From Xenophilus aerolatus (GTDB taxonomy: Bacteria > Pseudomonadota > Gammaproteobacteria > Burkholderiales > Burkholderiaceae_C): a stretch of DNA of 64,000 bases. The stretch's first letter is position 1; the number at the start of each line of letters is the position of its first letter. Below, piece after piece: positions 1-64,000 of the stretch. The notes beneath the pieces were generated by a model that was not told where the DNA came from, searched no databases, and worked only from the letters and a program-made list of their open reading frames with translations. The translations under genes and the position numbers were made by a program. The stretch covers positions 1-64,000 of the forward strand of contig JASCNX010000003.1 of NCBI GenBank assembly GCA_029968055.1, in the 5' to 3' direction.

Positions 1-71
1 GCCGCGAGCACCGCAGGTTGCCCGCAGCGAAGCGGAGGGACGCAGACAGTGGGGTCGCCTTTTCTTTGCTG

Positions 72-118
72 ACTTTCTTTTGGCGAAGCAAAAGAAAGTT
101 AGGCCGCCGCCGGGCGGC
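72..118. repeat. Intergenic double-hairpin element
   Basis: A perfect 10-bp inverted repeat lies at 72-81 and 90-99 (actttctttt / aaaagaaagt) around an 8-base loop. A second GC-rich hairpin follows, with GCCGCC at 103-108 and GGCGGC at 113-118. I recall near-identical hairpins as recurring intergenic elements in Comamonadaceae genomes; that is memory, not a search. It lies downstream of the DUF2817 gene (minus strand, ending at 174), so it could also terminate that operon. Bases 1-71 show no gene I can support. Confidence 0.55.
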
Positions 119-173
119 ATTCCCGGCTCCTGCCTTCAAACAAACAGCACGATCAAAAAACGCAGACAGGCAT

Positions 174-1271
174 TCAGCCAGACAGCCCGTCGACCGCCTG
201 GAAACACGCCTGCCTCGCCTGGCTCACCACCTGCCCCTTCCACAGATCCGTGTCGGTATAGAACGCCTCCCGCATCCGCACCCGGATCGCATCGGCCAAC
301 TCCGGTGCCGCTTCCGGATGCCGATGCAGCCAGTGATCGCCCCGCAGCGCCCCCATCACCTCCAGCAGCGGCAGCGTGCCGTACTCCATCGCGAAGCCGG
401 TGAACTCGGCCTGTGGGCATTCCTCATACGCGGCGTTCATCATCAGCCCGCTGAGCAGCGCCGAAGTGGAGCTGCCGTCGTAGATGGAGGTCACGGGCGT
501 CGCGCCGCCGCCGCTCCACCACGCGTCGGCGCGTGCCTTGGCGGCCGGGTCGTCGCGGCCCGCGAAGATGCGCTCGCCGTGCCCGCTCGGCCCGAGGCCG
601 GTGTGCAGGTCGATCCAGGCCAGCCGCTTCGCCGCGCCGGCATGGCGGCGCAGCACCTCGCGCAGGGTGCGGTTGCTCCAGGTCGGCGCCTGGCCGCCGT
701 AGAACACGCCGTCGTCGAACCGGTACTGCCCGCCCGACACGGCGGCCTGGAAAGCCGCGTCGCCGTGCTTCGCCATCCAGGCCGCGATGGCTGCCTGGTT
801 GGCCGGCGTGGGCGGCCAGTCCTCGGGCACGAGCAGGGGGTGGAGCGAGGCGTACGCAGCGTTCACGGGCAAGGGCTGCGCGAAGTCCATGAAGTTGCGG
901 TTCAGGTCGACGTTCTCCTGCGTGACGCGGCGCGTGTGCGAAAAGCCGTGCGGGTTGAGCGCGTGGACGTAGAGCACGGCCACGCCCGCATCACGGGCCC
1001 TGGCGCGCCACTCGGCGTCGTGCAGGGCGAACACCTGCACGCCGCTGCCGCAGTGGCCCTCCACGCCGTGGCAGCCGCTGCTCACGAGCAGCAGCCGCTC
1101 GGCGTTGGCCGGGCCGTCGAGGGCGACATCCATCGCCAGCTGCTCGCCGTCGCGGCCCTGCAGCGGCAGCGGGTGCGTGTCGACCGCCAGGCCGGCGGCC
1201 ACGCAGGCCTGCAGGAACTTGCGGCGGGCCTCGCCGTAGCTGTCCGAGAAGGCCTCGACCACGCCGAGCAT
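174..1271 (-). CDS. DUF2817 (M14-like) metallopeptidase
   Basis: A 365-residue predicted zinc carboxypeptidase-like protein of the DUF2817 family, related to M14 peptidases. Visible motifs: GCHGVEG at residues 66-72, where His68 and Glu71 resemble the first metal-ligand pair; NVDLNRNF at 120-127, typical of M14-like folds; DLHTG with His223 as the probable third ligand; and MEYGT with Glu296 in the position of the catalytic glutamate. There is no signal peptide, so it is probably cytoplasmic. The start was chosen because its ATG shares one base with the stop codon of the upstream M20 hydrolase (TGATG), implying translational coupling. The pair may take apart an acylated or peptide-like substrate, which is inference. 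Substrate unknown. Confidence 0.8.
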   Translation of the reverse strand: MLGVVEAFSDSYGEARRKFLQACVAAGLAVDTHPLPLQGRDGEQLAMDVALDGPANAERLLLVSSGCHGVEGHCGSGVQVFALHDAEWRARARDAGVAVLYVHALNPHGFSHTRRVTQENVDLNRNFMDFAQPLPVNAAYASLHPLLVPEDWPPTPANQAAIAAWMAKHGDAAFQAAVSGGQYRFDDGVFYGGQAPTWSNRTLREVLRRHAGAAKRLAWIDLHTGLGPSGHGERIFAGRDDPAAKARADAWWSGGGATPVTSIYDGSSTSALLSGLMMNAAYEECPQAEFTGFAMEYGTLPLLEVMGALRGDHWLHRHPEAAPELADAIRVRMREAFYTDTDLWKGQVVSQARQACFQAVDGLSG

Positions 1272-2476
1272 CAGCGGCCCCCGAGCGGCGGTGCGGCCAG
1301 GAACTGCTCGGCCAGTTGCACCCACATCGTGGCGCCCAGGGGAATCAGGTCGTCGTTGAAGTCGTAGCTCGCGTTGTGCAGCGTGCACGGGCCCTCGCCG
1401 TGGTGCAGTGCGCGGTGGTCGCCGTCGCCGTTGCCGATGAAGGCGTACGCGCCGGGCCGGGCCTGCAGCATGAAGGCGAAGTCCTCCGAGGTCATCGCCG
1501 GCTCCTGCTTGAGCACGTTCTGCTCGCCCACCACGCTGGCCATCACCTGGCGGGCGAAGTCCGCCTCGGCCGGGGTGTTGATGGTGGGCGGGTAGTAGCG
1601 CACGAACTCGAAGTCGCATTCCGCATCGTGCGCGGCGCAGATGTGTTCGGCGATCTTGCGCATGCGCGCCTCGATCATGTCGAGCACCTCGATGGAGAAG
1701 GTGCGCACCGTGCCGGTGAGCTCGCAGTCGTTGGGGATGACGTTGTTGGTGTCGCCCGCGTGCACGGTGGTCACCGAGATCACGGCCGCATCCAGCGGCT
1801 TCATCTTGCGCGTGAGGATGGTCTGGAAGGCCTGCACCATCTCGCAGGCGATCGGCACCGGGTCCACGGTGGTGTGGGGCAGGGCCGCATGGCCGCCCTT
1901 GCCGCGCACGGTGATGTAGAACTTGTTGCCCGAGGCCATGACCGGCCCGGGGCTGACGGCGAACTGGCCGGCCTTCATGCCGGGCCAGTTGTGCATGCCG
2001 TACACCGCCTCCATGGGGAATTTCTCGAACAGGCCGTCCTTGATCATGCGGTCGGCGCCGCCGCCGCCTTCCTCGGCCGGCTGGAAGATCAGGTAGACCG
2101 TGCCGTCGAAGTTGCGGTTCCTGGCCAGGTGCTGCGCCGCGGCCAGCAGCATGGCCGTGTGGCCGTCGTGGCCGCAGGCGTGCATCCGGCCCTGGTGCTT
2201 GCTGGCGTGGTCGAAGGTGTTGAGCTCGGCGATGGGCAGCGCGTCCATGTCGGCACGCAGGCCCACGGCGCGGTCGCTGCTGCCGTTCTTCACGATGCCG
2301 ACCACGCCGGTGACGCCCAGGCCCCGGTGGACCGGGATGCCCCATTCGGTCAGCCGGGCAGCAACCACGTCCGCGGTGCGGACTTCCTCGTAGGCCAGTT
2401 CGGGGTGGGCGTGCAGGTCGCGGCGGATGGCCGCGATCCCGGCCGCCTGGGTGACGATCGAGTCGATGAGCTTCAT
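1271..2476 (-). CDS. M20 family aminoacylase/amidohydrolase (hippurate hydrolase type)
   Basis: A 401-residue M20D-type metallohydrolase; relatives remove acyl groups from N-acyl amino acids or cleave indole-acetyl conjugates. The N-terminal RDLHAHPELAYEE signature (from residue 19) is typical of the subfamily. The metal-binding HACGHDGH motif is at 99-106, with Cys101 and His103 as expected ligands, and the catalytic or ligand glutamates are in QPAEEGGGG at about 132-140. A second-metal histidine lies in the MHNWPG segment. The length is normal for the family and no export signal is seen. It overlaps the DUF2817 gene by one base, so the two are co-transcribed. The exact acyl substrate cannot be told from sequence. 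Confidence 0.88.
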   Translation of the reverse strand: MKLIDSIVTQAAGIAAIRRDLHAHPELAYEEVRTADVVAARLTEWGIPVHRGLGVTGVVGIVKNGSSDRAVGLRADMDALPIAELNTFDHASKHQGRMHACGHDGHTAMLLAAAQHLARNRNFDGTVYLIFQPAEEGGGGADRMIKDGLFEKFPMEAVYGMHNWPGMKAGQFAVSPGPVMASGNKFYITVRGKGGHAALPHTTVDPVPIACEMVQAFQTILTRKMKPLDAAVISVTTVHAGDTNNVIPNDCELTGTVRTFSIEVLDMIEARMRKIAEHICAAHDAECDFEFVRYYPPTINTPAEADFARQVMASVVGEQNVLKQEPAMTSEDFAFMLQARPGAYAFIGNGDGDHRALHHGEGPCTLHNASYDFNDDLIPLGATMWVQLAEQFLAAPPLGGR

Positions 2477-2531
2477 GCGGTCAGTCTAGGCTTTTCAGCG
2501 AAAACGACCACCGAAGCAATACGGATGCCCA

Positions 2532-2558
2532 GGGCGCCCGCTCCGGCTCTCTGCGCCC
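2532..2558. terminator. Possible hairpin after glpQ
   Basis: GGGCGC at 2532-2537 pairs perfectly with GCGCCC at 2553-2558, 6 bases beyond the glpQ stop. There is no U-tract, and the first arm is also part of a short palindrome, so this is a weak call. Confidence 0.25.
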
Positions 2559-2563
2559 GGTTC

Positions 2564-3787
2564 TCAGCGCGTGGCGGCGCCGCGCTCCTTCAGGAACTGC
2601 GCCCGCGCCGTGAGGGCGGTGTCGGTGAAGTCGGTGAACACACCGTCCACCCCGGCGCGGTAGAAGGCCAGGTACTCCTGCACCGGGTCGCCCTGGTAGT
2701 TGGCCGCCAGGCGCCGCTTCTCGTTGCGGAAGGTGAACGGGTGCACGAAGAGGCCGGCGCGGTGGGCGTCGGCCACCAGCGTGGTGGGCGCCGTCGTGGT
2801 CGCGTCCGCGTCGTTGACCTTGCCGTCGCCGTTGATGTCGATCGCCTTGCCGTCGGCGCCGATCGTGCCCTTGATGCTCACGATGTAGCGCTTCCAGGGG
2901 CCGATGCCGTCGGCATACGTCCTGATCTCGGCCAGGCCGGCGGGCGTCACCATGACGTCGAAATTGCGCTTGTCGCCCGCCTTCGTCCACTCGTACGGGC
3001 GGTCGACCGGCACGGCGTAGGTGATGGCCCCGGTCTTCATGTCCACCCCGTCGCCGTCGATCAGCTGGATGAGCTTGGCCTTCAGGCCCTTGCTCTTCAT
3101 GTACTTGAGGCTGCCGGGTTCGAAGGACTGCACGAACACCGGCGCCGCCTTGCTGTTGAGGCCGGCCTTCTCGAGCATGGCGATCAGCTTGTCCTCCATC
3201 GGCAGGCCCAGGTCGCGGAAGAAGGTCGGGTTCTTGGTCTCGGGATAAATCGCCACCGGCTTGCCGGTGCGCCGCTCGGCGGCCTTCACCAGGTCGAGCA
3301 CCTCCTGGAAGGTGGGCACCTTGTAGCGGCCGTTGTACTGCTGCGGCCGCTCGGCGTCGGTGGAGATGGCGCCCAGGCGCTTGATCTCGGCCAGCGTGAA
3401 GTCCTGGCTGAACCAGCCGGTCTGCGTCTCGCCGTCCACCTGCATCGTGCGTTTGCGGGCCGCGAACTCGGGCTTGCTCGCCACGTCGGTGCTCAGCGCC
3501 AGGTTGGGGTCGTGGCGGGTGATGAGGACGCCGTCCTTGGTCGACACCAGGTCCATCTCGATCACGTCGGCGCCGAGCTCGATGGCGCGGGCGTAGGCCT
3601 CCAGCGTCTCCTCGGGCAGGTAGCCGGAGGCGCCGCGGTGCGCCACCACCAGCGGCGGCTGGCCGTCGAGCGTGGCGGCGCCGCCGGCACCGGGCGAGGT
3701 GCTGCTGCAGGCGGCCAGGCCGAGGGCCAGGGCGAGGGCGGCCACGGCGGGGGCGCAGCGTGGGGCGGTGATCGTCGGATGGGGCAT
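2564..3787 (-). CDS. glpQ: Glycerophosphodiester phosphodiesterase, lipoprotein, GlpQ type
   Basis: A 407-residue enzyme that hydrolyses glycerophosphodiesters to glycerol-3-phosphate and an alcohol. A lipoprotein signal ends in GLAAC with Cys27 as lipidation site, so it should be membrane-anchored in the periplasm. The GDPD core is clear: AHRGASGYLPE at 49-59 (His50, Arg51), EMDL at 77-80 with metal ligands, and RHD at 91-93 with catalytic His92. The C-terminal YADGIGP and GVFTDF segments match periplasmic GlpQ. Compared with the E. coli GlpQ sequence I remember, there is an insertion at about 305-335 containing DINGDGKVNDAD (317-328), a calcium-loop-like sequence. The start has a GGGAG ribosome-binding site nine bases upstream. 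Confidence 0.92.
   Translation of the reverse strand: MPHPTITAPRCAPAVAALALALGLAACSSTSPGAGGAATLDGQPPLVVAHRGASGYLPEETLEAYARAIELGADVIEMDLVSTKDGVLITRHDPNLALSTDVASKPEFAARKRTMQVDGETQTGWFSQDFTLAEIKRLGAISTDAERPQQYNGRYKVPTFQEVLDLVKAAERRTGKPVAIYPETKNPTFFRDLGLPMEDKLIAMLEKAGLNSKAAPVFVQSFEPGSLKYMKSKGLKAKLIQLIDGDGVDMKTGAITYAVPVDRPYEWTKAGDKRNFDVMVTPAGLAEIRTYADGIGPWKRYIVSIKGTIGADGKAIDINGDGKVNDADATTTAPTTLVADAHRAGLFVHPFTFRNEKRRLAANYQGDPVQEYLAFYRAGVDGVFTDFTDTALTARAQFLKERGAATR
2804..2839 (-). other. EF-hand/dockerin-like calcium loop inside GlpQ
   Basis: This codes for residues 317-328 of the GlpQ protein, DINGDGKVNDAD. Asp at loop positions 1, 5 and 12 and Asn at 3, followed by Gly-Lys and a hydrophobic residue at 8, match the DxNxDGxxxxxD pattern of dockerin-type loops. 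The family already uses Ca2+ at its active site; whether this extra loop binds metal is inference. Confidence 0.55.
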
Positions 3788-3924
3788 GGCAAGAATCTCC
3801 CTGAGTGAATGGACGGCCTGGATGGACGGCCTGAACGGGCGGCCGGTGGGCCGTGCACGCGCATCCTAGCGCGGCGGCATGTCATTGCCGAGACGCCCCA
3901 ACCGATCGCGGCGCATGGCCCACA

Positions 3925-5145
3925 ATGCAACGCATGCCCCGCCTGACCCTCTCCGACCGCAGCCTCGAGTTCGCCCAGACCCTGGTGCGCATGAACACCG
4001 TGAGCGACCGCAGCAACCTCGAGCTCATCGAGTTCGCCCGCGACCACCTGGCCGGCCTGGGCGTGCGCAGCCGCATCACCTACAACGCCGAGCGCACCAA
4101 GGCCAACCTGTTCGCCACGCTGGGGGCGGGCAAGCCGGCCGGTGTCATCCTGTCGGGCCATACCGACACTGTGCCCTGGGACGGCCAGGCTTGGACCGTG
4201 GACCCGCTGTCCGGCCTGGTGCAGGACTTCCCGCAGGAAGACCCGGCCGGCGACGTGCGGCATTCCGAGGCGCGCCTGTACGGCCGCGGCTCGGCCGACA
4301 TGAAGAGCTTCATCGCCGTGGCGCTGGCCAATGCCGAGCGCTTCCTGGCCAGCGAGGCGCCCTTCGCCGTGCACTTCGCCTTCAGCTACGAGGAGGAGAT
4401 CGGCTGCTTCGGCGTGCGCGAGCTGATCGCCGACCTGCGCGATGCCGGCATCAAGCCGCTGGCCTGCATCGTGGGCGAGCCCACCCTGATGGTGCCGGCC
4501 ATCGCCCACAAGGGCGTGTACCGCTACCGCTGCTGCGTGCGCGGCAAGGAGGCGCATTCCTCGCTCACGCCGCAGTCGGTCAACGCCATCGAGATGGCGG
4601 CCCGCGTGGTGGGCAAGGTGCGCGACATGGCCGAAAACTTCGAGGCCAAGGAGAAGCGCTACGACGGCTTCGACGTGCCCTTCTCCACCGCCAGCGTGGG
4701 CCAGTTCCACGGCGGCATCGCCGACAACGTGGTGCCGCGCGACGCCGAGTTCCGCTACGAGTTCCGCGACCTGCCCACGGCCGACGCCCGCGCCATGCAG
4801 GCCGAGGTGGTGGCGTATGCCAAGCGCCTGGAGCCGGCCATGCAGAAGGTGGCGCCCGAGACCGGCATCGCCTTCGACACCATCTGCGAGATCCCGAGCT
4901 TCCTCGGCTCCGCCGGCGATGCAGTGACGAAGCTGGCCCAGCGCCTGTCGGGCGAGCAGCGCACCACGCTCGTGGCCTTCGGCACCGAAGCGGGCCTGTT
5001 CAAGAACGCCGGCATCCCCACCGTGGTCTGCGGCCCCGGCAGCATCACCCAGGCGCACCAGCCCGACGAATACGTCACGCTGGAGCAGCTGGCCCGCTGC
5101 GAGGCCTTCATGCACGGCCTTGCGGCCAGCCCGAAGATTGGGTGA
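3925..5145 (+). CDS. argE: Acetylornithine deacetylase (M20 family)
   Basis: A 406-residue M20A metallohydrolase predicted to deacetylate N2-acetylornithine in arginine synthesis. Metal and catalytic motifs are GHTDTVP (His79, Asp81), GRGSADMKSF (Asp125, bridging) and the SYEEEIGC segment (Glu156 catalytic, Glu157 ligand). Overall size and motif order fit ArgE. The start is not certain: ATG at 3925 and ATG at 3934 are in the same frame, and neither has a strong ribosome-binding site. In-frame codons further upstream would add a low-complexity leader unlike the family. It is divergent from glpQ and 34 bases before the DUF445 gene, which it may lead in an operon. Another N-acyl amino acid deacylase activity remains possible. 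Confidence 0.85.
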   Translation: MQRMPRLTLSDRSLEFAQTLVRMNTVSDRSNLELIEFARDHLAGLGVRSRITYNAERTKANLFATLGAGKPAGVILSGHTDTVPWDGQAWTVDPLSGLVQDFPQEDPAGDVRHSEARLYGRGSADMKSFIAVALANAERFLASEAPFAVHFAFSYEEEIGCFGVRELIADLRDAGIKPLACIVGEPTLMVPAIAHKGVYRYRCCVRGKEAHSSLTPQSVNAIEMAARVVGKVRDMAENFEAKEKRYDGFDVPFSTASVGQFHGGIADNVVPRDAEFRYEFRDLPTADARAMQAEVVAYAKRLEPAMQKVAPETGIAFDTICEIPSFLGSAGDAVTKLAQRLSGEQRTTLVAFGTEAGLFKNAGIPTVVCGPGSITQAHQPDEYVTLEQLARCEAFMHGLAASPKIG

Positions 5146-5179
5146 AGCGCCCGCACCGGCGCGCCATCCGGCCGCCGGC

Positions 5180-6406
5180 ATGAAGCGCGTCGCGCTGGGC
5201 CTGCTGCTCGGCGCCGCGGGCCTGTACATCGGCGCGCACTGGGGCCAGCGCGTGCAGCCGCACGCCGCCTGGGGCTGGCTCGCGGCCTTCGCCGAGGCGG
5301 CCATGGTGGGCGCCATCGCCGACTGGTTCGCCGTGGTCGCGCTGTTCCGCCATCCGCTGGGCCTGCCGATCCCGCACACGGCCATCGTGCCGCGCAACAA
5401 GGCGCGCATCGGCCGCAACCTGGCGCGCTTCATCTGCGACCACTTCCTGGCCACGCCGCAGGTGCTGGCCAAGCTCGAGGCCTTCGACCCGGCGCGGCGG
5501 CTCGCGCTGTGGCTGGCCGAGCCGGCGCGCGCCGCCCAGCTGGGCACGCACGCCGTGTCGGTGCTGCGCTACGGCCTCGGCGCCTTCGACGACGAGCGCG
5601 TGCGGGCCTTCCTCGCGCGCGCGGCGAGCGCCGGCATCGCGCAGCTCGACCTGTCGCGCCTGTCGGGCCAGGTGCTGGAGGCCCTCACCGCCGACGGCCG
5701 CCACCAGGCGCTGCTCAACGACGTGCTGGCCCAGGTGTCGCGCCTGCTCGACGACGAGGCGCTGCAGGAGCAGCTGACCGACGCCATCGCCCACGAGGTG
5801 AAGGCGCTGCGCTACGTCGGCCTCGATCAGGTCGCGGCGCGCCTGGCCACCCGCAAGATCGTGGCCGCCGTGGCCCGCACGCTGGGCGAGACGGCGGCCG
5901 ACCCGGCCCACCCGCTGCGCCTGCGCTTCGACGACTTCATGCATCGCTTCGTCGACCGGCTGCAGCACGACGAGGCCTTCATCGCCCGCGGCGAGCAACT
6001 GCGCGCGGAGCTGCTCGCGCACCCGGCGCTGGGCACCTACCTGCAGGGCCTGTGGGACCAGCTGCGCGCCTGGCTCGATGCCGACCTGGCCAAGGAGGAT
6101 TCGTCCGTGCGCCGGCGCGTTGCGGCGCTGGCCGCCACGCTGGGCGAGCGCCTGGGCGCCGATGCCGCCATGCAGCGCTGGATCAACGAGCAGATCCTCG
6201 CCGCCGCGCCTGCGGCCATCGAGCGCTACCGCGAGGACATCCGCCGTTACATCGAGGAGCGCGTCGCCGGCTGGGACACGGCCGAGCTCACCGACGAGGT
6301 GGAGCGCAACATCGGGCGGGACCTGCAGTTCATCCGCATCAACGGGACGGTGGTGGGTGGGCTGGTGGGGCTCGCCATCCACGCGATGACGGTGTGGGCG
6401 GGCTGA
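5180..6406 (+). CDS. DUF445 family membrane protein
   Basis: A 408-residue DUF445 protein. A hydrophobic N-terminal helix (about residues 4-20) and a C-terminal hydrophobic segment (about 390-406) flank a long, mostly alpha-helical charged middle part. The family's conserved ADWFAVVALFRHPLG motif is present near residues 47-61, followed by IPHTAIVP. The molecular role of the family is not established. The ATG at 5180 was preferred to one 60 bases upstream because it places the hydrophobic helix at the N-terminus. It follows argE at short distance, so co-transcription is likely, though a functional link is not obvious. Confidence 0.8.
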   Translation: MKRVALGLLLGAAGLYIGAHWGQRVQPHAAWGWLAAFAEAAMVGAIADWFAVVALFRHPLGLPIPHTAIVPRNKARIGRNLARFICDHFLATPQVLAKLEAFDPARRLALWLAEPARAAQLGTHAVSVLRYGLGAFDDERVRAFLARAASAGIAQLDLSRLSGQVLEALTADGRHQALLNDVLAQVSRLLDDEALQEQLTDAIAHEVKALRYVGLDQVAARLATRKIVAAVARTLGETAADPAHPLRLRFDDFMHRFVDRLQHDEAFIARGEQLRAELLAHPALGTYLQGLWDQLRAWLDADLAKEDSSVRRRVAALAATLGERLGADAAMQRWINEQILAAAPAAIERYREDIRRYIEERVAGWDTAELTDEVERNIGRDLQFIRINGTVVGGLVGLAIHAMTVWAG

Positions 6407-6445
6407 GCGGGCGATCGAGCATCGGTGCGTCGTCCGGCGCAGCCG

Positions 6446-7633
6446 TCACCCCGCGCCGTCTCCACCGGCGAAGGGGTTCCTGACCTGGTCGAAGGGGGAG
6501 TTTCCTCCGCTGCTCCAGATCGCCGGGCACAGGTTGTTGCCGTCGCCCACCTTGTCGCCGAGCGCCTCGACGCCGTTCTTGACCCCGACCGTCACGGCGG
6601 CGCCCGGGCCGGAGCGGATCAGCTGGAGCACCCGGTTCATCAGGTCGCCGGGATTCTCCAGCACGTTGCTGCCCGAGACGGTCCAGGGAATGTTCCAGTC
6701 GGTGATGGCGGACCAGTCGTTGGGCTGGTGCTGGCCGAAGGCGTAGAAGGGATGCCAGTACACGGGGGTCTCCATGCCGACGACGCCGTCGGCGTCGAGC
6801 GGGAACCGGCCGTTCTCCAGGTAGTAGGCGTCCAGTTGCGACATGCGGGCACCGGCCGGGGCCGGCCTGTCGTTCGCGGTGGACAGCACCTTGTAGTAGG
6901 AGTCGACGAGCGCCCGATACCCCTTCATGGCGTTGATGATGATCTTGTTGGCCACCGGAATCCCGAGCCGGTAGCCATAGTGCACCCGCAGATGCAGGAT
7001 GTTGGCCTCCCCCAGGCTCTTGTTCGACGCGGAACCGCGCAGGCCGGCATCGTCGGGCGTGGGATCGCCGATGCCCGCCGCCGTTGCCATGCGCTTGGCC
7101 TCGTACTCGTAGTCCAGCGGCTTGCGATAGCGCATCGTGTCGTTGGGCAGCCGCATGATCCAGCGGTCCGGCCCCGTGTTCTCGATGAAGCCCCAGTCGA
7201 TGAACGCGTTCTGCGTCGGGTTCAGGAACTCGATGCACGAGGCCTCGATGAGCTCCTTGTTGGTGGCTGCCCAGCCCCTCACCAGGCCTCCCGCATCGGT
7301 GGTCTTGACCTGCAGCGGCATCATGCCCTTGACCAGGCCCTGCCAGACGCTGCCGCGCGTGAGGACGTTGGTCGTGGTCTCCAGCACGGCGCTGCCTGCG
7401 CCGCCCCAGCCGGCCACTCGCGGCGCGAAGGGCAGGGGCATCGCGTTGTTGAGCGAGCCGGCCCGCGCTGCTTCATGGGCCGCGTACTCCAGCGTGACCT
7501 TGGCCCGGTAGATCAGTCCGAACTGGACCACGCACAGGCAGAAGACGATCAGCACAGGGAGTGCGATCAGCGTCTCGGTCATCGATATGCCGCGCTGGTG
7601 GCGGCGTGGCGGCGTGCTCATCGGGGACGACAT
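6446..7633 (-). CDS. tadE: TadE-family minor pseudopilin, large form
   Basis: A 395-residue protein, the last gene of the Tad cluster. A basic leader ends in a class III prepilin-type junction, RG|ISMTETLIAL, with Glu at +5 followed by a hydrophobic helix of about 20 residues and then AAHEAARAG, the hallmark of TadE/TadF pseudopilins. The C-terminal 330 residues are far longer than usual TadE proteins (about 150-200) and presumably form a periplasmic domain. The start ATG at 7633 has GAGGAG nine bases upstream; a second in-frame ATG is at 7621. Expected role: minor pilin in assembly or priming of the Flp pilus at the inner membrane. Confidence 0.8.
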   Translation of the reverse strand: MSSPMSTPPRRHQRGISMTETLIALPVLIVFCLCVVQFGLIYRAKVTLEYAAHEAARAGSLNNAMPLPFAPRVAGWGGAGSAVLETTTNVLTRGSVWQGLVKGMMPLQVKTTDAGGLVRGWAATNKELIEASCIEFLNPTQNAFIDWGFIENTGPDRWIMRLPNDTMRYRKPLDYEYEAKRMATAAGIGDPTPDDAGLRGSASNKSLGEANILHLRVHYGYRLGIPVANKIIINAMKGYRALVDSYYKVLSTANDRPAPAGARMSQLDAYYLENGRFPLDADGVVGMETPVYWHPFYAFGQHQPNDWSAITDWNIPWTVSGSNVLENPGDLMNRVLQLIRSGPGAAVTVGVKNGVEALGDKVGDGNNLCPAIWSSGGNSPFDQVRNPFAGGDGAG

Positions 7634-7658
7634 GGGATCAGGCTCCTCGCGGTTGGAC

Positions 7659-8000
7659 TCACCATCCCGACAGGCGCATGCCCGGCCGCAGCCCGAGCGC
7701 CTCCGACTGGCCGGCGGCCATTTCCAGCGTGTGGCTTGCCGCACGGCACCAGGCCAGCCGGGCAGGCCCGAGCGCCAGGCGGACCTGGCGGATGAGGCCC
7801 TGCGCGTCGAGGAAGAGCACGTCGATGCGGTAGCGCATGCCCAGCGTGTGCACCGACGCGCAGCGCAGGATCAGCATGCCCTCGCCCGCCTGCGGTGCCG
7901 CATGACCGAGCAGGCCGCGCGTGCGTTCCCACCCGCTTTCCGCAACGCGCACGGGCCCGAAGCTTCGCTGCTGGTCGGCACGCAAGGACACGATCCGCAC
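7659..8000 (-). CDS. DUF192 family protein in the Tad cluster
   Basis: A 113-residue DUF192 protein. The family signature is visible: a degenerate N-terminal strand, then WERTRGLLGH, the GMLILRC segment, VHTLGMRYRIDVLFLD, and a C-terminal AAGQSEALGLRPGMRL. Most DUF192 proteins I know carry a secretion signal; none is evident here. It lies between tadC and tadE with gaps of 10 and 25 bases, so it is part of the pilus transcription unit. The function of the family is unknown. Its position suggests an accessory role in this pilus type, which is inference. Confidence 0.8.
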   Translation of the reverse strand: MRIVSLRADQQRSFGPVRVAESGWERTRGLLGHAAPQAGEGMLILRCASVHTLGMRYRIDVLFLDAQGLIRQVRLALGPARLAWCRAASHTLEMAAGQSEALGLRPGMRLSGW

Positions 8001-8010
8001 GGCGTTCCCG

Positions 8011-8898
8011 CTACTTGACGGTGGCCATGAATTCCATCGCCAAGGGAAAGAAGATGACGATGAAGGTCACGGGAAAGATGAAGATGACCAGCGGCCCGAT
8101 CATCTTGACCGGTGCTTCCATCGCGAGCTTCTCGGCCATCTGGAAGCGCTCGGTCCGGCGTTGTTCGGAGATGGCCGCCAGCGTGTCCGCCACGCTGGCG
8201 CCCAGCGACTCGGCCTGCGTCAGGTTGGAGACGAGGCTCTTGATGTGCTTGTTGTCCAGCCGCTCGGCCATGGCCGTGAGCGCCTCCACCCGGCTCACGC
8301 CGGCGCGCATCTCGCGCATCACGCGCTCGAACTCGGCGCCCAGCGCGCCCTTGGGCCCCTTCTGCACGGCCTGCGCTATGGCCCCGGTGAGGCTCAGGCC
8401 GGCCTGGCAGCACAGCGTGATCATGTCGAGGTAGCCGGGCAGCGTGCGCAGGATGTCCTTCTCGCGGCGCTTGCGCCGGTCCCTCACCCACAGCACCGGA
8501 TACAGCCAGCCGGCGATCGCGCCCGCCAGCGCCGTGCAGGCCTTCTGGCTCGCGTCGGCGTGCAGCATGCCGGCCGCCCAGAGCGCGAGCAGCGCCACCA
8601 CGACCAGACTGATCAGGCGGATGGCGATGAACTCCTCCGCCTTCAGGACGAACTCCAGTCCCGCCAGCTGGAGCCTGCGCCGCCAGCGGATCAGCATGCC
8701 GGTCGGAAACATCTCAGACACGTGGAACTGCACGACGTTCACGGCGGGCCAGATCAGCCGTATCGCGGGCGGCAGCGGGTCCATGTGGGTGCGCTCCGAC
8801 GGGCGCGCCTTGCGGATCATCGCGACCGTGTAGAGCAGCAGCATCGCCACCGTGACGGCACACAGGAAGATGATGGCGACCAGGACCAGGGATCTCAT
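8011..8898 (-). CDS. tadC: Tad pilus inner-membrane platform protein TadC
   Basis: A 295-residue type II secretion F-domain protein. An N-terminal transmembrane helix (about 4-26), a cytoplasmic GspF-like domain with conserved LPGYLDMITLCCQAGLSL at about 152-169, and two C-terminal hydrophobic helices ending near the terminus give the standard TadC topology. It should pair with TadB to form the platform through which the TadA ATPase drives pilin assembly. It follows tadB by 10 bases. Confidence 0.9.
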   Translation of the reverse strand: MRSLVLVAIIFLCAVTVAMLLLYTVAMIRKARPSERTHMDPLPPAIRLIWPAVNVVQFHVSEMFPTGMLIRWRRRLQLAGLEFVLKAEEFIAIRLISLVVVALLALWAAGMLHADASQKACTALAGAIAGWLYPVLWVRDRRKRREKDILRTLPGYLDMITLCCQAGLSLTGAIAQAVQKGPKGALGAEFERVMREMRAGVSRVEALTAMAERLDNKHIKSLVSNLTQAESLGASVADTLAAISEQRRTERFQMAEKLAMEAPVKMIGPLVIFIFPVTFIVIFFPLAMEFMATVK

Positions 8899-8908
8899 GC
8901 AGCGCCGC

Positions 8909-9766
8909 CTAGATGTCGATGGCGATGATCTTGCGGATCATCATGTAGCCCAGGAAAAGCATCACGCCGATCACCACGAGCACCACCCAGCCGATGGTCG
9001 TGGTGAACAGCAGCGACATGCTCGGCTGCATGAAGTACAGGACCGCGGCGAGGAACACCGGAAAGAGCGTCATCACGATGCCCTGGATCCGGCCCTGCGC
9101 GGTCAGCGCCTTGATGCGTCCCTCCAGGATGGCCTTTCGCCTGAGGGTCTCCGCCAGGACCTGCAGCGGTTCCGAGAGGTTGCCGCCCACCTCCTTGGAG
9201 ACCCGCAGCGCCACCACCACCAGCACGAAGTCCTGGATCTGGATGCGCTGCGCCATCTTCTGGATCGCGTCGTCGAAGGTGACGCCCAGGCGCTGCTCCT
9301 TGAGCACGGTCCCGAACTCCTGGCCGAGCGGCCCGGTCTGGTCGCGCACCAGCACCTGCAGCGCCACCGAGAGCGCGCTTCCTGCGCGCAGCGCGCTGGC
9401 GATGAAGAGCAGCGCGTCCGGCAGTTCGGCCTCGATCTGCCGCCGCCGCCGCTCGCGCTGCCAGGCGAACCAGCGCGCGGGCAGGATGTAGAGCAGGGCC
9501 GCCGTCGCCACCGCGGCCACCAGGCTGGACGACACGGCCCAGACCAGCGCCGCACCGAGGATCACCACCGCCACGTGCGACGACGCGAAGGCCAGGGCGT
9601 GCTGGGCCTGGAACTCCGACAGGTCCAGCAGCTTGCGCCCGCGGAACTGCAGCCGCGTGCTCAGCCGGCCGACCAGTTCGGGAGAGCGCCTGAAGAGGTG
9701 CAGCGCGCACAGGCTGATGAAGCCCATGCCGCAGAGCACCGCCGCCACGAGTGCCAGGCGATTCAT
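8909..9766 (-). CDS. tadB: Tad pilus inner-membrane platform protein TadB
   Basis: A 285-residue GspF-domain membrane protein. Hydrophobic helices lie at about 3-22, near 70-105, and in a pair at the C-terminus. The cytoplasmic domain has ELPDALLFIASALRAGSAL, the TadB form of the F-domain signature. The ATG at 9766 overlaps the tadA stop by four bases (ATGA), supporting the start and coupling to tadA. Longer upstream frames are read-through of the tadA region. Confidence 0.9.
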   Translation of the reverse strand: MNRLALVAAVLCGMGFISLCALHLFRRSPELVGRLSTRLQFRGRKLLDLSEFQAQHALAFASSHVAVVILGAALVWAVSSSLVAAVATAALLYILPARWFAWQRERRRRQIEAELPDALLFIASALRAGSALSVALQVLVRDQTGPLGQEFGTVLKEQRLGVTFDDAIQKMAQRIQIQDFVLVVVALRVSKEVGGNLSEPLQVLAETLRRKAILEGRIKALTAQGRIQGIVMTLFPVFLAAVLYFMQPSMSLLFTTTIGWVVLVVIGVMLFLGYMMIRKIIAIDI

Positions 9767-11409
9767 GCGTGGGCCTCGCCGAAAAGGCGTTCGAGGTCGA
9801 TCCGCACACCATGCTCCTGCAGGCTGCCGATGAAGTTGGGCACCATGCCGGCGGATTCGTACCGGCCGGTGGTGCGGTAGTTGTCGTCCACGCCCGTCTT
9901 CTTGAAGAGGAACACGTCCTGCATCTGGATGACCCCGTTGGAAAAGCCCGCGACCTCCGAGATCTGCGTGACCTTGCGGCTGCCGCAGGGGAAGCGGGTG
10001 AGCTGCACGATCAGGTGGATCGCCGAGGCGATCTGCTCGCGGATGGCCGACACGGGGATGTTCATGCCGGCCATCGTGACCAGGACCTCCATGCGCGACA
10101 GCGCGTCGCGCGGCGAGTTGGCATGCAGCGTGGTCAGCGAGCCGTCGTGCCCGGTGTTCATGGCCTGCAGCATGTCCAGGGCCTCGCCACCGCGGCACTC
10201 GCCCACCACGATCCGGTCGGGCCGCATCCGCAGCGAGTTGCGCACCAGGTCGCGGATGCTCACGTGGCCCTTGCCTTCGATGTTGGCCGGCCGCCCCTCG
10301 AGCGAGACGAGGTTGGGCTGGTTCAGTGAAAGCTCCGCCGCATCCTCGATCGTCACGATCCGCTCGTTGTCGGGGATGAAGTTCGACATCATGTTCAGCA
10401 GCGTGGTCTTGCCCGTGCCGGTGCCGCCGGACACCACGATGTTGAGTTTGTGCTGCACCGCCAGCTGGAGAAATTCGACCATCGGGGGTGCGATCGAGCC
10501 GAGCTGCATCATTCCCTCGGCACCCATGCGGTTCTTGGGGAACTTGCGGATCGTGACGCTGGGCCCCCGGATCGCCAGGGGCGCGATGATGGCGTTGACG
10601 CGCGAGCCGTCCTTCAGCCGCGCGTCCACCATGGGGGAGCTCTCGTCGATGCGCCGGCCCAGCGGCGTCACGATGCGTTCGATGGCCCCGAGCACGGCGA
10701 TGTTGCTGGTGAACGCCACGTCGGTGCGTTCGAGCCGGCCGGCGCGCTCGACCCAGATCTCGTCGAAGCGGTTGACCATCACCTCGGACACGCTTTCGTC
10801 TTTGAGGAGCACCTCCAGCGGGCCCAGGCCGATCGCTTCGTCCAGGAGCTGCTGGCTGAGAAGCGCGCGGTCGACCTCCTCGGGCAGATCGCGCGTATCG
10901 CGGATGATCTCCGCGATCAACGCCTTCACGTTGGATCGCAGCTCGTCGTCCTTCATCTGCGACGTGTCGATCCGCCGATTGTCCAGCTGCTGCAGGAGCG
11001 TGCGATGCAGGGTCCGCCGCCAGGTCAGCAGCGGATCCTCGGTCTGGCGCAGCTGGCTGCTTGCGTGCGTCTGTTCCAGGGTGGCCTGCGCGCCGTTCTC
11101 CGGCGCGGGCAGCAGGGCCTCGTCGATGGAGACCACCAGCGTGTGGCCGCCGATGACGATCTCCTCGCCACCCTTCATCGGCCCGAAGCGGGTGATGCGC
11201 ACGCCGTCGACCCAGGTCCCGAACAAGCTGCCCAGGTCCTGGATGAACACGTTGCCCTCGTGGACGATCACCCGGGCGTGGTCCTTCGCGACGTTCCAGC
11301 CCGTGAGCCCGACCTCGCTGGACGCACCCTTGCCGACCGAGGTCTCGGGCTGCTCCAGCAGCACCTCGCGCGTCGCCTGCTGGGGCGAGTTGACCAACAG
11401 CTTGTGCAT
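9763..11409 (-). CDS. tadA: FHA-domain-fused Tad secretion ATPase (CpaF/TadA)
   Basis: A 548-residue pilus assembly ATPase. Residues about 20-95 form a forkhead-associated domain, with VGKGASSEVGL, DHARV and LGSLFGTWVDG matching the FHA pattern, a phosphothreonine-recognition fold. A linker and N-terminal CpaF domain follow, then the secretion ATPase core: Walker A GGTGTGKTT at 328-336, Walker B RIVVGE at 399-404, and the His box TGHDGSLTTLHAN at 419-431. The ATPase powers Flp pilin polymerisation at the TadB/TadC platform. The FHA fusion suggests control by Ser/Thr phosphorylation or docking to a phosphorylated partner, which is inference. The ATG at 11409 is the first start that keeps the FHA domain and excludes low-complexity upstream sequence. 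Confidence 0.9.
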   Translation of the reverse strand: MHKLLVNSPQQATREVLLEQPETSVGKGASSEVGLTGWNVAKDHARVIVHEGNVFIQDLGSLFGTWVDGVRITRFGPMKGGEEIVIGGHTLVVSIDEALLPAPENGAQATLEQTHASSQLRQTEDPLLTWRRTLHRTLLQQLDNRRIDTSQMKDDELRSNVKALIAEIIRDTRDLPEEVDRALLSQQLLDEAIGLGPLEVLLKDESVSEVMVNRFDEIWVERAGRLERTDVAFTSNIAVLGAIERIVTPLGRRIDESSPMVDARLKDGSRVNAIIAPLAIRGPSVTIRKFPKNRMGAEGMMQLGSIAPPMVEFLQLAVQHKLNIVVSGGTGTGKTTLLNMMSNFIPDNERIVTIEDAAELSLNQPNLVSLEGRPANIEGKGHVSIRDLVRNSLRMRPDRIVVGECRGGEALDMLQAMNTGHDGSLTTLHANSPRDALSRMEVLVTMAGMNIPVSAIREQIASAIHLIVQLTRFPCGSRKVTQISEVAGFSNGVIQMQDVFLFKKTGVDDNYRTTGRYESAGMVPNFIGSLQEHGVRIDLERLFGEAHA

Positions 11410-11428
11410 CGTGCGCCCGTTCCCCGAC

Positions 11429-13234
11429 TCAGGGCGCCTCGTACTGGCCGGCTGGCTGCGTGGACGTCGCCCGCGAGCGGCTGCGCTCGACGCCGTTCGC
11501 CCCTGCGGCCTCCGGAGGCTTCGACCGGTCCTCGGTGAGGTCGCCGAAGCCCCGGCCCACGTTGTCCTCGATCTCGCGCGCACGCTCAATGCGTGGGCGG
11601 CTGTCGGCGGCGGTCACCACGCGTGGCGTCAGGAAGACGACCACCTCCTGCGTGCGGTCGGTGTCGGTGTCGGCGCGGAATGCGCGGCCGACCAGCGGGA
11701 CCTTGCGCAGCCCCGGAAGGCCGTCGCTGGTGCGTGAGGATTCACGGTTCATCAGTCCGGCAAGGACGATGGTGTCGCCTTCGTGGATGTTGAACTCGTT
11801 CTCGCTGCGGCGGGTCAGCAGCCCCGGGATGCCCTGCACGGCCACGCTCGGGTCGATGCTGCTCACCTCGGTGAGGACCGTCCCCGAGATGTTGCCCTCG
11901 CCGTCCGCGACCGGCTTGATCTCGAGCCGGATGCCGTAGGGCTTGAAGTCCACCGAGCCCGTGCCGAGGGCACTCATGGCCGGCAGCGGAATCTCTCCGC
12001 CGGCCAGGAACTTGGCCTCCCCCCCGCTGCGGGTCGACAGGTTCGGCGAGGCCAGCACCAGGGCATTGCCGCGCTGCACCTGGAGGTTGATCTGGGAACT
12101 GAGCGCCGTGCTCAGGCCGAAGTAGTAGCGCGGCGTGCGGCGGGTGCGGCTGAGCAGCTCGGAGGTGCCCAGGTCCCCGGACGCATTGTTCTGCGCGCCC
12201 CGGTAGAAGGGGGAGGTCTCGGGGATGATCCGGTAGCTGCTGTTCGACGCGATGTCCGAGAACAGCCCGAAGTTGAAGCCGTCTCCCGAGGTCTGCCACC
12301 GCATGCCCAGGTCGTCCAGCGCCGTGCGCGTGAACTCGACGATGCGCACCTGGATGTCGACCATCCGGTCGACGCGGATGCGGTCCGCCGTGGCGAGCGA
12401 CACCACCGACGGGCCGTACAGCTGCGCGATCTGGCTCAGCCGCTCGACCGCGCCGGGGTCGAGGTTGTTGCCGTCCAGCACGATCTTCTCGCCCACGCGC
12501 AGGATGCTCACGCCCGTGATGCCCGCCGTCAGGCTGCGCAGTTCGTCGGCCGTGCGCTCGAGGTCCGCGACGTTCACGCGCACCTTGACGCGGCTGATGC
12601 GGCCGGAGCGGTTCCACACGTGCAGGGTGCTCTCGCCGGCGTCCTGCGCGGTGACCAGGAGGGTGCCGGGGTCGACCACACGGGCCTCCAGGACCTTGCC
12701 GCTTCCCACCGCGACGCGCGTCACGTTGGCCGACTTGATGAGGACCATCTGGCCCACGTAGAGCGTGAGCGACTGCGGGATCTCCTGGAGCACGGTGGCT
12801 CGCGACGCGCGGCTCTGGAAGTCGGCGGCGCCCGTGGCGGCTGCGCTGCCGATGGCCGCATCGTTGGGCAATGGGGGCACGCTGCGAAAGCCCGGCGAGC
12901 GCGGCGCGGCGCTCCTGGCGGCGCCTTGCGCGGGCGACGCGAAGCCGCCGGTGCCGGGCCCGCGGTCCGTGCCCCCGTTGGCGGCGTTGACGGCGCGAAG
13001 CGCATCCACGAGGTCCTTGTTCAGACCCTGTCCCTGCCCGGTCTGGGCGGGCGCCACGGCGGGGATGAGGGCCGCACCCGGCATGCACAGGCCGACCCAG
13101 AGGGCGGCGGCCACGCGACGCCCGCGGGGCCTTGCGGGCGCCGGGCGCGAGGCTGTCGAGGCCGCAGGAACAAGAAAGGAAGTCCTCACGCGTGATGTTC
13201 GGTCGTGGCTTGGCATCGGGTCTGGTTGCATCAT
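11429..13234 (-). CDS. rcpA: Tad pilus outer-membrane secretin RcpA/CpaC
   Basis: A 601-residue secretin. After a long basic N-terminus there is a hydrophobic signal segment (about residues 40-62, ending VAPAQ). An N-terminal pilus-assembly domain near 145-225 (LYVGQMVLIKSANVTRVAVG) and the C-terminal secretin domain follow (SPNLSTRSGGEAKFLAGGEI, then EGDTIVLAGLM and EVVVFLTPRVV). It should form the outer-membrane channel for the Flp pilus. The ATG at 13234 overlaps the cpaB stop (ATGA); an ATG at 13216 is an alternative. The extreme C-terminus is Arg/Ser-rich and low-complexity. Confidence 0.9.
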   Translation of the reverse strand: MMQPDPMPSHDRTSRVRTSFLVPAASTASRPAPARPRGRRVAAALWVGLCMPGAALIPAVAPAQTGQGQGLNKDLVDALRAVNAANGGTDRGPGTGGFASPAQGAARSAAPRSPGFRSVPPLPNDAAIGSAAATGAADFQSRASRATVLQEIPQSLTLYVGQMVLIKSANVTRVAVGSGKVLEARVVDPGTLLVTAQDAGESTLHVWNRSGRISRVKVRVNVADLERTADELRSLTAGITGVSILRVGEKIVLDGNNLDPGAVERLSQIAQLYGPSVVSLATADRIRVDRMVDIQVRIVEFTRTALDDLGMRWQTSGDGFNFGLFSDIASNSSYRIIPETSPFYRGAQNNASGDLGTSELLSRTRRTPRYYFGLSTALSSQINLQVQRGNALVLASPNLSTRSGGEAKFLAGGEIPLPAMSALGTGSVDFKPYGIRLEIKPVADGEGNISGTVLTEVSSIDPSVAVQGIPGLLTRRSENEFNIHEGDTIVLAGLMNRESSRTSDGLPGLRKVPLVGRAFRADTDTDRTQEVVVFLTPRVVTAADSRPRIERAREIEDNVGRGFGDLTEDRSKPPEAAGANGVERSRSRATSTQPAGQYEAP

Positions 13235-14217
13235 TCAGGGGCGCCAGGGGCATTCGCCGCGGCAGCCTGTGCAGCGGCCGCCAGGGCGGGGGGAAGGCCG
13301 ACGGGCAGGCGCGTGCTGCGCCCCTGGGTGCCGCCGACGATGTATTCGATGCTGCCCCCGGTGCTCGTCGGCAGGCTCGGCCGCAGCGGGCGGAAGCTGT
13401 TCACGATGGCCTCCAGGTCCTTGCCGTCGATGCCGGTGCGCATCTGCTGGCGGTCCTCGGGGTTGCGCAGGGCGGCCACGATCTTGCCCATCCGCTGTGC
13501 CAGCACCAGCTTCTGCGCGTCCTGCGGTTTCAGGGCGACGGTGACGGTGGTGTATTGCTGCCGGCCGTAGGGGTCCTTGCCCGCGGCCGCGATGTCGGGG
13601 CTTCGGCGAAGCTGCGCGAACTGCTCGGCCGTCATCTGCCCGGTCGCGCGCACCTCGATGTCCTGCAGCAGGGGCACGACCAGCTGCTGGCTGCTGTCTG
13701 GGCCGCCCGGCGTGGTGTCGTTGGCCACGTACATGAAGTCGATGTGATCGCCCGCGCGCAGCATGCCCGAGATGGAGCTGATCTCGTCCACCGGGATCGT
13801 CACCGCGCGCACGCCCGCCTCGATCTCCTCGGCGAACACCTTGCGCGGCGAGGTGAAGAACGAGCTCAGGAAGGGCTTGCCCGATGCCACGTCGACCGTG
13901 AGCTGGCGCCCCACGAACTGGTCGAAGCTGGCCGGCGTCACGGCGTCGGCGTGCACATAGTCGCTCGGCACCGAGCGCTTGGCGACCAGGTCGGGGGTCA
14001 AGACCTGACCGGCCCGCAGGTCGCGCGTGGGCACCACCACGTCCCGACGTTGCGCGCGCGCCTCCTGCTCCAGGCTGGCGGCGATCTCGCGTTCGCTGGA
14101 ACGCAGGTAGTACCAGCCCAGGATCGCGGCCAGCAGGCCGAGCACCAGGGCGCCGATCAGCGGCGCCAGCCTCCGGGCCTTGTTGCCGAGTTCGCCCAAA
14201 CCTGAAAAAACTGCCAT
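13231..14217 (-). CDS. cpaB: Flp pilus assembly protein CpaB/RcpC
   Basis: A 328-residue CpaB protein. An N-terminal transmembrane helix (about 19-38, APLIGALVLGLLAAILGWYY) is followed by a SAF domain (VVVPTRDLRAGQVLTPDLV, about 61-79) and the RcpC/CpaB C-terminal region with VTIPVDEISSISGMLRAGDH. It is thought to sit in the periplasm and support or gate the secretin. It lies directly upstream of rcpA with a four-base overlap and 9 bases after the small Flp-like gene. Confidence 0.9.
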   Translation of the reverse strand: MAVFSGLGELGNKARRLAPLIGALVLGLLAAILGWYYLRSSEREIAASLEQEARAQRRDVVVPTRDLRAGQVLTPDLVAKRSVPSDYVHADAVTPASFDQFVGRQLTVDVASGKPFLSSFFTSPRKVFAEEIEAGVRAVTIPVDEISSISGMLRAGDHIDFMYVANDTTPGGPDSSQQLVVPLLQDIEVRATGQMTAEQFAQLRRSPDIAAAGKDPYGRQQYTTVTVALKPQDAQKLVLAQRMGKIVAALRNPEDRQQMRTGIDGKDLEAIVNSFRPLRPSLPTSTGGSIEYIVGGTQGRSTRLPVGLPPALAAAAQAAAANAPGAPE

Positions 14218-14226
14218 GGCCTTGCC

Positions 14227-14439
14227 CTACCAGGGAAAAGAGAGGGTGTAGGAATAGGCTGCCCAGGCGTCCTTGAACGCCTTGATGAGCAGCGCGATGA
14301 CGGAGCGGTCCGCCCCGGGCAGCGGTGCGAAGAGCATCGCGGCGAGGATGCCGGCGACGATGACGTACTCGGTGATCGCCTGGCCCGCCTGGCTGCTGCG
14401 GGCGCCCGGTCGGCGCCGTGTCGGCTTGAGGATGGGCAT
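14227..14439 (-). CDS. Small Flp/TadE-like prepilin
   Basis: A 70-residue protein with a basic leader and a class III prepilin junction, AG|QAITEYVIVAGIL, with Glu at +5 and Tyr at +6 as in Flp pilins. A single hydrophobic helix and a short C-terminus rich in aromatic residues follow (AAYSYTLSFPW). The size fits an Flp pilin or a truncated pseudopilin. It lies between the exported unknown and cpaB within the cluster, so it is either a second pilin subunit or a minor pilin. Which of the two Flp-like proteins is the major subunit cannot be told from sequence. Confidence 0.75.
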   Translation of the reverse strand: MPILKPTRRRPGARSSQAGQAITEYVIVAGILAAMLFAPLPGADRSVIALLIKAFKDAWAAYSYTLSFPW

Positions 14440-14445
14440 CGCCGT

Positions 14446-15225
14446 TCAACCCCCCTGCGTCGTCTGGCTGGTGACGAGGTAGCACTCGCCATCGCGCATG
14501 CCGATGTTCACGACGAGTTCCTCGCCGGTCTTGCGGAAGATCAGCGACGAGTGCAGGCCGCCGCGCACCGTCTTGTCCTGGATGAGCGTCCAGCCCTGCA
14601 GGATCAGCTGCTCGCGCAGGTACAGCGCGTTCGTCTCGACGCTCATGCCGTTGCGGATCGTCAGGGTCCTGTTGCGCCGTTCGGCGTCGTAGGAGACGGT
14701 GTCGGACAGCACGTCCGAGCCGGGCGGACGCGGAAAGCCGCGGCCCATCCGCTCGACGCGTTCGGGGCCGGTGGGGGCGTCGGCGTTGTAGACGAGCGCG
14801 GTGGTGATGCGCCCCGCGGTGCCCGGGTCGCTGGGCGCCTTGCGCAGTTCCACGCTCACGTGGAAGTCGCCGATGCGGCCGCCCAGGACCTCACTGCCCT
14901 GGACCGACGTGACGCTCGCGTTGGGCTTGTCGGAGAACCACGCCTCGTAGAAGCGCCGCGTGGCTTCGGGGCTCTCGCGCGCATCGAACGCGGCGATGCG
15001 CATGGGGATGGTGTTGTGCACGATGTCCGGCGCGACCCAGTAGACCTTTGCGCCCTTGGGCCACGGCACGTCGGGCCAGGCGATGTTCTGCGGCTGGGCC
15101 CACGCGGCATGGCAGGAGACGAGCCAGGCCGCGCATGCCCAGGCGAGCAGCGCCGGCCCGCGCCCGGCTTCGTCGGCGGTTGGACGGCGTCGGATTCGTT
15201 CTCCCGGTCTCCACGTGCGATCCAT
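14446..15225 (-). CDS. Exported protein of unknown function in the Tad cluster
   Basis: A 259-residue protein I do not recognise. Residues about 25-43 form a hydrophobic signal region ending SCHAAWAQ, so it should be periplasmic or secreted. The mature part (about 215 residues) is a mixed alpha/beta-looking sequence without clear motifs; it contains Cys near the end in MRDGECYLVTSQ. Its position between a TadE-like gene and a small prepilin gene, in the same orientation and with short gaps, points to a structural or assembly role in the pilus. No enzymatic function is suggested. Confidence 0.7.
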   Translation of the reverse strand: MDRTWRPGERIRRRPTADEAGRGPALLAWACAAWLVSCHAAWAQPQNIAWPDVPWPKGAKVYWVAPDIVHNTIPMRIAAFDARESPEATRRFYEAWFSDKPNASVTSVQGSEVLGGRIGDFHVSVELRKAPSDPGTAGRITTALVYNADAPTGPERVERMGRGFPRPPGSDVLSDTVSYDAERRNRTLTIRNGMSVETNALYLREQLILQGWTLIQDKTVRGGLHSSLIFRKTGEELVVNIGMRDGECYLVTSQTTQGG

Positions 15226-15249
15226 GTTGAAGAGGCGTTGCGTTGCGAA

Positions 15250-16272
15250 TCAGGGCAGGGTGTTGAGCACCGGCGTGGGCGGGAAGGCGCGGTAGTAGCG
15301 GAAGCAATCTCCCTTCTTCGCCCCGCCGACCGGCAGGCCCGGGCCGCAGAAGTCTTCGTTGCCTTCGTGGCCATCCGACTCGGTCGTGCCCTTGGGCATG
15401 CGCTCGAAGCGGTCCAGCGGCGTTCGCTCCATCGCGTCGCCGGGCGTGAGACCGAACAGCATCTTGTTGACGTCGTACGCGGGGAATATCTGCTTGATCG
15501 CGTAGCCCGCCTGGTGGAAGCCGCCGCGCAGCTGCTGATAGAAGACGCTGTCGGCGAGCTTCATCAGGACCAGGCCCTGGATCTTCTTTTCCTCGCGGTT
15601 CGTGCCCCCGGCGTTCCAGGCCTCGGTCAGCATCGTGACCTGCTCCTTCATCTCCAGCTGCGGTACCAGGTCGAAGAGAGGGCTGCGCTGCACCACCGTG
15701 ACCTCGTTGCGCAGGTAGCCGCTGGACACGAAGGAGAACTGGCCGAGCGATTGCGTGATGACGTTGCTCGCGAGCGCATCCTGCGCCACGCGCACCTTGT
15801 CGGCGACCACGTCGCCGGCGTTCAGCAGCGCCGGCATGGGCGCGGCCGAGGTGGTGGCGCTCAGCGTGACCGTGTTCTTGTCCATGGCCGCTTCGCCCCC
15901 GGTGAATTCCGCCATGGCGTTGTCGTGGATCGTCGCGCCGGGCAGCGTGCGGTCGCGAAAGATGTGGCGCCGCAGATCGCGCGTGATCTCGGCGTCGGTC
16001 TTCTTCAAGGCGCCGCTGGCGCCGCGCTTCAACTCGGTCTCGTCGATGGCCGGCGCCTCGGGCAGCCAGATGTTGCGCTGCCAGGCGACCAGGCGCGCGC
16101 CCGAGACGGCCTGCATGCGCTTGGTGCCGTAGTTCGCGATTGCCGGAATCGCCGCCAGCGTGATCGCCGCGAAGCTGGCGATCAACAGCGCCTCGGTGAT
16201 CGCGGACCCGCGGGACGCGGCGCGCCGCGGGCTGCGCAGCCGCGAAGGGAACGGCAGACGGCGGGGCCTCAT
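15250..16272 (-). CDS. TadE-like pseudopilin, large exported form
   Basis: A 340-residue protein with an Arg-rich leader and class III prepilin junction SRG|SAITEALLIA (Glu at +5), then a hydrophobic helix to about residue 47. The remaining 290 residues are probably periplasmic and end with a Cys-containing stretch (EDFCGPGL, KKGDCFRYY) that could form a disulfide. The ATG at 16272 overlaps the preceding TadG-like stop (ATGA), which fixes the start; a much longer open frame upstream is only read-through. It is likely a minor pseudopilin of this Tad system. Sequence similarity beyond the N-terminus is not recognisable to me. Confidence 0.72.
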   Translation of the reverse strand: MRPRRLPFPSRLRSPRRAASRGSAITEALLIASFAAITLAAIPAIANYGTKRMQAVSGARLVAWQRNIWLPEAPAIDETELKRGASGALKKTDAEITRDLRRHIFRDRTLPGATIHDNAMAEFTGGEAAMDKNTVTLSATTSAAPMPALLNAGDVVADKVRVAQDALASNVITQSLGQFSFVSSGYLRNEVTVVQRSPLFDLVPQLEMKEQVTMLTEAWNAGGTNREEKKIQGLVLMKLADSVFYQQLRGGFHQAGYAIKQIFPAYDVNKMLFGLTPGDAMERTPLDRFERMPKGTTESDGHEGNEDFCGPGLPVGGAKKGDCFRYYRAFPPTPVLNTLP

Positions 16273-18272
16273 TCGCTGTCCTCGTCGCTCGTGTCGCCGG
16301 TCAGCGCCACACCCATGGCCAGGCCCCGGGCCCACAGCGAGGGCTCGACGTTGCGCACCTGCCAGTACGGACTGAACAGGCTGCGGTGCTCGATGTAGCC
16401 GCCGGTGAATCCGACGTTGAAGCGCCCGACCTTCGGGATGTCGTCCTTGGACTGATCGCGGCGCGCCCACCGGTCCTGCGGGCGCTTGAAATACACCTGC
16501 GCGGACGAAATGACCTTGAACTGGTCGCCGGCGAAGCGGTCCTTCAGGCCCGCGCGGCTGCCTTCGCTCTCGTCTCCGAAGCCCGCCACCTCGCCGGTGC
16601 GCGTCCTGCTGCCGTCCTTCTGCACCACCAGGGTGAGAGTCGGCCCGTTGTCCGTCTTCGCGCCCCACTTGAGCGGGTTCTTGCCCGAGAAGCCGTTCTG
16701 GGCCAGCCAGTTGTCCATCTCGTGGGCTTTCAGCGGCTGGTGTTCGCGCATCTCGGAGTAGGTCGGCAGCGTCCAGTCGTGGGTGAAGGTGCCGATCTCG
16801 GTGCGCGGGCCGTACCTGAAATGAAGATCGAACAGCAGCACTGGAAGGCCGGCGAACAGCCATCCGCTTCGGGTGTTCATGGCCGCGTGCTCGAACGAGT
16901 TGCTGTTCAGCACGCCGTTGCCGTCGGTCAGGTCGCCGTAGGTCCGGGCATCCTGGTTGAAGAAGGTCGGCAGCGCCAGGCGGTAGCCTTCCCAGCTCGG
17001 TCGCGTGTAGGGGCCTCCGGCCGCGGCGGCCGCGGCACCGAGGCCGAAGCGCAGGTCGCCGGTGTCGCCCCAGTCCGAGAAGATGTTGGTGGCGAGCGGC
17101 CCCAGCGGCATGTTGATGTCGAGGTTGTCGCCCGACTGCCAGCGGATGCGTCCCCGTTCGGCGCGGCCCGGGCCGCGTGTGGCGACCAGTTCGGTGCCGC
17201 CCCGCCATTTCATGAGGCCGCCGGCCAGCGCGCCGGCCAACTGGTCCTGTGCCTGCGCGTTGTCGACGTCCTGGCCGGTGAGGCTGGCGAGCTCGCCGGC
17301 GCCGCCGCCCGTGCCGGCGGAGACCAGGTCCTTGATGGACCCGCCCGCCAGGTTGCCCGAGTGGGTGAGCCAGTCCTTGAAGAGGTCCGGGAAGATGCGC
17401 CGGTTCTTCGTGAAGTCGTCGCGCGTGGCCTGGGCCGCATGCGCGAAGCGCATCATCTCGTTGAACTGGTCCTCGCTCCCGCCGTCGGCCGGCTGGCTGT
17501 ACGTGCGCAGGAAGGTGAGCACGTCCGCGGCGTACTTGGTGGCCAGCAGCGCCGTCTCGGCCACCGGCACACCGGCGTCGGGATCGTTGGCGTTCATCAC
17601 GTCCTTGGCCACGGTCGGGATCTCCGCCACGGTGGCGGCCATCATCACGGGCTGGCTCATCGAGATGCCGCGATTGAGGACGCGGATCACGTCGGCGGCC
17701 CACTGGAAGGGCTTGGCCGCGGGTTCGACATAGCCCGCGATCCGGCTGGCCGCACGCTCGGCGCGGCCCGCGGCCGCCACGTTCTGCAGCCATCGGAAGA
17801 AGTAGATGATCCCGACCACCGGCCTCGCGGCGCGCGCCAGGTTCAGCGCGCCCTTGTAGCCTTCCGTGACGGCCTGGATCTCCTTGACGTTGGCGGCCGA
17901 GCTGATCAGCATGCCCGAGCTGGTCTGCAGGCTGGCCATCAAGGCGATGCTCGCCTCGTTGGCCGCCATCGCGCGGTTGGTGTACGCAAGGTAGTTCAGG
18001 TTGCGCGCGACGACCACGCTGGTGCTGTAGGTCGTGGCGTCGGCGGTGGCCTGCAGCTTCATCTTCTCCCGCGTCGCGATGGCGGCGTTGTAGACCACCA
18101 GGATGCTCAGGAAGAGGATGGGCAGCATCGCGAGGATGAAGACCACGGCCTGGCCCGTCGACCGCTGCCGCGCCGCCGTGCCGCAGTGTCGCGTCGCACC
18201 CGTGGTGCGCGGCGGCCGCCGATCGGCTGCCGGGAGATGCCGTTCACCGCGAACCCGGGTCGGAGCGCGCAT
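16269..18272 (-). CDS. TadG-like pilus assembly protein
   Basis: About 667 residues. A positively charged N-terminus leads to STGQAVVFILAMLPILFLSI, a single transmembrane helix (about 40-62) like the TadG N-terminal domain, then EKMKLQATADATTYS, which resembles the LQNAADAAA motif that follows the helix in TadG proteins. The large C-terminal part is presumably periplasmic. Unlike the other pilin-like proteins here it lacks Glu at +5, as expected for TadG. The ATG at 18272 was chosen because a GGGTGA sequence lies upstream; an in-frame GTG at 18287 is also possible. It is the second gene after flp. Confidence 0.72.
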   Translation of the reverse strand: MRAPTRVRGERHLPAADRRPPRTTGATRHCGTAARQRSTGQAVVFILAMLPILFLSILVVYNAAIATREKMKLQATADATTYSTSVVVARNLNYLAYTNRAMAANEASIALMASLQTSSGMLISSAANVKEIQAVTEGYKGALNLARAARPVVGIIYFFRWLQNVAAAGRAERAASRIAGYVEPAAKPFQWAADVIRVLNRGISMSQPVMMAATVAEIPTVAKDVMNANDPDAGVPVAETALLATKYAADVLTFLRTYSQPADGGSEDQFNEMMRFAHAAQATRDDFTKNRRIFPDLFKDWLTHSGNLAGGSIKDLVSAGTGGGAGELASLTGQDVDNAQAQDQLAGALAGGLMKWRGGTELVATRGPGRAERGRIRWQSGDNLDINMPLGPLATNIFSDWGDTGDLRFGLGAAAAAAGGPYTRPSWEGYRLALPTFFNQDARTYGDLTDGNGVLNSNSFEHAAMNTRSGWLFAGLPVLLFDLHFRYGPRTEIGTFTHDWTLPTYSEMREHQPLKAHEMDNWLAQNGFSGKNPLKWGAKTDNGPTLTLVVQKDGSRTRTGEVAGFGDESEGSRAGLKDRFAGDQFKVISSAQVYFKRPQDRWARRDQSKDDIPKVGRFNVGFTGGYIEHRSLFSPYWQVRNVEPSLWARGLAMGVALTGDTSDEDSE

Positions 18273-18302
18273 GATGTCGACAGTCACCCGGCGTGGATCT
18301 TC

Positions 18303-18605
18303 TTACTTCGCGCCGTCGTTGCCGCCCTTGGTGTAGGTGCTCATGTTGTAGTTGGCCTGCGCGTTCGTCATGGCCTTGGCCGAGGCGGCCTGTGCGGCAG
18401 TCACGCCTTCCTGGCCCGACTCGCCACCGACCTCCTTGGCCATGCCGGCGACCTGGCTTCGCACCGTCTGGCCGAAGAAGCTGAAGGCGGCGATCGCGGC
18501 GATGGCGATCAGCCCGAGGATGACGAGGTATTCAGTCATGCCCTGTCCCCGCGACTTGAGGCGGGACGAGGTGGTGTGGAAGGCGTTGCGGATGGTGCGG
18601 TTCAT
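18303..18605 (-). CDS. flp: Flp-family type IVb pilin
   Basis: A 100-residue prepilin. A basic leader ends at RG|QGMTEYLVILGLIAIAA, with the Flp signature Glu+5 and Tyr+6 followed by a hydrophobic helix with AIAAFSFFGQTV. The C-terminal half is Ala/Asn/Gly-rich, and the protein is longer than classical Flp pilins (50-80 residues). It is the first gene of the cluster and a good candidate for the major pilin. The start ATG at 18605 gives the most typical leader; an ATG at 18626 would lengthen it by seven residues. Confidence 0.82.
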   Translation of the reverse strand: MNRTIRNAFHTTSSRLKSRGQGMTEYLVILGLIAIAAIAAFSFFGQTVRSQVAGMAKEVGGESGQEGVTAAQAASAKAMTNAQANYNMSTYTKGGNDGAK

Positions 18606-18780
18606 GTGATGTCCTATCGATGTCAACGAAGTTCGGATTGCCGGCCTTCGCGGCCCTGCAACCAGTCATCACCCCTAGGCACGATCCGCTGACGAATGTG
18701 TCCCAAACGGGCTTCGGCGAAATCTATAGGGGCGATGTCCTACGGACACATACATGAATGCGAGCTGACTGATACGCAGC
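18606..18780 (-). promoter_or_regulatory. Upstream region of the flp/tad operon with spaced inverted repeat
   Basis: This segment separates the AraC terminator from flp and must carry the pilus promoter. ATGTGTCC at 18696-18703 and GGACACAT at 18744-18751 form a perfect 8-bp inverted repeat with a 40-base gap, and a further GTCC-tac-GGAC is nested at 18737-18747. On the minus strand a TATAGA-like -10 lies between the arms (18723-18728). The pattern resembles a regulator binding region; the regulator is unknown. Confidence 0.4.
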
Positions 18781-18831
18781 GCACCGCAGTGTGTCAAAGC
18801 GTTACCCCATCAGGGCGTGCCACTGCGGTGC
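18781..18831. terminator. Long-stem hairpin at the end of the araC-family gene
   Basis: GCACCGCAGTG at 18781-18791 pairs perfectly (11 bp) with CACTGCGGTGC at 18821-18831 across a 29-base loop that contains the stop codon of the AraC-family gene. It would end that transcript before the flp operon. There is no U-tract. Confidence 0.5.
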
Positions 18832-19730
18832 AGCTTTCGGTAGTCCGAGGGCGTCTGTCCCATCGCTTCGAGGAAGCGGCGGTTGAAGTTCGACAGGTTG
18901 TTGAAACCCACGGCGTAGCACACCGACTGCACATAGAGCTCGGTGGACGCCAGCAGCCTGCATGCAGCCGCGATGCGCGCCTTGTTCACGAAGGTGCTGA
19001 AGCCATCGCCGGCGTGGCGCCGGAACTGGCGCAGGAACTGGCGCGTGTCCATGCGGCATTCGCGCGCATAGTCTTCCGCATCGAGGGCCTGGCCCGGCTC
19101 GTGCGTGATGCCGTTGGCAATGCGTTGCAGCTGCTCGACCCGCTCGCTCGACGTGTACCGCGATCGGTTGAGCAGCCGCGAGTTCTCGCAGCGGCCCAGT
19201 TGCGCCAGCACGTCGTAGAGTTGCGCCAGCCGTGCCAGGCCACGCGCCGCCCGGATGCGGTACCAGGCGCGCGAGACCACGTCCGACATGCCGAAGAATT
19301 CGATGCCGTAACTGGCCTGCTCCAGCAGGCGCCTCGCCTCGTCGAGTTCCGGCACCGACGGGGTGGTGCCGGCGACGACCTCGTGGGGAAACAGGACCAC
19401 CCGATCGCGGCATGCGACGCCCTCCTGCGGGTAGTCGAGCGAGATCCAGTTGTGCGGAAGACCCGGGCCGCAGAGCACCAGGTGCCCCGGCGAGAAGTTG
19501 CCCACCCAGTCGCCGACGAAGGCGCTCCCCGAGGTCGCCGTGATCAGGTGGAGTTCGTACTCGTCATGGCAATGCCAGCGCGCGAGCGGCGTTGGGTAGC
19601 CATGCTCGAGGCAGCGGATGGCACCCACGTGCTCGCCGGCCTCGAACCCCAGCGAGGGCAGTCTCATCTGATCGGTTTCCAGCACCGGGGCAAGGCCGGG
19701 TAGGGCGTGTCGCAGCAAGGGACTTTCCAT
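18810..19730 (-). CDS. AraC-family transcriptional regulator
   Basis: About 306 residues. An N-terminal cupin-like sensor (RWHCHDEYELHLI, then GHLVLCGPGLPHNWIS) is followed by a C-terminal double helix-turn-helix ending with the AraC signature VCYAVGFNNLSNFNRRF. Such regulators usually sense a small molecule through the cupin domain. The ATG at 19730 gives a natural N-terminus; an ATG 69 bases upstream is also in frame. It is transcribed towards the flp operon but separated from it by a strong hairpin, so control of the pilus is possible but unproven. Confidence 0.85.
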   Translation of the reverse strand: MESPLLRHALPGLAPVLETDQMRLPSLGFEAGEHVGAIRCLEHGYPTPLARWHCHDEYELHLITATSGSAFVGDWVGNFSPGHLVLCGPGLPHNWISLDYPQEGVACRDRVVLFPHEVVAGTTPSVPELDEARRLLEQASYGIEFFGMSDVVSRAWYRIRAARGLARLAQLYDVLAQLGRCENSRLLNRSRYTSSERVEQLQRIANGITHEPGQALDAEDYARECRMDTRQFLRQFRRHAGDGFSTFVNKARIAAACRLLASTELYVQSVCYAVGFNNLSNFNRRFLEAMGQTPSDYRKLHRSGTP

Positions 19731-20100
19731 CGAAGTTCGGTTCACACTCGGCCCGTGCGCCCGCAGTGCCGGCGTCGGATCGTCGGTCGGCACTCGCAAC
19801 GAAGGTCATTCCGCACTTCGTGGCTGCAACGAGGACCCGTTGCCGGCCGAGAGCCGCGGATGATGGAGGTTCTTTGCTGTTTCGAGGGCCGGGATGAGTT
19901 GGCTTCATCGATGGATGTCAATATGTCATAAGGGAGCTTGTCGCGCGGTCAGCGCAGTGCTTGCAAATTTCATGCGCATCTTCCTGCAAGCGAACTGGTG
20001 CTTGTGAGGTAGCGCTGACTACGGTGTGCGGTGCTCGCTGCGCAGATGCGAATTGACACCGGCGACGACCACGCGCGCAACTACCATCGGCTGCAACGCC
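19731..20100. promoter_or_regulatory. Intergenic region between the AraC gene and the exported protein
   Basis: A 370-base stretch without a supportable gene, lying between divergent genes. A direct repeat of ATGTCA (19915-19920, 19923-19928) sits in a relatively AT-rich patch; read on the minus strand it contains a TTGACA-like -35. It probably holds the promoters of both flanking genes. Nothing else was recognised. Confidence 0.3.
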
Positions 20101-20673
20101 ATGAGACCTGCACGCCGTCCATCCGCCCATCGTTCGCAGATCGCGCATTCACGCGGCCGCAGGCGACAGCTGATTGCCGTGGCGGTTCTATCGGCCATGT
20201 GCATGGTGCCCGCTGCATCGGACGCCATCGCGACGGAGATCATCGTCGGCGGCAGTCCTCGGGCATCGTCCGGCGGCCGCGTCGAGACGATCGTCGGACG
20301 ACCCGCTGCAGGCGCCGACACGCGCGGCCGTTCCGGCACGCGCAGCCACGTGTCCGCCTCGGCGCCGGCGCCCTCGACGAACGCATCCGTGCGCTCGCCA
20401 TCGCCCGCCGTCGCGCGATCGGGGCCGGAGGCTGCAGGGCAAGGCACTGCCGAGCGGGAGAGCGACCGGCTGTGGATCCTCGAGCGGGAACTCGAGAAGG
20501 AAAGCAGTGCGATCGAAGAGAAGCAGCGTCTTCTGAGCCAGCCCAGTGCCGCGGCTTCGGACCCGGTCGTCGTCGCTCTGCGCTCTCGTCTGGGCAACGA
20601 GCTGGTGGATCACGAACGCAACGTGGTCGCCCTGCGGCGCGAACTCGAGCGGGCGAAGTCGGTCCGGCATTGA
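20101..20673 (+). CDS. Small exported coiled-coil protein, unknown function
   Basis: A 190-residue protein. A basic N-terminus and hydrophobic segment (LIAVAVLSAMCMVPAAS, about residues 24-40) form a signal peptide with a likely cut after SDAIA. A low-complexity Ser/Ala/Pro-rich region (about 45-115) is followed by a charged helical tail (ERESDRLWILERELEKES, then RLGNELVDHERNVVALRREL) predicted to form a coiled coil. Proteins of this shape are often periplasmic and poorly conserved. It is convergent with the amidohydrolase downstream (21 bases) and no partner is obvious. Confidence 0.6.
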   Translation: MRPARRPSAHRSQIAHSRGRRRQLIAVAVLSAMCMVPAASDAIATEIIVGGSPRASSGGRVETIVGRPAAGADTRGRSGTRSHVSASAPAPSTNASVRSPSPAVARSGPEAAGQGTAERESDRLWILERELEKESSAIEEKQRLLSQPSAAASDPVVVALRSRLGNELVDHERNVVALRRELERAKSVRH

Positions 20674-20694
20674 GCGCTGCCGGCGCCTCCTCGC

Positions 20695-22722
20695 TCACAC
20701 CATCGCGCACCCGCAGCTCATCCGCCACCGCCCCCGGTCCCCGATGATGATCGGCGCCGTGCCCGGCCTGGCGCAGCATCCGCCGCCGTGCATTGCCGGC
20801 GCCTGCGCCACGTTGCCCTTGCGCCGCTGCTGGTAGCCGCCGTAGACGTTCACGGGCAGCCAGTCCGGCATCGGCTTCACGGCCGCCGGCGCCTGTGCCG
20901 CGAAAGCGCCGGCGCCGTGCACCACCTGGCCGCCGACCACCGTGAGCACCGCCGTGATGTCCTTGATGTCGTCCTCGGGCACGGCGAAGTAGTCGTCCGA
21001 CAGCAGCGCGAAGTCGGCCAGCCGGCCCGGCTGGATGCTGCCCTTGCGGGCCTCCTCGCCGGTGAGGGCGGCGCCTTCCACGGTCCACATGCGCAGCGCG
21101 TCTTCGCGGCTGACCAGGTTGCGCTCGGCGTTCAGGCGCGTGTCGCCCATCGTCTTGCCGGTGATCAGCCAGTGCAGCGACACCCAGGGGTTGTAGCTGG
21201 TGGCGCGGCTCGAATCGGTGCCGCAGGCCACGGGCAGGCCCATGGCGCGCATGCGGCCGATGGCCGGCGCGTCGGCCGCGGCCTCGCGGCCCCAGGTCTG
21301 CGCGAAGACCTCGCCATCGAGCGACATGCGGTTCTGGATCGCGATGCGCCCGCCCATGGCAGCCACGCGTTCCATCGAGCGCGGCGACAGCGTCTCGCAG
21401 TGGTCCAGCGCCCAGCGCACGTTCTTCAGCGGCACCTCGCGGTTGACCTTCTCCAGCACGTCGAGGATGCGGGTGGCGGTGCCGTCGTAGCTGGCATGCA
21501 TGCGGATCGGCCAGCCCTTGCCCACCAGGTAGGTCGCCACCTCGGTGAGCTTCGATTCCATGATGGCCGGTGCAGGTGCGACGCTCTTGCCGAAGTTGGC
21601 CGGGTCGGTCGCGGCCCAGAGGATGTACTCGCCCGCGCCCACCATGCGCAGCCAGTCGTCGCCCTGGCCCGGTGCGACCTTCTGCGACCAGGCCTGGTAG
21701 TCGGCCAGTTCCTGGCCCGGGCGCTGCGCGAACAGGTTGTACGAGATGCGCAGCGTCATCTTGCGCTCGGCCGCGAGTTGCGCGACGCCGGCGTAGTGCT
21801 CGGGGTAGTTCTGGCCACCCCCGCCGGCATCGACCACGCTGGTCAGGCCCAGGCGGTTCATCTCGCGCATGTACAGCTGGGTGGACAACGCCTGGTCGGC
21901 GTCGGGCAGCTTGGGCACGCGCGCGAACAGGGCGACCAGCCCGCCCAGGCTGGTGGTGTTGACCACCAGGCCGGTCGGGTTGCCGGCCGCGTCCTTCTCG
22001 AGCACGCTGCCGATCGGGTTGGGCGTGTCGCGGTTGAAGCCCAGCACGCGCAGGGCAGCGCGGTTGAGAAAAGCGCGGTCGTACAAGTTCATCACGAAGC
22101 AGGGCACCTCGCCGGTGGCGTCGTTGATCTCCTGCAGCGTGGGCAGCCGCTTCTCGCGGAACTGGTAGGGCGAGAAGCCGCCCACCACCTGCACCCAGTG
22201 CGGCGGCTGCGTGCGCCGTGCCTGGTCGCGCAGCATGAGCAGTGCGTCGGCCAGCGAGGGCACGCCGTCCCAGCGCAGCTCTTGCGTGTAGGTCAGGCCG
22301 CCGCGGATGAAATGGGCGTGCGAGTCGATGAGGCCCGGCACCACGGTACGGCCCTGCGCGTCGATCACGCGGGTGCGCGGGCCGATCCAGCGCTGCATGT
22401 CGGCGTCGCTGCCGACGGCCACGAAGTCGGTGCCGACGATGGCCAGCGCCTGGGCGCGCGGGCGCTTCGGGTCCAGCGTGGCGATGCGCGCGTTGCGCAG
22501 CACGGTGTCAGCCGGGCCGGTGGGCGCGGTGCTGGCGCAGCCGGCCAGGCCGAGGCCCGCCAGGCTGCCCGCGGCGGCCAGGCCGAGCGAGCTGCGCAGG
22601 AACTGCCGCCGCGGCGGCTCGGCGGCGTCGGGCTGTGGTGGATGCGCGCAGGCGGGGTCGCACCAGTGGCGGTAGCGGCCGGCTGCACCGGCTTCGGTGT
22701 CGGTAGATCCGAAGAGCTTCAT
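20695..22722 (-). CDS. Exported amidohydrolase (YtcJ-like), Tat lipoprotein
   Basis: A 675-residue amidohydrolase-superfamily enzyme. It has an unusual 37-residue N-terminal extension before a twin-arginine signal (RRQFLRSSLGLAAAG, from residue 38) that ends in a lipobox (LAGC, Cys62), so it is probably folded, exported by Tat and lipid-anchored. The metal site GLIDSHAHF (His135, His137) and YtcJ-type segments such as RMHASYDGT and ACGTDSSRA are present. The substrate is unknown; family members hydrolyse amide or ester bonds. It is the last gene of the catabolic operon, 16 bases after the Bug protein, with GGAGG as ribosome-binding site. The C-terminus has a short Cys-rich tail (GGGCCARPG, CGCAMV). 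Confidence 0.8.
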   Translation of the reverse strand: MKLFGSTDTEAGAAGRYRHWCDPACAHPPQPDAAEPPRRQFLRSSLGLAAAGSLAGLGLAGCASTAPTGPADTVLRNARIATLDPKRPRAQALAIVGTDFVAVGSDADMQRWIGPRTRVIDAQGRTVVPGLIDSHAHFIRGGLTYTQELRWDGVPSLADALLMLRDQARRTQPPHWVQVVGGFSPYQFREKRLPTLQEINDATGEVPCFVMNLYDRAFLNRAALRVLGFNRDTPNPIGSVLEKDAAGNPTGLVVNTTSLGGLVALFARVPKLPDADQALSTQLYMREMNRLGLTSVVDAGGGGQNYPEHYAGVAQLAAERKMTLRISYNLFAQRPGQELADYQAWSQKVAPGQGDDWLRMVGAGEYILWAATDPANFGKSVAPAPAIMESKLTEVATYLVGKGWPIRMHASYDGTATRILDVLEKVNREVPLKNVRWALDHCETLSPRSMERVAAMGGRIAIQNRMSLDGEVFAQTWGREAAADAPAIGRMRAMGLPVACGTDSSRATSYNPWVSLHWLITGKTMGDTRLNAERNLVSREDALRMWTVEGAALTGEEARKGSIQPGRLADFALLSDDYFAVPEDDIKDITAVLTVVGGQVVHGAGAFAAQAPAAVKPMPDWLPVNVYGGYQQRRKGNVAQAPAMHGGGCCARPGTAPIIIGDRGRWRMSCGCAMV

Positions 22723-22738
22723 GCGGACCTCCGGCGCG

Positions 22739-23731
22739 TCAGTCGACCTTGATGCCCGCGGCCTTCACCACGCGCGCGCCCTTGGCCGTCTCGTCGGCGA
22801 GGAAGGTGTCGAACTGCGCCGACGGCATGGTGAAGGGTTCGGCGCCCAGCTTGTCCAGCCGGTCCTTCAGGTCGGGCGCGGCCATGATCTTCGCGACCTC
22901 GGCCTGCACGCGCTCGATCACCGGCTTCGGCGTCTTCGCGGGCGCGAACAGGCCGACCCAGAACAGGTACTCGGAGCCGGGCACGCCGGCCTCCACGGTC
23001 GTCGGCAGATCGGGCTGCACGGAAGAGCGCTTGCCGGTGCCCACCGCCAGGGCCTTGAGCTTGCCGTCCTTGATCAGCGGCAGGGCCGACACCATCGGCG
23101 CGAAGAACCAGTCGATGCGCCCGCCCATCACCTCGGTCATGGCCTCGGGTGTGCCGCGGAAGGGCACGTGCTGCGCCTGGATGCCGGCCGCGAGGCGGAA
23201 CACCTCGGCGTTCATGTGCGTGGCCGAGCCGTTGCCGGCCGAGGCGTAGTTGAAGCCGCCCGGCTTGGCCTTGACCTGTGCCACCAGGTCCTTCACGTCG
23301 GTGAACTTGCCGGGCGAGGTGACCAGCACGTTGGGCAGGCTGGCCATGGGCGTGATGCCGGCGAAGTCCTTGAGCGTGTCGTACGAGAGGTTGGGGTAGA
23401 TCGAGGGGTTGACCAGGTGCCCCGCGGAATGCACGAGCAGCGTGTAGCCATCGGCCGGCGCCTTGGCCACCTGGGCCGCGCCCAGCGTGCCGCCGGCGCC
23501 GGGCTTGTTCTCCACCACCACGGTGGTCTGCAGCGCGGGGCCGAGGCGCTCGGCCACCAGCCGCGCAACGATGTCGGTGCCGCTGCCCGCGGTGAAGGGC
23601 ACGATGAGGCGGATCGACTGGCCGCGCGGCCAGTCGCCCTGCGCGTGCGCGCTGCCGATGGCGGCGAGGGCCGCGATCGTGCCCGCGACGAAGAGGCGGC
23701 GGCCGAGGCGGTGGTGGGGTGCGAATGTCAT
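22739..23731 (-). CDS. Bug-family periplasmic solute-binding protein
   Basis: A 330-residue tripartite-tricarboxylate-type (Bug) binding protein. A signal peptide (LFVAGTIAALAAIGSAHAQ) precedes the typical WPRGQSIRLIVPFTAGSGTD start and YDTLKDFAGITPMASLPNVL. These proteins bind carboxylates or aromatic acids in the periplasm. No TctA/TctB permease is nearby, as is usual for the expanded Bug family in Burkholderiales. It sits in the catabolic operon and is likely to bind its substrate. The start has GGAGA upstream. Confidence 0.9.
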   Translation of the reverse strand: MTFAPHHRLGRRLFVAGTIAALAAIGSAHAQGDWPRGQSIRLIVPFTAGSGTDIVARLVAERLGPALQTTVVVENKPGAGGTLGAAQVAKAPADGYTLLVHSAGHLVNPSIYPNLSYDTLKDFAGITPMASLPNVLVTSPGKFTDVKDLVAQVKAKPGGFNYASAGNGSATHMNAEVFRLAAGIQAQHVPFRGTPEAMTEVMGGRIDWFFAPMVSALPLIKDGKLKALAVGTGKRSSVQPDLPTTVEAGVPGSEYLFWVGLFAPAKTPKPVIERVQAEVAKIMAAPDLKDRLDKLGAEPFTMPSAQFDTFLADETAKGARVVKAAGIKVD

Positions 23732-23803
23732 GTGTTGTCTCCGTTGTGTTCTGTGGGTCGACTGGGGCAGGCGCTTTGTTCCGTTGTCTTGAACTTCAAC
23801 ACC

Positions 23804-23863
23804 CCGTTCGGGCTGAGCTTGTCGAAGCCCTGCGCGGCGCTTCGACAGGCTCAGCGTGAACGG
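23804..23863. repeat. Intergenic palindromic repeat (REP-like)
   Basis: Two 25-base arms (23804-23828 and 23839-23863) are complementary at 22 of 25 positions around a 10-base loop. The arm core CTGAGC-TGTCGAAG is a motif I recall from dispersed Burkholderiales intergenic repeats. It lies between the cupin gene and the Bug gene, so it may attenuate or stabilise the operon transcript between them. Confidence 0.6.
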
Positions 23864-23884
23864 ACTGAGGTGGGTACTGCCGAC

Positions 23885-24253
23885 TCAGATGCCCTTGGGC
23901 GCTGGCGGCTCGTGCGGCATCACCAGCGCGACCAGCACCGGCCGGTTCGTGCGGTTGACCAGCTGCCGCTTCTCGCCCGGCGCGAAGCGGCAGGAGTCGT
24001 AGGGGCCGAGCTCCTGCTCCTCGGTGTTGCCGTCGAGCTCGCCGATGACGGTGAGCCGGCCCTCGAGCACGAGGTACAGCTTCTCCATCGGCGAGCCATC
24101 GAGGCCGGTGTGGCCACCGGGCAGGATCTGGCTCATGCCCATCCACATCTGCTCGGACGGGCCGGCCTCCTTGCCCTGCAGGCGCAGGCAGCGCATGTCG
24201 AAATGGCGCGGTGCCTCGTAGGCCGGCGCCTGGTCGAATCGGGTGACGTGCAT
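23885..24253 (-). CDS. Cupin-domain protein
   Basis: A 122-residue single-domain cupin. The first motif is represented by ILPGGHTGL and KLYLVLEGRL and the second by RFAPGEKRQLVNRTNRP. Metal-site histidines are fewer than in classical dioxygenase cupins, so it may be a small isomerase, lyase or binding protein rather than an oxygenase. A strong AAGGAG ribosome-binding site lies seven bases before the ATG. It sits 19 bases after the MDR oxidoreductase gene in the catabolic operon. Confidence 0.8.
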   Translation of the reverse strand: MHVTRFDQAPAYEAPRHFDMRCLRLQGKEAGPSEQMWMGMSQILPGGHTGLDGSPMEKLYLVLEGRLTVIGELDGNTEEQELGPYDSCRFAPGEKRQLVNRTNRPVLVALVMPHEPPAPKGI

Positions 24254-24272
24254 GGGCAGTCTCCTTGCGCGC

Positions 24273-25271
24273 TCAGGGCCGCAGCACCACGCGGTCGGTG
24301 CTGCCCGAGAGCACCAGCCGGTAGGCGTCCAGCGCCTCGTCGAGCGTGAAGTGCCGCGCCACCGGAAAGGGCTTCAGGGTGCCGCGCTCGAAGCCCTCGC
24401 GCATCGCATCGAGCTGCGCGGTCGACGCGATGCAGTCCATGGCCAGCGAATCGATGCCCACATAGGTGTGCATGCCGCGGTAGAAGGCGAAGATGTCGAA
24501 GGGCACCGCACGGTCGTGCGTGGCGATGAAGATCTGCGTCGCCCCCTTCGCCATGGCCTTGTTGGCCGCCTCGAAGTAGGCGCTGCCCACGGTGTTGTAG
24601 ACCACGTCGGCGCCGCGCCCGCCCGTGAGTTCGAGCACCCGCGCTGCGACGTCCTCGCTCCGGGCGTCGACCACGTCGACCGGCGCGCAGGCGAAGCCCT
24701 CGAACGGCCCGGCGCGGCGTTGCACGGCGATCACCTTCGCGCCGGCCTGCGCCGCCAGCTGCACCGCCGCCTGGCCCACCTTGCCGTTGCCGCCCAGCAC
24801 CAGCACGGTCTGCCCGGCCTGCGGCATGCCGCTGCGTCGGAAGCCCTCGTAGGCGGTGACGAAGGGCACGCCGACGGCACCGGCCTCGTCCATCGAGATG
24901 TTGCGCGGCCGCTCGCGCAGCGCGGCCTCGGGCAGCACCAGGTAGCGGGCATGCGAGCCGTCGCGGGTGATGCCCACATCGCCGCCCGAGCCGTAGACCT
25001 CGCGCCCGATCCAGGCGCTCGGCCCCGCCACCACCGTGCCCGCGAAGTCGCGGCCCGGGGTGCGCGGCCACACGGCCTTGGGCATGATGCCCAGCGTGGC
25101 CTTCACGTCGCTCGGGTTCACCGCGGCGGCACCGACGCGCACCACGGCATGGCCGGCCGGCGCCTCGGGCTGCGGCTGTTGGGCGATGGCGAGCTGCAGC
25201 GACGCGAGGTCGGCCGCCTTCTGCTCGACGCGCAAGGCGCGTGCGGCGGTGCTGCTGGTGCCCGCGTTCAT
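24273..25271 (-). CDS. Zinc-less MDR-family quinone oxidoreductase
   Basis: A 332-residue medium-chain reductase/dehydrogenase. The GroES-like N-terminal half has AVNPSDVKATLG and PGRDFAGTV; the Rossmann half has VLVLGGNGKVGQAAVQLAAQ (about 150-169) for NADPH. The Cys ligands of a structural zinc lobe are absent, as in the QOR type. It probably reduces an enone or quinone-like catabolic intermediate. The ATG at 25271 overlaps the BKACE stop by four bases. The longer open frame upstream is read-through. Confidence 0.85.
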   Translation of the reverse strand: MNAGTSSTAARALRVEQKAADLASLQLAIAQQPQPEAPAGHAVVRVGAAAVNPSDVKATLGIMPKAVWPRTPGRDFAGTVVAGPSAWIGREVYGSGGDVGITRDGSHARYLVLPEAALRERPRNISMDEAGAVGVPFVTAYEGFRRSGMPQAGQTVLVLGGNGKVGQAAVQLAAQAGAKVIAVQRRAGPFEGFACAPVDVVDARSEDVAARVLELTGGRGADVVYNTVGSAYFEAANKAMAKGATQIFIATHDRAVPFDIFAFYRGMHTYVGIDSLAMDCIASTAQLDAMREGFERGTLKPFPVARHFTLDEALDAYRLVLSGSTDRVVLRP

Positions 25272-26155
25272 CGCGCACCTCCGGCCGGCAGGCCCAGCAT
25301 CTGGCGCGCCTCGGCGGCGCTGGCCACCTGGCCGCCCAGGCTGCGGATGATGTCGCGCGCCTTGGCCACCAGCTGTGCGTTGCTCTCGGCCAGCACGCCG
25401 TGCGAGAGGTAGATGTTGTCTTCCATGCCCACGCGCACGTGCCCGCCCATCAGCCAGGCCTGCGCCACGATCGGGAACTCCATGCGGCCGATGCCGAAGG
25501 CGCTCCAGAAGGCGCCGTGCGGCAGCATGTTGCGGGCGTACAGCAGCGTCTCCGGCGTGGGCGCGAAGCCGTACTTCACGCCGAGCACGAAGGTCCACAT
25601 GCCGGGCCCGTCGAGCGTGCCGTCGGCGATCAGGTCCAGCGCCAGATGGATGTCGCCGGAGTCGAAGATCTCCAGCTCGGGCTTCACGCCCGCTTCGCGG
25701 ATCACCTTGGCCATGCGGCGCACGTTCTTCGGCGTGTTCATCACCACGTCGGGCCCGCTGTTCATGGTGTTGAGGTCCAGCGAGCAGACGTCGGGTCGGA
25801 TGAGCGCGATGTGTTCCACGCGCCGCTCGGGCGGCAGCAGCGAGGTGCCGGGCGCGTAGACCTTGGGGTCGTCCTCGCTCGGGATGAAGCGGCCGCCGGG
25901 CCCGGTGGTGAGGTTCACGATCAGCTCGCGGTCGTGCCGGCGGATGCGCTCGACCACCTCGCGGTACAGCTCGACCTCCATCGAGGGCTTGCCGGTGCCG
26001 GGGTCGCGCACGTGGATGTGCACCTGGCCCGCGCCGGCCTCGGCCGCGGCCAGGCACTCGTCGGCGATCTGCGTGGGGGTGATGGGCAGGTGCGGGGTCT
26101 GCTCGGGCTTGACCAGGTTGCCGGTGACCGCGCAGGTGATGAGTGTCTTGTTCAC
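25268..26155 (-). CDS. BKACE family beta-keto acid cleavage enzyme
   Basis: A 295-residue enzyme of the family whose founding member cleaves 3-keto-5-aminohexanoate. Members condense a beta-keto acid with acetyl-CoA and release acetoacetate plus a new acyl-CoA. Zinc ligands are visible in HIHVRDP (His46, His48) and in GMEDNIYL (Glu near 230), and the ITCAVTG start is typical. The start is GTG at 26155, sharing bases with the SDR stop (GTGA). The specificity is open; context suggests it acts on a beta-keto acid made by the SDR or dioxygenase route. Confidence 0.9.
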   Translation of the reverse strand: MNKTLITCAVTGNLVKPEQTPHLPITPTQIADECLAAAEAGAGQVHIHVRDPGTGKPSMEVELYREVVERIRRHDRELIVNLTTGPGGRFIPSEDDPKVYAPGTSLLPPERRVEHIALIRPDVCSLDLNTMNSGPDVVMNTPKNVRRMAKVIREAGVKPELEIFDSGDIHLALDLIADGTLDGPGMWTFVLGVKYGFAPTPETLLYARNMLPHGAFWSAFGIGRMEFPIVAQAWLMGGHVRVGMEDNIYLSHGVLAESNAQLVAKARDIIRSLGGQVASAAEARQMLGLPAGGAR

Positions 26156-26916
26156 AGGTGCCGTCCTCCATCCACCACGATGCGCGTGCCCGTCACGAAG
26201 CGCAGCGTGGTCGCCAGCGCCTCGACCGTCGCCGCCACGTCCTGCGGCAGGCCGATGCGGCCCAGCGGCGTGGTGCTGGCCATCTTGGTCTTGAAGTCCT
26301 CGCCGCGGCCCGGCACGAAGCCCGACTCGACGGCGCCCGGCGAGACCGACACCACGCGCACCTGCGGCGCCAGCACCTTGGCCAGCGCATCGCCCACCAC
26401 GTCCAGCCCGGCCTTGGCGGCGACGTAAGCGAGGTTGCTGCCCACGCCGGTGAAGCCGGCGATGGACGACACGTTCACGATGAGCCCGTCGCCACTGGCC
26501 TTGAGCAGCGGCGCGAAGGCGCGGATGGTGGCGAACACGCCGCGGAAGTTGGCCTGCAGCAGCTCGTCGATCAGCGCGTCGGTGAGCCCGTCGAGGTCGG
26601 CCGCGGGAACGGGCTTCGTGTGGCCGGCGCTGTTGACCAGGATGTCGCAGCGGCCGTGCGTGGCCTTCACCGCCTCGGCCGCGGCCCGGAGGCTCGCGCT
26701 GTCGACGATGTCGGCACGCAGGGCGGTGTGGCGCTGGCCGTGGGCCGAGGGCAGGGCGGCGGCGCGGGCCTGCGCATCGTCGCCCTTGCGGTGCAGCAGC
26801 ACGCAGGTGGCGCCCAGCGCGGCCAGGCGCTCGGCGCTGGCCCAGCCGATGGCGCCCAGCCCGCCGGTGATGACGGCCACCTGGCCGTCCAGGCGTGAAA
26901 CGGGGTCGAAGCTCAT
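26152..26916 (-). CDS. SDR-family oxidoreductase
   Basis: A 254-residue classical short-chain dehydrogenase. Cofactor motif TGGLGAIG at 17-24, NSAGH in place of NNAG, catalytic Ser in NVSSIAG and Tyr/Lys in YVAAK. C-terminal VVDGGRHL is typical. It probably interconverts an alcohol and a ketone within the catabolic operon, producing the beta-keto acid for BKACE (inference). The ATG at 26916 gives the normal SDR N-terminus; no strong ribosome-binding site is seen. Confidence 0.88.
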   Translation of the reverse strand: MSFDPVSRLDGQVAVITGGLGAIGWASAERLAALGATCVLLHRKGDDAQARAAALPSAHGQRHTALRADIVDSASLRAAAEAVKATHGRCDILVNSAGHTKPVPAADLDGLTDALIDELLQANFRGVFATIRAFAPLLKASGDGLIVNVSSIAGFTGVGSNLAYVAAKAGLDVVGDALAKVLAPQVRVVSVSPGAVESGFVPGRGEDFKTKMASTTPLGRIGLPQDVAATVEALATTLRFVTGTRIVVDGGRHL

Positions 26917-26956
26917 GGTCTTGCAGTCATGGAAAGAAGTTGGAAAGGGGAAGGCA

Positions 26957-27823
26957 TCAGGGAATGGGTGGCCGGGGGAACTTGGTCTCGCCCGGCTCGA
27001 GCCGGAAGTCGTAGGCCAGCGTGGCGCTCTGCCCATCGGGCTGCATCGCATAGCGGCCGATGAGCCGGCGCGTGACGCCGAAGGTCGGGTCGCTCTCGAG
27101 GTTCTCGTCGTCGTCGGCGTAGACCTGGCTGACCAGCACCTTGAAGCCCGGCTTGCTCACCATGAAGTGCAGGTGGGCCGGGCGGTTCGGGTGGCGGCGC
27201 TGCGCCTTGAGCAGCACGCCGCAGGGCCCGTCCACCGGCACCGGGTAGCCGGCCGGCCGCACGCTGCGGAAGTGGTAGCGGCCCTCGGCATCGGTGCGGA
27301 AGCGCCCGCGCAGGTTCATGTTCTCCTGCGTCGGATCCTGGTTCTCGTACAGGCCCACCGGCGAGGCCTGCCACACGTCGACCACGGCGCCGGCCAGCGG
27401 CTGGCCGGCCGCGTCGCGCACCGTGCCGGACACGAAGAGCGGCACGCCCGGCGTGCCCGAGCGGGCGATGGAGTCGCCGCAGGCGCAGTCGGGCGCATTG
27501 GCGCGCCAGAAGGGGCCGAGCAGGGCGGACGGCGACTCGCCCTCCGGGTCCTGGTTGTTCTGCAGCGCCACCACCGTGGAGATGCCAAGGATGTCGGCCG
27601 CCAGCACCACCTCGTTCTTCTTCTCGCCGGTGGCCTGGCCCAGCGCCACGAAGAAGTCGAGCGCGTGCTCGAACTCGTCCTCGCTCAGCTTCACTTCCTG
27701 CACGAAGGCGTGCAGGTGGCGGGTGAGCGCGGCCATCACCTCGCGCAGCCGTGGGTCGGGGGTGCGCTCCATCGCGTCGAGCGCGATGCCGAGCACCGAA
27801 TCGGGGGTGGTCACGATGTTCAC
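26957..27823 (-). CDS. Intradiol ring-cleavage dioxygenase
   Basis: A 288-residue protein of the catechol/hydroxyquinol 1,2-dioxygenase family (Fe(III), non-haem). The N-terminal dimerisation domain (about 1-95) precedes the beta-sandwich. Expected iron ligands are Tyr in VGLYENQDP, Tyr in GRYHFRSVRP or nearby, and two His in HPNRPAHLHF. It should open a catechol or hydroxyquinol-type ring to a muconate or maleylacetate. The start is probably GTG at 27823. It heads the catabolic operon and is divergent from the LacI regulator across an operator-like palindrome. Confidence 0.88.
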   Translation of the reverse strand: MNIVTTPDSVLGIALDAMERTPDPRLREVMAALTRHLHAFVQEVKLSEDEFEHALDFFVALGQATGEKKNEVVLAADILGISTVVALQNNQDPEGESPSALLGPFWRANAPDCACGDSIARSGTPGVPLFVSGTVRDAAGQPLAGAVVDVWQASPVGLYENQDPTQENMNLRGRFRTDAEGRYHFRSVRPAGYPVPVDGPCGVLLKAQRRHPNRPAHLHFMVSKPGFKVLVSQVYADDDENLESDPTFGVTRRLIGRYAMQPDGQSATLAYDFRLEPGETKFPRPPIP

Positions 27824-27841
27824 GGTGGGATCTTCTGGTTG

Positions 27842-27855
27842 TGCAAACGTTTGCG
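27842..27855. promoter_or_regulatory. LacI-type operator palindrome
   Basis: GCAAACGTTTGC at 27843-27854 is a perfect 12-bp palindrome with the central CG typical of LacI/GalR operators. It lies 19 bases upstream of the dioxygenase start and about 97 bases upstream of the lacI-type gene. A second, imperfect copy (CAAACGGTTG at 27936-27945) lies just before the regulator start and could mediate autoregulation. Confidence 0.65.
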
Positions 27856-27950
27856 CATTATTTGCGCGCGGCAGCCGACGAGGCAAGCCCGGCGATGGCA
27901 GAATTGTTCCTCTTGACAAAACGGTCGATGTTGGACAAACGGTTGCACAC

Positions 27951-28979
27951 ATGAAGCCTGCCAAGGCCCCCAAGGTCACCATCCGCGACGTCGCCACGGC
28001 GAGCGGGGTGCACTTCTCCACCGTGTCGCGCGCGCTCGACCCGGCGCGGCGCAAGCGCATCAGCAAGGAGGTGCTCGAGCTGGTGGAGGAGACGGCGCGC
28101 CGCCTGGGCTACCAGCCCAACCGCGCCGCCTCGGCGCTGCGCACCGGGCGCACCCACACCATCGGCGTGCTGGTGCCGGACATCACCAACCCGGTGTTCC
28201 CGCCCATCCTGCAGGGCATCGAGGCCAGCGCCGCGGCGCGCGGCTACTTCGTCTTCGTGGCCAACGTGGGCGACCCGCAGCTCGCGCGGCCCATCCTGGC
28301 GCGCATGCAGGCGCAGCAGATCGACGGGCTGGTGATGGCGATCGCGCTGCGCGACGACCCGCTGATCGACTTCGTGCGCGACAACGGCCTGCATGCGGTG
28401 ATGGTCAACCGCGCCGACGAGAGCGGCCGCCTGCCCGCGGCGGTGAGCGACGACCGGCTGGCGATGAAGCTCGCCGTCGACCATCTCGCTGCCCTGGGCC
28501 ATCGCCGCATCGCGCACCTGGCCGGCCCGCAGAACGTGCCCACCGGCGTGGGCCGCCGCCAGGGCGTGGAGCAGGCGATGCACGACCATCGCATGAAGCC
28601 TCCGCGTGTCGTCGAATGCGAGAGCTACAGCCGCGAGGCCGGCCAGCAGGCCATGCGCACGCTGCTGGCCAGCGGGCCGCGCCCCGAAGCCGTGGTGTGC
28701 TGCAACGACCTGGTGGCGCTGGGCGCCTACGACGTGCTGCGCGAGGCCGGCCTGCGCGTGCCAGAGGACATCTCGGTCACCGGCCACAACGACATGCCGC
28801 TGGTCGACATGGTCGATCCGCCGCTCACCACCATCCGCCTGCCGCACCGCGAGCTGGGCTGGCGCGCGGCCGAGATGCTGTTCGACGAGATCGAGGGCAA
28901 GTCGCTCTCGGCCTCCACCGTGGTGCTGCGGCCGGAGCTGGTGGTGCGCGCCTCGACGGCGGCACGCAACGCGTCATGA
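27951..28979 (+). CDS. LacI-family transcriptional regulator
   Basis: A 342-residue repressor. The N-terminal helix-turn-helix is TIRDVATASGVHFSTVSRAL (about 10-29) with the hinge helix NRAASALRTG, followed by the periplasmic-binding-protein-like sensor (IGVLVPDITNPVFPPILQGI; C-terminal PPLTTIRLPHRELG). It is divergent from the dioxygenase operon, with an operator-like palindrome between, so it most likely represses that operon until an inducer binds. The open frame extends far upstream antisense to the dioxygenase gene; the ATG at 27951 is the sensible start. Confidence 0.92.
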   Translation: MKPAKAPKVTIRDVATASGVHFSTVSRALDPARRKRISKEVLELVEETARRLGYQPNRAASALRTGRTHTIGVLVPDITNPVFPPILQGIEASAAARGYFVFVANVGDPQLARPILARMQAQQIDGLVMAIALRDDPLIDFVRDNGLHAVMVNRADESGRLPAAVSDDRLAMKLAVDHLAALGHRRIAHLAGPQNVPTGVGRRQGVEQAMHDHRMKPPRVVECESYSREAGQQAMRTLLASGPRPEAVVCCNDLVALGAYDVLREAGLRVPEDISVTGHNDMPLVDMVDPPLTTIRLPHRELGWRAAEMLFDEIEGKSLSASTVVLRPELVVRASTAARNAS

Positions 28980-28986
28980 CGACGGC

Positions 28987-29006
28987 CGCCGCGGGCGCCC
29001 GCGGCG
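28987..29006. terminator. Perfect 20-bp GC palindrome between convergent genes
   Basis: A 20-base perfect palindrome (core GCCGCGGGC-GCCCGCGGC at 28988-29005) lies 8 bases after the lacI-type stop and 45 bases from the convergent binding-protein gene. It can fold as a hairpin in either transcript and is a plausible bidirectional terminator, though it has almost no loop and no U-tract. Confidence 0.4.
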
Positions 29007-29050
29007 CTGGCGGCATCGCTCGGCGATCGGGTGGCCGATGAGGTGGCCGA

Positions 29051-30178
29051 TCAGGTGCGGATGCGGCCGTCGCCCGTGATCATCGACAGCTCCACGAACT
29101 TCGAGGCCACATGGTTCTTCGGCGAGAAGGACACCTCGAAGCCGCCGAACTGCTGGCGGTCGATGCTCTCCAGTCCGGCAATCAGGCCGTCGCGCGAGGG
29201 CTTGCCGTTGCCGCGCCTGAGCCCCTCCACCAGCACGCGTGCGGCCAGGTAGCCCTCGATGCTGGAGAAGTTCGCCTGCACCTTGCCGCCGGCCTTGCGC
29301 GCGGCGTCGTTGAACTCGCGCGTGATGGCGTTGGCGCTGGTGTAGGGCGAGGGCATCACCTGCGAGACGACGATGCCGGCGCCGTCCTTGCCCAGCTCGT
29401 CGGCCAGCGCCTGCGTGCCGACGAAGGACACGTTGTAGAAGGTGCCGCCGTAGCCCGCCCTGCGCGCCTCCCGGATGAAGGCGGCGCAGCTCTTGTACGC
29501 GCTGACCTGCACGATCGCGTCGGGCTTCGAAGCCACCAGCGTCCTGACCGCGGCGGCGACGTCGACCGAGTTGCGCTCCACCGTGGCGGCGCCGACCGGC
29601 TTGAGCTGGTGCTGCGCCAGCGCCAGCGTGACGCCGTCGAGCCCGGCCTTGCCATAGGCGTCGTTCTGGTGGAAGACCGCGATCTTCTTCAGGCCGAGGT
29701 GATGCAGCTGGTTCACGATCAGCGCCGTCTCGTCGTTGTACGAGGCGCGCAGGTGGAACACGTTCCGGTTGAAGGGCTCGCGCAGGCTCATGGCGCCCGT
29801 GAAGGGCGCGACGAAGGGCACCTTGTCCTTCACCGCCAAGGGCAGCGCCGCCATGCTGGTGGGCGTGCCGATGTAGCCGAAGAGCGCGAACACGTCCTCC
29901 TCGATCAGTTTCTGCGTGTTGGCGACGGTGCGCTCGGGCTCGTAGCCGTCGTCCAGCTGCTTGATGACCACCTTGCGGGCGCCCGGCTGGGCGCCGTACT
30001 GGTCGAGGAAGAGCTTGGCGCCCTCGTAGAACTGGATGCCCAGCTGCGCGGCCGGCCCGGTGAAGGGCGCGGACTGGCCCAGCACGATCGGTGCGTCGGC
30101 CTGCGCGCGCGCCATGCCGGCAAAGCCGCCGAGCACGGCCGCGCCGGCGCCCAGGGAAAAATGTCTGCGCTTGATCAT
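29051..30178 (-). CDS. ABC transporter substrate-binding protein (branched-chain amino acid type)
   Basis: A 375-residue periplasmic binding protein of the Peripla_BP_6 (LivK-like) family. The signal peptide begins IKRRHFSLGAGAAVLGGFAG and ends MARAQ. The mature start IVLGQSAPFTGPAAQLG and the FALFGYIGTPTSMAALPL segment are typical. No Liv permease or ATPase genes are beside it, so it is an orphan or works with a distant transporter. The ATG at 30178 has a GAGGGGG ribosome-binding site; an ATG 18 bases upstream is less likely. Divergent from the molybdopterin gene. Confidence 0.88.
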   Translation of the reverse strand: MIKRRHFSLGAGAAVLGGFAGMARAQADAPIVLGQSAPFTGPAAQLGIQFYEGAKLFLDQYGAQPGARKVVIKQLDDGYEPERTVANTQKLIEEDVFALFGYIGTPTSMAALPLAVKDKVPFVAPFTGAMSLREPFNRNVFHLRASYNDETALIVNQLHHLGLKKIAVFHQNDAYGKAGLDGVTLALAQHQLKPVGAATVERNSVDVAAAVRTLVASKPDAIVQVSAYKSCAAFIREARRAGYGGTFYNVSFVGTQALADELGKDGAGIVVSQVMPSPYTSANAITREFNDAARKAGGKVQANFSSIEGYLAARVLVEGLRRGNGKPSRDGLIAGLESIDRQQFGGFEVSFSPKNHVASKFVELSMITGDGRIRT

Positions 30179-30275
30179 CGGAAAACCCCCTCGCACGCCG
30201 CTCGCGTGCTCCCACTAGACTCGACCCGACCGCCCTGTCGTGGGCCTGCCCTGTCCTTTTCTTGATGTTGTTGTC

Positions 30276-32327
30276 ATGACTCCCCTGTCCACTGCCGTCG
30301 TGCGCGGGGCCTGTCCCCACGATTGCCCCGACACCTGCGCCCTCGTCACCACCGTGCAGGACGGCCGGGCCGTCAAGCTGCAGGGCAATCCGGAGCACCG
30401 CCACACGGCCGGCGTGCTGTGCACCAAGGTGTCGCGCTACATCGAGCGCAACGACCACCCCGAGCGGCTCACCCGGCCGATGCGCCGCGTCGGGCCCAAG
30501 GGCAGCGGGCGCTTCGAGCCGGTGACCTGGGACGAAGCCCTCGACGACATCGCCGCACGGCTGAATCGACTCAAAAGTAACAAGTCGGAAACGATTTTGC
30601 CCTACAGCTATGCCGGCACGATGGGCCTGGTGCAGGGCGAATCGATGGACCGTCGTTTTTTCCACCAACTCGGCGCGTCCTTCCTCGACCGGACCATCTG
30701 CTCCACCGCCGGAGGTGATGCTTTGGTTTACACCCTCGGCGGGAAGGTGGGCATGCGGGTGGAGTTCTTCGCCGAGGCGAAGCTCATCCTCATCTGGGGC
30801 AGCAACTCCATCGGGAGCAACCTGCATTTCTGGCGCCACGCCCAGGCCGCCAAGCGGGCCGGCGCCCGCCTGGTGTGCATCGACCCGCGCAAGACCGAGA
30901 CCGCCGACAAGTGCGACGAGCACATCGCCCTGCTGCCCGGCACCGACGGCGCGCTGGCCCTGGCGCTGATGCACGAGCTCATCGCGCACGACTGGCTGGA
31001 CCACGACTACATCCGCGAGCACACGCTCGGCTGGGACCGCCTGCGCGAACGCGCGCTCCAATGGCCGCCCGAGCGCGCCGCCGCCGTGTGCGGCGTGCCG
31101 GTGCAGCAGATCCGTGACCTGGCGCATGACTACGGCACGACGAAGCCGGCCGCCATCCGCCTGAACTACGGCATGCAGCGCGTGCGCGGCGGCGGCAACG
31201 CGGCCCGCGCCGTCGCCTGCCTGCCGGCGCTGGTGGGGGCGTGGCGCGATCGCGCGGGTGGGCTGCTGCTCAGCGCCTCGGGGCAGTTCCCGGTCGACCG
31301 CGCGGCATTGCAGCGGCCCGAGCTGCTGGCCGGCCGGCGCCCGCGCACCATCAACATGGTGCGCATCGGCGATGCACTGCTGGGCGACGCCGACGCGCTC
31401 TCGGGCGGGCCGCCGATCGAGGCGGTCATCGTCTACAACAGCAACCCGCTGGCGGTGGCGCCCGAGTCGGCCAAGGTGGCGGCCGGCTTCGCACGCGAGG
31501 ACCTCTTCACCATCGTGCTGGAGCAGTTCCAGACCGACACCGCCGACTACGCCGACTACCTGCTGCCGGCCACCACGCAGCTGGAGCACTGGGACATTCA
31601 CACCAGCTACGGCCACACCGACGTGCTGCTCAACCGCCCGGCCGTCGCGCCGCGCGGCGAGGCGCGCAGCAACGCCTGGGTGTTCCGCGAGCTGGCCCGG
31701 CGCATGGGCTTCGACGACCCGTGCTTCCAGGACGACGACGAGGCCCTGTGCCGCCAGGCCTTCGCCCCCGGCGCCATCGACTGGGCCGCGCTCGAGTCGC
31801 AGGGTTTCGCCAGCGTGCCCTTGCCCGAGGCGCCCTATGCCCACGGCGGCTTCCCCACGCCGTCGGGGCGGGTCGAGTTCTTCAGCGAGCGGCTGGCGGC
31901 GCAGGGGCTGGACGGCGTGCCCGAGCACTTGCCCAACCACGAGCCCGCGGGCAGCTCGCCCGATTACCCTCTGGCGATGATCTCGCCGCCGGCGCGCAAC
32001 TTCCTCAACAGCAGCTTCGTCAACGTCAAGAGCCTGCGCGCCATCGAGGGCGAGCCGCTGCTGGAGATCCATGCCGACGACGCCGCCGCGCGCGGCATCG
32101 CCGACGGCGCGATGGTGCGCGTCTTCAACGGCCGCGGCGAGCACCGCTGCCGCGCCGAGGTCTCGCGCCGCGCACGGCCGGGCGTGGTGCACGGGCTGGG
32201 CATCTGGTGGCGCAAGCTGGGCGTGGACGGCACCAACGTCAACCAGCTGACCAGCCAGCGCCTCACCGACCTGGGCCGTGGGCCGACCTTCTACGACTGC
32301 CTGGTGCAGGTGGAGGCGCTCGCCTGA
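30276..32327 (+). CDS. Molybdopterin-dependent oxidoreductase with 4Fe-4S site
   Basis: A 683-residue BisC/FdhF-like molybdoenzyme. The N-terminal 4Fe-4S motif is Cys13-x3-Cys17-x3-Cys21-x27-Cys49 (GACPHDCPDTCALV, then VLCTK). Molybdopterin-binding motifs include ILIWGSNSIGSNLHFWRH, IDPRKTETADKCDEHI and the C-terminal molydop-binding domain (LLEIHADDAAARGI). A Cys or Ser near TICSTAGG could contact molybdenum. No Tat signal, so cytoplasmic. No electron-transfer subunit is adjacent. It could be a formate dehydrogenase-like or another oxidoreductase; the substrate is undetermined. It runs 5 bases into the start of the aminopeptidase gene. Confidence 0.85.
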   Translation: MTPLSTAVVRGACPHDCPDTCALVTTVQDGRAVKLQGNPEHRHTAGVLCTKVSRYIERNDHPERLTRPMRRVGPKGSGRFEPVTWDEALDDIAARLNRLKSNKSETILPYSYAGTMGLVQGESMDRRFFHQLGASFLDRTICSTAGGDALVYTLGGKVGMRVEFFAEAKLILIWGSNSIGSNLHFWRHAQAAKRAGARLVCIDPRKTETADKCDEHIALLPGTDGALALALMHELIAHDWLDHDYIREHTLGWDRLRERALQWPPERAAAVCGVPVQQIRDLAHDYGTTKPAAIRLNYGMQRVRGGGNAARAVACLPALVGAWRDRAGGLLLSASGQFPVDRAALQRPELLAGRRPRTINMVRIGDALLGDADALSGGPPIEAVIVYNSNPLAVAPESAKVAAGFAREDLFTIVLEQFQTDTADYADYLLPATTQLEHWDIHTSYGHTDVLLNRPAVAPRGEARSNAWVFRELARRMGFDDPCFQDDDEALCRQAFAPGAIDWAALESQGFASVPLPEAPYAHGGFPTPSGRVEFFSERLAAQGLDGVPEHLPNHEPAGSSPDYPLAMISPPARNFLNSSFVNVKSLRAIEGEPLLEIHADDAAARGIADGAMVRVFNGRGEHRCRAEVSRRARPGVVHGLGIWWRKLGVDGTNVNQLTSQRLTDLGRGPTFYDCLVQVEALA

Positions 32328-32332
32328 ACCCG

Positions 32333-33526
32333 ATGCCACGCCCCGCGCGCAGCCGCGGTCGCCGGCTACGCTGGCTGGCCGCCGCGCTGGCCGGCCTGGG
32401 GCTGGCCGCCCTGGCCGGCTGCGCCAACGTGGGCTACTACTGGCAGTCCGCCTCCGGGCACCTCAGCCTGATGCGTGCGGCCCGGCCGGTGCCCGACTGG
32501 CTGGCCGACCCGGCCATCTCGGCCGCGCTCAAGCAGAAGCTGGAGCTGGCGCAGCGCATCCGCCGCTATGCCTCGACGCAGCTGCACCTGCCCGACAACC
32601 GCAGCTACACGGCGTATGCCGACCTGCACCGCGGCGCGGCGGTGTGGAACGTGGTGGCGGCGCCGCCGTATTCGCTCACGCTCAAGACCTGGTGCTTCCC
32701 GATCGCCGGCTGTGTGGGCTACCGCGGCTACTACGCCGAAGCCGCCGCGCAGGCCGAGGCGAAGCAACTGCAGGGCGAAGGGCTGGAGGCCTCGGTCTAT
32801 CCGGTGCCGGCGTACTCGACGCTGGGCTGGCTCGACTGGGCCGGTGGCGACCCGCTGCTGTCAACCTTCATCGGCTACCCCGAGGGCGAGCTGGCGCGGC
32901 TGATCTTCCACGAGCTGGCGCATCAGCTGCTGTACGTGTCGGGCGATACCGATTTCAACGAGTCCTTCGCCACCTCGGTCGAGCGCCTGGGCGGTGGGCA
33001 GTGGCTGGCCACGCAGGCCGGCCCCGCCGCGCGCGAGGAGTACCAGCAGTTCGACGCCCGGCGCCGCGCCATGCGCGCGCTGATGGCCGACACGCGCCGC
33101 GCCCTGGCCGCGATCTATGCGTCGAAAGAGGCCGAGGCGCACGACTGGCGGGCGGTCGACGCCATGAAGCAAGCGGCCATGGGCGACTTCCGTGCGCGCT
33201 ACCAGCAGCTGCGGGCCGGCTGGACCGGCCCGCGCCAGGGCGCCTACGACGCCTGGGTGGCCAACGCGAACAACGCGACTTTCGGCACCCAGGCCGCCTA
33301 CGATGCGCTGGTGCCGGCCTTCGAGCAGCTCTTCGAGCGCGAGGACCGCGACTGGCCGCGCTTCTATGCCGCCGTGCGCCGCATCGCCGCGCTGCCGACG
33401 GCGCAGCGGCGCGCAGACGCGCTGCGTATGCAGGCGGGGCTGCTGCCCGCGTCCGCGCCGGTGCCCGCGCCCGGCGCGCCTTCTTCACCTTCCACCGCAT
33501 CCCACGGAGAGACACCCGGTGCCTGA
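32333..33526 (+). CDS. Putative aminopeptidase lipoprotein (PF10023 type)
   Basis: A 397-residue predicted zinc peptidase. The lipoprotein signal ends LAALAGC (Cys30), so it is membrane-anchored. The zinc motif HELAH is at 193-197 and a downstream Glu in DFNESFATSVE (Glu210) fits the gluzincin third ligand. The family is annotated as putative aminopeptidase; activity is not firmly shown. The C-terminus is Pro/Ala-rich. It overlaps the following PHA-system gene by eight bases. Confidence 0.85.
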   Translation: MPRPARSRGRRLRWLAAALAGLGLAALAGCANVGYYWQSASGHLSLMRAARPVPDWLADPAISAALKQKLELAQRIRRYASTQLHLPDNRSYTAYADLHRGAAVWNVVAAPPYSLTLKTWCFPIAGCVGYRGYYAEAAAQAEAKQLQGEGLEASVYPVPAYSTLGWLDWAGGDPLLSTFIGYPEGELARLIFHELAHQLLYVSGDTDFNESFATSVERLGGGQWLATQAGPAAREEYQQFDARRRAMRALMADTRRALAAIYASKEAEAHDWRAVDAMKQAAMGDFRARYQQLRAGWTGPRQGAYDAWVANANNATFGTQAAYDALVPAFEQLFEREDRDWPRFYAAVRRIAALPTAQRRADALRMQAGLLPASAPVPAPGAPSSPSTASHGETPGA

Positions 33527-33833
33527 CATCCAGATCGAACGCCAGCACAACCTCGGCATGGCCCGCGCCCGCGAGGTGGCCCGCCAGTGGGTGAGCCAGG
33601 CCGAGCGCGACTACGGCCTGTCGTGCACCTACGAGGAGTCGGGCGAATCCGGCGCCTGCGACCGGGTGCACTTCAGCGGCGCGGGCGCCAGCGGCACGGT
33701 GGAGGTCACGCCCGAGCGCTTCGGCATGAACGTGCAGCTGGGTTTCCTGCTCGGCAGCTTCAGCGAGATGATCGAGGAGAAGGTGTCGCGCAACCTCGAC
33801 GAACTGCTGGCGCAGGAGCGGCCGGCAGGCTGA
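33519..33833 (+). CDS. Polyhydroxyalkanoic acid system family protein
   Basis: A 104-residue protein of the PHA_gran_rgn family. Start: GTG at 33519 preceded by a GGAGAG ribosome-binding site, overlapping the aminopeptidase stop. Characteristic features are IQIERQHNLGMARAREVARQ, a central acidic beta-rich part (HFSGAGASGTVEVTPERFG) and a C-terminal helix (FSEMIEEKVSRNLDELL). Members are small proteins associated with PHA metabolism loci, but their role is unproven. No PHA synthase is nearby. Confidence 0.75.
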   Translation: MPDIQIERQHNLGMARAREVARQWVSQAERDYGLSCTYEESGESGACDRVHFSGAGASGTVEVTPERFGMNVQLGFLLGSFSEMIEEKVSRNLDELLAQERPAG

Positions 33834-33849
33834 ACGGGGCTTGCCCGCC

Positions 33850-35091
33850 ATGTCCGCCCCCCGACCCGATTCCGCGCATGCGACTGCCGGTCCGCTGGCG
33901 GGCCTGAAGGTCGTCGAGCTCGGCCAGCTCATCGCCGGGCCCTTCGCGGCCCGCACGCTGGCCGATTTCGGCGCCGAGGTCGTGAAGATCGAGCCGCCCA
34001 AGGAGGGCGACCCGCTGCGCAAGTGGCGGCTGCTCAAGGACGGCACCTCACTCTGGTGGCAGGCCCAGTCGCGCAACAAGCGCTCGCTCGCGCTCGACCT
34101 GCGCCAGCCCGAGGCGCAGGAGATCGTGCGCAGCCTCGCGGCCGAGGCCGACGTGCTGATCGAGAACTTCCGCCCCGGCGCGATGGAGGGCTGGGGCCTG
34201 GGGCCCGATGCGCTGCTGGCGGCCAACCCGGCGCTGGTCATGCTGCGCATCAGCGGCTACGGCCAGACCGGGCCGTACCGCGACCGGCCCGGCTTCGGCG
34301 TGGTGGCCGAGGCGATGGGCGGGCTGCGCCACCTCACGGGCGAGCCGGGCCGCGTGCCGGTGCGGGTGGGCGTGTCGATCGGCGATACGCTGGCGTCGCT
34401 GCACGGCGTGATCGGCATCCTGATGGCATTGCAGCACCGCCACGCCACGGTCGACCCGGAGCATCCCAAAGGCCGCGGCCAGGTGATCGACGTGGCGCTG
34501 TACGAGGCCGTCTTCAACTGCATGGAGAGCCTGCTGCCCGAATACGGCGCCTTCGGCGCCGTGCGCGAGGCGGCGGGCAGCGCACTGCCCGGCATCGCGC
34601 CCACCAACGCGTATCGCTGCGCCGACGGCTACGTGCTCATCGCGGGCAACGGCGACAGCATCTTCAAGCGCCTGATGCGCTGCATCGAGCGGCCCGAACT
34701 GGCCGCCGATCCGCTGCTGGCCGACAACACGGGCCGCGTGGCGCAGGTCGCGATGCTCGACGGCGCGATCGGCGACTGGGCGGCGACACGCACGGTGTCC
34801 GAGGTGCTGGCCGCGCTGGAGGCGGCCCAGGTGCCGGCCGGGCGCATCTACACCGTGGCCGACATCGCGGCCGACCCGCATTACGCCGCGCGCGGCATGC
34901 TGCTGCCCACCCGGCTGAACGACGGCAGCGAGGTGCTGCTGCCGGGCTTCGTGCCCAAGCTGTCGGCCACGCCGGCCGGCCACCGGCGCAACGCACCGGC
35001 CCTGGGCGCCGACACGGACGCGGTGCTGCGCGAGGTGGGGCTCAGCGAGGCGCAGATCGCGGCGCTGCGCGAGCGCGGTGTGGTCGGCTGA
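33850..35091 (+). CDS. CaiB/BaiF-type CoA-transferase
   Basis: A 413-residue family III CoA-transferase. Typical segments: GLKVVELGQLIAGPFAART near the start, GAEVVKIEPPKEGDPLR, NKRSLALDLR, ISGYGQTGPYRDRPGF, and the catalytic Asp in VIDVALYEAVF. It transfers CoA between carboxylic acids, without a covalent thioester to Glu as in family I. Donor and acceptor cannot be told. The ATG at 33850 was chosen over a TTG nine bases upstream. Confidence 0.9.
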   Translation: MSAPRPDSAHATAGPLAGLKVVELGQLIAGPFAARTLADFGAEVVKIEPPKEGDPLRKWRLLKDGTSLWWQAQSRNKRSLALDLRQPEAQEIVRSLAAEADVLIENFRPGAMEGWGLGPDALLAANPALVMLRISGYGQTGPYRDRPGFGVVAEAMGGLRHLTGEPGRVPVRVGVSIGDTLASLHGVIGILMALQHRHATVDPEHPKGRGQVIDVALYEAVFNCMESLLPEYGAFGAVREAAGSALPGIAPTNAYRCADGYVLIAGNGDSIFKRLMRCIERPELAADPLLADNTGRVAQVAMLDGAIGDWAATRTVSEVLAALEAAQVPAGRIYTVADIAADPHYAARGMLLPTRLNDGSEVLLPGFVPKLSATPAGHRRNAPALGADTDAVLREVGLSEAQIAALRERGVVG

Positions 35092-35131
35092 GCGTTCGAT
35101 GCGGCGGTCTCGCGACCGGATCGGCCAGGCC

Positions 35132-35147
35132 GGGCGCGCCGGCGCCC
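35132..35147. terminator. Hairpin between convergent CoA-transferase and ACBP genes
   Basis: GGGCGC (35132-35137) and GCGCCC (35142-35147) form a perfect 6-bp stem with a 4-base loop in the 63-base gap between convergent genes. Likely a bidirectional terminator; no U-tract. Confidence 0.35.
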
Positions 35148-35154
35148 ACGGGTA

Positions 35155-35421
35155 TCAGGCGCTGCGCAGCGATTCGATCAGGTCGATGTACTTCTGCTTG
35201 GCGTCGTCCGCGGACACGCCCTTGTGGACGCTCCAGGCGTCCCACTTCGCGCGCGCCACGAAGTCGCTGAAGCTGGGTTTCTTCTCGGCGTTGTCGCCCT
35301 GCGTGGCCTGCTTGTACAGGCCGTAGATCTTCAGCAGCGTCGGGTTGTCGGGGCGCGCGGGCAGCAGCTTGGCGTTGGCTTCGGCGGCTTCGAAACGGGC
35401 CTGGAGGTCGGGAGAGGACAT
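35155..35421 (-). CDS. Acyl-CoA-binding protein
   Basis: An 88-residue ACBP. The four-helix fold signature is clear: LQARFEAAEANAKLLPARPD, LLKIYGLYKQATQGD, and AKWDAWSVHKGVSADDAKQK with conserved Tyr, Lys and Trp residues that contact the CoA moiety. It binds long-chain acyl-CoA in the cytoplasm. It lies downstream of the TetR and helical-repeat genes on the same strand, with a gap of 100 bases. Confidence 0.92.
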   Translation of the reverse strand: MSSPDLQARFEAAEANAKLLPARPDNPTLLKIYGLYKQATQGDNAEKKPSFSDFVARAKWDAWSVHKGVSADDAKQKYIDLIESLRSA

Positions 35422-35521
35422 GGCGTGCACGGGGTGAATAAGAGGAAGGTTCGCATTGTGACCGCCTGCTGCGAACGACCGTTCTTTTTTTCCCTGTCGG
35501 CTCGGGCGCTTGCGGCCCGGC

Positions 35522-36376
35522 TCAGTCCTTGAGGCCGGCGCGCGCGAGCTCCACGTCGAGGCGTTCGCGGGCGTCCTGCGGTTCCAGGGCCGCGGCGCGC
35601 TCGTACAGCCGCGTGGCCTCGGCCAGCCGCTCGTCGCCCTCGAGCACAAGCAGGGCGCGGGCGTGCTCGATGAGGCCGGTCGGCGAATCGGGGTGCAGCT
35701 CCAGGCCCCGCGCGAACAGGGCGCGGGCGGTGTCGGCACGCACGCCGTAGGTCATGCGGCCGACCAGCGGGCCCACCTTGTCGATCACCTCGGCGTGGAA
35801 GGCGCCGAGCGCGAAATGCGCGTCGGCATGGCGCGGCTGCAGCGCGATGATGCGTTCCAGGGCGTCCTTGAGCCGGTTGCCCAGGCCCTGGGCGAGCGCG
35901 CGCGCCACGCTCACCGCCTGCGCGTAGCGCCCGAGCGCATAGGCCTGCCAGTACAGCGCCTGGCAGTCGTCGGGCGCCGCCGCGGCCTGCGCCCCGGCGC
36001 GCTCCGCCACCTGGCGGAAGAGCGCGAGGCGCACGCTCTCGCGCGGCTCGACGTAGTTGGCGTAGATGGCGGTCGCCTGGTTCACCAGGCCCTGGCCGGC
36101 ATCGCCCAGCGCCTGCGCCTCGGTCACGGCGCGCGCGAAATCGCCGTTGTGGTAGCTGGCCCAGGCACGCGCGAGCGCGTCGCTCGCGGGCGGCGGCGCG
36201 CCCTGCCCGGCGTGCAGCCGCGCCCAGCGCGCCCGCACGCTCTCGGTGTCGAAACGGGGCACGTCGGTGAAGGGCAGGGCGACCCAGGCGTGCGTTTCCA
36301 CCGCCGCCGGTGTGCCGCCTGCGGGTGAGTGCGGGGAGATCTGCGGAAGCTGCATCGTGATGGTGCGTTCTTGCAT
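35522..36376 (-). CDS. TPR-like helical repeat protein
   Basis: A 284-residue cytoplasmic protein of Ala-rich helical repeats. At least two TPR-like units can be seen, for example ALARAWASYHNGDFARAVTE and, near the C-terminus, RLYERAAALEPQDARERLDV. The N-terminal 45 residues are irregular and Pro-rich. It overlaps the stop of the TetR gene by one base (TGATG), so the two are translated together. Function unknown; a scaffold or lipid-metabolism accessory role would fit its neighbours. Confidence 0.65.
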   Translation of the reverse strand: MQERTITMQLPQISPHSPAGGTPAAVETHAWVALPFTDVPRFDTESVRARWARLHAGQGAPPPASDALARAWASYHNGDFARAVTEAQALGDAGQGLVNQATAIYANYVEPRESVRLALFRQVAERAGAQAAAAPDDCQALYWQAYALGRYAQAVSVARALAQGLGNRLKDALERIIALQPRHADAHFALGAFHAEVIDKVGPLVGRMTYGVRADTARALFARGLELHPDSPTGLIEHARALLVLEGDERLAEATRLYERAAALEPQDARERLDVELARAGLKD

Positions 36377-37050
36377 CAGGCGGCCAGTGCGGTATCTTCG
36401 CCAGCATCCATCGTGCCCAGCGTGAGCAAATGTCGCCGCTGGGCGGGAGCCAGGTAGGGGGTGAGGAGCTGCAGCGTGTGCCGGCTGGCGCGCATCAGCG
36501 ATTCCTCGGCGTGCTCGGGCTCCAGCGCCTCGCGCGGGTTGCCCACGTACTCGTAGCTGAGCCAGTAGGTCACCAGCACCACCATGCTGCGCGCCAGCAG
36601 GTCGGCGTCCGCCGGGTCGATGTTCAGGTGTCCGGCCTCGGCCATGCGGCCGAGCATCGTGCGCAGGGCCGTCTGCTTGCTGCGCAGCACCTGCTGGAAG
36701 CGGGTCTCCAGGTGCCGGTTCTTGCTCAGCAGGTCGTTGAGGTCGCGGTACAGGAATCGGTAGCGCCAGATCAGCTCGAACAGGCGGTGCAGGAAGGCAC
36801 CGGCCTGCCCGACGTCCCGCACCCCCTGCGCCTCTTCCAGCACCTCGCCCAGCGCGTGCTCGTAGGCCTCATGGAGCCGGTTGATCAGCGCGTCCTTGGC
36901 CGGGTAGTGGTAATACAGGTTGCCGGGGCTGATGCCCAGCTCGGACGCGATCAGGGTCGTCGACACGTTCGGCTCGCCGAAGCGATTGAACAGGTCGAGC
37001 CCGGTTTCGAGGATGCGCTGCGCGGTGCGTCGTGGTGCCTTCTTGGCCAT
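36376..37050 (-). CDS. TetR-family transcriptional regulator
   Basis: A 224-residue regulator. The helix-turn-helix is STTLIASELGISPGNLYYHY (about 29-48), followed by PAKDALINRLHEAY. The C-terminal ligand domain is helical, with FELIWRYRFLYRDLNDLLSK. The GNLYYHYPAKD form is typical of regulators of fatty-acid or PHA-related genes in this group, which suits the downstream acyl-CoA-binding protein. The ATG at 37050 (MAKK) is preferred over one 12 bases upstream. Confidence 0.88.
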   Translation of the reverse strand: MAKKAPRRTAQRILETGLDLFNRFGEPNVSTTLIASELGISPGNLYYHYPAKDALINRLHEAYEHALGEVLEEAQGVRDVGQAGAFLHRLFELIWRYRFLYRDLNDLLSKNRHLETRFQQVLRSKQTALRTMLGRMAEAGHLNIDPADADLLARSMVVLVTYWLSYEYVGNPREALEPEHAEESLMRASRHTLQLLTPYLAPAQRRHLLTLGTMDAGEDTALAA

Positions 37051-37158
37051 GCGGGGCCTCAAGGGTGTCTCTTGAGGCCACTCTAGCGCAAGAGCGGCGC
37101 AATGCCGTGCTGCAGTGCGGCATTGGGCCTCGCGGCGGTGGGGCGGCGGACGGCGCGA

Positions 37159-38640
37159 TCAGTCGGGTGCAGCGGTCTTGCTGCCGTGCATGAGCGTCAC
37201 CCGCCCATAGCTGTCGTCCAGCCGCACGATGTCGTCCTCACCCAGGTAGCTGCCCGCCTGCACTTCGATCACCTCGAGCTGGATCCGCCCCGGGTTCTCG
37301 ATGCGATGGGTGGCGCCCATCGGGATGTAGACCGACTCGTTCTCGCGCACGAGCTTCGTTTCCCCATCCACCGTGACCAAGGCCGTGCCCCTGACGACCA
37401 CCCAGTGCTCGGACCGGTGGTGGTGGCGCTGCAGGGACGACTTTCCGCCGGGCTTGAGCGTCAGGCGCTTGACCTGGAAGCGGTCGCCGTGGTCGACGCT
37501 GTCGTAGGCGCCCCAGGGCCGGACCACGCGCCGGTGCTCGGTGGCCTGCTCGCAGCCCTGTCGGGTGAGCAGGGCGACCACGTCCTTCACCTTGTCGACC
37601 TGGTCCTTGTGGGCGACCAGAACGGCGTCTTGCGTGTCGATGATCACGAGGTCCTCGGTGCCCAATGCAACGACGGGGCGCACCGGCGCATGGACGAATG
37701 TGTTGGTGGAATGGACCAGCGTCGCCTTTCCTGACCACCGGTTGCCGTCACCATCCGCTTCGTGCAACTCGGCCACCGCGTTCCACCCGCCGACGTCGCT
37801 CCACATGCCCGCGAAAGGCAGGACGGCCACGCGGTCATGCGCTTCGAGAACCGCATAGTCGATGCTTTCGCTGCGGCATCCGGCAAAGTGGACCGGGTCG
37901 AGCCGACGGAACGTGCCATCGACATTGGCCGATGCGACGGCTCTGGTGCAACTCGCCAGGATGTCGGGCGCCTGGGCTCGCAAGGCTTCGAGCAGAACGC
38001 CGGCACCCACGAGAAAGATGCCCGCATTCCAGAGATGATCACCCTGCAGCAACAGGCTGGCCGCCACCTCGGGAGAGGGCTTCTCGATGAATCTGGCCAC
38101 GCCGTGCCCCTGCGCTCCGTCCAGGGGCGCGTCTGGCTGGATGTAGCCGTAAGCCGAACTGGGGTGGGTCGGAATGACGCCGAAGGTCACGAAATGCCCT
38201 GCCTGTGCGGCGGGTATCGCCGCACGCACCGTGGACGCAAAAAGATCGATGTCCGGCACGTGGTGGTCGGCCGGCGCGAAGAGCAGCAGTTCGTGCGGGG
38301 CCGCCTGGAGCGCTGCCACCGCCATCGCCGCCGCCGTATTCCGTCCGACGGGCTCGAGGATCTGCTCCCCGTCGACGCCGGCCGCATCCATCGCTTCCTT
38401 CACAAGAAATCTGTGCTCGTCGGAAGCCACGCAATGCACCGTGGTGCTGAGGCTGCGCAGGCGCTCCAGGGTCAGTTGCAGCAGGCTCTTGTTGCCAATC
38501 AAAGGTGCGAATTGTTTGGGCAATGCCTTGCGTGAGAGGGGCCACAGCCGGGTGCCTGAGCCACCGCAAAGAACCACCGGCCGAATCTGGCCATCGGCAA
38601 CCGGCGCGGGCGGGTTGATGGATGTGGGGATGTGTGACAT
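37159..38640 (-). CDS. manC: Mannose-1-phosphate guanylyltransferase / mannose-6-phosphate isomerase
   Basis: A 493-residue bifunctional enzyme making GDP-mannose. The N-terminal pyrophosphorylase signature is GGSGTRLWPLSRKALPKQF (about 26-44) and FVTFGVIPTHPSSAYGYI is the substrate-loop segment. The C-terminal type II phosphomannose isomerase cupin begins at about residue 365 (VVRPWGAYDSVDHGDRFQVK) with RHHHRSEHWVVV as metal-binding region. It supplies GDP-mannose for Gmd/Fcl and mannosyltransferases in this locus. It is divergent from rfbB across an AT-rich gap. Confidence 0.93.
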   Translation of the reverse strand: MSHIPTSINPPAPVADGQIRPVVLCGGSGTRLWPLSRKALPKQFAPLIGNKSLLQLTLERLRSLSTTVHCVASDEHRFLVKEAMDAAGVDGEQILEPVGRNTAAAMAVAALQAAPHELLLFAPADHHVPDIDLFASTVRAAIPAAQAGHFVTFGVIPTHPSSAYGYIQPDAPLDGAQGHGVARFIEKPSPEVAASLLLQGDHLWNAGIFLVGAGVLLEALRAQAPDILASCTRAVASANVDGTFRRLDPVHFAGCRSESIDYAVLEAHDRVAVLPFAGMWSDVGGWNAVAELHEADGDGNRWSGKATLVHSTNTFVHAPVRPVVALGTEDLVIIDTQDAVLVAHKDQVDKVKDVVALLTRQGCEQATEHRRVVRPWGAYDSVDHGDRFQVKRLTLKPGGKSSLQRHHHRSEHWVVVRGTALVTVDGETKLVRENESVYIPMGATHRIENPGRIQLEVIEVQAGSYLGEDDIVRLDDSYGRVTLMHGSKTAAPD

Positions 38641-38793
38641 TGGGAATGTAATGAAAACGAATTAATTAGTACTAGCTTAGTGCATCCCGGTGTGCCGTGG
38701 CATCTGGGGCAGCGTCAGCAACACGGGATAATTGCCCAAATGACGTGGTTTTCGCGGGTTCCCATCCTGCGGACTGGGTTTCCGGGAGATTCC
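38641..38793. promoter_or_regulatory. AT-rich divergent promoter region of the polysaccharide locus
   Basis: This 153-base gap separates manC from rfbB. Its first 40 bases (38641-38680) are strikingly AT-rich for this genome. On the plus strand GATAAT at 38727-38732 is a good -10 candidate for the rfb operon, with only a weak -35. No JUMPstart/ops (RfaH) sequence was seen. A GGGAG ribosome-binding site precedes rfbB. Confidence 0.4.
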
Positions 38794-39855
38794 ATGATTT
38801 TTGTAACTGGCGGCGCCGGCTTTATCGGGGCCAATTTCGTTCTCGACTGGCTGGGCGCCACCGACGAGCCTGTCGTCAACCTGGACAAGCTCACATACGC
38901 TGGCAATCTCCAGAATCTGTCCACCCTCCAGGGCGATGCCCGCCATGTGTTCGCGCACGGCGACATGGGCGATTCGGCGCTGGTCGCCCGCTTGCTGGCC
39001 GAGCACCGGCCGCGGGCCGTGGTGAACTTCGCCGCCGAATCGCATGTGGACCGGTCCATCCATGGTCCTGAGGACTTCGTGCAGACCAACGTGATCGGCA
39101 CATTTCGCCTGCTCGAGGCGGTCCGTGCCTACTGGAGCTCCTGCAGCGCGGACGAGCAACGCTCCTTCCGCTTCCTGCACGTGTCCACCGACGAGGTCTA
39201 CGGGTCGCTTGCCGCCGACGATCCGGCTTTCACCGAAGACAACAAGTACGAGCCCAACAGCCCCTATTCGGCCAGCAAGGCCGCCAGCGACCATCTGGTG
39301 CGGGCGTGGCACCACACCTATGGGCTGCCGGTGCTGACAACGAACTGCTCGAACAACTACGGGCCCTTCCATTTCCCCGAGAAGCTCATCCCGCTGATGA
39401 TCGTCAACGCCATCGCGGGCAAGCCGCTGCCTGTGTATGGCGACGGCATGCAGGTCCGCGACTGGCTGTACGTGAAGGACCATTGCAGCGCGATCCGCCG
39501 GGTGCTCGAGGCGGGCAGGATCGGCGAGACCTACAACGTCGGCGGCTGGAACGAGAAGCCGAACATCGAGATCGTGAAGACGGTGTGCGCCCTGCTCGAC
39601 GAACTGCGCCCGCGAACCGACGGCAAGCGTTACGCCGAGCAGATCACCTACGTGACCGACCGGCCCGGTCATGACCGCCGTTACGCCATCGATGCCCGCA
39701 AGCTCGAGCGCGAACTCGGCTGGAAGCCCGCGGAAACCTTCGACACAGGCATTCGCAAGACGGTCGAGTGGTACCTCGCCCATGAGGATTGGGTGCGCAA
39801 CGTGCAAAGCGGCGCCTACCGCGACTGGGTCAGCAAACAGTACGGCGGCGCATGA
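38794..39855 (+). CDS. rfbB: dTDP-glucose 4,6-dehydratase
   Basis: A 353-residue extended SDR converting dTDP-glucose to dTDP-4-keto-6-deoxyglucose. NAD motif TGGAGFIG at 5-12; HVSTDEVYGSL with catalytic Asp-Glu; YSASKAAS with Tyr/Lys; NNYGPFHFPEKLIPL; and YNVGGWNEKPN. Start chosen by the good ribosome-binding site and family N-terminus. First gene of the plus-strand operon; overlaps rfbD by four bases. Confidence 0.95.
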   Translation: MIFVTGGAGFIGANFVLDWLGATDEPVVNLDKLTYAGNLQNLSTLQGDARHVFAHGDMGDSALVARLLAEHRPRAVVNFAAESHVDRSIHGPEDFVQTNVIGTFRLLEAVRAYWSSCSADEQRSFRFLHVSTDEVYGSLAADDPAFTEDNKYEPNSPYSASKAASDHLVRAWHHTYGLPVLTTNCSNNYGPFHFPEKLIPLMIVNAIAGKPLPVYGDGMQVRDWLYVKDHCSAIRRVLEAGRIGETYNVGGWNEKPNIEIVKTVCALLDELRPRTDGKRYAEQITYVTDRPGHDRRYAIDARKLERELGWKPAETFDTGIRKTVEWYLAHEDWVRNVQSGAYRDWVSKQYGGA

Positions 39856-40742
39856 AGATCCTCCTGTTTGGCAAGGGTGGCCAGGTCGGCTGGGAACTGC
39901 AGCGCAGCCTGGCACCCTTGGGCGAGCTGATCGCGCTGGACTTCGACAGCACCGACCTGCATGCCGACTTCAGTCGGCCCGACCAGCTGGCCGACACCGT
40001 GGACACCGTACGGCCCGACGTGATCGTCAATGCGGCAGCGCACACCGCCGTCGACAAGGCCGAAGGCGAGCCCGAGCTTGCACGCACGCTCAACGCCACC
40101 GCGCCGGGCGTAGTGGCAGCAGCAGCCCAGCGGTTGGGCGCGCTGATGGTCCACTACTCGACCGACTATGTTTTCGACGGCAGCGGCTCGCGTCCCTGGA
40201 CCGAGGGTGACCCCACGGGCCCCTTGAGCGTCTACGGGGCCACCAAGCTCGAGGGTGAGCAGGCGGTGCAGCAACACTGCCCGCGGCATCTGATCTTTCG
40301 CACGAGCTGGGTCTATGCGGCGCGCGGAGGCAACTTTGCCAAGACCATGCTCCGCCTTGCCAGCGAGCGCGAGAAGCTGACCGTGATCGACGACCAGCAC
40401 GGCGCGCCCACCGGCGCCGAACTGCTGGCCGACGTCACGGCCATTGCCATCCGCGAGACGCTGCGCGATGCGGGAAAGGCAGGCCTGTATCACCTGGTGG
40501 CCGGCGGCGAGACCAGTTGGCACGGCTACGCGCGCTTCGTGCTCGAGCAGGCTCGTGCGTCAGGCGTCGACCTCAAGGCTGGTCCGGACGCGGTCGCGCC
40601 CGTGCCGACGACCGCTTTTCCAACGCCCGCGCGACGTCCGCAGAACTCGCGGCTCGACACCACGCGCCTGCGCGATACCTTCGGGGTGGCGCTGCCGCCC
40701 TGGCAGACCGGCGTGGCGCGTATGCTGCGCGAGATCCTCTGA
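39852..40742 (+). CDS. rfbD: dTDP-4-dehydrorhamnose reductase
   Basis: A 296-residue RmlD-type SDR performing the last step to dTDP-L-rhamnose. [10 protein letters not shown] is the cofactor motif, YSTDYVFDG the catalytic Thr/Tyr region, and YGATKLEGE the YxxxK motif. [19 protein letters not shown] and [17 protein letters not shown] are family hallmarks. ATGA overlap with rfbB. Confidence 0.95.
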
Positions 40743-40767
40743 GCGTTTGCTGGAGACCCACAAGAAC

Positions 40768-41697
40768 ATGACACGACCACAACGCAAGGGCATCATCCTG
40801 GCTGGCGGCTCCGGCACGCGGTTGCACCCGGCGACGCTAGCGATCAGCAAGCAATTGCTGCCGGTGTACGACAAGCCCATGATCTATTACCCGCTCAGCA
40901 CCCTCATGCTGGGCGGCATGCGCGACATCCTCATCATCAGCACGCCGCAAGACACGCCGCGCTTTCAGCAACTGCTCGGCGATGGCAGCCAGTGGGGCAT
41001 CAACCTGCAGTACGCCGTGCAGCCCAGCCCCGACGGCCTGGCACAGGCGTTCATCATCGGCGAGAAGTTCATCGGCAACAGCCCGAGTGCGCTGGTGCTG
41101 GGCGACAACATCTTCTATGGCCACGACCTGCAGCATCTGCTGGACGATGCCGATGCACGACCCGATGGCGCCACCGTCTTTGCTTACCACGTGCAGGACC
41201 CAGAGCGCTATGGTGTTGTCGCGTTCGATGCTGCTGGCAAGGCCAGCAGCATCGAAGAGAAGCCGGCCAAGCCCAAGAGCAGTTACGCCGTCACCGGGCT
41301 GTACTTCTACGACCACGAAGTGGTGGACATCGCCAAGGCCGTCAAGCCTAGCGCGCGAGGCGAACTGGAAATCACCGCGGTCAACGAGGCCTACCTGAGT
41401 CGCGGTCGCCTCAACGTGCAGATCATGCAGCGTGGCTACGCTTGGTTGGACACCGGTACGCACGAAAGTTTGCTCGAGGCGGGGCAGTTCATTGCTACGT
41501 TGGAGCATCGGCAGGGGTTGAAGATTGCGTGCCCGGAGGAGATTGCGTGGCGTCGGGGGTACATCTCCGACCAGCAATTGATCGAACTTGCCGATCCATT
41601 GAAGAAGAGCGGCTACGGCCGATATTTGACTCATTTGCTGACCTCGCCGGTGCACCCTTCCATGGCTGTCGATCGCGGACATTCGCATGCCGCCTGA
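40768..41697 (+). CDS. rfbA: Glucose-1-phosphate thymidylyltransferase
   Basis: A 309-residue RmlA. Nucleotide motif [18 protein letters not shown] at about 12-29, [33 protein letters not shown] and [13 protein letters not shown] are all present. It makes dTDP-glucose from glucose-1-phosphate and dTTP. The last 18 residues or so look like an extension and overlap the next gene. The usual fourth partner rfbC does not follow here but lies about 6 kb downstream. Confidence 0.95.
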
Positions 41698-43231
41698 CGA
41701 GTCTGGCCTCGGACCACCGATGACGAGCCCCCGCTTCAGCGTTGTACTGCCAACGCGAAACCGCCCGGAGACTTTGCGCTACGCCTTGCAGACCTGCCTC
41801 CAACAGGACTTTGACGACTACGAAGTGCTTGTGTGCGACAACGGCGACGGCCAAGCCGCCCGCGATGTGGTGCATCAGGCTGCTTCAACGCGTATTCGCT
41901 ACCTGGAGCCGACCGTCCCGCTGGCGATGAGCGCCAATTGGGAACGTGCGCTCGGCGAGGCGCGTGGCGAGTTCATCACCGTCCTCGGGGACGACGACGG
42001 GTTGATGCCGTTCGCGCTGCGCGAAGCGGATCGCTTGCTGCGCGACCATGGGACGCAGGCATTGGTGTGGCAACGTGGTATCTACACCTGGCCCACGATC
42101 GGTATCGACGGCGAAGCCAATCTGTTGCGCCTTCCCCTCGCGCGGGAGGTCGTCGCCCTCGACGGTCGAGAGCAGATTGCGAAAGCGATTCGGTTCGAGG
42201 CCGGGTACGACACGCTGCCGATGGTGTACTCGGCATTCGTCCATCGCGATCTTGTCGAGCGCCATCGCCGGATTGCGGGACGCGTGTTCTTGAACGTCTA
42301 TCCCGATGTGTATTCGGCCTTTGGCTTGGGCTATCTTGCGGGACGCTATCTCTCCACGAGCGTTCCCATGTCCATTGCCGGGTTGTCGCATGCCAGCAAT
42401 GGCGTTGCGACGCTGATGAACACGAGCAGCAACGTTGTCGCGAACGATTTCACGCGCCTCAACGAGCAGTTCGGCTATTTCCGACATCCGAAGGTGCCCG
42501 ACCGGATGGCGCTCGGGCCGGTGCATGTGATCGACTGCTTCCTGCACGCCAAGGACGCGCTCTTCCCCGACGACGACAGTTTGACGCTCGATCGCAAGGA
42601 CTTCACTCGACGTTGCCTTGCCGCGGTGTTCGATGCGACGCCGGAGCGGCGGGCCGACGCTCGTCAAGCGATTCGATCGTCCCTTGCGGACGCCCCCGAA
42701 CTGCTGGCGTGGTTCGATGCCGAGGCGCCTGACTTTCCTCCCGCTCGGATGTTCAGCTTTCAGCCGCCTCGCCTCGGCTTCGACGGCGTGATGTTGAGCA
42801 TCCGCACGGATGCTGCAAAGGTCCGCAACATTGCAGACGCGGTAGCGTCGAGCTGCGAGTTGCTTGGGATGGGTGGCGGCAATATCATCAACTACGACCT
42901 GGCTTCGTGGTCGAGACTGCATGAGTCGGTTGGCGCGTTGACGCTGTCCGAAGAGCGTGCTCGCCGCGATGAAGCGAATGCTCAGCGTCTGCTGACGGAT
43001 GCAGGTGCAGCCGTCGAACGTGCGGAGTCGCAGCTGCGGGACGCTAGGAATTCCGTCGAGCAACTGCGGCGGCAGTTGGCCAGCGAACGTGACGCCGCCG
43101 CGGATCACGCCGCGCGTCTTCAGCATCAGTTGGGTGAGGCGCTGCTTGCGAGTTCCTTGCGCTACGTGCCGCGCCGAATTCTTGCAAAGCTTTTGAGAAG
43201 GTTGCCAGGTCGGACCTTGTCCAATGATTAG
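41687..43231 (+). CDS. Glycosyltransferase family 2 with C-terminal coiled coil
   Basis: A 514-residue GT-A enzyme. [18 protein letters not shown] begins the GT2 domain; the GDDDG motif near residue 104 replaces the usual DxD. After about residue 240 the sequence is not recognisable. Residues about 425-490 form a strongly charged coiled coil ([20 protein letters not shown]), followed by a basic tail [18 protein letters not shown] likely to touch the membrane. It should add one sugar of the polysaccharide. The start at 41687 overlaps rfbA by 11 bases; ATG at 41720 is a good alternative. Base composition is lower in GC than the rfbBDA genes. Confidence 0.8.
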
Positions 43232-43799
43232 GACTTCAGGCGCCCGGTTTCGCGTGTCAGGCACGTTGCTGCAGGGGCTGGCCGCAGTTCGGCGAACACG
43301 CATCGAAGACGAGCGCGGCTTTTTCAGCAGGTTTTTCTGCGCGGCCGAACTGTCCGAAGTCGGGTTTGACGAGCCGATCGCGCAGATCAATCACACGTTG
43401 ACACGACGGACCGGGTCGGTCAGAGGTCTTCACTTTCAATACCCTCCCTATGCTGAGGTCAAGTTGGTAAGTTGTGTCCGCGGAAAGGTCTGGGACGTGG
43501 CGGTGGACATTCGCCGTGGTTCTCCCACCTTCATGTCCTGGCATGCGGAGCTGTTGACGGCCGAGAACGCATGCAGCCTGCTCATTCCCAAGGGATTCGC
43601 ACATGGATTTCAGGCGCTGACGCCTGATGCAGAGCTCATCTATCTGCACTCCGCTCCGTATGCGGCAGGCGCTGAAGGGGCGCTCAATCCGCGCGATCCG
43701 CGGTTGGCCATCGATTGGCCGCTTCCGTTTGCCGACCTGTCAGAGCGCGATGCGCGCCATCCCATGGTCGATGAAGGCTTTCTTGGGATCGAACTGTGA
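43224..43799 (+). CDS. RmlC-like sugar epimerase, divergent
   Basis: A 191-residue cupin of the dTDP-4-dehydrorhamnose 3,5-epimerase family. Catalytic-type residues are kept: His70 in VRGLHFQ, Lys80 in EVKLVSC, and Tyr140 in ELIYLHS. It differs clearly from the canonical RmlC encoded at 47693, lacking the KTTDYY segment. It may be a 3- or 5-epimerase acting on another NDP-4-keto-6-deoxysugar, plausibly the CDP sugar made by RfbF/RfbG. It overlaps the preceding gene by eight bases and the C-methyltransferase by four (GTGA). Confidence 0.82.
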   Translation: MIRTSGARFRVSGTLLQGLAAVRRTRIEDERGFFSRFFCAAELSEVGFDEPIAQINHTLTRRTGSVRGLHFQYPPYAEVKLVSCVRGKVWDVAVDIRRGSPTFMSWHAELLTAENACSLLIPKGFAHGFQALTPDAELIYLHSAPYAAGAEGALNPRDPRLAIDWPLPFADLSERDARHPMVDEGFLGIEL

Positions 43800-45022
43800 G
43801 GTGCCGCCACTGTCAGGCTGAGGTCGAGCAGCCGTTCATCGATCTGGCGACCGCGCCACCTTCGAACGCCTACCTGCGGCCCGACCAACTGAGTGCGCCG
43901 GAGACGTTCTTTCCCTTGCGTGTGCGTGTATGCACCTCCTGCTGGCTCGTCCAGACCGAGGACTACGCGGACCATGCTCAGCTTTTCGCGAGCGACTACG
44001 CGTACTTCAGTTCGATGTCCTCTGCGTGGCTCGCGCACTCCCGGCACTTTGTCGAGATGGCGCGCCAGCGCTTCGATCTTGGGTCTGAGTCGCTGGTCGT
44101 CGAGGTGGCGTCCAACGACGGCTATCTGCTCCAGTACGTGCGTGAGGCGGGCATCGGCGCTCTCGGGATCGAGCCCACTGCCAGCACGGCGCAAGCGGCG
44201 AGGAGCAAGGGCATTGAGGTGGTCGAGGAGTTTTTCGGCGAGCGCCTGGGTGACCGGCTGGCACGTGAAGGACGGGCTGCAGACCTCATGGTCGCGAATA
44301 ATGTGCTCGCCCACGTGCCGAGCATCAACGACTTTGTCGCAGGCTTCGCGCGGGCGCTCAAACCTCATGGCGTGGCGACCTTCGAGTTCCCGCATCTTGC
44401 GCGCATGGTTGAGGACTGCCAGTTCGACACCATCTACCACGAGCATTTTTCTTATCTCTCGCTGGTCGCGGTGCGGCGGGTGCTCGAGCGCGGCGGGCTC
44501 GGCGTCTTCGATGTGGAGGAATTGCCAACGCACGGTGGGAGCTTGCGTGTGTTCGCCCAGCGACTCGACACGGGCCGTCGCGCGGCAACGCCAGCCGTGG
44601 ACGTCGTGATCGAGCGTGAGCGAACGGCAGGCCTGGAAACAGTGGCGTACTACGACGGGTTCCAGCGCCGCGCGGACGATATCCGCGATGGCTTGATGAG
44701 CTACCTGATCCAGGCGCGGCGTGAAGGTCGCAGCGTCGGTGCCTATGGCGCGGCCGCTAAGGGCAACACCTTGCTCAACTATGCGGGTGTGCGAACGGGA
44801 CTGCTTCCCTGGGTGGTCGACCGGAGCCCGTCCAAACAAGGCATGTACATGCCGGGCAGCCGCATTCCGATCGTCGACGAGGCCCATCTGCGCCGCGAGC
44901 AGCCCCAGGATGTTCTTCTGCTTCCGTGGAATCTGCGCGCCGAACTCCTGGAGCAACTGAGCTACATCAGGGACTGGGGTGGGCGCTTCGTCGTTGCTGT
45001 CCCGAGGATCGAGATATGGTGA
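43796..45022 (+). CDS. Sugar C-methyltransferase (TylC3/NovU/TcaB9 type)
   Basis: A 408-residue SAM-dependent methyltransferase with three parts. The N-terminal zinc domain has Cys3, Cys6, Cys46 and Cys49; the SAM domain has VVEVASNDGYLLQYV at about 101-115; the C-terminal Methyltransf_14-like domain includes GAYGAAAKGNTLLNY. IYHEHFSYLSL at 213-223 matches the catalytic Tyr-x-Glu-His of TcaB9-type 3-C-methyltransferases, which methylate C3 of NDP-4-keto-6-deoxysugars. Start is GTG, coupled to the epimerase. It points to a branched sugar in the polysaccharide. Confidence 0.85.
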   Translation: MRCRHCQAEVEQPFIDLATAPPSNAYLRPDQLSAPETFFPLRVRVCTSCWLVQTEDYADHAQLFASDYAYFSSMSSAWLAHSRHFVEMARQRFDLGSESLVVEVASNDGYLLQYVREAGIGALGIEPTASTAQAARSKGIEVVEEFFGERLGDRLAREGRAADLMVANNVLAHVPSINDFVAGFARALKPHGVATFEFPHLARMVEDCQFDTIYHEHFSYLSLVAVRRVLERGGLGVFDVEELPTHGGSLRVFAQRLDTGRRAATPAVDVVIERERTAGLETVAYYDGFQRRADDIRDGLMSYLIQARREGRSVGAYGAAAKGNTLLNYAGVRTGLLPWVVDRSPSKQGMYMPGSRIPIVDEAHLRREQPQDVLLLPWNLRAELLEQLSYIRDWGGRFVVAVPRIEIW

Positions 45023-45867
45023 CGCGTGTCGCTGTGACTGGCGCAGGCGGTTTCATCGGCCGTCATGTGCTCGATGCGCTGTCTGCGGCCGGTTGCAGCG
45101 ACGTGATCGCCGTCACACGTAGCAGCTGGCAAGGCGAGCTTCCGCCTGGCGTCCGGCACGTGCACATGGACCTGTCCATGCCCTCGCCGGACGCCTGGCA
45201 GATGCTTGGTCGTCCCGACGTGCTGGTTCATCTCGCATGGAGCGGTCTGCCCAACTATGGCTCGCATCATCATTTTGAGTCCGAGCTGCCTGTGCATTAC
45301 CGCTTCATGAAGGGGCTGGTGGAGCAGGGCTTGCCGGCGTTGCTTTGTGCGGGAACCTGTTTCGAATATGGAATGCGCGAGGGCATGCTCGACGAGTCTC
45401 AGCATCCGCAGCCGAACAACTGCTATGCGTTCGCCAAGGATGCGCTCAGACGTCAACTCGGCTTCCTGCGCGAGCAATATGCCTTCGCGCTGACATGGGC
45501 TCGCCTGTTCTACACGTACGGGCCAGGTCAGCCCGCCTCGTCGCTCTACGGACAATTTCAAACCGCCGTGAAGCGCGGGGAGCGGGAGTTTCCGATGTCT
45601 GGGGGTGAACAGTTGCGCGACTACCTGCCAGTGCAGGAGGTGGCGCGGCTGATCGGTATGCTTGCGCTCAGCAAAGCGGATGCCGGCATCGTGAACGTCT
45701 GCGCGGGCGGGCCCACTTCGGTGCGCAGGTTGGTCGAAGGCTGGGCGCATGAGCAGAACTGGCCCGGTGCGCTGGCATTGGGGCGCTTTCCATATCCGAG
45801 GCACGAGCCCATGGCATTCTGGGGCAGCAATGCCAAGCTGCGCCGTGTGCTGGAGTCTGCAGCATGA
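45016..45867 (+). CDS. NAD-dependent epimerase/reductase (extended SDR)
   Basis: A 283-residue short extended SDR. Cofactor motif TGAGGFIGRHVL at the N-terminus; catalytic Tyr/Lys in CYAFAKDALR; WARLFYTYGPGQ downstream. It likely reduces the 4-keto group, or epimerises, after C-methylation. It overlaps the preceding stop by seven bases and the next gene by four (ATGA), so the whole set is tightly coupled. Confidence 0.85.
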   Translation: MVTRVAVTGAGGFIGRHVLDALSAAGCSDVIAVTRSSWQGELPPGVRHVHMDLSMPSPDAWQMLGRPDVLVHLAWSGLPNYGSHHHFESELPVHYRFMKGLVEQGLPALLCAGTCFEYGMREGMLDESQHPQPNNCYAFAKDALRRQLGFLREQYAFALTWARLFYTYGPGQPASSLYGQFQTAVKRGEREFPMSGGEQLRDYLPVQEVARLIGMLALSKADAGIVNVCAGGPTSVRRLVEGWAHEQNWPGALALGRFPYPRHEPMAFWGSNAKLRRVLESAA

Positions 45868-46934
45868 GCGCCGGCTCACTCTTGCGCATTGCGGGCCTAC
45901 CGGTGTTGCAGAACAAGGTGTACGCATCAGCCGACATCGCCCGCGCGTGCACGCGCGGAGATATCGATCTGGTGCAGGACGACGCCACCGGCGTGGTGTG
46001 CAATCGAGCCTTCGATCCGGACCGGATCCGTTACGACACGGACTATCAGAACGAGCAAGGATGTTCTGACGTCTTTCAGGAGCATCTGCACCTCGTCCTG
46101 CAAATCTTGGGGAGCCGCTTCGCAACGCAACCGGTCATCGAAGTGGGCTGCGGCAAGGGCAAGTTTCTCGGTCTGCTGCGAGATGCCGGCTTCGATGCGA
46201 TGGGAGTCGACCCGGCTTACGAAGGCACCAGCCCCTATGTCGTCAAAGCGCCTTTCTCCGAGTCACTGGGCTTGCCCAGAGCCGGGGTGATCGTGTTGCG
46301 GCATGTGCTCGAACACGTGGAGCAACCGCTGGAGTTCTTGCGTGCCATCGCACGTGCGAACGGCGGCGGGATGATCTACATCGAGGTTCCGTGCTTCGAG
46401 TGGATCCTGCAGCGTCGGGCCTGGTTCGACATCTTCTACGAGCACGTCAACTATTTCCGACCCGCAGACTTTGCTCGCATGTTCGGTCGGATCGACGCCT
46501 CAGGGCATCTGTTCGGCGGGCAGTACCAGTATGTGATCGCCGATCTGTCCACGCTTCGGGACCCCGGGCCTGGCCGAGACCCGGTCGAGATGGGGCCCCG
46601 GTTCATGGCCGGCCTGGACCGCTGCGCCGAACTCGCTCGCAGCGTGAGCGGTGCCAAAGCCTTGTGGGGCGCTTCGTCCAAGGGCGTGATCTTCGCTCAC
46701 CACCTGGAGCAAGTGGGCGTCGAACTGGATCTGGCGGTGGACATCAACCCGGTGAAACAGGACCGATTCATGGCCGGTACCGGCATGCCTATCGTCTCGC
46801 CTGCCTCTGCGCTCAAGCAATTGCCGGAAGGTGCAATGGTGTTTGTGATGAACTCGAACTATCTGGGTGAGATTGCCGCCCAGTCCGGCGGTCGATTCCG
46901 CCTCGAACAAGTGGATCAAGAAAATGAAGTTTGA
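45864..46934 (+). CDS. SAM-dependent methyltransferase, C-methyltransferase-like
   Basis: A 356-residue methyltransferase. The SAM motif VIEVGCGKGKFLGLL is at about 91-105 and a C-terminal domain (KALWGASSKGVIFAHHLEQV) resembles the C-terminal domain of sugar C-methyltransferases. Compared with the protein at 43796 it lacks the N-terminal zinc cysteines, and the catalytic motif reads IFYEHVNYF (190-198): Glu and His remain but Phe replaces the Tyr. It may methylate another position or another sugar. Overlaps the CmcI-type gene by 11 bases. Confidence 0.8.
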   Translation: MSAGSLLRIAGLPVLQNKVYASADIARACTRGDIDLVQDDATGVVCNRAFDPDRIRYDTDYQNEQGCSDVFQEHLHLVLQILGSRFATQPVIEVGCGKGKFLGLLRDAGFDAMGVDPAYEGTSPYVVKAPFSESLGLPRAGVIVLRHVLEHVEQPLEFLRAIARANGGGMIYIEVPCFEWILQRRAWFDIFYEHVNYFRPADFARMFGRIDASGHLFGGQYQYVIADLSTLRDPGPGRDPVEMGPRFMAGLDRCAELARSVSGAKALWGASSKGVIFAHHLEQVGVELDLAVDINPVKQDRFMAGTGMPIVSPASALKQLPEGAMVFVMNSNYLGEIAAQSGGRFRLEQVDQENEV

Positions 46935-47661
46935 CGACGAAGTGGCCCAGCGGGTGGCAACCAATGGCCAGAATCCCCAACTGCGCGACGTGGCAGCCCA
47001 GATGATGACCGCGACCATCCCCGCCGGTTATTCCTACAACTTCAGCTGGATGGGGCGACCCATCATCCAGTACCCGCAGGACATTGTGGCCATGCAGGAA
47101 CTGATCTGGAGGGTTCAGCCTGACCTGATCATCGAGACCGGCATTGCCCATGGCGGCTCGCTGATCTTTTCGGCAGCAATGCTTGAGCTCAACGCGGCCT
47201 GCGGTGGTCCCGCAGATGCCCGGGTGGTGGGCGTGGACATCGATATTCGCGCGCACAACCGTGCGGCCATCAAAGCCCATCCGATGTCGCGTCGCATCAC
47301 CATGATCGAAGGCTCGAGTGTTGCGCCTGAGATTGTCGACCAGGTGCGAAGCATGGCCGCTAACGCGCAGTCCGTCCTGGTCTGTCTCGACAGCAATCAC
47401 ACCCATGACCACGTGCTCGCGGAGCTTCAGGCCTATGCGCCCATGGTGAGCGTGGGCAGCTACTGCGTTGTGTTCGATACGATCGTCGAGGACCTGCCCA
47501 AGCACTTCTATCCGGATCGACCATGGGGGCCGGGTGACAATCCAAAAACGGCGGTTCGCGAATTTCTGATTGCGCATCCCCAGTTCGAGATCGATCGCGC
47601 TGTGGATGGGAAGCTTCTCATAAGCGTGGCTCCGGAGGGCTATCTTCGGAGGGTGCGGTGA
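46924..47661 (+). CDS. CmcI-family (cephalosporin hydroxylase-like) protein
   Basis: A 245-residue member of the family named after CmcI. Motifs: IIETGIAHGGSLIFSA (SAM-site-like), VVGVDIDIRAHNR, and CLDSNHTHDHV, with probable metal-binding Asp and His. Family members in polysaccharide clusters are thought to act as O-methyltransferases (compare mycobacterial rhamnosyl O-methyltransferase), so sugar O-methylation is more likely than hydroxylation. Start at 46924 inside the preceding gene. Confidence 0.8.
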   Translation: MKFDDEVAQRVATNGQNPQLRDVAAQMMTATIPAGYSYNFSWMGRPIIQYPQDIVAMQELIWRVQPDLIIETGIAHGGSLIFSAAMLELNAACGGPADARVVGVDIDIRAHNRAAIKAHPMSRRITMIEGSSVAPEIVDQVRSMAANAQSVLVCLDSNHTHDHVLAELQAYAPMVSVGSYCVVFDTIVEDLPKHFYPDRPWGPGDNPKTAVREFLIAHPQFEIDRAVDGKLLISVAPEGYLRRVR

Positions 47662-47692
47662 CAGTCGACTGTTTGACTTGGAGGGCCTGCAA

Positions 47693-48241
47693 ATGAAGAT
47701 TACGCCGACAGCCATCGACGGCGTGGTGATCATCGAGCCGAAGGTCTTCGGGGATGCGCGGGGCTTCTTCTTCGAAAGTTTCAACCAGCGCAGCTTCGAG
47801 GAAGGCGTGGGCGGCCGTTTCGAATTTGTCCAGGACAACCACTCGCGCTCGTCCAAGGGCGTCCTTCGGGGAATTCACTATCAGGTCCGCCAGCCGCAAG
47901 GCAAGCTGGTGCGTGTGGTGCGAGGCAGCGTGTTCGACGTGGCGGTGGATCTGCGTCGATCGTCACCGACCTTCGGCCGCTGGGTGGGCCTCGAGCTCAG
48001 CGAAGAGAATCAGCGGCAGCTGTGGATACCGGCTGGCTTCGGTCACGCCTTCCTGGTGCTGAGCGACAGCGCCGACTTTCTCTACAAGACCACCGACTAT
48101 TACGCACCGGCACATGAACGCTGCATCGCCTGGGACGACCCCGCCATCGGCATCGACTGGCCAGCGCTGGATGTGCCGGTCCAGCTGTCCGCCAAGGACA
48201 AGGCTGGCTTGCCACTCGAAAATGCCGAGGTATTCGAGTGA
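47693..48241 (+). CDS. rfbC: dTDP-4-dehydrorhamnose 3,5-epimerase
   Basis: A 182-residue canonical RmlC. Catalytic His62 in LRGIHYQ, Lys71 in QGKLVRV, Tyr131 in DFLYKTTDYY and Asp in RCIAWDDP are all present. It completes the RfbABCD route to dTDP-L-rhamnose although it is separated from rfbBDA by six genes; alternatively it serves the neighbouring CDP-sugar route. ATG at 47693 has GGAGG eight bases upstream. Its stop overlaps the rfbG start. Confidence 0.92.
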   Translation: MKITPTAIDGVVIIEPKVFGDARGFFFESFNQRSFEEGVGGRFEFVQDNHSRSSKGVLRGIHYQVRQPQGKLVRVVRGSVFDVAVDLRRSSPTFGRWVGLELSEENQRQLWIPAGFGHAFLVLSDSADFLYKTTDYYAPAHERCIAWDDPAIGIDWPALDVPVQLSAKDKAGLPLENAEVFE

Positions 48242-49329
48242 TGCATGAGCTGTCATTCGAAGCCGCGCTGAAGGGACGCCGGGTGTTCGTCACCGGACAC
48301 ACCGGCTTCACCGGTTCCTGGGCCTGCCTCTGGCTCAAGGCGCTGGGTGCCGAGGTCGAGGGCTATTCGTTGGCGCCCGACACGACGCCAGCGCTTTTCA
48401 ACGCGACCAGGCTCGACAGAGAGGTGAGAGGAACCCTGGCCGACATCCGCGATTTCCCAACCTTGCTCGGGGCCATGCGTGCCTTCAACCCCGATCTGGT
48501 CCTGCATCTGGCGGCGCAGCCGCTGGTACGCCGCTCCTACCGGGAACCGCTCTTGACCTTCGAAGTCAACGCGCAGGGGACGGCGCATGTCCTCGAAGCA
48601 GCTCGGCAGTGCGCCCAGGTGCGCGGCGTGGTCTGTGTCACTACCGATAAGGTCTACGCGAATCGCGAGTGGGATTGGCCCTACCGCGAGAACGATCCTT
48701 TGGGAGGAAAGGACCCTTACAGCGCGTCGAAATCCGCTGCTGAAATGGTGATCCAGAGCTACGCGGCATCCTATCCGTTCGAGCAAGGCAAAGGTCCCGC
48801 CATCGCCATTGCACGCGGAGGCAACATCATCGGCGGCGGGGACTGGTCGGAGGATCGTTTGGTGCCTGACTTCGTCCGGGCACTGATCAATGGCAGCTCG
48901 CTGAGTTTGCGTTACCCGCGTGCGACGCGGCCCTGGCAGCATGTGCTGGCTTTGGTGCAGGGCTATTTCATGCTGCTGGCCGGGTTGAACGGGCCTGAAC
49001 CGGGCCGATTCGCACGGGCCTGGAACCTGGGTCCGCAGGACCCGCGGCAGTATTCGGTGCGCGACGTTCTCGACCTCATGGCGGCCGAGTGGCGGCAACC
49101 AGCCATCCAGTATGAAAGCGAAGCCTTGCCGGAGGCGCAGGCCTTGGCCCTGGACAGCTCCATCGCGCGCAACCTGCTGTTGTGGCAGCCGCCCTGGGAC
49201 ACACGGCACGTGGTCCGCGAAACAGCGGCCTGGTATCGAGACTTCCACAGTGGCGGCGACGCGCGCGCGCTGTGTCTTGCCCAGATCGCCGCTTGGCGCG
49301 ATGGGCTTCTGGCTCAATGCTCCAACTGA
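48241..49329 (+). CDS. rfbG: CDP-glucose 4,6-dehydratase
   Basis: A 362-residue extended SDR. RVFVTGHTGFTGSWACLWL is the NAD motif form specific to RfbG/DdhB; CVTTDKVYANREWDWPYREN carries the catalytic Thr-Asp-Lys; YSASKSAAE has Tyr/Lys; and GGNIIGGGDWSEDRLVPD is a family hallmark. It makes CDP-4-keto-6-deoxyglucose. Start ATG at 48241 shares a base with the rfbC stop; an adjacent GTG is possible. Overlaps the next gene by 13 bases. Confidence 0.94.
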   Translation: MHELSFEAALKGRRVFVTGHTGFTGSWACLWLKALGAEVEGYSLAPDTTPALFNATRLDREVRGTLADIRDFPTLLGAMRAFNPDLVLHLAAQPLVRRSYREPLLTFEVNAQGTAHVLEAARQCAQVRGVVCVTTDKVYANREWDWPYRENDPLGGKDPYSASKSAAEMVIQSYAASYPFEQGKGPAIAIARGGNIIGGGDWSEDRLVPDFVRALINGSSLSLRYPRATRPWQHVLALVQGYFMLLAGLNGPEPGRFARAWNLGPQDPRQYSVRDVLDLMAAEWRQPAIQYESEALPEAQALALDSSIARNLLLWQPPWDTRHVVRETAAWYRDFHSGGDARALCLAQIAAWRDGLLAQCSN

Positions 49330-50138
49330 TCGGCGGTCGCGGCCGCCTGGGGCAGGCGCTTCTTCGCCATTCGGGCCACCAAATGGTGCGTCTGCTCCCG
49401 CGCGAGGTTTACGAACATTGGTGGCAGGACGGTTCGGCTGAACGGGCGGCGCACTACTTTTCAGCGAATGCGGCGCCCGGCGACACGGTGTGCGTGCTGG
49501 CGGGGGTGCTCGACCCGAAGCAGCCGGAAGACGTTCACGACCGGGTCAATTTCGCACTGCCTTGTCACGCGGCCCAGGGAGCGATCGATGCCGGTCTGCG
49601 GGTGGTCACCTTCGGCTCGGTCATGGAACGCTTCATGTCTCACCCGAACCGCTATGTGGCCACCAAAGCCAGGCTGTCCGAGTGGATCGGTCGCCTCGCC
49701 GAGACGGGAGCACCAGCATTACATCTGCAGATCCACACCTTGTACGGCGGTGGACCGCCGTCGCCTTTCATGTTTCTCGGGCAGATGTACGAAGCGTTGA
49801 AGGAGCAGCGTCCCTTCGCGATGAGCTCCGGCCGTCAGATCCGCGAATACCATCATGTCGATGACGACGCGGTGGCAATCAACCTCATGCTCGATGCGGG
49901 CGTGTCGGGCCTCGCGCACATCAGTCACGGCGAGGCACTCACGCTCCGGGAACTCGCCCTGGGCGTCATGACGGCGATCGGGAAGGAGTCGCAGTTGCTG
50001 CTGGGCGAATTGCCTGATCCGGCGAGCGACAATTTTGCCGGCGTGCTGGAGCGCTCTGCGCTGTTGGACTCACTGGAATTCAGAAAGACCGTGCCCGCGG
50101 TAGCCGCAGAAATGCAGACCGCACTGGCGAGCGGATGA
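49317..50138 (+). CDS. NAD-dependent sugar reductase/epimerase
   Basis: A 273-residue SDR-like protein. N-terminal IGGRGRLGQALL is a cofactor motif, FGSVMERF holds the likely catalytic Ser, and YVATKARLSEW is the YxxxK motif. It lies between rfbG and rfbF and so very likely acts on the CDP-sugar, for example as C4 reductase. It is distinct from the SDR at 45016; the pair may act at different positions or on different intermediates. Confidence 0.8.
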   Translation: MLQLIGGRGRLGQALLRHSGHQMVRLLPREVYEHWWQDGSAERAAHYFSANAAPGDTVCVLAGVLDPKQPEDVHDRVNFALPCHAAQGAIDAGLRVVTFGSVMERFMSHPNRYVATKARLSEWIGRLAETGAPALHLQIHTLYGGGPPSPFMFLGQMYEALKEQRPFAMSSGRQIREYHHVDDDAVAINLMLDAGVSGLAHISHGEALTLRELALGVMTAIGKESQLLLGELPDPASDNFAGVLERSALLDSLEFRKTVPAVAAEMQTALASG

Positions 50139-50198
50139 GGCGCACAGCGGGTGGAAGATTGTTGGCGCGACACATGCGCTTGAGAAGAAGGAACGAAG

Positions 50199-50972
50199 AT
50201 GAAGGCAGTGATATTGGCAGGCGGGTTGGGGACCAGAATCGCGGAAGAGTCCGATTCGAAACCCAAGCCCATGGTGGACGTTGGCGGGCGGCCGCTGCTT
50301 TGGCACATCATGAAGATGTATGCCCAGCACGGCGTCAACGAATTTGTGATCTGCCTGGGCTACAAGGGCTACGTCATCAAGGAGTTCTTTTTCAACTACC
50401 ACCGGCACATGTCGGACATGCGCATCGATCTGCAGACCGGTGATGTCCAGATGCTCGGCACCAGTCACACCGAGGACTGGAAGGTCACGCTGGTCGATAC
50501 CGGGGCCGAGACCATGACAGGCGGCCGACTCAAGCGGGCGGCGCGCTACCTGGATGACGAGACCTTTTGCTTGACCTATGGCGATGGGCTTGCGGACCTC
50601 GACATCGGTGCAGAAATCCGGTTCCACCGCGCGCATGGCAAGCTCGCCACCGTGCTGGCGGTACAGCCCCCTGGGCGATTCGGCGTGCTGAACATCGACG
50701 CAGCAGCGCGGGTGACATCGTTCGAGGAAAAGCCGAGCGACGAAATCGGTTGGATCAACGGTGGGTTTTTCGTGTTGGAACCGGGCGCGGTCGACTATGT
50801 GGAGGACGACGCGACATCCTGGGAGCGGGCACCCCTGGTCAATCTGGCGCGCGACGGTCAGTTGGCCGCCTACCATCACCACGGATTCTGGAGGCCGTGC
50901 GACACGCTTCGCGACAAGCGTGAGCTCGAGGCGCTATGGAGCAGTGGAAGCGCGCCGTGGCAGACGTGGTGA
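50199..50972 (+). CDS. rfbF: Glucose-1-phosphate cytidylyltransferase
   Basis: A 257-residue nucleotidyltransferase. MKAVILAGGLGTRIAEES begins the motif; KPKPMVDVGGRPLLWHIMK, CLTYGDGLADLDI and PPGRFGVLNID are typical of RfbF/DdhA. It makes CDP-glucose, the substrate of RfbG. Last gene of this plus-strand operon, followed by a hairpin. A gap of 60 bases separates it from the preceding gene. Confidence 0.95.
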   Translation: MKAVILAGGLGTRIAEESDSKPKPMVDVGGRPLLWHIMKMYAQHGVNEFVICLGYKGYVIKEFFFNYHRHMSDMRIDLQTGDVQMLGTSHTEDWKVTLVDTGAETMTGGRLKRAARYLDDETFCLTYGDGLADLDIGAEIRFHRAHGKLATVLAVQPPGRFGVLNIDAAARVTSFEEKPSDEIGWINGGFFVLEPGAVDYVEDDATSWERAPLVNLARDGQLAAYHHHGFWRPCDTLRDKRELEALWSSGSAPWQTW

Positions 50973-50974
50973 GT

Positions 50975-51014
50975 TGACGCCGGAAACGCTGGCTGCTCGA
51001 TGCAGCCGGCGTCA
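50975..51014. terminator. Bidirectional hairpin between convergent sugar operons
   Basis: TGACGCCGG (50975-50983) and CCGGCGTCA (51006-51014) pair perfectly over 9 bp. Inside the loop an alternative 6-bp hairpin forms (GGCTGC 50991-50996 with GCAGCC 51002-51007). It starts 3 bases past the rfbF stop and includes the stop codon of the convergent glycosyltransferase. Confidence 0.5.
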
Positions 51015-52151
51015 CATGAGTGCATCGACCTCGGCCTGAAAGGAGCGGATCAGGCCCCAGCGCTCGTAGAACTCATGAAACGCGCCACTGGCAGCGTCGC
51101 TGGCGGTCTGCCGAATCGCGGCGGCCAGATGGTCGCCGAATGGCTCCCAGCGAAACAGACCCGCTTGCGTGGTCCCGCGTTCTATGAGCGACTTGCGTAC
51201 GTCGGAATCGCGGACCCGGTTTAAAGCGTCAATCAGCTCCCCCGTCGAATGCCCGGTGATGTGGATGGCAGCGTCGCCAGCAACTTCGGCCAGCGAGCCA
51301 TGGGAGGTGCTGATCAGTGGACATTGGCAGCTCATGGCCTCGACCGCGGGAAGTCCGAAACCTTCGTAGAGTGACGGGTACACCAGCGCTTCCGCGCCCG
51401 CGTATGCCAACGCGAGCTCGCGGTCTTCAAGTTCGGCGCGGACGACCCTCGGACCTCCGGCACCGAATGATGGAAGATCCTTTTCTCCCCCTACGCACAG
51501 AATATCGAAGTCTGTGCTGGACATCTTCTCGACGGCGTCGAATAGCAATTTCCCATTTTTGTAGGGCTGCATTCGGGTACCGACGAGGATGAAATAGGGC
51601 CGATCGAGTTCCAATGACCTTCTGAACGCTGCAACGGCAGCGGGGTCTTGGGGTTTGAATACCGTGGTGTCGATGCCGCAATGGGCGACCGTTGCAAGCG
51701 CCGGGTCAATCTCGGGATAAAACTCCAGAAGGTCGCGCCGCGTATTGTTGGAAATGCACACATGCCTGCGGGCATGCGAGATGGCCACCTCCTTTTCTTG
51801 CCAGTCGCGCGGCGACAGGTCGAATCCCAAGCGCTCTGGGATCATGTCATAGACCAAAAGCACCGACGGCGTATGCAGTGGCGTGGTGTAGTACGTGGAG
51901 GCAAACACCTTCGCGCCGTAGTGACGGCACACCTCCTCGAGCAGCTTGGAGTCGTCAGCGGTGTATTTGGACTTGTACGCAGGGAATGGTACTACTTCAG
52001 CGCCAGAAAAGTTTCCCGTCTTGCCCCCCCGGTCCAGAAACACCACTGGCATTTCCAGTCTCTCGATCAGCAAGGGCAAGATGGTGCGCCATAGACGGGT
52101 GATGCCTGTTTGCGCCAGCTGAAAAAAGACGCCATCTACTACGAGTGTCAT
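51012..52151 (-). CDS. Glycosyltransferase family 4
   Basis: A 379-residue GT-B enzyme. Nucleotide-sugar site region: LVYPSLYEGFGLPAVEAM with the E-x7-E pattern, then GSLAEVAGDAA. YFILVGTRMQPYKNGKLLFD starts the C-terminal Rossmann domain. Mannosyl or rhamnosyl transfer is typical of this type; the donor is unknown. It directly follows the stop of the DUF4214-containing glycosyltransferase, so both are one unit. Moderately reduced GC. Confidence 0.87.
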   Translation of the reverse strand: MTLVVDGVFFQLAQTGITRLWRTILPLLIERLEMPVVFLDRGGKTGNFSGAEVVPFPAYKSKYTADDSKLLEEVCRHYGAKVFASTYYTTPLHTPSVLLVYDMIPERLGFDLSPRDWQEKEVAISHARRHVCISNNTRRDLLEFYPEIDPALATVAHCGIDTTVFKPQDPAAVAAFRRSLELDRPYFILVGTRMQPYKNGKLLFDAVEKMSSTDFDILCVGGEKDLPSFGAGGPRVVRAELEDRELALAYAGAEALVYPSLYEGFGLPAVEAMSCQCPLISTSHGSLAEVAGDAAIHITGHSTGELIDALNRVRDSDVRKSLIERGTTQAGLFRWEPFGDHLAAAIRQTASDAASGAFHEFYERWGLIRSFQAEVDALM

Positions 52152-53723
52152 TTAATTCAGTCCTTTGGCCTGAGAGCGACGTGACGCTGAGGACCACTGT
52201 CGAAGAGCAAGTTGGGCGGCGGAGTATCGCCAGTGGACGGTGTCCTTCAATGCTTCGGGAATGTCGACATGCGCTCCCGTTATACGTGCGAGACGAGCTT
52301 CAAATTCTTCGTCAGAACCAAGCAGCGCCTCGGAGATCACCTGCGCCCCATGACGCAGGGTGATCTGTGCAGCCTCGTCAATGCCCCGCGTATCGGGTTG
52401 AGTCGAAAGACCCTCAGGATTGACATAATAAACCACGTGAGGATCATTCATTTTGAAGAAGCATTTTTTCTTCTCGACGCAACGCAGCCAGAAATCGTAG
52501 TCGCCGGCAGACCGGTATGAGGTGTCGAAGAGCCCGAGTTCATCATGCAAAGAACGCCGCCACATCGGTGCGTTGTGCGGAGAATTGGAGTGCATGAGAT
52601 TATTGGCGGTGACAATGGGGACATCACTGATCATTCCGACAGCCGCCGATAAGTCGAATGGCGCGTGACCATCGAACGAATAGAAAAAGTCTTGATAGAC
52701 AATGTCCACGAACGGAAATTTTTCGAAGATTTCCATTTGCCGCTCGAGCGAGTCGATTCTGCGCAGGTCATCGAGATTGGCATTCGTGAGGTAGCGTCCT
52801 CGCGCGAGTTGTACACCCAAGTTCCACGCTTCGTAGATGCCGATTCTCGACGCTGCCCTGTGATAAATGATGTTCGGGAACTGTCGGGCATAGGTCGCGA
52901 TCGCGGCTTCCTCACCTTCTGGAGAATCTGCGTCGATCACGATGAGTTCACAATGTTTCGTGAAAATCGACTGCTGCGTTATATTTTTCAAAAACTGCTC
53001 TATGTAGGCTCCGCCCTTGTACAGGCTTGTGATAATCGATATCGCCAACTCATCAGGCGTCCCGAGCGCCAGACTCGGAAAGACGCGAGGCTGGAACTGA
53101 GGCGCGCTGCTTCGCAACGACTTCGCCGTCCCCTCCCAGACATTCGCATCGAAGAATTCGTTGTCCCTCCCCATCCGAGGCGCGAGACTCGGATCATTGT
53201 TGGGTTCGACCACCTGTGTGCCCAGTGCCTTGACGGCAAATCGGGAGAAAAGAGTCAGTGCGAGCTTGCTGCGATCGAGCGATTGCTGTCGCAACTGGTT
53301 CGACCAGTACGCAATTTCGAAAGCGATCGGACTGCGGTTCAGAAATGTCGCATACAAAAATTGTACATAGCGACCGTCGGCGACCTCGGGTACAAGGGCG
53401 GAACGGTTTCTAACGGCATCAGCTTCCGCCGAATTCAAGATCGTAAGAGCCACACTGACCGAGGTCATTCCGCCAGAGCTGACGGCCGAGCTCCAATTGG
53501 CTCGCTCTTCGGCGCTTGGCGTCCGCTCCAACGCCAACCGGTACAACTGCACCACCAATTCGTCCAGCTGCGGATCGCTTGCGGATGCCCTTGGTGAGGC
53601 TGCTTCTCGCAGCCCGTTAGGCGCAGTGGCGGTACTCCTTGTCGCCTGCCGAACTCTCAAAAGGGGAGACAACAGAACCCGAACCCACCGCTTCGCATGT
53701 TTCCACCCTAGCTCATTTGCCAC
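52152..53723 (-). CDS. Glycosyltransferase family 2 with N-terminal DUF4214-like repeats
   Basis: A 523-residue protein. Residues about 52-105 and 115-168 are two DUF4214-like units (LYRLALERTPSAEERANW and LYATFLNRSPIAFEIAYW). A GT2 domain begins at about 227 (LAISIITSLYKGGAYIEQFL) with the DAD motif at 264-266 and ends near 440. The final 80 residues are helical. DUF4214 units occur in secreted and glycan-related proteins and may bind the acceptor (inference). Start is GTG with a GTGAGG ribosome-binding site. GC content is clearly lower than in the rest of the window. Confidence 0.82.
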   Translation of the reverse strand: MANELGWKHAKRWVRVLLSPLLRVRQATRSTATAPNGLREAASPRASASDPQLDELVVQLYRLALERTPSAEERANWSSAVSSGGMTSVSVALTILNSAEADAVRNRSALVPEVADGRYVQFLYATFLNRSPIAFEIAYWSNQLRQQSLDRSKLALTLFSRFAVKALGTQVVEPNNDPSLAPRMGRDNEFFDANVWEGTAKSLRSSAPQFQPRVFPSLALGTPDELAISIITSLYKGGAYIEQFLKNITQQSIFTKHCELIVIDADSPEGEEAAIATYARQFPNIIYHRAASRIGIYEAWNLGVQLARGRYLTNANLDDLRRIDSLERQMEIFEKFPFVDIVYQDFFYSFDGHAPFDLSAAVGMISDVPIVTANNLMHSNSPHNAPMWRRSLHDELGLFDTSYRSAGDYDFWLRCVEKKKCFFKMNDPHVVYYVNPEGLSTQPDTRGIDEAAQITLRHGAQVISEALLGSDEEFEARLARITGAHVDIPEALKDTVHWRYSAAQLALRQWSSASRRSQAKGLN

Positions 53724-53771
53724 GCTACTACCTCACGCAAGAAAGGAATCCAGATCGATCCAGCAGGGTGC

Positions 53772-55739
53772 CTATTGGGCATCGATGCTCACTAGTCCAA
53801 TGCCCAAAGGCCTGGTATCTGCCGACGCGTTGTAAGTTGCTGGTGAGCGAACGGGCTTGGTCTCCAAGACAAGTTTTGCTGCACCGCCGTTCGCGCAATC
53901 ATCGGCAGATAGCTCGAAGTCAGCCGTCGTTGCGTCGGCCGTTGTGGCCTTTCCTGACCATAGGATGCGGCCATTGCGGGTGCGAACTGACACCTCTGGT
54001 GCCGTTTCCCCACTCGGCATGTACGCTGCCAATTTCAGCCGCAACTTGAGTGGCTGGTGGGCCAAGGTCGATGTGGAGCAAGGGATGGCAACCGCCGCGC
54101 GTTCGCGGCGCGCCCACACGCCCCAACTCTCCGGGGTATGCCACCCTTCCCGAAGCAGCTTGGCACCGTAACTATCGCGGGCCATCGAGTAGTGGCTTCG
54201 AGCTTCAAGGTGTTGCTTGAACTTTTGCGCGTCGTAGCGGACATAGATTGGCGAATCGCGCCCTGTGGCCAACTCGTCGAGCAGAGGTGCGATTTTTTCT
54301 GCGTCCAACCCGCACTTGGGCGGGCTGATGATCTCAGCGCGCTCGCCAGGTATCACCAATGCCTTGTCGCAAGACGGGCCGACGACTGCCCGCAGGGCTG
54401 CAGTCTGTGACATTGCTCGTCCCGAGTACCGGGTCAGGTAAATCTCTATCGGCGGATCGTAGAGTCCGGGAAGATGCTCTTGCAGCCAAGCCGATGCCGG
54501 AGAAGGTTCAAGATAGGACTCTGGCTGATCCGGGCGGTAGCTTGCGGCGCTTGCCAAGGTGTAAAGCAATAGGGCTGATCCGCCGACGACCTGCAACAGA
54601 CGCGTCGCCTGGCACCGCTTCACTCCAAGGTACAGGAGCGGGAAGAACAAAGGGATGTACCAAGTCGCATATCTGGCCAGCCCCGGCGTTGCGCCTGAGT
54701 TAAGGACCGTCGTGGAGGACTGAGCAAACAGATTGATGCCCAGGTACGCCACGGAAAAATACAAGGTCGTGCGAAGTGATCTCTCACCGCGTAGCAAATG
54801 TCGGCACCCGATCGCGCAGGCGCCCAAAATCAAGATGCCGAGCGGCCAATTTGGCAGCAGACCAACGTCGGGATCGACGAGCCACACCATGAATATCGAG
54901 CGGTCCGCGCTCATGTTGGCACCACCCGCAAACAGTTGAGGGGTAGGAACACCGTATCGGAACAGGTAGTAAAGAGGGTGCAGCGCAGCTATGCCCACGA
55001 CGGCAATCGTTTGGCAGACCTCGTTCAGACTCAGGCCCTCCTTGCGCCACCGAGGTAGGGCAAACGCCAGCGCCACGATGGCTAGCAGCGCGAATGGCGG
55101 ATTCTGCGTCGAAGCGAGGGCAAGAAACACTGCGGCTAGCGCGTAGGAGCGCTTGCCAATCAGCATGACGCTTGCGAGAACAAGCACGAATGTAAAAAAT
55201 TCGGTGTGTACCTTGTTCGTGAACCACAAGATCGGCGAAGCCACGATCAATAGAAGCACAGCCGTCAAACCCAGCCAGCCGTAACTTCGCACCGCAATCA
55301 GAAGCAACATGAGAAGCAGCAGTGCATGCTGGGCCATGAATGCCATGTGCGGGTCGATGTCGACTCCAAGTGCTCCTAAAGTTCGGCCTACAAATGCAGA
55401 AATCCCGCTGTACAACCAAAAATGGTTGAAGTCTGCGCTGCCGCCCAGGCGGAGATTTGGAAAGAGGTCGCGCAGTTGGTCGGTGGGAATCAGGCCAGAG
55501 ACAGCACCAGCGCTGGCGAATCTCGAATAAAGATCGAAAGAGGCTGCAGACATCCATGGATGTCCGAAACTTTTGAGTGCCAGATACAGCGCGTAGTACT
55601 CTGAGCCATCGCCAACCCGGTCTGCTGGTAGATCAGATACGTAGAAGAAAAATGCCGCTGCGAGCAGGCCGGCAACCACATAAGGTAGAGCGCGATGTCT
55701 CGTCGCCCTTCGGAGCTGATCGGCTGCCACTAAGTTCAA
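53772..55739 (-). CDS. GT-C-like multi-spanning membrane protein, unknown function
   Basis: A 655-residue protein. About ten hydrophobic helices lie between residues 19 and 400, after which about 250 residues are soluble and probably periplasmic. An early acidic loop ([16 protein letters not shown]) after the first helix is the usual place for the catalytic Asp of GT-C glycosyltransferases. I do not recognise a named family. It may transfer a sugar from a polyprenyl carrier, perhaps modifying the polysaccharide. The start is TTG, overlapping the oxidoreductase stop; GTG at 55730 is an alternative. Confidence 0.68.
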
Positions 55740-57052
55740 TTTAATCTGTTCAGCAGCGAATCGGCCGCTTTCCGACCTTCACGGATCGCATAGTTGGTTC
55801 CCCGGTCTTCGGGATAAATCTGTGCCATGGTGTAGATCGAGCCGTTTTCGAACGGCGTCGCGGTCGCTGGAACATATTGCGAATAATTTTTCTCTGTGAC
55901 CGGTTGTGCGTAGTCAGCCCTCCAAACGCGATACTCGAGAATCCAGTCCTTCCGCATTTTCGGGAACATTCTCTGCAGGTGGGGAAAAGCGAAATCCAGA
56001 TACTGTTCGTCGCTGAATGCCCATACCGGATCATCGACGGCCAGATATCGCGAGAGAAACGCGATATGCGTCCCTGCGTAGTTGTCGGGCAAGTCAAAGT
56101 TGGTATGTTCGATAACTCCGACGAAGGGGAAGCCTGGGTCGTTAACGTTCGTCCAGTAGGTGTCGGACAGGCTCTTGTTCAGCCGAAGCACCAAGCACAT
56201 GTTCCCGAGGTATTTCACACGTTCGAGACTGTTGACCCAGGCGTCGTGGCCTGAGCCGGCGAACAACTTGGCAATGATCGGGAACGAGGGTGTGAAGAGG
56301 TACTCGCGCCCAACCACCGGCCCGGCAGAGGTCTGTAACGCGGAAATGCGGCCACCAGCAGTCGATACCCCGCTGGCCGTTGTGTTGAGCATGACGCGGC
56401 CGCCAAGCTCTTCCACAGCCCGCGTGAGCGCATCCGCCAGCCTGCCGAATCCACCCTTGAAATAGGCGAGCTCCTCGCCGCCCTTCTTGTCGCGCGTGCT
56501 GCCTCGCAGCACCAGCTTTTTCCAGAACCAAACCGCATTGACCGCTTCAGCGAACACCGAGAACTTGGCCTCGATCAAGGGTTCCCAGACGATGCGATAA
56601 ACATTCTTGCCGCAGAGCGGTTCGAGCCACTCTCGGATGCTGAGATGTTCGATGGTTCGCCAGTCCTTGACGCGGCGAACCTGGAGCACCAAGAGGCCGA
56701 GGCGGATGCGGTCGATCAGCGGCAGGGCAGTGAACCGAAGCAGGTCGAGGGGAGTCGAGAGCTTCCACATGCGGCCATTGAAGAACATTCCGGTTCGCGA
56801 GGGCAGCGTGATGACGTCTCCCTCCATCCCCAGTTCTTTCACCAGCTCGGGCACATAGCGATCGTTGTTGAACCAGTGGTGGTAGAACTTCTCCAGTCGA
56901 ATCCCGTCGTTGAACTCGAAAGTGCCTGCAAGACCGCCCGGGGCGCTGTCGCCCTCGACAACGCAAACTTTGCGGCCAGCCTTTGCAAGGCAATAAGCTG
57001 CCGTGAGGCCGGTGAAGCCTCCGCCAACGATTACAACGTCGTACTCTGTCAT
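55736..57052 (-). CDS. FAD-dependent oxidoreductase (protoporphyrinogen oxidase/UDP-galactopyranose mutase-like)
   Basis: A 438-residue flavoprotein. [20 protein letters not shown] (5-24) binds the ADP part of FAD and [13 protein letters not shown] follows. The C-terminal [20 protein letters not shown] closes the flavin site. Such genes are frequent in O-antigen clusters beside the glycosyltransferase and membrane protein genes found here. Activity unknown; oxidation of a lipid-linked intermediate is one idea. Confidence 0.82.
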
Positions 57053-57070
57053 GAAAGTGATTCGTTTCGG

Positions 57071-58066
57071 TTAGTGGGGCTGCGGTGTGTGTGCCGTGCG
57101 GGCCCCGCGCAACAGTCCGGGTGAAATTGCGAGGCACAGGGCGCCGGCAAGCGTCGTGGGCAACCAGAGGCTCAAATGGGCGATCAGCGCAAAGCTGGCG
57201 CCTTGTTCTGTTGTGCCCCCTACGAGGGTCATGCCGGCGAAGGCTGCGAGGTGAAAGGGGCCGATGTAGCCCGGGGACGACGGAACCAGCGTGGCCAAGG
57301 TCGCCAGCGCCATGATGATGAGGCCGGCCAGGAACGTCGCCTTCAGGCCAAAGCCAAGAAGAAGGCAATAGAACAAAGTGGCCTCGCCGAGCCAAATTGC
57401 GAGCGAGAGCAACCCTGCTGTCCAAAGTAGCGACGGCTTCGACATGGCACCGAAGCCTTCGAGAAGCTGTCTGAGGTTTCTTGCCAGTGCGCCCTCAAAG
57501 CGCTCCAGCCGGGACGCCAGAGCGCCACTGGTCAGCAAGATCAATCCCAGGCACAGCGGCGCGACAATGCCCAACGCCAGTACAGTTTGCCGGACCCAGG
57601 CGTGCAACTGCAGATCGGGACTAGCCCACAAGCCGATGCCCATCAAAAGCACGATGGTCACCAGGTCCAGCAGACGCTCCATTACCAGGCTGGCGAAGGA
57701 TAGTGCGCGAGTGATCCCCAGTGACGAGGGGAACACGAATGCCCGCACAGCGTCGCCAAGGCGCAGGGGAAGCACGTTGTTCAGCGCGATCGAACCCAAG
57801 AACGGCGCGACGCATTTTGCAGAATCGACGGTCCCTCCTGCGGACCTGAGCATCAGCGCCCAACGCACGATGCGCAGCCAGTAATCGACGCTGAGCGCGA
57901 TGAGGCCTACCACCAGAAACGTCCAGTTGAAGCCCAGCACCGCACGCCTCAACTCGGCGGGGTCGATACGGTGGACGATGTAGCCTACACAGATTGCGGA
58001 AACGGCAAGGCCGATGGCCACGGAAAGCCATTTGCCCCGGCTCTTCTTCTTCTCGTGCTGAGTCAT
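57071..58066 (-). CDS. LPG-synthase-like (AglD2/YbhN) membrane protein
   Basis: A 331-residue integral membrane protein of the lysylphosphatidylglycerol synthase transmembrane family. About eight helices; conserved GLIALSVDYWLRIVRWALML, NNVLPLRLGDAVRAF and VPSSPGYIGPFHLAAF. Family members near glycosyltransferases are thought to help flip or transfer polyprenyl-linked sugars, but this is not settled. ATGA overlap with the upstream GT2 gene. Confidence 0.85.
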   Translation of the reverse strand: MTQHEKKKSRGKWLSVAIGLAVSAICVGYIVHRIDPAELRRAVLGFNWTFLVVGLIALSVDYWLRIVRWALMLRSAGGTVDSAKCVAPFLGSIALNNVLPLRLGDAVRAFVFPSSLGITRALSFASLVMERLLDLVTIVLLMGIGLWASPDLQLHAWVRQTVLALGIVAPLCLGLILLTSGALASRLERFEGALARNLRQLLEGFGAMSKPSLLWTAGLLSLAIWLGEATLFYCLLLGFGLKATFLAGLIIMALATLATLVPSSPGYIGPFHLAAFAGMTLVGGTTEQGASFALIAHLSLWLPTTLAGALCLAISPGLLRGARTAHTPQPH

Positions 58067-59049
58067 AGCCTGATTTCGTTCGTATCGAAGTTCAGGGCGT
58101 TCTCGACGATCGCCACGGGCTCGCCGCGCAACATCAAGTACACCCGCAGCAGGTACTCCCCCACGATCCCGAGGAGCAGTGACTGCAAGCCGATTCCGAA
58201 CAACACCAGGATATGGATGCTGGCCAGGCCGCGCGGGAGGTCTGGCTGCAAGAGTCGCAGGGCGATGTAATACAGCGCGCCAAGTACGCTGAGCAGGATC
58301 ATGGCGATGCCCGCAGCGGACGCAAGGCGCAGGGGCACGGTGGAGTGATTGAAAACTGCCGTCAAGCCCAGCTTGATCAGCCGAGCGACGCCAAACTTGC
58401 TGTCACCGGCGACACGCGCGCTGCGCTCGTACTCGATGCCAACTTGCCTGAAGCCGAGGTCTGCGATCATTCCTCGCAGGTAGGGATTGGGCGTCCGGAT
58501 CTTGAGCAGCGCAGTCACCACCCGTCGATCGACCAGTCGAAAGTCTCCGACATCTCGTGGAATCGAGTGATCGCTCAGGCGATCGATCGCCCAATAGCCG
58601 ACCCGCCTGAATGCGTTGAGAAGTGGGCCTTCCTGGCGTTTCTTCCGGACACCGTAGACGACGTGGTAGCCGGCTTGCCAACGCTCGAAAAACTGCTCGA
58701 GCAATTCTGGAGGGTCCTGAAGATCGGCATCGATCTGCATGATCGCGTCGCCGCGCGCGTGCATGTAGTTGGCCAGGATCGATCGTTGGAACCCGAAGTT
58801 CTTCGAGAAGCGAATGGCCTTCACGCGCGTATCCGCAGCCGCTAGCTGTCCCAGCCGCGCCCAGGTCGCGTCCTCGGAGTGATTGTCTGTAAAGACGAAC
58901 TCGAGGTCGCACCGGTCGGCCATCCGCTCCGCCAGCGCGACCAGACGGCCATACAGCGCGTCCAGATTGTCCTGCTCGTTGAGGACCGGAATGGCGAGGG
59001 AGACCAATGGCTTGTCGCCAGGTGCTCCAGATGCTTGAGTCAGTGTCAT
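58063..59049 (-). CDS. Polyprenyl-phosphate glycosyltransferase (GT2, DPM1/ArnC-like)
   Basis: A 328-residue enzyme. The GT2 domain starts at VSLAIPVLNEQDNLDALY; the metal motif is QIDADLQDPPELL. Two C-terminal transmembrane helices (about 240-262 and 274-300) place it in the inner membrane. Such enzymes load a sugar on undecaprenyl phosphate. With the downstream YbhN-like protein, flavoprotein and GT-C-like protein it forms a four-gene set typical of periplasmic glycan modification. Confidence 0.87.
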   Translation of the reverse strand: MTLTQASGAPGDKPLVSLAIPVLNEQDNLDALYGRLVALAERMADRCDLEFVFTDNHSEDATWARLGQLAAADTRVKAIRFSKNFGFQRSILANYMHARGDAIMQIDADLQDPPELLEQFFERWQAGYHVVYGVRKKRQEGPLLNAFRRVGYWAIDRLSDHSIPRDVGDFRLVDRRVVTALLKIRTPNPYLRGMIADLGFRQVGIEYERSARVAGDSKFGVARLIKLGLTAVFNHSTVPLRLASAAGIAMILLSVLGALYYIALRLLQPDLPRGLASIHILVLFGIGLQSLLLGIVGEYLLRVYLMLRGEPVAIVENALNFDTNEIRL

Positions 59050-59206
59050 GGTAGACGGCGCGACCCGCGTCCCGCCTTGAAAGATCGCACGCTACCTTGC
59101 GTCATGCGGCACGTGCGCCACTGCGGAGATCGCGCGCGATCGGCTGTTGGCCAGCAACATTCCGGCCCGGCCGCACACACTGTGCGCCCGGGGTCCGGGT
59201 GCCAGC

Positions 59207-60448
<1,242 letters not shown>

Positions 60449-62131
60449 ATGTCTCAGCAGCCCCCACTTCCCGCAGCCTTTGCCAGCCGGTTCGTTTCGT
60501 ACGCCCAGAACTGGGAAGACGTCATGCTCTGGCGCGCTCTGCGCCATGTTTCTCCCGGGTTCTACATCGACGTTGGAGCGCAGTCTCCTGACACGGATTC
60601 GGTGACCAGGGCCTTCAGCCAGAGTGGGTGGAGGGGCATCAATGTCGAGCCCCATCCTGTCTATCTGGAGCAGTTGAAAGAACGACGACCCGAGGACATC
60701 AACCTGGGAGTCGCCGTCGGAGTTGTTGCGGGCCGCCTGAGCATGAGCCTGGTCGATGGCACCGGGCTCTCGACCGCGGATGCCCAACTGATGCAGCAAC
60801 ATGCGGCCGCCGGTTACACGCTTCGCCAGCACGAGGTGGATGTCCTGACCCTGGCGGAGATCTGGCGCCGGCACGTACCGGAAGGCCAGCCCGTTCATTT
60901 CCTCAAGGTCGATGTCGAGGGCCTTGAGAAGGCGGTGCTGGAAGGCGCCGATTGGGTCCAGCAGCGGCCCTGGATCGTGGTCGTCGAGGCGATGCTTCCG
61001 AACGAGCAGGTCGAGTGTCACGAGCAATGGGAACCGCTACTCCTCGATGCGCGTTACGAATTCGTCTACGCGGACGGATTGAACCGTTTTTATGTGGCCG
61101 AAGAACACCCAGAACTGGCGGGCGCGTTCCGGTACCCGCCGAACGTATTCGACAACCATGTGAGCGTGGCGCTCAGCGAGTACGAGATCCGATGCGACGC
61201 GCAAGCCGAGGCGTTGCAGCGCCTGAGTGAGCAGCATGTGCACATGGATGCCCAGTTGGACTCGCTCGGCCGCAGCCTGGGCGAGGCACACGGCAGGATC
61301 GAAGTGACCGAGGCGTCAGCAATTCGGGCTCGTGAGCGTGCCATGGCGCTGCAAGACCAATTGGAGCTGGAGCGTGCCACCTTGAATCGGTCCATCCAGG
61401 AGCGTGACCAACTGCTTGCCGAGTCGCGCCGCAGGGTCACGGCGGTCGAGGAAGAGCGGGCGGCCCTCTTGCAGTCTCCGTGGTGGCGTGTCACAGGCCC
61501 CTTCCGCCGCCTGGGCGGGGCGCTGCCTGCGCCTGTGCGTCGCGGTGTGCGCAGTGCGGCCTACTGGGTCAGGACCCCGCACAAGATTCCTTCGCGTCTG
61601 GCGGCCATCGGCGCGGCACGGGCAGCGCAGCGGCGCAATGCGGCGCGTCCGCCCCTGAACCTTTACCCGGCCGAGGCGCCGGGTCGCCCTGCCGAGCCCC
61701 CGGTGCCCGAACCCGTTGCTGCTGTGCGCGACCGTGCCTCCGCCATTCAATGGTGCGTCGACGTGCTGAGGGGTCATCCCGAAGTGCGGCAGCGTTTTCC
61801 ACAAGCTCTGTCGAACCCTGAACTCGGATTCGCGCAGTGGGTGCGGGGTGAGGGCGGCGTGCAGTTTCGCCTCGATGGCGAAGCACGCGCGCAGGTGCTG
61901 GATGCTCTAGGCGCCAGGCCGGCCGAGCGTGTTCGGACCTACCTGCAGTCGCGCCCCGACGTGTTGGCCTCGTTCCCGCTGGGCCTTCAGGTGGCGGGAC
62001 AAGATGCCATCTATCGCTGGTTTGCCAATTTCGGCTGTGCTGAAAGTGGGCTCACGGTGGGTGAGGTGCTTTGGGCACTGATGCTCGAACGCGAAGAAGC
62101 GATGGATACGCGCGGAGAACAAACTCGATGA
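60449..62131 (+). CDS. FkbM-family methyltransferase with coiled coil and duplicated C-terminal motif
   Basis: A 560-residue protein in three parts. Residues about 15-215 form the FkbM SAM-methyltransferase (FYIDVGAQSPDTDSVTRAF, FLKVDVEGLEKAVLEGADW). Residues about 250-342 are a charged coiled coil ending in a basic SPWWRVTGPFRRLGGALP segment. Residues about 430-545 hold two copies of a motif of about 30 residues with the core H/R-P-E/D-V, FP, and Q/R-W (439-468 and 498-529). It probably O-methylates a sugar of the polysaccharide. It overlaps the following glycosyltransferase by four bases (ATGA). Confidence 0.82.
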   Translation: MSQQPPLPAAFASRFVSYAQNWEDVMLWRALRHVSPGFYIDVGAQSPDTDSVTRAFSQSGWRGINVEPHPVYLEQLKERRPEDINLGVAVGVVAGRLSMSLVDGTGLSTADAQLMQQHAAAGYTLRQHEVDVLTLAEIWRRHVPEGQPVHFLKVDVEGLEKAVLEGADWVQQRPWIVVVEAMLPNEQVECHEQWEPLLLDARYEFVYADGLNRFYVAEEHPELAGAFRYPPNVFDNHVSVALSEYEIRCDAQAEALQRLSEQHVHMDAQLDSLGRSLGEAHGRIEVTEASAIRARERAMALQDQLELERATLNRSIQERDQLLAESRRRVTAVEEERAALLQSPWWRVTGPFRRLGGALPAPVRRGVRSAAYWVRTPHKIPSRLAAIGAARAAQRRNAARPPLNLYPAEAPGRPAEPPVPEPVAAVRDRASAIQWCVDVLRGHPEVRQRFPQALSNPELGFAQWVRGEGGVQFRLDGEARAQVLDALGARPAERVRTYLQSRPDVLASFPLGLQVAGQDAIYRWFANFGCAESGLTVGEVLWALMLEREEAMDTRGEQTR

Positions 62132-63264
62132 CAGGGAACGCCAAGGCACGTGTTGCGTTGGACACCTACGTGCTGGCGCAAGGCATCAAGACCGGCGTGT
62201 ACAGGGTCTGTGACGAGCTGTTCCCCAGGCTCATGAAGTCGCCTCGCATCAGCAGTTGCCTGTACTTCCGGGAGGGCACCGCCCAGCACGAATTGACCTT
62301 GCGCCAGAAGATGCCCCGCCCGCTCTGCAAAGCAGCCGGCGAGGCGCCGGGTGACGGCGTCGACATCGTGCTGTCCCCTTTCGGCGTAGCGCCGCCCGAA
62401 TGGCTGGCCGACCCGCGCTTGCTGCGGGCGCACATCATCTACGACCTGATCGCTATCCACCATCCCGAATACTTCACCGAAGCAGGAGCTGCCGAAGTCA
62501 AGAGGATCATGGATTCGCTCGAGCGCGACATGATCGTCTTCGCCATTTCGGAGTGCACGAAGCGCGACCTGCTGGCTTACCGGCCTGATCTGGAGCCCGA
62601 TCGGATCGTGGTCATTCCCCTGGCCGCCGGCGAGAGTTTTCGGCCCGTTTCCGAAGAAGGTGCAGGCATTTCCGTACGAGAGAAGTACGGCATACCCCCG
62701 GATGTCCCTTACCTGCTGAGCCTTGCCACCCTCGAAGTGCGCAAGAACATGGATGTGATCGTGCGCGCTTTTGCGCTGCACTTGGAAGCGCATCCGGACA
62801 GCGACCTTCATCTCGTGCTTGCCGGCATGTCTGGCTGGAAGCTCGACGGCCTTCGCAGCGCCCTGGCTTCGGTCCGCCGGTGGCGGCATCGGATCATCCT
62901 GACCGGTTTCGTCGAGGATCAGGATCTCTCCGCGCTTTACAGCCAGTCGCTTGCCTTTTGCTATCTCTCGAGGTATGAGGGCTTCGGCTTGCCGCCGTTG
63001 GAAGCCATGGCATGCGGCGTACCCGTGATCTGTGCTGACAACTCGTCCTTGCCGGAAGTCGTTGGAAACGCGGGCATGCTGGTGGGCGCGAACGATGCAT
63101 CAGGTGTTGCCGCGGCGATCGAGCAGCTCAAGAACTCTCCGGCATTGCGGCAGGATTTGTCACGCGCCGGGCTGCTGCGGGCTCAGGCCTTTTCCTGGGA
63201 ATGCTGCGCGGAGTTAATAATTGATACTTTGGTACTAGAATTCGAGCGACGCGCGTCCGTCTGA
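62128..63264 (+). CDS. Glycosyltransferase family 4
   Basis: A 378-residue GT-B enzyme of the mannosyltransferase type. LLSLATLEVRKNMDVIVRAF begins the C-terminal domain, and CYLSRYEGFGLPPLEAMACG with the E-x7-E pattern is the donor site. It probably uses GDP-mannose, GDP-fucose or dTDP-rhamnose made in this locus. The last 60 bases are unusually AT-rich. ATGA overlap with the FkbM gene. Confidence 0.88.
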   Translation: MTGNAKARVALDTYVLAQGIKTGVYRVCDELFPRLMKSPRISSCLYFREGTAQHELTLRQKMPRPLCKAAGEAPGDGVDIVLSPFGVAPPEWLADPRLLRAHIIYDLIAIHHPEYFTEAGAAEVKRIMDSLERDMIVFAISECTKRDLLAYRPDLEPDRIVVIPLAAGESFRPVSEEGAGISVREKYGIPPDVPYLLSLATLEVRKNMDVIVRAFALHLEAHPDSDLHLVLAGMSGWKLDGLRSALASVRRWRHRIILTGFVEDQDLSALYSQSLAFCYLSRYEGFGLPPLEAMACGVPVICADNSSLPEVVGNAGMLVGANDASGVAAAIEQLKNSPALRQDLSRAGLLRAQAFSWECCAELIIDTLVLEFERRASV

Positions 63265-63293
63265 TTCGCCGTGTCCAAGAGGAAATCACATTC

Positions 63294-64000
63294 ATGAGCA
63301 AGGTATTCGTAGCGGGCCATCGCGGTCTGGTGGGCTCGGCCACCCTGAAGGCATTGGGTTCGCAAGCCGACGTGGTGCCGATCGTCCGAACGCATTCGGA
63401 ATTGGATCTGGCGGATCGCCAGGCCACGCTTGCGTTCTTCGAGCAGGAGCGACCCGATCAGGTCGTGATGTGCGCCGCGAAGGTCGGCGGCATCTTGGCC
63501 AACGCGAGCCTGCCGGTGGATTTTCTGCACGACAACCTGGCCATCCAACTGAGCGTCTTCGAGGCGGCGCATGCGGTCGGCGTCAAGCGCATGATCTTTC
63601 TGGGCTCTTCGTGCATCTACCCGCGGGACTGCCCGCAGCCGATCAAGGAAGACTATCTGCTCACCGGCCCCCTGGAGGCGACCAATCGTCCCTATGCCCT
63701 GGCAAAGATCGCGGGGGTCGAGGCGTGCTGGTCATACAACCGCCAGTTCGGGACGCAGTATCTGGCGCTGATGCCCACCAACATGTACGGGCCCGGCGAC
63801 AACTACCACCCGGAGCACTCTCATGTGATGCCTGCGCTGCTGCGGCGCTTCCACGAAGCCAAGGCGCGTGGCGACGAGTCGGTCGTGGTGTGGGGTTCGG
63901 GGCGCCCGCGCCGCGAGTTCATGTACTCCTCCGACCTGGGCGAGGCGATCGCATTCCTGCTGGCGCTGCCCGACGACCGCTTTGCCCAGTTGATCCGGCC
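63294..64000 (+). CDS. fcl: GDP-L-fucose synthase, truncated by window end
   Basis: The first 235 residues of an enzyme of about 320. It converts GDP-4-keto-6-deoxymannose to GDP-L-fucose by epimerisation and reduction. VFVAGHRGLVGSATLKAL is the cofactor motif; MIFLGSSCIYPRDCPQPIKE contains catalytic Ser and Cys; YALAKIAGVEAC has Tyr/Lys; MPTNMYGPGDNYHPEHSHV and GRPRREFMYSSDLGEAI are family signatures. AGAGGA ribosome-binding site upstream. It completes the GDP-fucose route with ManC and Gmd. Confidence 0.93.
   Translation, partial: MSKVFVAGHRGLVGSATLKALGSQADVVPIVRTHSELDLADRQATLAFFEQERPDQVVMCAAKVGGILANASLPVDFLHDNLAIQLSVFEAAHAVGVKRMIFLGSSCIYPRDCPQPIKEDYLLTGPLEATNRPYALAKIAGVEACWSYNRQFGTQYLALMPTNMYGPGDNYHPEHSHVMPALLRRFHEAKARGDESVVVWGSGRPRREFMYSSDLGEAIAFLLALPDDRFAQLIR

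Follow-up and report, generated by a model that had tools for sequence, protein, structure and literature searches.

A putative LacI-repressed catabolic operon pairing a hydroxyquinol-type intradiol dioxygenase with a BKACE enzyme in Xenophilus aerolatus

Gene layout and regulatory features

The 64,000-nt window analysed here, from Xenophilus aerolatus, carries seven consecutive ORFs on its minus strand, running from 27823 to 20695. Their coordinates, strands and Pfam families agree with the original prediction of a dioxygenase-SDR-BKACE-MDR-cupin-Bug-amidohydrolase series opposed by a LacI regulator. The first gene (26957..27823, GTG start) encodes a hydroxyquinol-1,2-dioxygenase-like intradiol dioxygenase with both intradiol domains, PF00775 and PF04444, above cut-off. 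It is followed by an SDR oxidoreductase (26152..26916; adh_short_C2, 152.7 bits) with its Ser-Tyr-Lys residues (YVAAK at 164), a BKACE (25268..26155; PF05853, 333.8 bits against a cut-off of 24.8), a quinone/enoyl-reductase-like MDR-family reductase (24273..25271; ADH_N/ADH_zinc_N) without the usual zinc-ligand motifs, and a small cupin (23885..24253), in which inspection of the sequence reveals no classical HxH metal motif and whose Cupin_2 score of 27.1 bits falls just under the cut-off of 27.2. The last two genes encode a Bug/TctC periplasmic binding protein (22739..23731; TctC, 235.4 bits) and an Amidohydro_3 amidohydrolase (20695..22722; 360.8 bits) with a Tat-lipoprotein-like N terminus (RRQFLRSS...LAGC) that scores just below the cut-off of the Pfam Tat signal profile (20.8 vs 22.7). 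The LacI-family regulator (27951..28979, plus strand; Pfam LacI and Peripla_BP_3) diverges from the dioxygenase gene. The several 4-base overlaps once described come to just two, SDR/BKACE and BKACE/MDR; the remaining intergenic gaps measure 40, 19, 153 (cupin-Bug) and 16 nt. Pfam and NCBIfam profiles find no cycloisomerase, isomerase or enol-lactone hydrolase among the seven genes, in keeping with the cycloisomerase absence noted originally, and the operon contains neither a maleylacetate reductase (MAR) gene nor a triol-producing hydroxylase.

A palindromic LacI-type operator, TGCAAACGTTTGC(G) (27842..27855), lies near the dioxygenase start, just after a -10-like hexamer. With up to one mismatch allowed, the genome contains no second site of this kind that would widen the regulon. 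The sigma-70-like promoter assigned to the operon, TTGCCT-18-AATAAT (27857..27886, minus strand), is a consensus match only, with 1 found against 0.1 expected; a second operator-like site, TGCAACCGTTTG (27936..27947), directly precedes the lacI start. The operator core is invariant in 11 aligned loci, all chosen for having a site. Among the 87 module loci defined below, the operator pattern occurs 5' of the dioxygenase gene in 40 and was not found in 47, compared with 0/86 upstream of BKACE, and a LacI relative is present at 74. The cupin-Bug gap holds a strong palindromic hairpin (23812..23855), and the 161-nt stretch folds with a z of -4.4; this element may attenuate read-through. Terminator-like sites number 4 against 2.3 expected, and the sole one on the operon strand sits inside the dioxygenase gene.

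The dioxygenase and its partner proteins

The four iron ligands of the dioxygenase, two Tyr and two His, are present (Tyr159, Tyr193, His217 and His219). The top five solved chains in a PDB comparison (5.5e-63 to 2.4e-54) are PnpC, which we take to be a hydroxyquinol-type dioxygenase, a 6-chlorohydroxyquinol dioxygenase, an unnamed intradiol protein and two hydroxyquinol dioxygenases. Hydroxyquinol-type enzymes score 216-188 bits, compared with 142 for the best catechol dioxygenase. Counting positions in the alignment with 1tmx, Leu80, Asp83, Gly109-Pro110-Phe111 and Arg218 correspond to L74, D77, G103-P104-F105 and R214; we assume these to be substrate-pocket positions, and three further presumed pocket positions differ. 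In a 70-row tree, the hydroxyquinol-type clade with the MAR-linked dioxygenases excludes the module dioxygenases (branch 99/94). Despite this position, a hydroxyquinol 1,2-dioxygenase is still indicated by similarity and by the residues of the pocket. The module label changes 4 times on the tree, compared with 19.6 when shuffled, the 4 changes arising from 14 non-module rows that nest among the module ones and from L106 and L129, whose rows are misplaced or broken; the L106 row is the second, wrong dioxygenase of its locus, mislabelled as module.

The BKACE is the sole match in its own genome, and its nearest PDB entry is 9zsc (4.2e-104). Its H46, H48, R241, E245 and D246 align with 2y7d and presumably form the Zn-binding His-x-His and the Arg/Glu/Asp active site, with roles taken from work on Kce. 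Leu14 occupies the position of a Glu in 2y7d, which we take to be the acidic residue that binds the amine. The protein matches four NCBIfam models, each below its cut-off, among them the 3-oxoadipate equivalog NF053568 (177.5 bits, cut-off 350) and the KAH model (260.4 bits, cut-off 382). The MDR matches TIGR02824 and TIGR02823 below cut-off, the latter, an acrylyl-CoA reductase family, at 6e-20, and it carries NPSDVK and PGRDFAG motifs, presumably marks of a quinone/enoyl-reductase-like protein.

An amidohydrolase-superfamily gene is present at 47 of the 87 module loci, in 36 of them at most 900 nt after Bug. The relatives have other subfamilies instead (Amidohydro_1 or Amidohydro_2), or none was found, and their Amidohydro_2 genes resemble decarboxylases. 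Because of this exchange or lack of the amidohydrolase, the amide-linked aromatic proposed originally as substrate is a guess. Two loci, L186 and L187, encode three consecutive amidohydrolases that resemble the PRK08204-type enzyme of L112 at 40-44%.

Conservation and genomic context

The starting set, which comprises the named loci, was the best 80 of 478 loci retrieved with two dioxygenase peptides, so that Variovorax is overweight and the counts are no census. The module count draws on 115 loci with a dioxygenase match of at least 250 bits, after removal of L003 and the nine near-copies L033-L041 as duplicates. Excluding 14 loci whose downstream flank was shorter than 6 kb gave 101, and L209-L211 lie outside the count. 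A locus was scored as carrying the module if BKACE, or both SDR and MDR, lay downstream of the dioxygenase gene on its strand; 87 of the 101 loci do so and 14 do not. Dioxygenase, SDR, BKACE, MDR and cupin occur together on one strand in 82 of the 87, the fairer figure because the definition itself partly fixes how often SDR, BKACE and MDR are each counted. The neighbourhood search suggested originally for other Burkholderiales recovers the five-gene core in that order and also in alphaproteobacteria; for genomes bearing G handles, the latter label rests on the same phylum and on branching with Bosea and Shinella in the tree. The core is found in Variovorax, Pseudacidovorax, Pigmentiphaga, Noviherbaspirillum, Limnohabitans, Cupriavidus, Bosea and Shinella, and Skermanella has it with the cupin gene displaced; it occurs on chromosomes and plasmids alike, and a Bosea plasmid also has the complete seven-gene order. 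Exceptions are L118, without BKACE, L208, without MDR, and L129, a broken module in which the dioxygenase gene is followed by 54 residues of SDR and then an amidohydrolase remnant. Chance adjacency of the genes is ruled out by conservation across loci.

Relatives of the BKACE also occur in other settings. An Agrobacterium plasmid (L206) pairs a 66% BKACE with a different, hydroxyquinol-type dioxygenase and an annotated MAR, and a Roseomonas plasmid (L211) has a 64% BKACE beside a 52% SDR, two TctC genes and annotated amidohydrolase genes, with no match to the window dioxygenase in that stretch. The flanks of the module loci vary by lineage and give no single answer as to substrate. PobA flanks L113 and L121, and an IorB-type Mo enzyme flanks L114, L117, L131 and L171. 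A GST and a gamma-carbonic-anhydrase-like protein each occur in 4 of the 87 module loci, and a RidA-like protein in 2. Flanking transporters differ as well (LIV, TRAP, CUT2-like or NMT1-type). The names of the GST of L199 and L200, of RidA, of pcaI and pcaF in L151, and of the CUT2-like and NMT1-type transporters of L174, L176 and L186 were given by eye from translations or by similarity to a scanned relative.

The absence of MAR stated originally applies to the operon but not to the genome: the same contig carries a MAR-like gene elsewhere (G000:C3:191286), together with a pcaIJ/scoAB-type pair that neighbours a thiolase-like gene. Another contig of the host, C5, encodes a second hydroxyquinol-type dioxygenase, which falls inside the MAR-linked clade. 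Given this set, the operon would be a parallel route, and plain hydroxyquinol as its substrate would be redundant. MAR-like matches lie near the module in 3 of 87 loci (L125, L207 and L174, the last cut by the stretch), and because both reductases coexist there, the MDR need not replace MAR. A survey of 49 of the 80 loci found MAR in 36 of 49 genomes and no match at 1e-40 in the other 13, so that MAR is not obligatory; five of those 13 are isolates according to their titles (Variovorax CF079, Variovorax JS1663, V. soli, Phenylobacterium Root700 and Limnohabitans Jir61). Within the genus, a MAR match below 1e-90 is present in 10/10 module genomes vs 2/5 without the module; of the ten, five (G001, G007, G008, G010 and G011) have no dioxygenase match at E 0.001 besides that of the module. 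A pcaJ/scoB-type CoA-transferase scores above cut-off in all 32 genomes tested; both surveys include the L129 and L118 genomes.

A candidate trihydroxybenzene route and its alternatives

The canonical hydroxyquinol pathway consists of hydroxyquinol 1,2-dioxygenase, MAR and PcaIJ/PcaF. The window operon resembles it in dioxygenase type and expected maleylacetate intermediate but has MDR and BKACE instead of MAR, and its dioxygenase lies outside the MAR-linked clade. Among the intradiol substrates considered, a 1,2,4-triol yields a beta-keto acid in one step, which fits a set with dioxygenase and BKACE but without cycloisomerase. We infer substrate, step order and products, and we give about an even chance to a LacI-repressed trihydroxybenzene operon in which ring cleavage is followed by reduction, by MDR or MAR, and then by BKACE. 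The seven genes would form one catabolic operon repressed by LacI. The dioxygenase would cut between the vicinal hydroxyls of a 1,2,4-trihydroxybenzene, either hydroxyquinol itself or, with greater likelihood, a ring-substituted form, to give a maleylacetate-type acid that is already a beta-keto acid. Reduction of its C=C bond by MDR, or by MAR encoded elsewhere, would yield a 3-oxoadipate-type acid, from which BKACE would transfer a C2 unit to acetyl-CoA, producing acetoacetate and succinyl-CoA (or a substituted homologue); a SCOT-type CoA-transferase would then activate the acetoacetate. Bug may bind a periplasmic precursor, which the Tat-exported amidohydrolase may release. MAR near the module in three loci and on the L206 plasmid, the five genomes of the genus with MAR but no second dioxygenase match, the nearest PDB matches and the retained gene order speak for this reading; the low BKACE scores, the tree position of the dioxygenase, the redundancy with the parallel set, the gene sets of L118, L208 and L211, the lack of a triol-producing hydroxylase and the loci without an operator match speak against it. 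The placing of dioxygenase and BKACE in one pathway, as first proposed, is supported by their membership in one ordered module, with a maleylacetate-type beta-keto acid as possible shared intermediate.

The parallel set in the same genome, the separation of the dioxygenase from the MAR-linked clade, the sub-threshold BKACE scores against known equivalogs and the extra partners of relatives (GST, gamma-carbonic-anhydrase-like and RidA-like proteins, the amidohydrolase triplets of L186 and L187) are also consistent with cleavage of another polyol aromatic, such as a methoxy-, carboxy-, alkyl- or amino-substituted triol, to a branched or substituted beta-keto acid homologue, with steps of their own for SDR and cupin. 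This reading is doubtful but deserves weight; the partners vary among lineages and indicate no single substrate. It is unlikely that BKACE acts before reduction, converting the unsaturated acid to maleyl- or fumaryl-CoA and acetoacetate, with MDR as an enoyl-CoA reductase making succinyl-CoA and neither MAR nor 3-oxoadipate required. Such a sequence follows the gene order, BKACE then MDR, and agrees with the sub-cut-off TIGR02823 match and the 13 genomes without a MAR match, but MAR is present in 36 genomes and near the module in three loci, and we know of no BKACE activity on unsaturated maleylacetate-type acids, which counts against it. Somewhat more remote still is a widespread, undescribed route from a substituted hydroxyquinol in which this direct cleavage and saturation of the enoyl-CoA by MDR dispense with MAR and PcaIJ/PcaF, and in which SDR and cupin make the triol from an imported precursor, non-aromatic or conjugated, that the exported amidohydrolase sets free. 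That BKACE (with SDR) and dioxygenase belong to separate pathways at a common locus is highly improbable: L206 and L211 show BKACE relatives apart from this dioxygenase, but the one-strand, five-gene core recurs across chromosomes and plasmids.

The coupling of an intradiol route to BKACE, presented originally as new, has been proposed before. In Methylobacterium pca clusters, DUF849/kce is proposed to convert beta-ketoadipate and acetyl-CoA to succinyl-CoA and acetoacetate, replacing PcaIJ/PcaF (PMC8963497; PMC12379598). That intradiol route is likewise ended by BKACE, but there kce belongs to a protocatechuate operon, where pcaG and pcaB flank it; the window operon has a single-subunit hydroxyquinol-type dioxygenase, lacks a cycloisomerase and adds SDR, MDR and cupin. 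In Ralstonia eutropha H16, a BKACE beside intradiol catechol genes, in the catBCD-COG3246 regulon, is proposed as a beta-ketoadipate cleavage enzyme (PMC6449761). The operon and regulator differ from those of the window, whose BKACE falls well short of NF053568, a model that, judging by its name, describes the H16 protein. In the deoxyribonate pathway, an SDR gene adjoins BKACE and a beta-keto acid is cleaved with acetyl-CoA (PMC6365646), but the substrate is a sugar acid, no ring is cleaved and the SDR itself forms the beta-keto acid. No description of the present gene set was found in the literature searched.

If correct, the proposed route would mean that BKACE can close the trihydroxybenzene branch as well as the protocatechuate and catechol branches, and it would assign a role to genes for dioxygenase, MDR and BKACE whose present annotation stops at the family level. 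The operon may act on a natural aromatic or cyclic compound for which no bacterial degradation is known, and the unique operator and small operon should make the proposal easy to test. A role in cyclitol aromatisation is only suggestive. LacI, the CUT2-like transporter and SDR hint in that direction, as do the sugar-isomerase and Gfo/Idh neighbours in L206.

Composition, spread and regulation of the module

The original prediction placed seven genes on the minus strand (27823 to 20695), and all seven are confirmed there by open reading frames and by families assigned with Pfam and NCBIfam. Counted from the divergent lacI gene (27951..28979, plus strand), they encode an intradiol dioxygenase (DIO), an SDR, a BKACE (PF05853 beta-keto acid cleavage enzyme), an MDR reductase, a cupin, a Bug/TctC protein and an amidohydrolase. 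The predicted 4-base overlaps hold for SDR/BKACE and BKACE/MDR but not elsewhere, the remaining gaps being 40, 19, 153 and 16 nt. The iron ligands of the DIO and the zinc and catalytic residues of the BKACE are present in sequence and alignment, as is the Ser-Tyr-Lys set in the SDR sequence; the usual zinc-ligand motifs were not found in the MDR sequence, nor the classical HxH motif in that of the cupin. The 153-nt gap between the cupin and Bug genes holds a strongly folding palindrome at 23812-23855, REP-like and formed by GGGCTTCGACAAGCTCAGC with an inverted partner. The corresponding gap in a close relative (L033; cupin 98%, Bug 97%) is 42 nt, too short for the palindrome, which may thus be a recent insertion.

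Within the genus, a DIO at 93-98% identity occurs in 9 of 14 other genomes, surrounded by the same genes up to where the contig or stretch ends. Two loci from further genera of the family (L044, L045) keep the order from DIO through Bug at 50-66% identity. The neighbourhood search proposed with the original prediction was carried out on 80 loci from a scan of named genomes, with alphaproteobacteria added by searching for MDR relatives and within the order of one match, and from plasmid records. Good DIO matches were found at 115 deduplicated loci, 101 of them with at least 6 kb downstream. Defined as BKACE, or SDR plus MDR, downstream of DIO, the module recurs in Burkholderiales relatives and in alphaproteobacteria, at 87 of the 101 loci, and is absent from 14. 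SDR is present at 87 module loci, BKACE at 86, MDR at 86, cupin at 84, Bug at 76 and LacI at 74, with all five core genes (DIO, SDR, BKACE, MDR, cupin) at 82, counts that are partly fixed by the definition and drawn from best matches in which Variovorax is dominant. The gene association is more than chance. Bosea vaviloviae has a predicted conjugative plasmid that carries the full seven-gene order and a divergent LacI; its amidohydrolase matches a PRK08204-type relative, not that of the window.

The interval between lacI and DIO contains two LacI-type palindromes, TGCAAACGTTTGC at 27842-27855 and TGCAACCGTTTG at 27936-27947, whose cores show little or no variation across 11 aligned loci chosen for having a site. 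With up to one mismatch allowed, the first is the sole such site in the genome; it follows a promoter-like pair, the placement expected of a putative operator acting in repression. The operator pattern occurs upstream of DIO at 40 of 87 module loci, versus upstream of BKACE at 0 of 86. The 47 module loci where no such pattern was found upstream of DIO include many Variovorax and all alphaproteobacterial loci except Skermanella.

Dioxygenase type and the proposed end of the route

The best five PDB matches of the DIO are PnpC (3n9t, 5.5e-63), which we take to act on hydroxyquinol, 8r2x (a 6-chlorohydroxyquinol dioxygenase), 8r2v (an unnamed intradiol protein), and the hydroxyquinol dioxygenases 1tmx and 8r2w (to 2.4e-54); catechol dioxygenases rank behind these, the best at 2e-40. 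Intradiol cleavage of a 1,2,4-triol gives a beta-keto acid, maleylacetate, directly; the product from catechol is muconate, and that from a 1,2,3-triol is an alpha-keto acid. Because only the 1,2,4-triol, among the substrates considered, yields a beta-keto acid at once, the combination of DIO and BKACE without a cycloisomerase fits a dioxygenase of the hydroxyquinol type. A 14-member clade nested beside the module DIOs in the tree has no BKACE. Among 20 non-module loci, a set that includes those 14, the dioxygenase is directly followed by a hydratase like HpaH and an aldolase like HpaI at 7 (L188, L189, L191, L192, L193, L209 and L210, the last two with folate C1 genes as well). These enzymes are what an alpha-keto product would need, suggesting that at these seven loci a methoxylated or 1,2,3-trihydroxy aromatic is turned into an alpha-keto acid by intradiol cleavage.

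The host also encodes a second dioxygenase (L144, C5:345598), which groups with a clade linked to maleylacetate reductase (MAR), a MAR-like gene accompanied by a Bug of its own (L143, C3:191286), and a pair of the pcaIJ/scoAB type together with a thiolase-like gene (L151, C3:359409; the subunit named by family, the others by eye). The predicted absence of MAR is therefore true of the operon but not of the genome. The window BKACE is the only BKACE match in the host and falls under the cut-off of all four curated NCBIfam models it matched. Given this parallel hydroxyquinol-type set and the missed cut-offs, we think that the true substrate is probably a substituted relative of hydroxyquinol, with plain hydroxyquinol as the fallback.

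MAR relatives do occur near the module. In Noviherbaspirillum denitrificans (L125) an iron-dependent dehydrogenase is encoded upstream of it; the best four PDB matches of this protein (2.8e-95 to 2.6e-74; next 2e-31) are 3hl0 and 3w5s, named maleylacetate reductase, and 3jzd and 3iv7, named dehydrogenases only. Cupriavidus campinensis (L207) has another, 69% to that of the host, and L174 a third, truncated where the stretch ends. On an Agrobacterium plasmid (L206) some 4 kb separate a 66% BKACE from an intradiol dioxygenase and a gene annotated as MAR. Strong MAR matches occur in 10 of 10 module genomes of the genus versus 2 of 5 without the module, a statistically weak comparison because the genomes are related; in five genomes of the genus (G001, G007, G008, G010, G011) the module DIO is the sole match of the dioxygenase search. 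Of 49 genomes searched, 13 gave no MAR match at 1e-40; five of the 13 are isolates by title, and one is that of L129, with a broken module. These genomes, and the retention of MDR where MAR adjoins the module, count against the link to MAR.

The ending of an intradiol route by a BKACE had already been proposed: for a BKACE beside catBCD in R. eutropha H16 (PMC6449761), and for Methylobacterium pca clusters without pcaIJF (PMC8963497; PMC12379598, a figure legend of which shows KCE at the final step in Methylobacterium). The window module would share this ending with both systems. The pairing of a BKACE with gamma-butyrobetaine dioxygenase in PMC12421898 is unrelated. No description of the DIO-SDR-BKACE-MDR-cupin module was found in the literature searched, a body that takes in few subscription papers. 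Judged from its genes, the module is a conserved, LacI-linked ring-cleavage set with a predicted BKACE ending and a putative substrate, and the chemistry proposed for it is testable.

That the BKACE and DIO instead serve separate pathways is very improbable, albeit slightly less so in light of a Roseomonas plasmid (L211, 8085-9870), where a divergent SDR (52%) and BKACE (64%) stand together in a stretch without a DIO match, against a BKACE tied solely to DIO. Beside them lie two TctC genes and genes annotated as amidohydrolases, as well as an MDR resembling quinone oxidoreductases.

Hydrolases and neighbouring genes

Of the 87 module loci, 47 carry an amidohydrolase-superfamily gene, which at 36 lies no more than 900 nt past Bug; these genes belong to different subfamilies. 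The window protein is an Amidohydro_3 member with a Tat-lipoprotein-like start and 35-39% relatives in many Variovorax. Limnohabitans and related Burkholderiales have an Amidohydro_2 protein, also with a Tat-lipoprotein-like start, best matched by the unnamed metal hydrolase 2f6k and next by 5-carboxyvanillate, uracil-5-carboxylate and ACMS decarboxylases, and Ramlibacter and Phenylobacterium an Amidohydro_1 protein of the PRK08204 kind, over cut-off. This recurrent link to export-like hydrolases supports a periplasmic preparation of the substrate by a putatively exported hydrolase, although association does not name the bond cut. L186 (4878-9006) and L187 have three tandem amidohydrolases like the PRK08204-type protein of L112 directly before DIO, and one more, with a Tat-like start, after Bug.

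Some loci depart from the common arrangement. One MAG (L118, 6100-8757) has DIO, SDR and MDR with no BKACE between the latter two, and the broken module of a Rhizobacter MAG (L129, 10001-11792) consists of DIO, 54 SDR residues and an Amidohydro_2 remnant. Four alphaproteobacterial loci have a GST ahead of DIO; the one scanned is maiA-like, under that model's cut-off. L171 and L205 combine GST, the five core genes and a downstream alpha/beta hydrolase, L171 adding a two-subunit Mo hydroxylase and Shinella sp. HZN7 adding acyl-CoA dehydrogenase and ETF genes.

In the window, a branched-chain-type ABC binding protein (29051-30196) adjoins lacI; it is found at 93-95% in close relatives L033-L036 and is absent from L037-L041. 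Past it lies a molybdopterin oxidoreductase (30240-32327), and at 18303-18626 (minus strand) a small protein resembling a Flp/Tad-type pilin, both named by eye.
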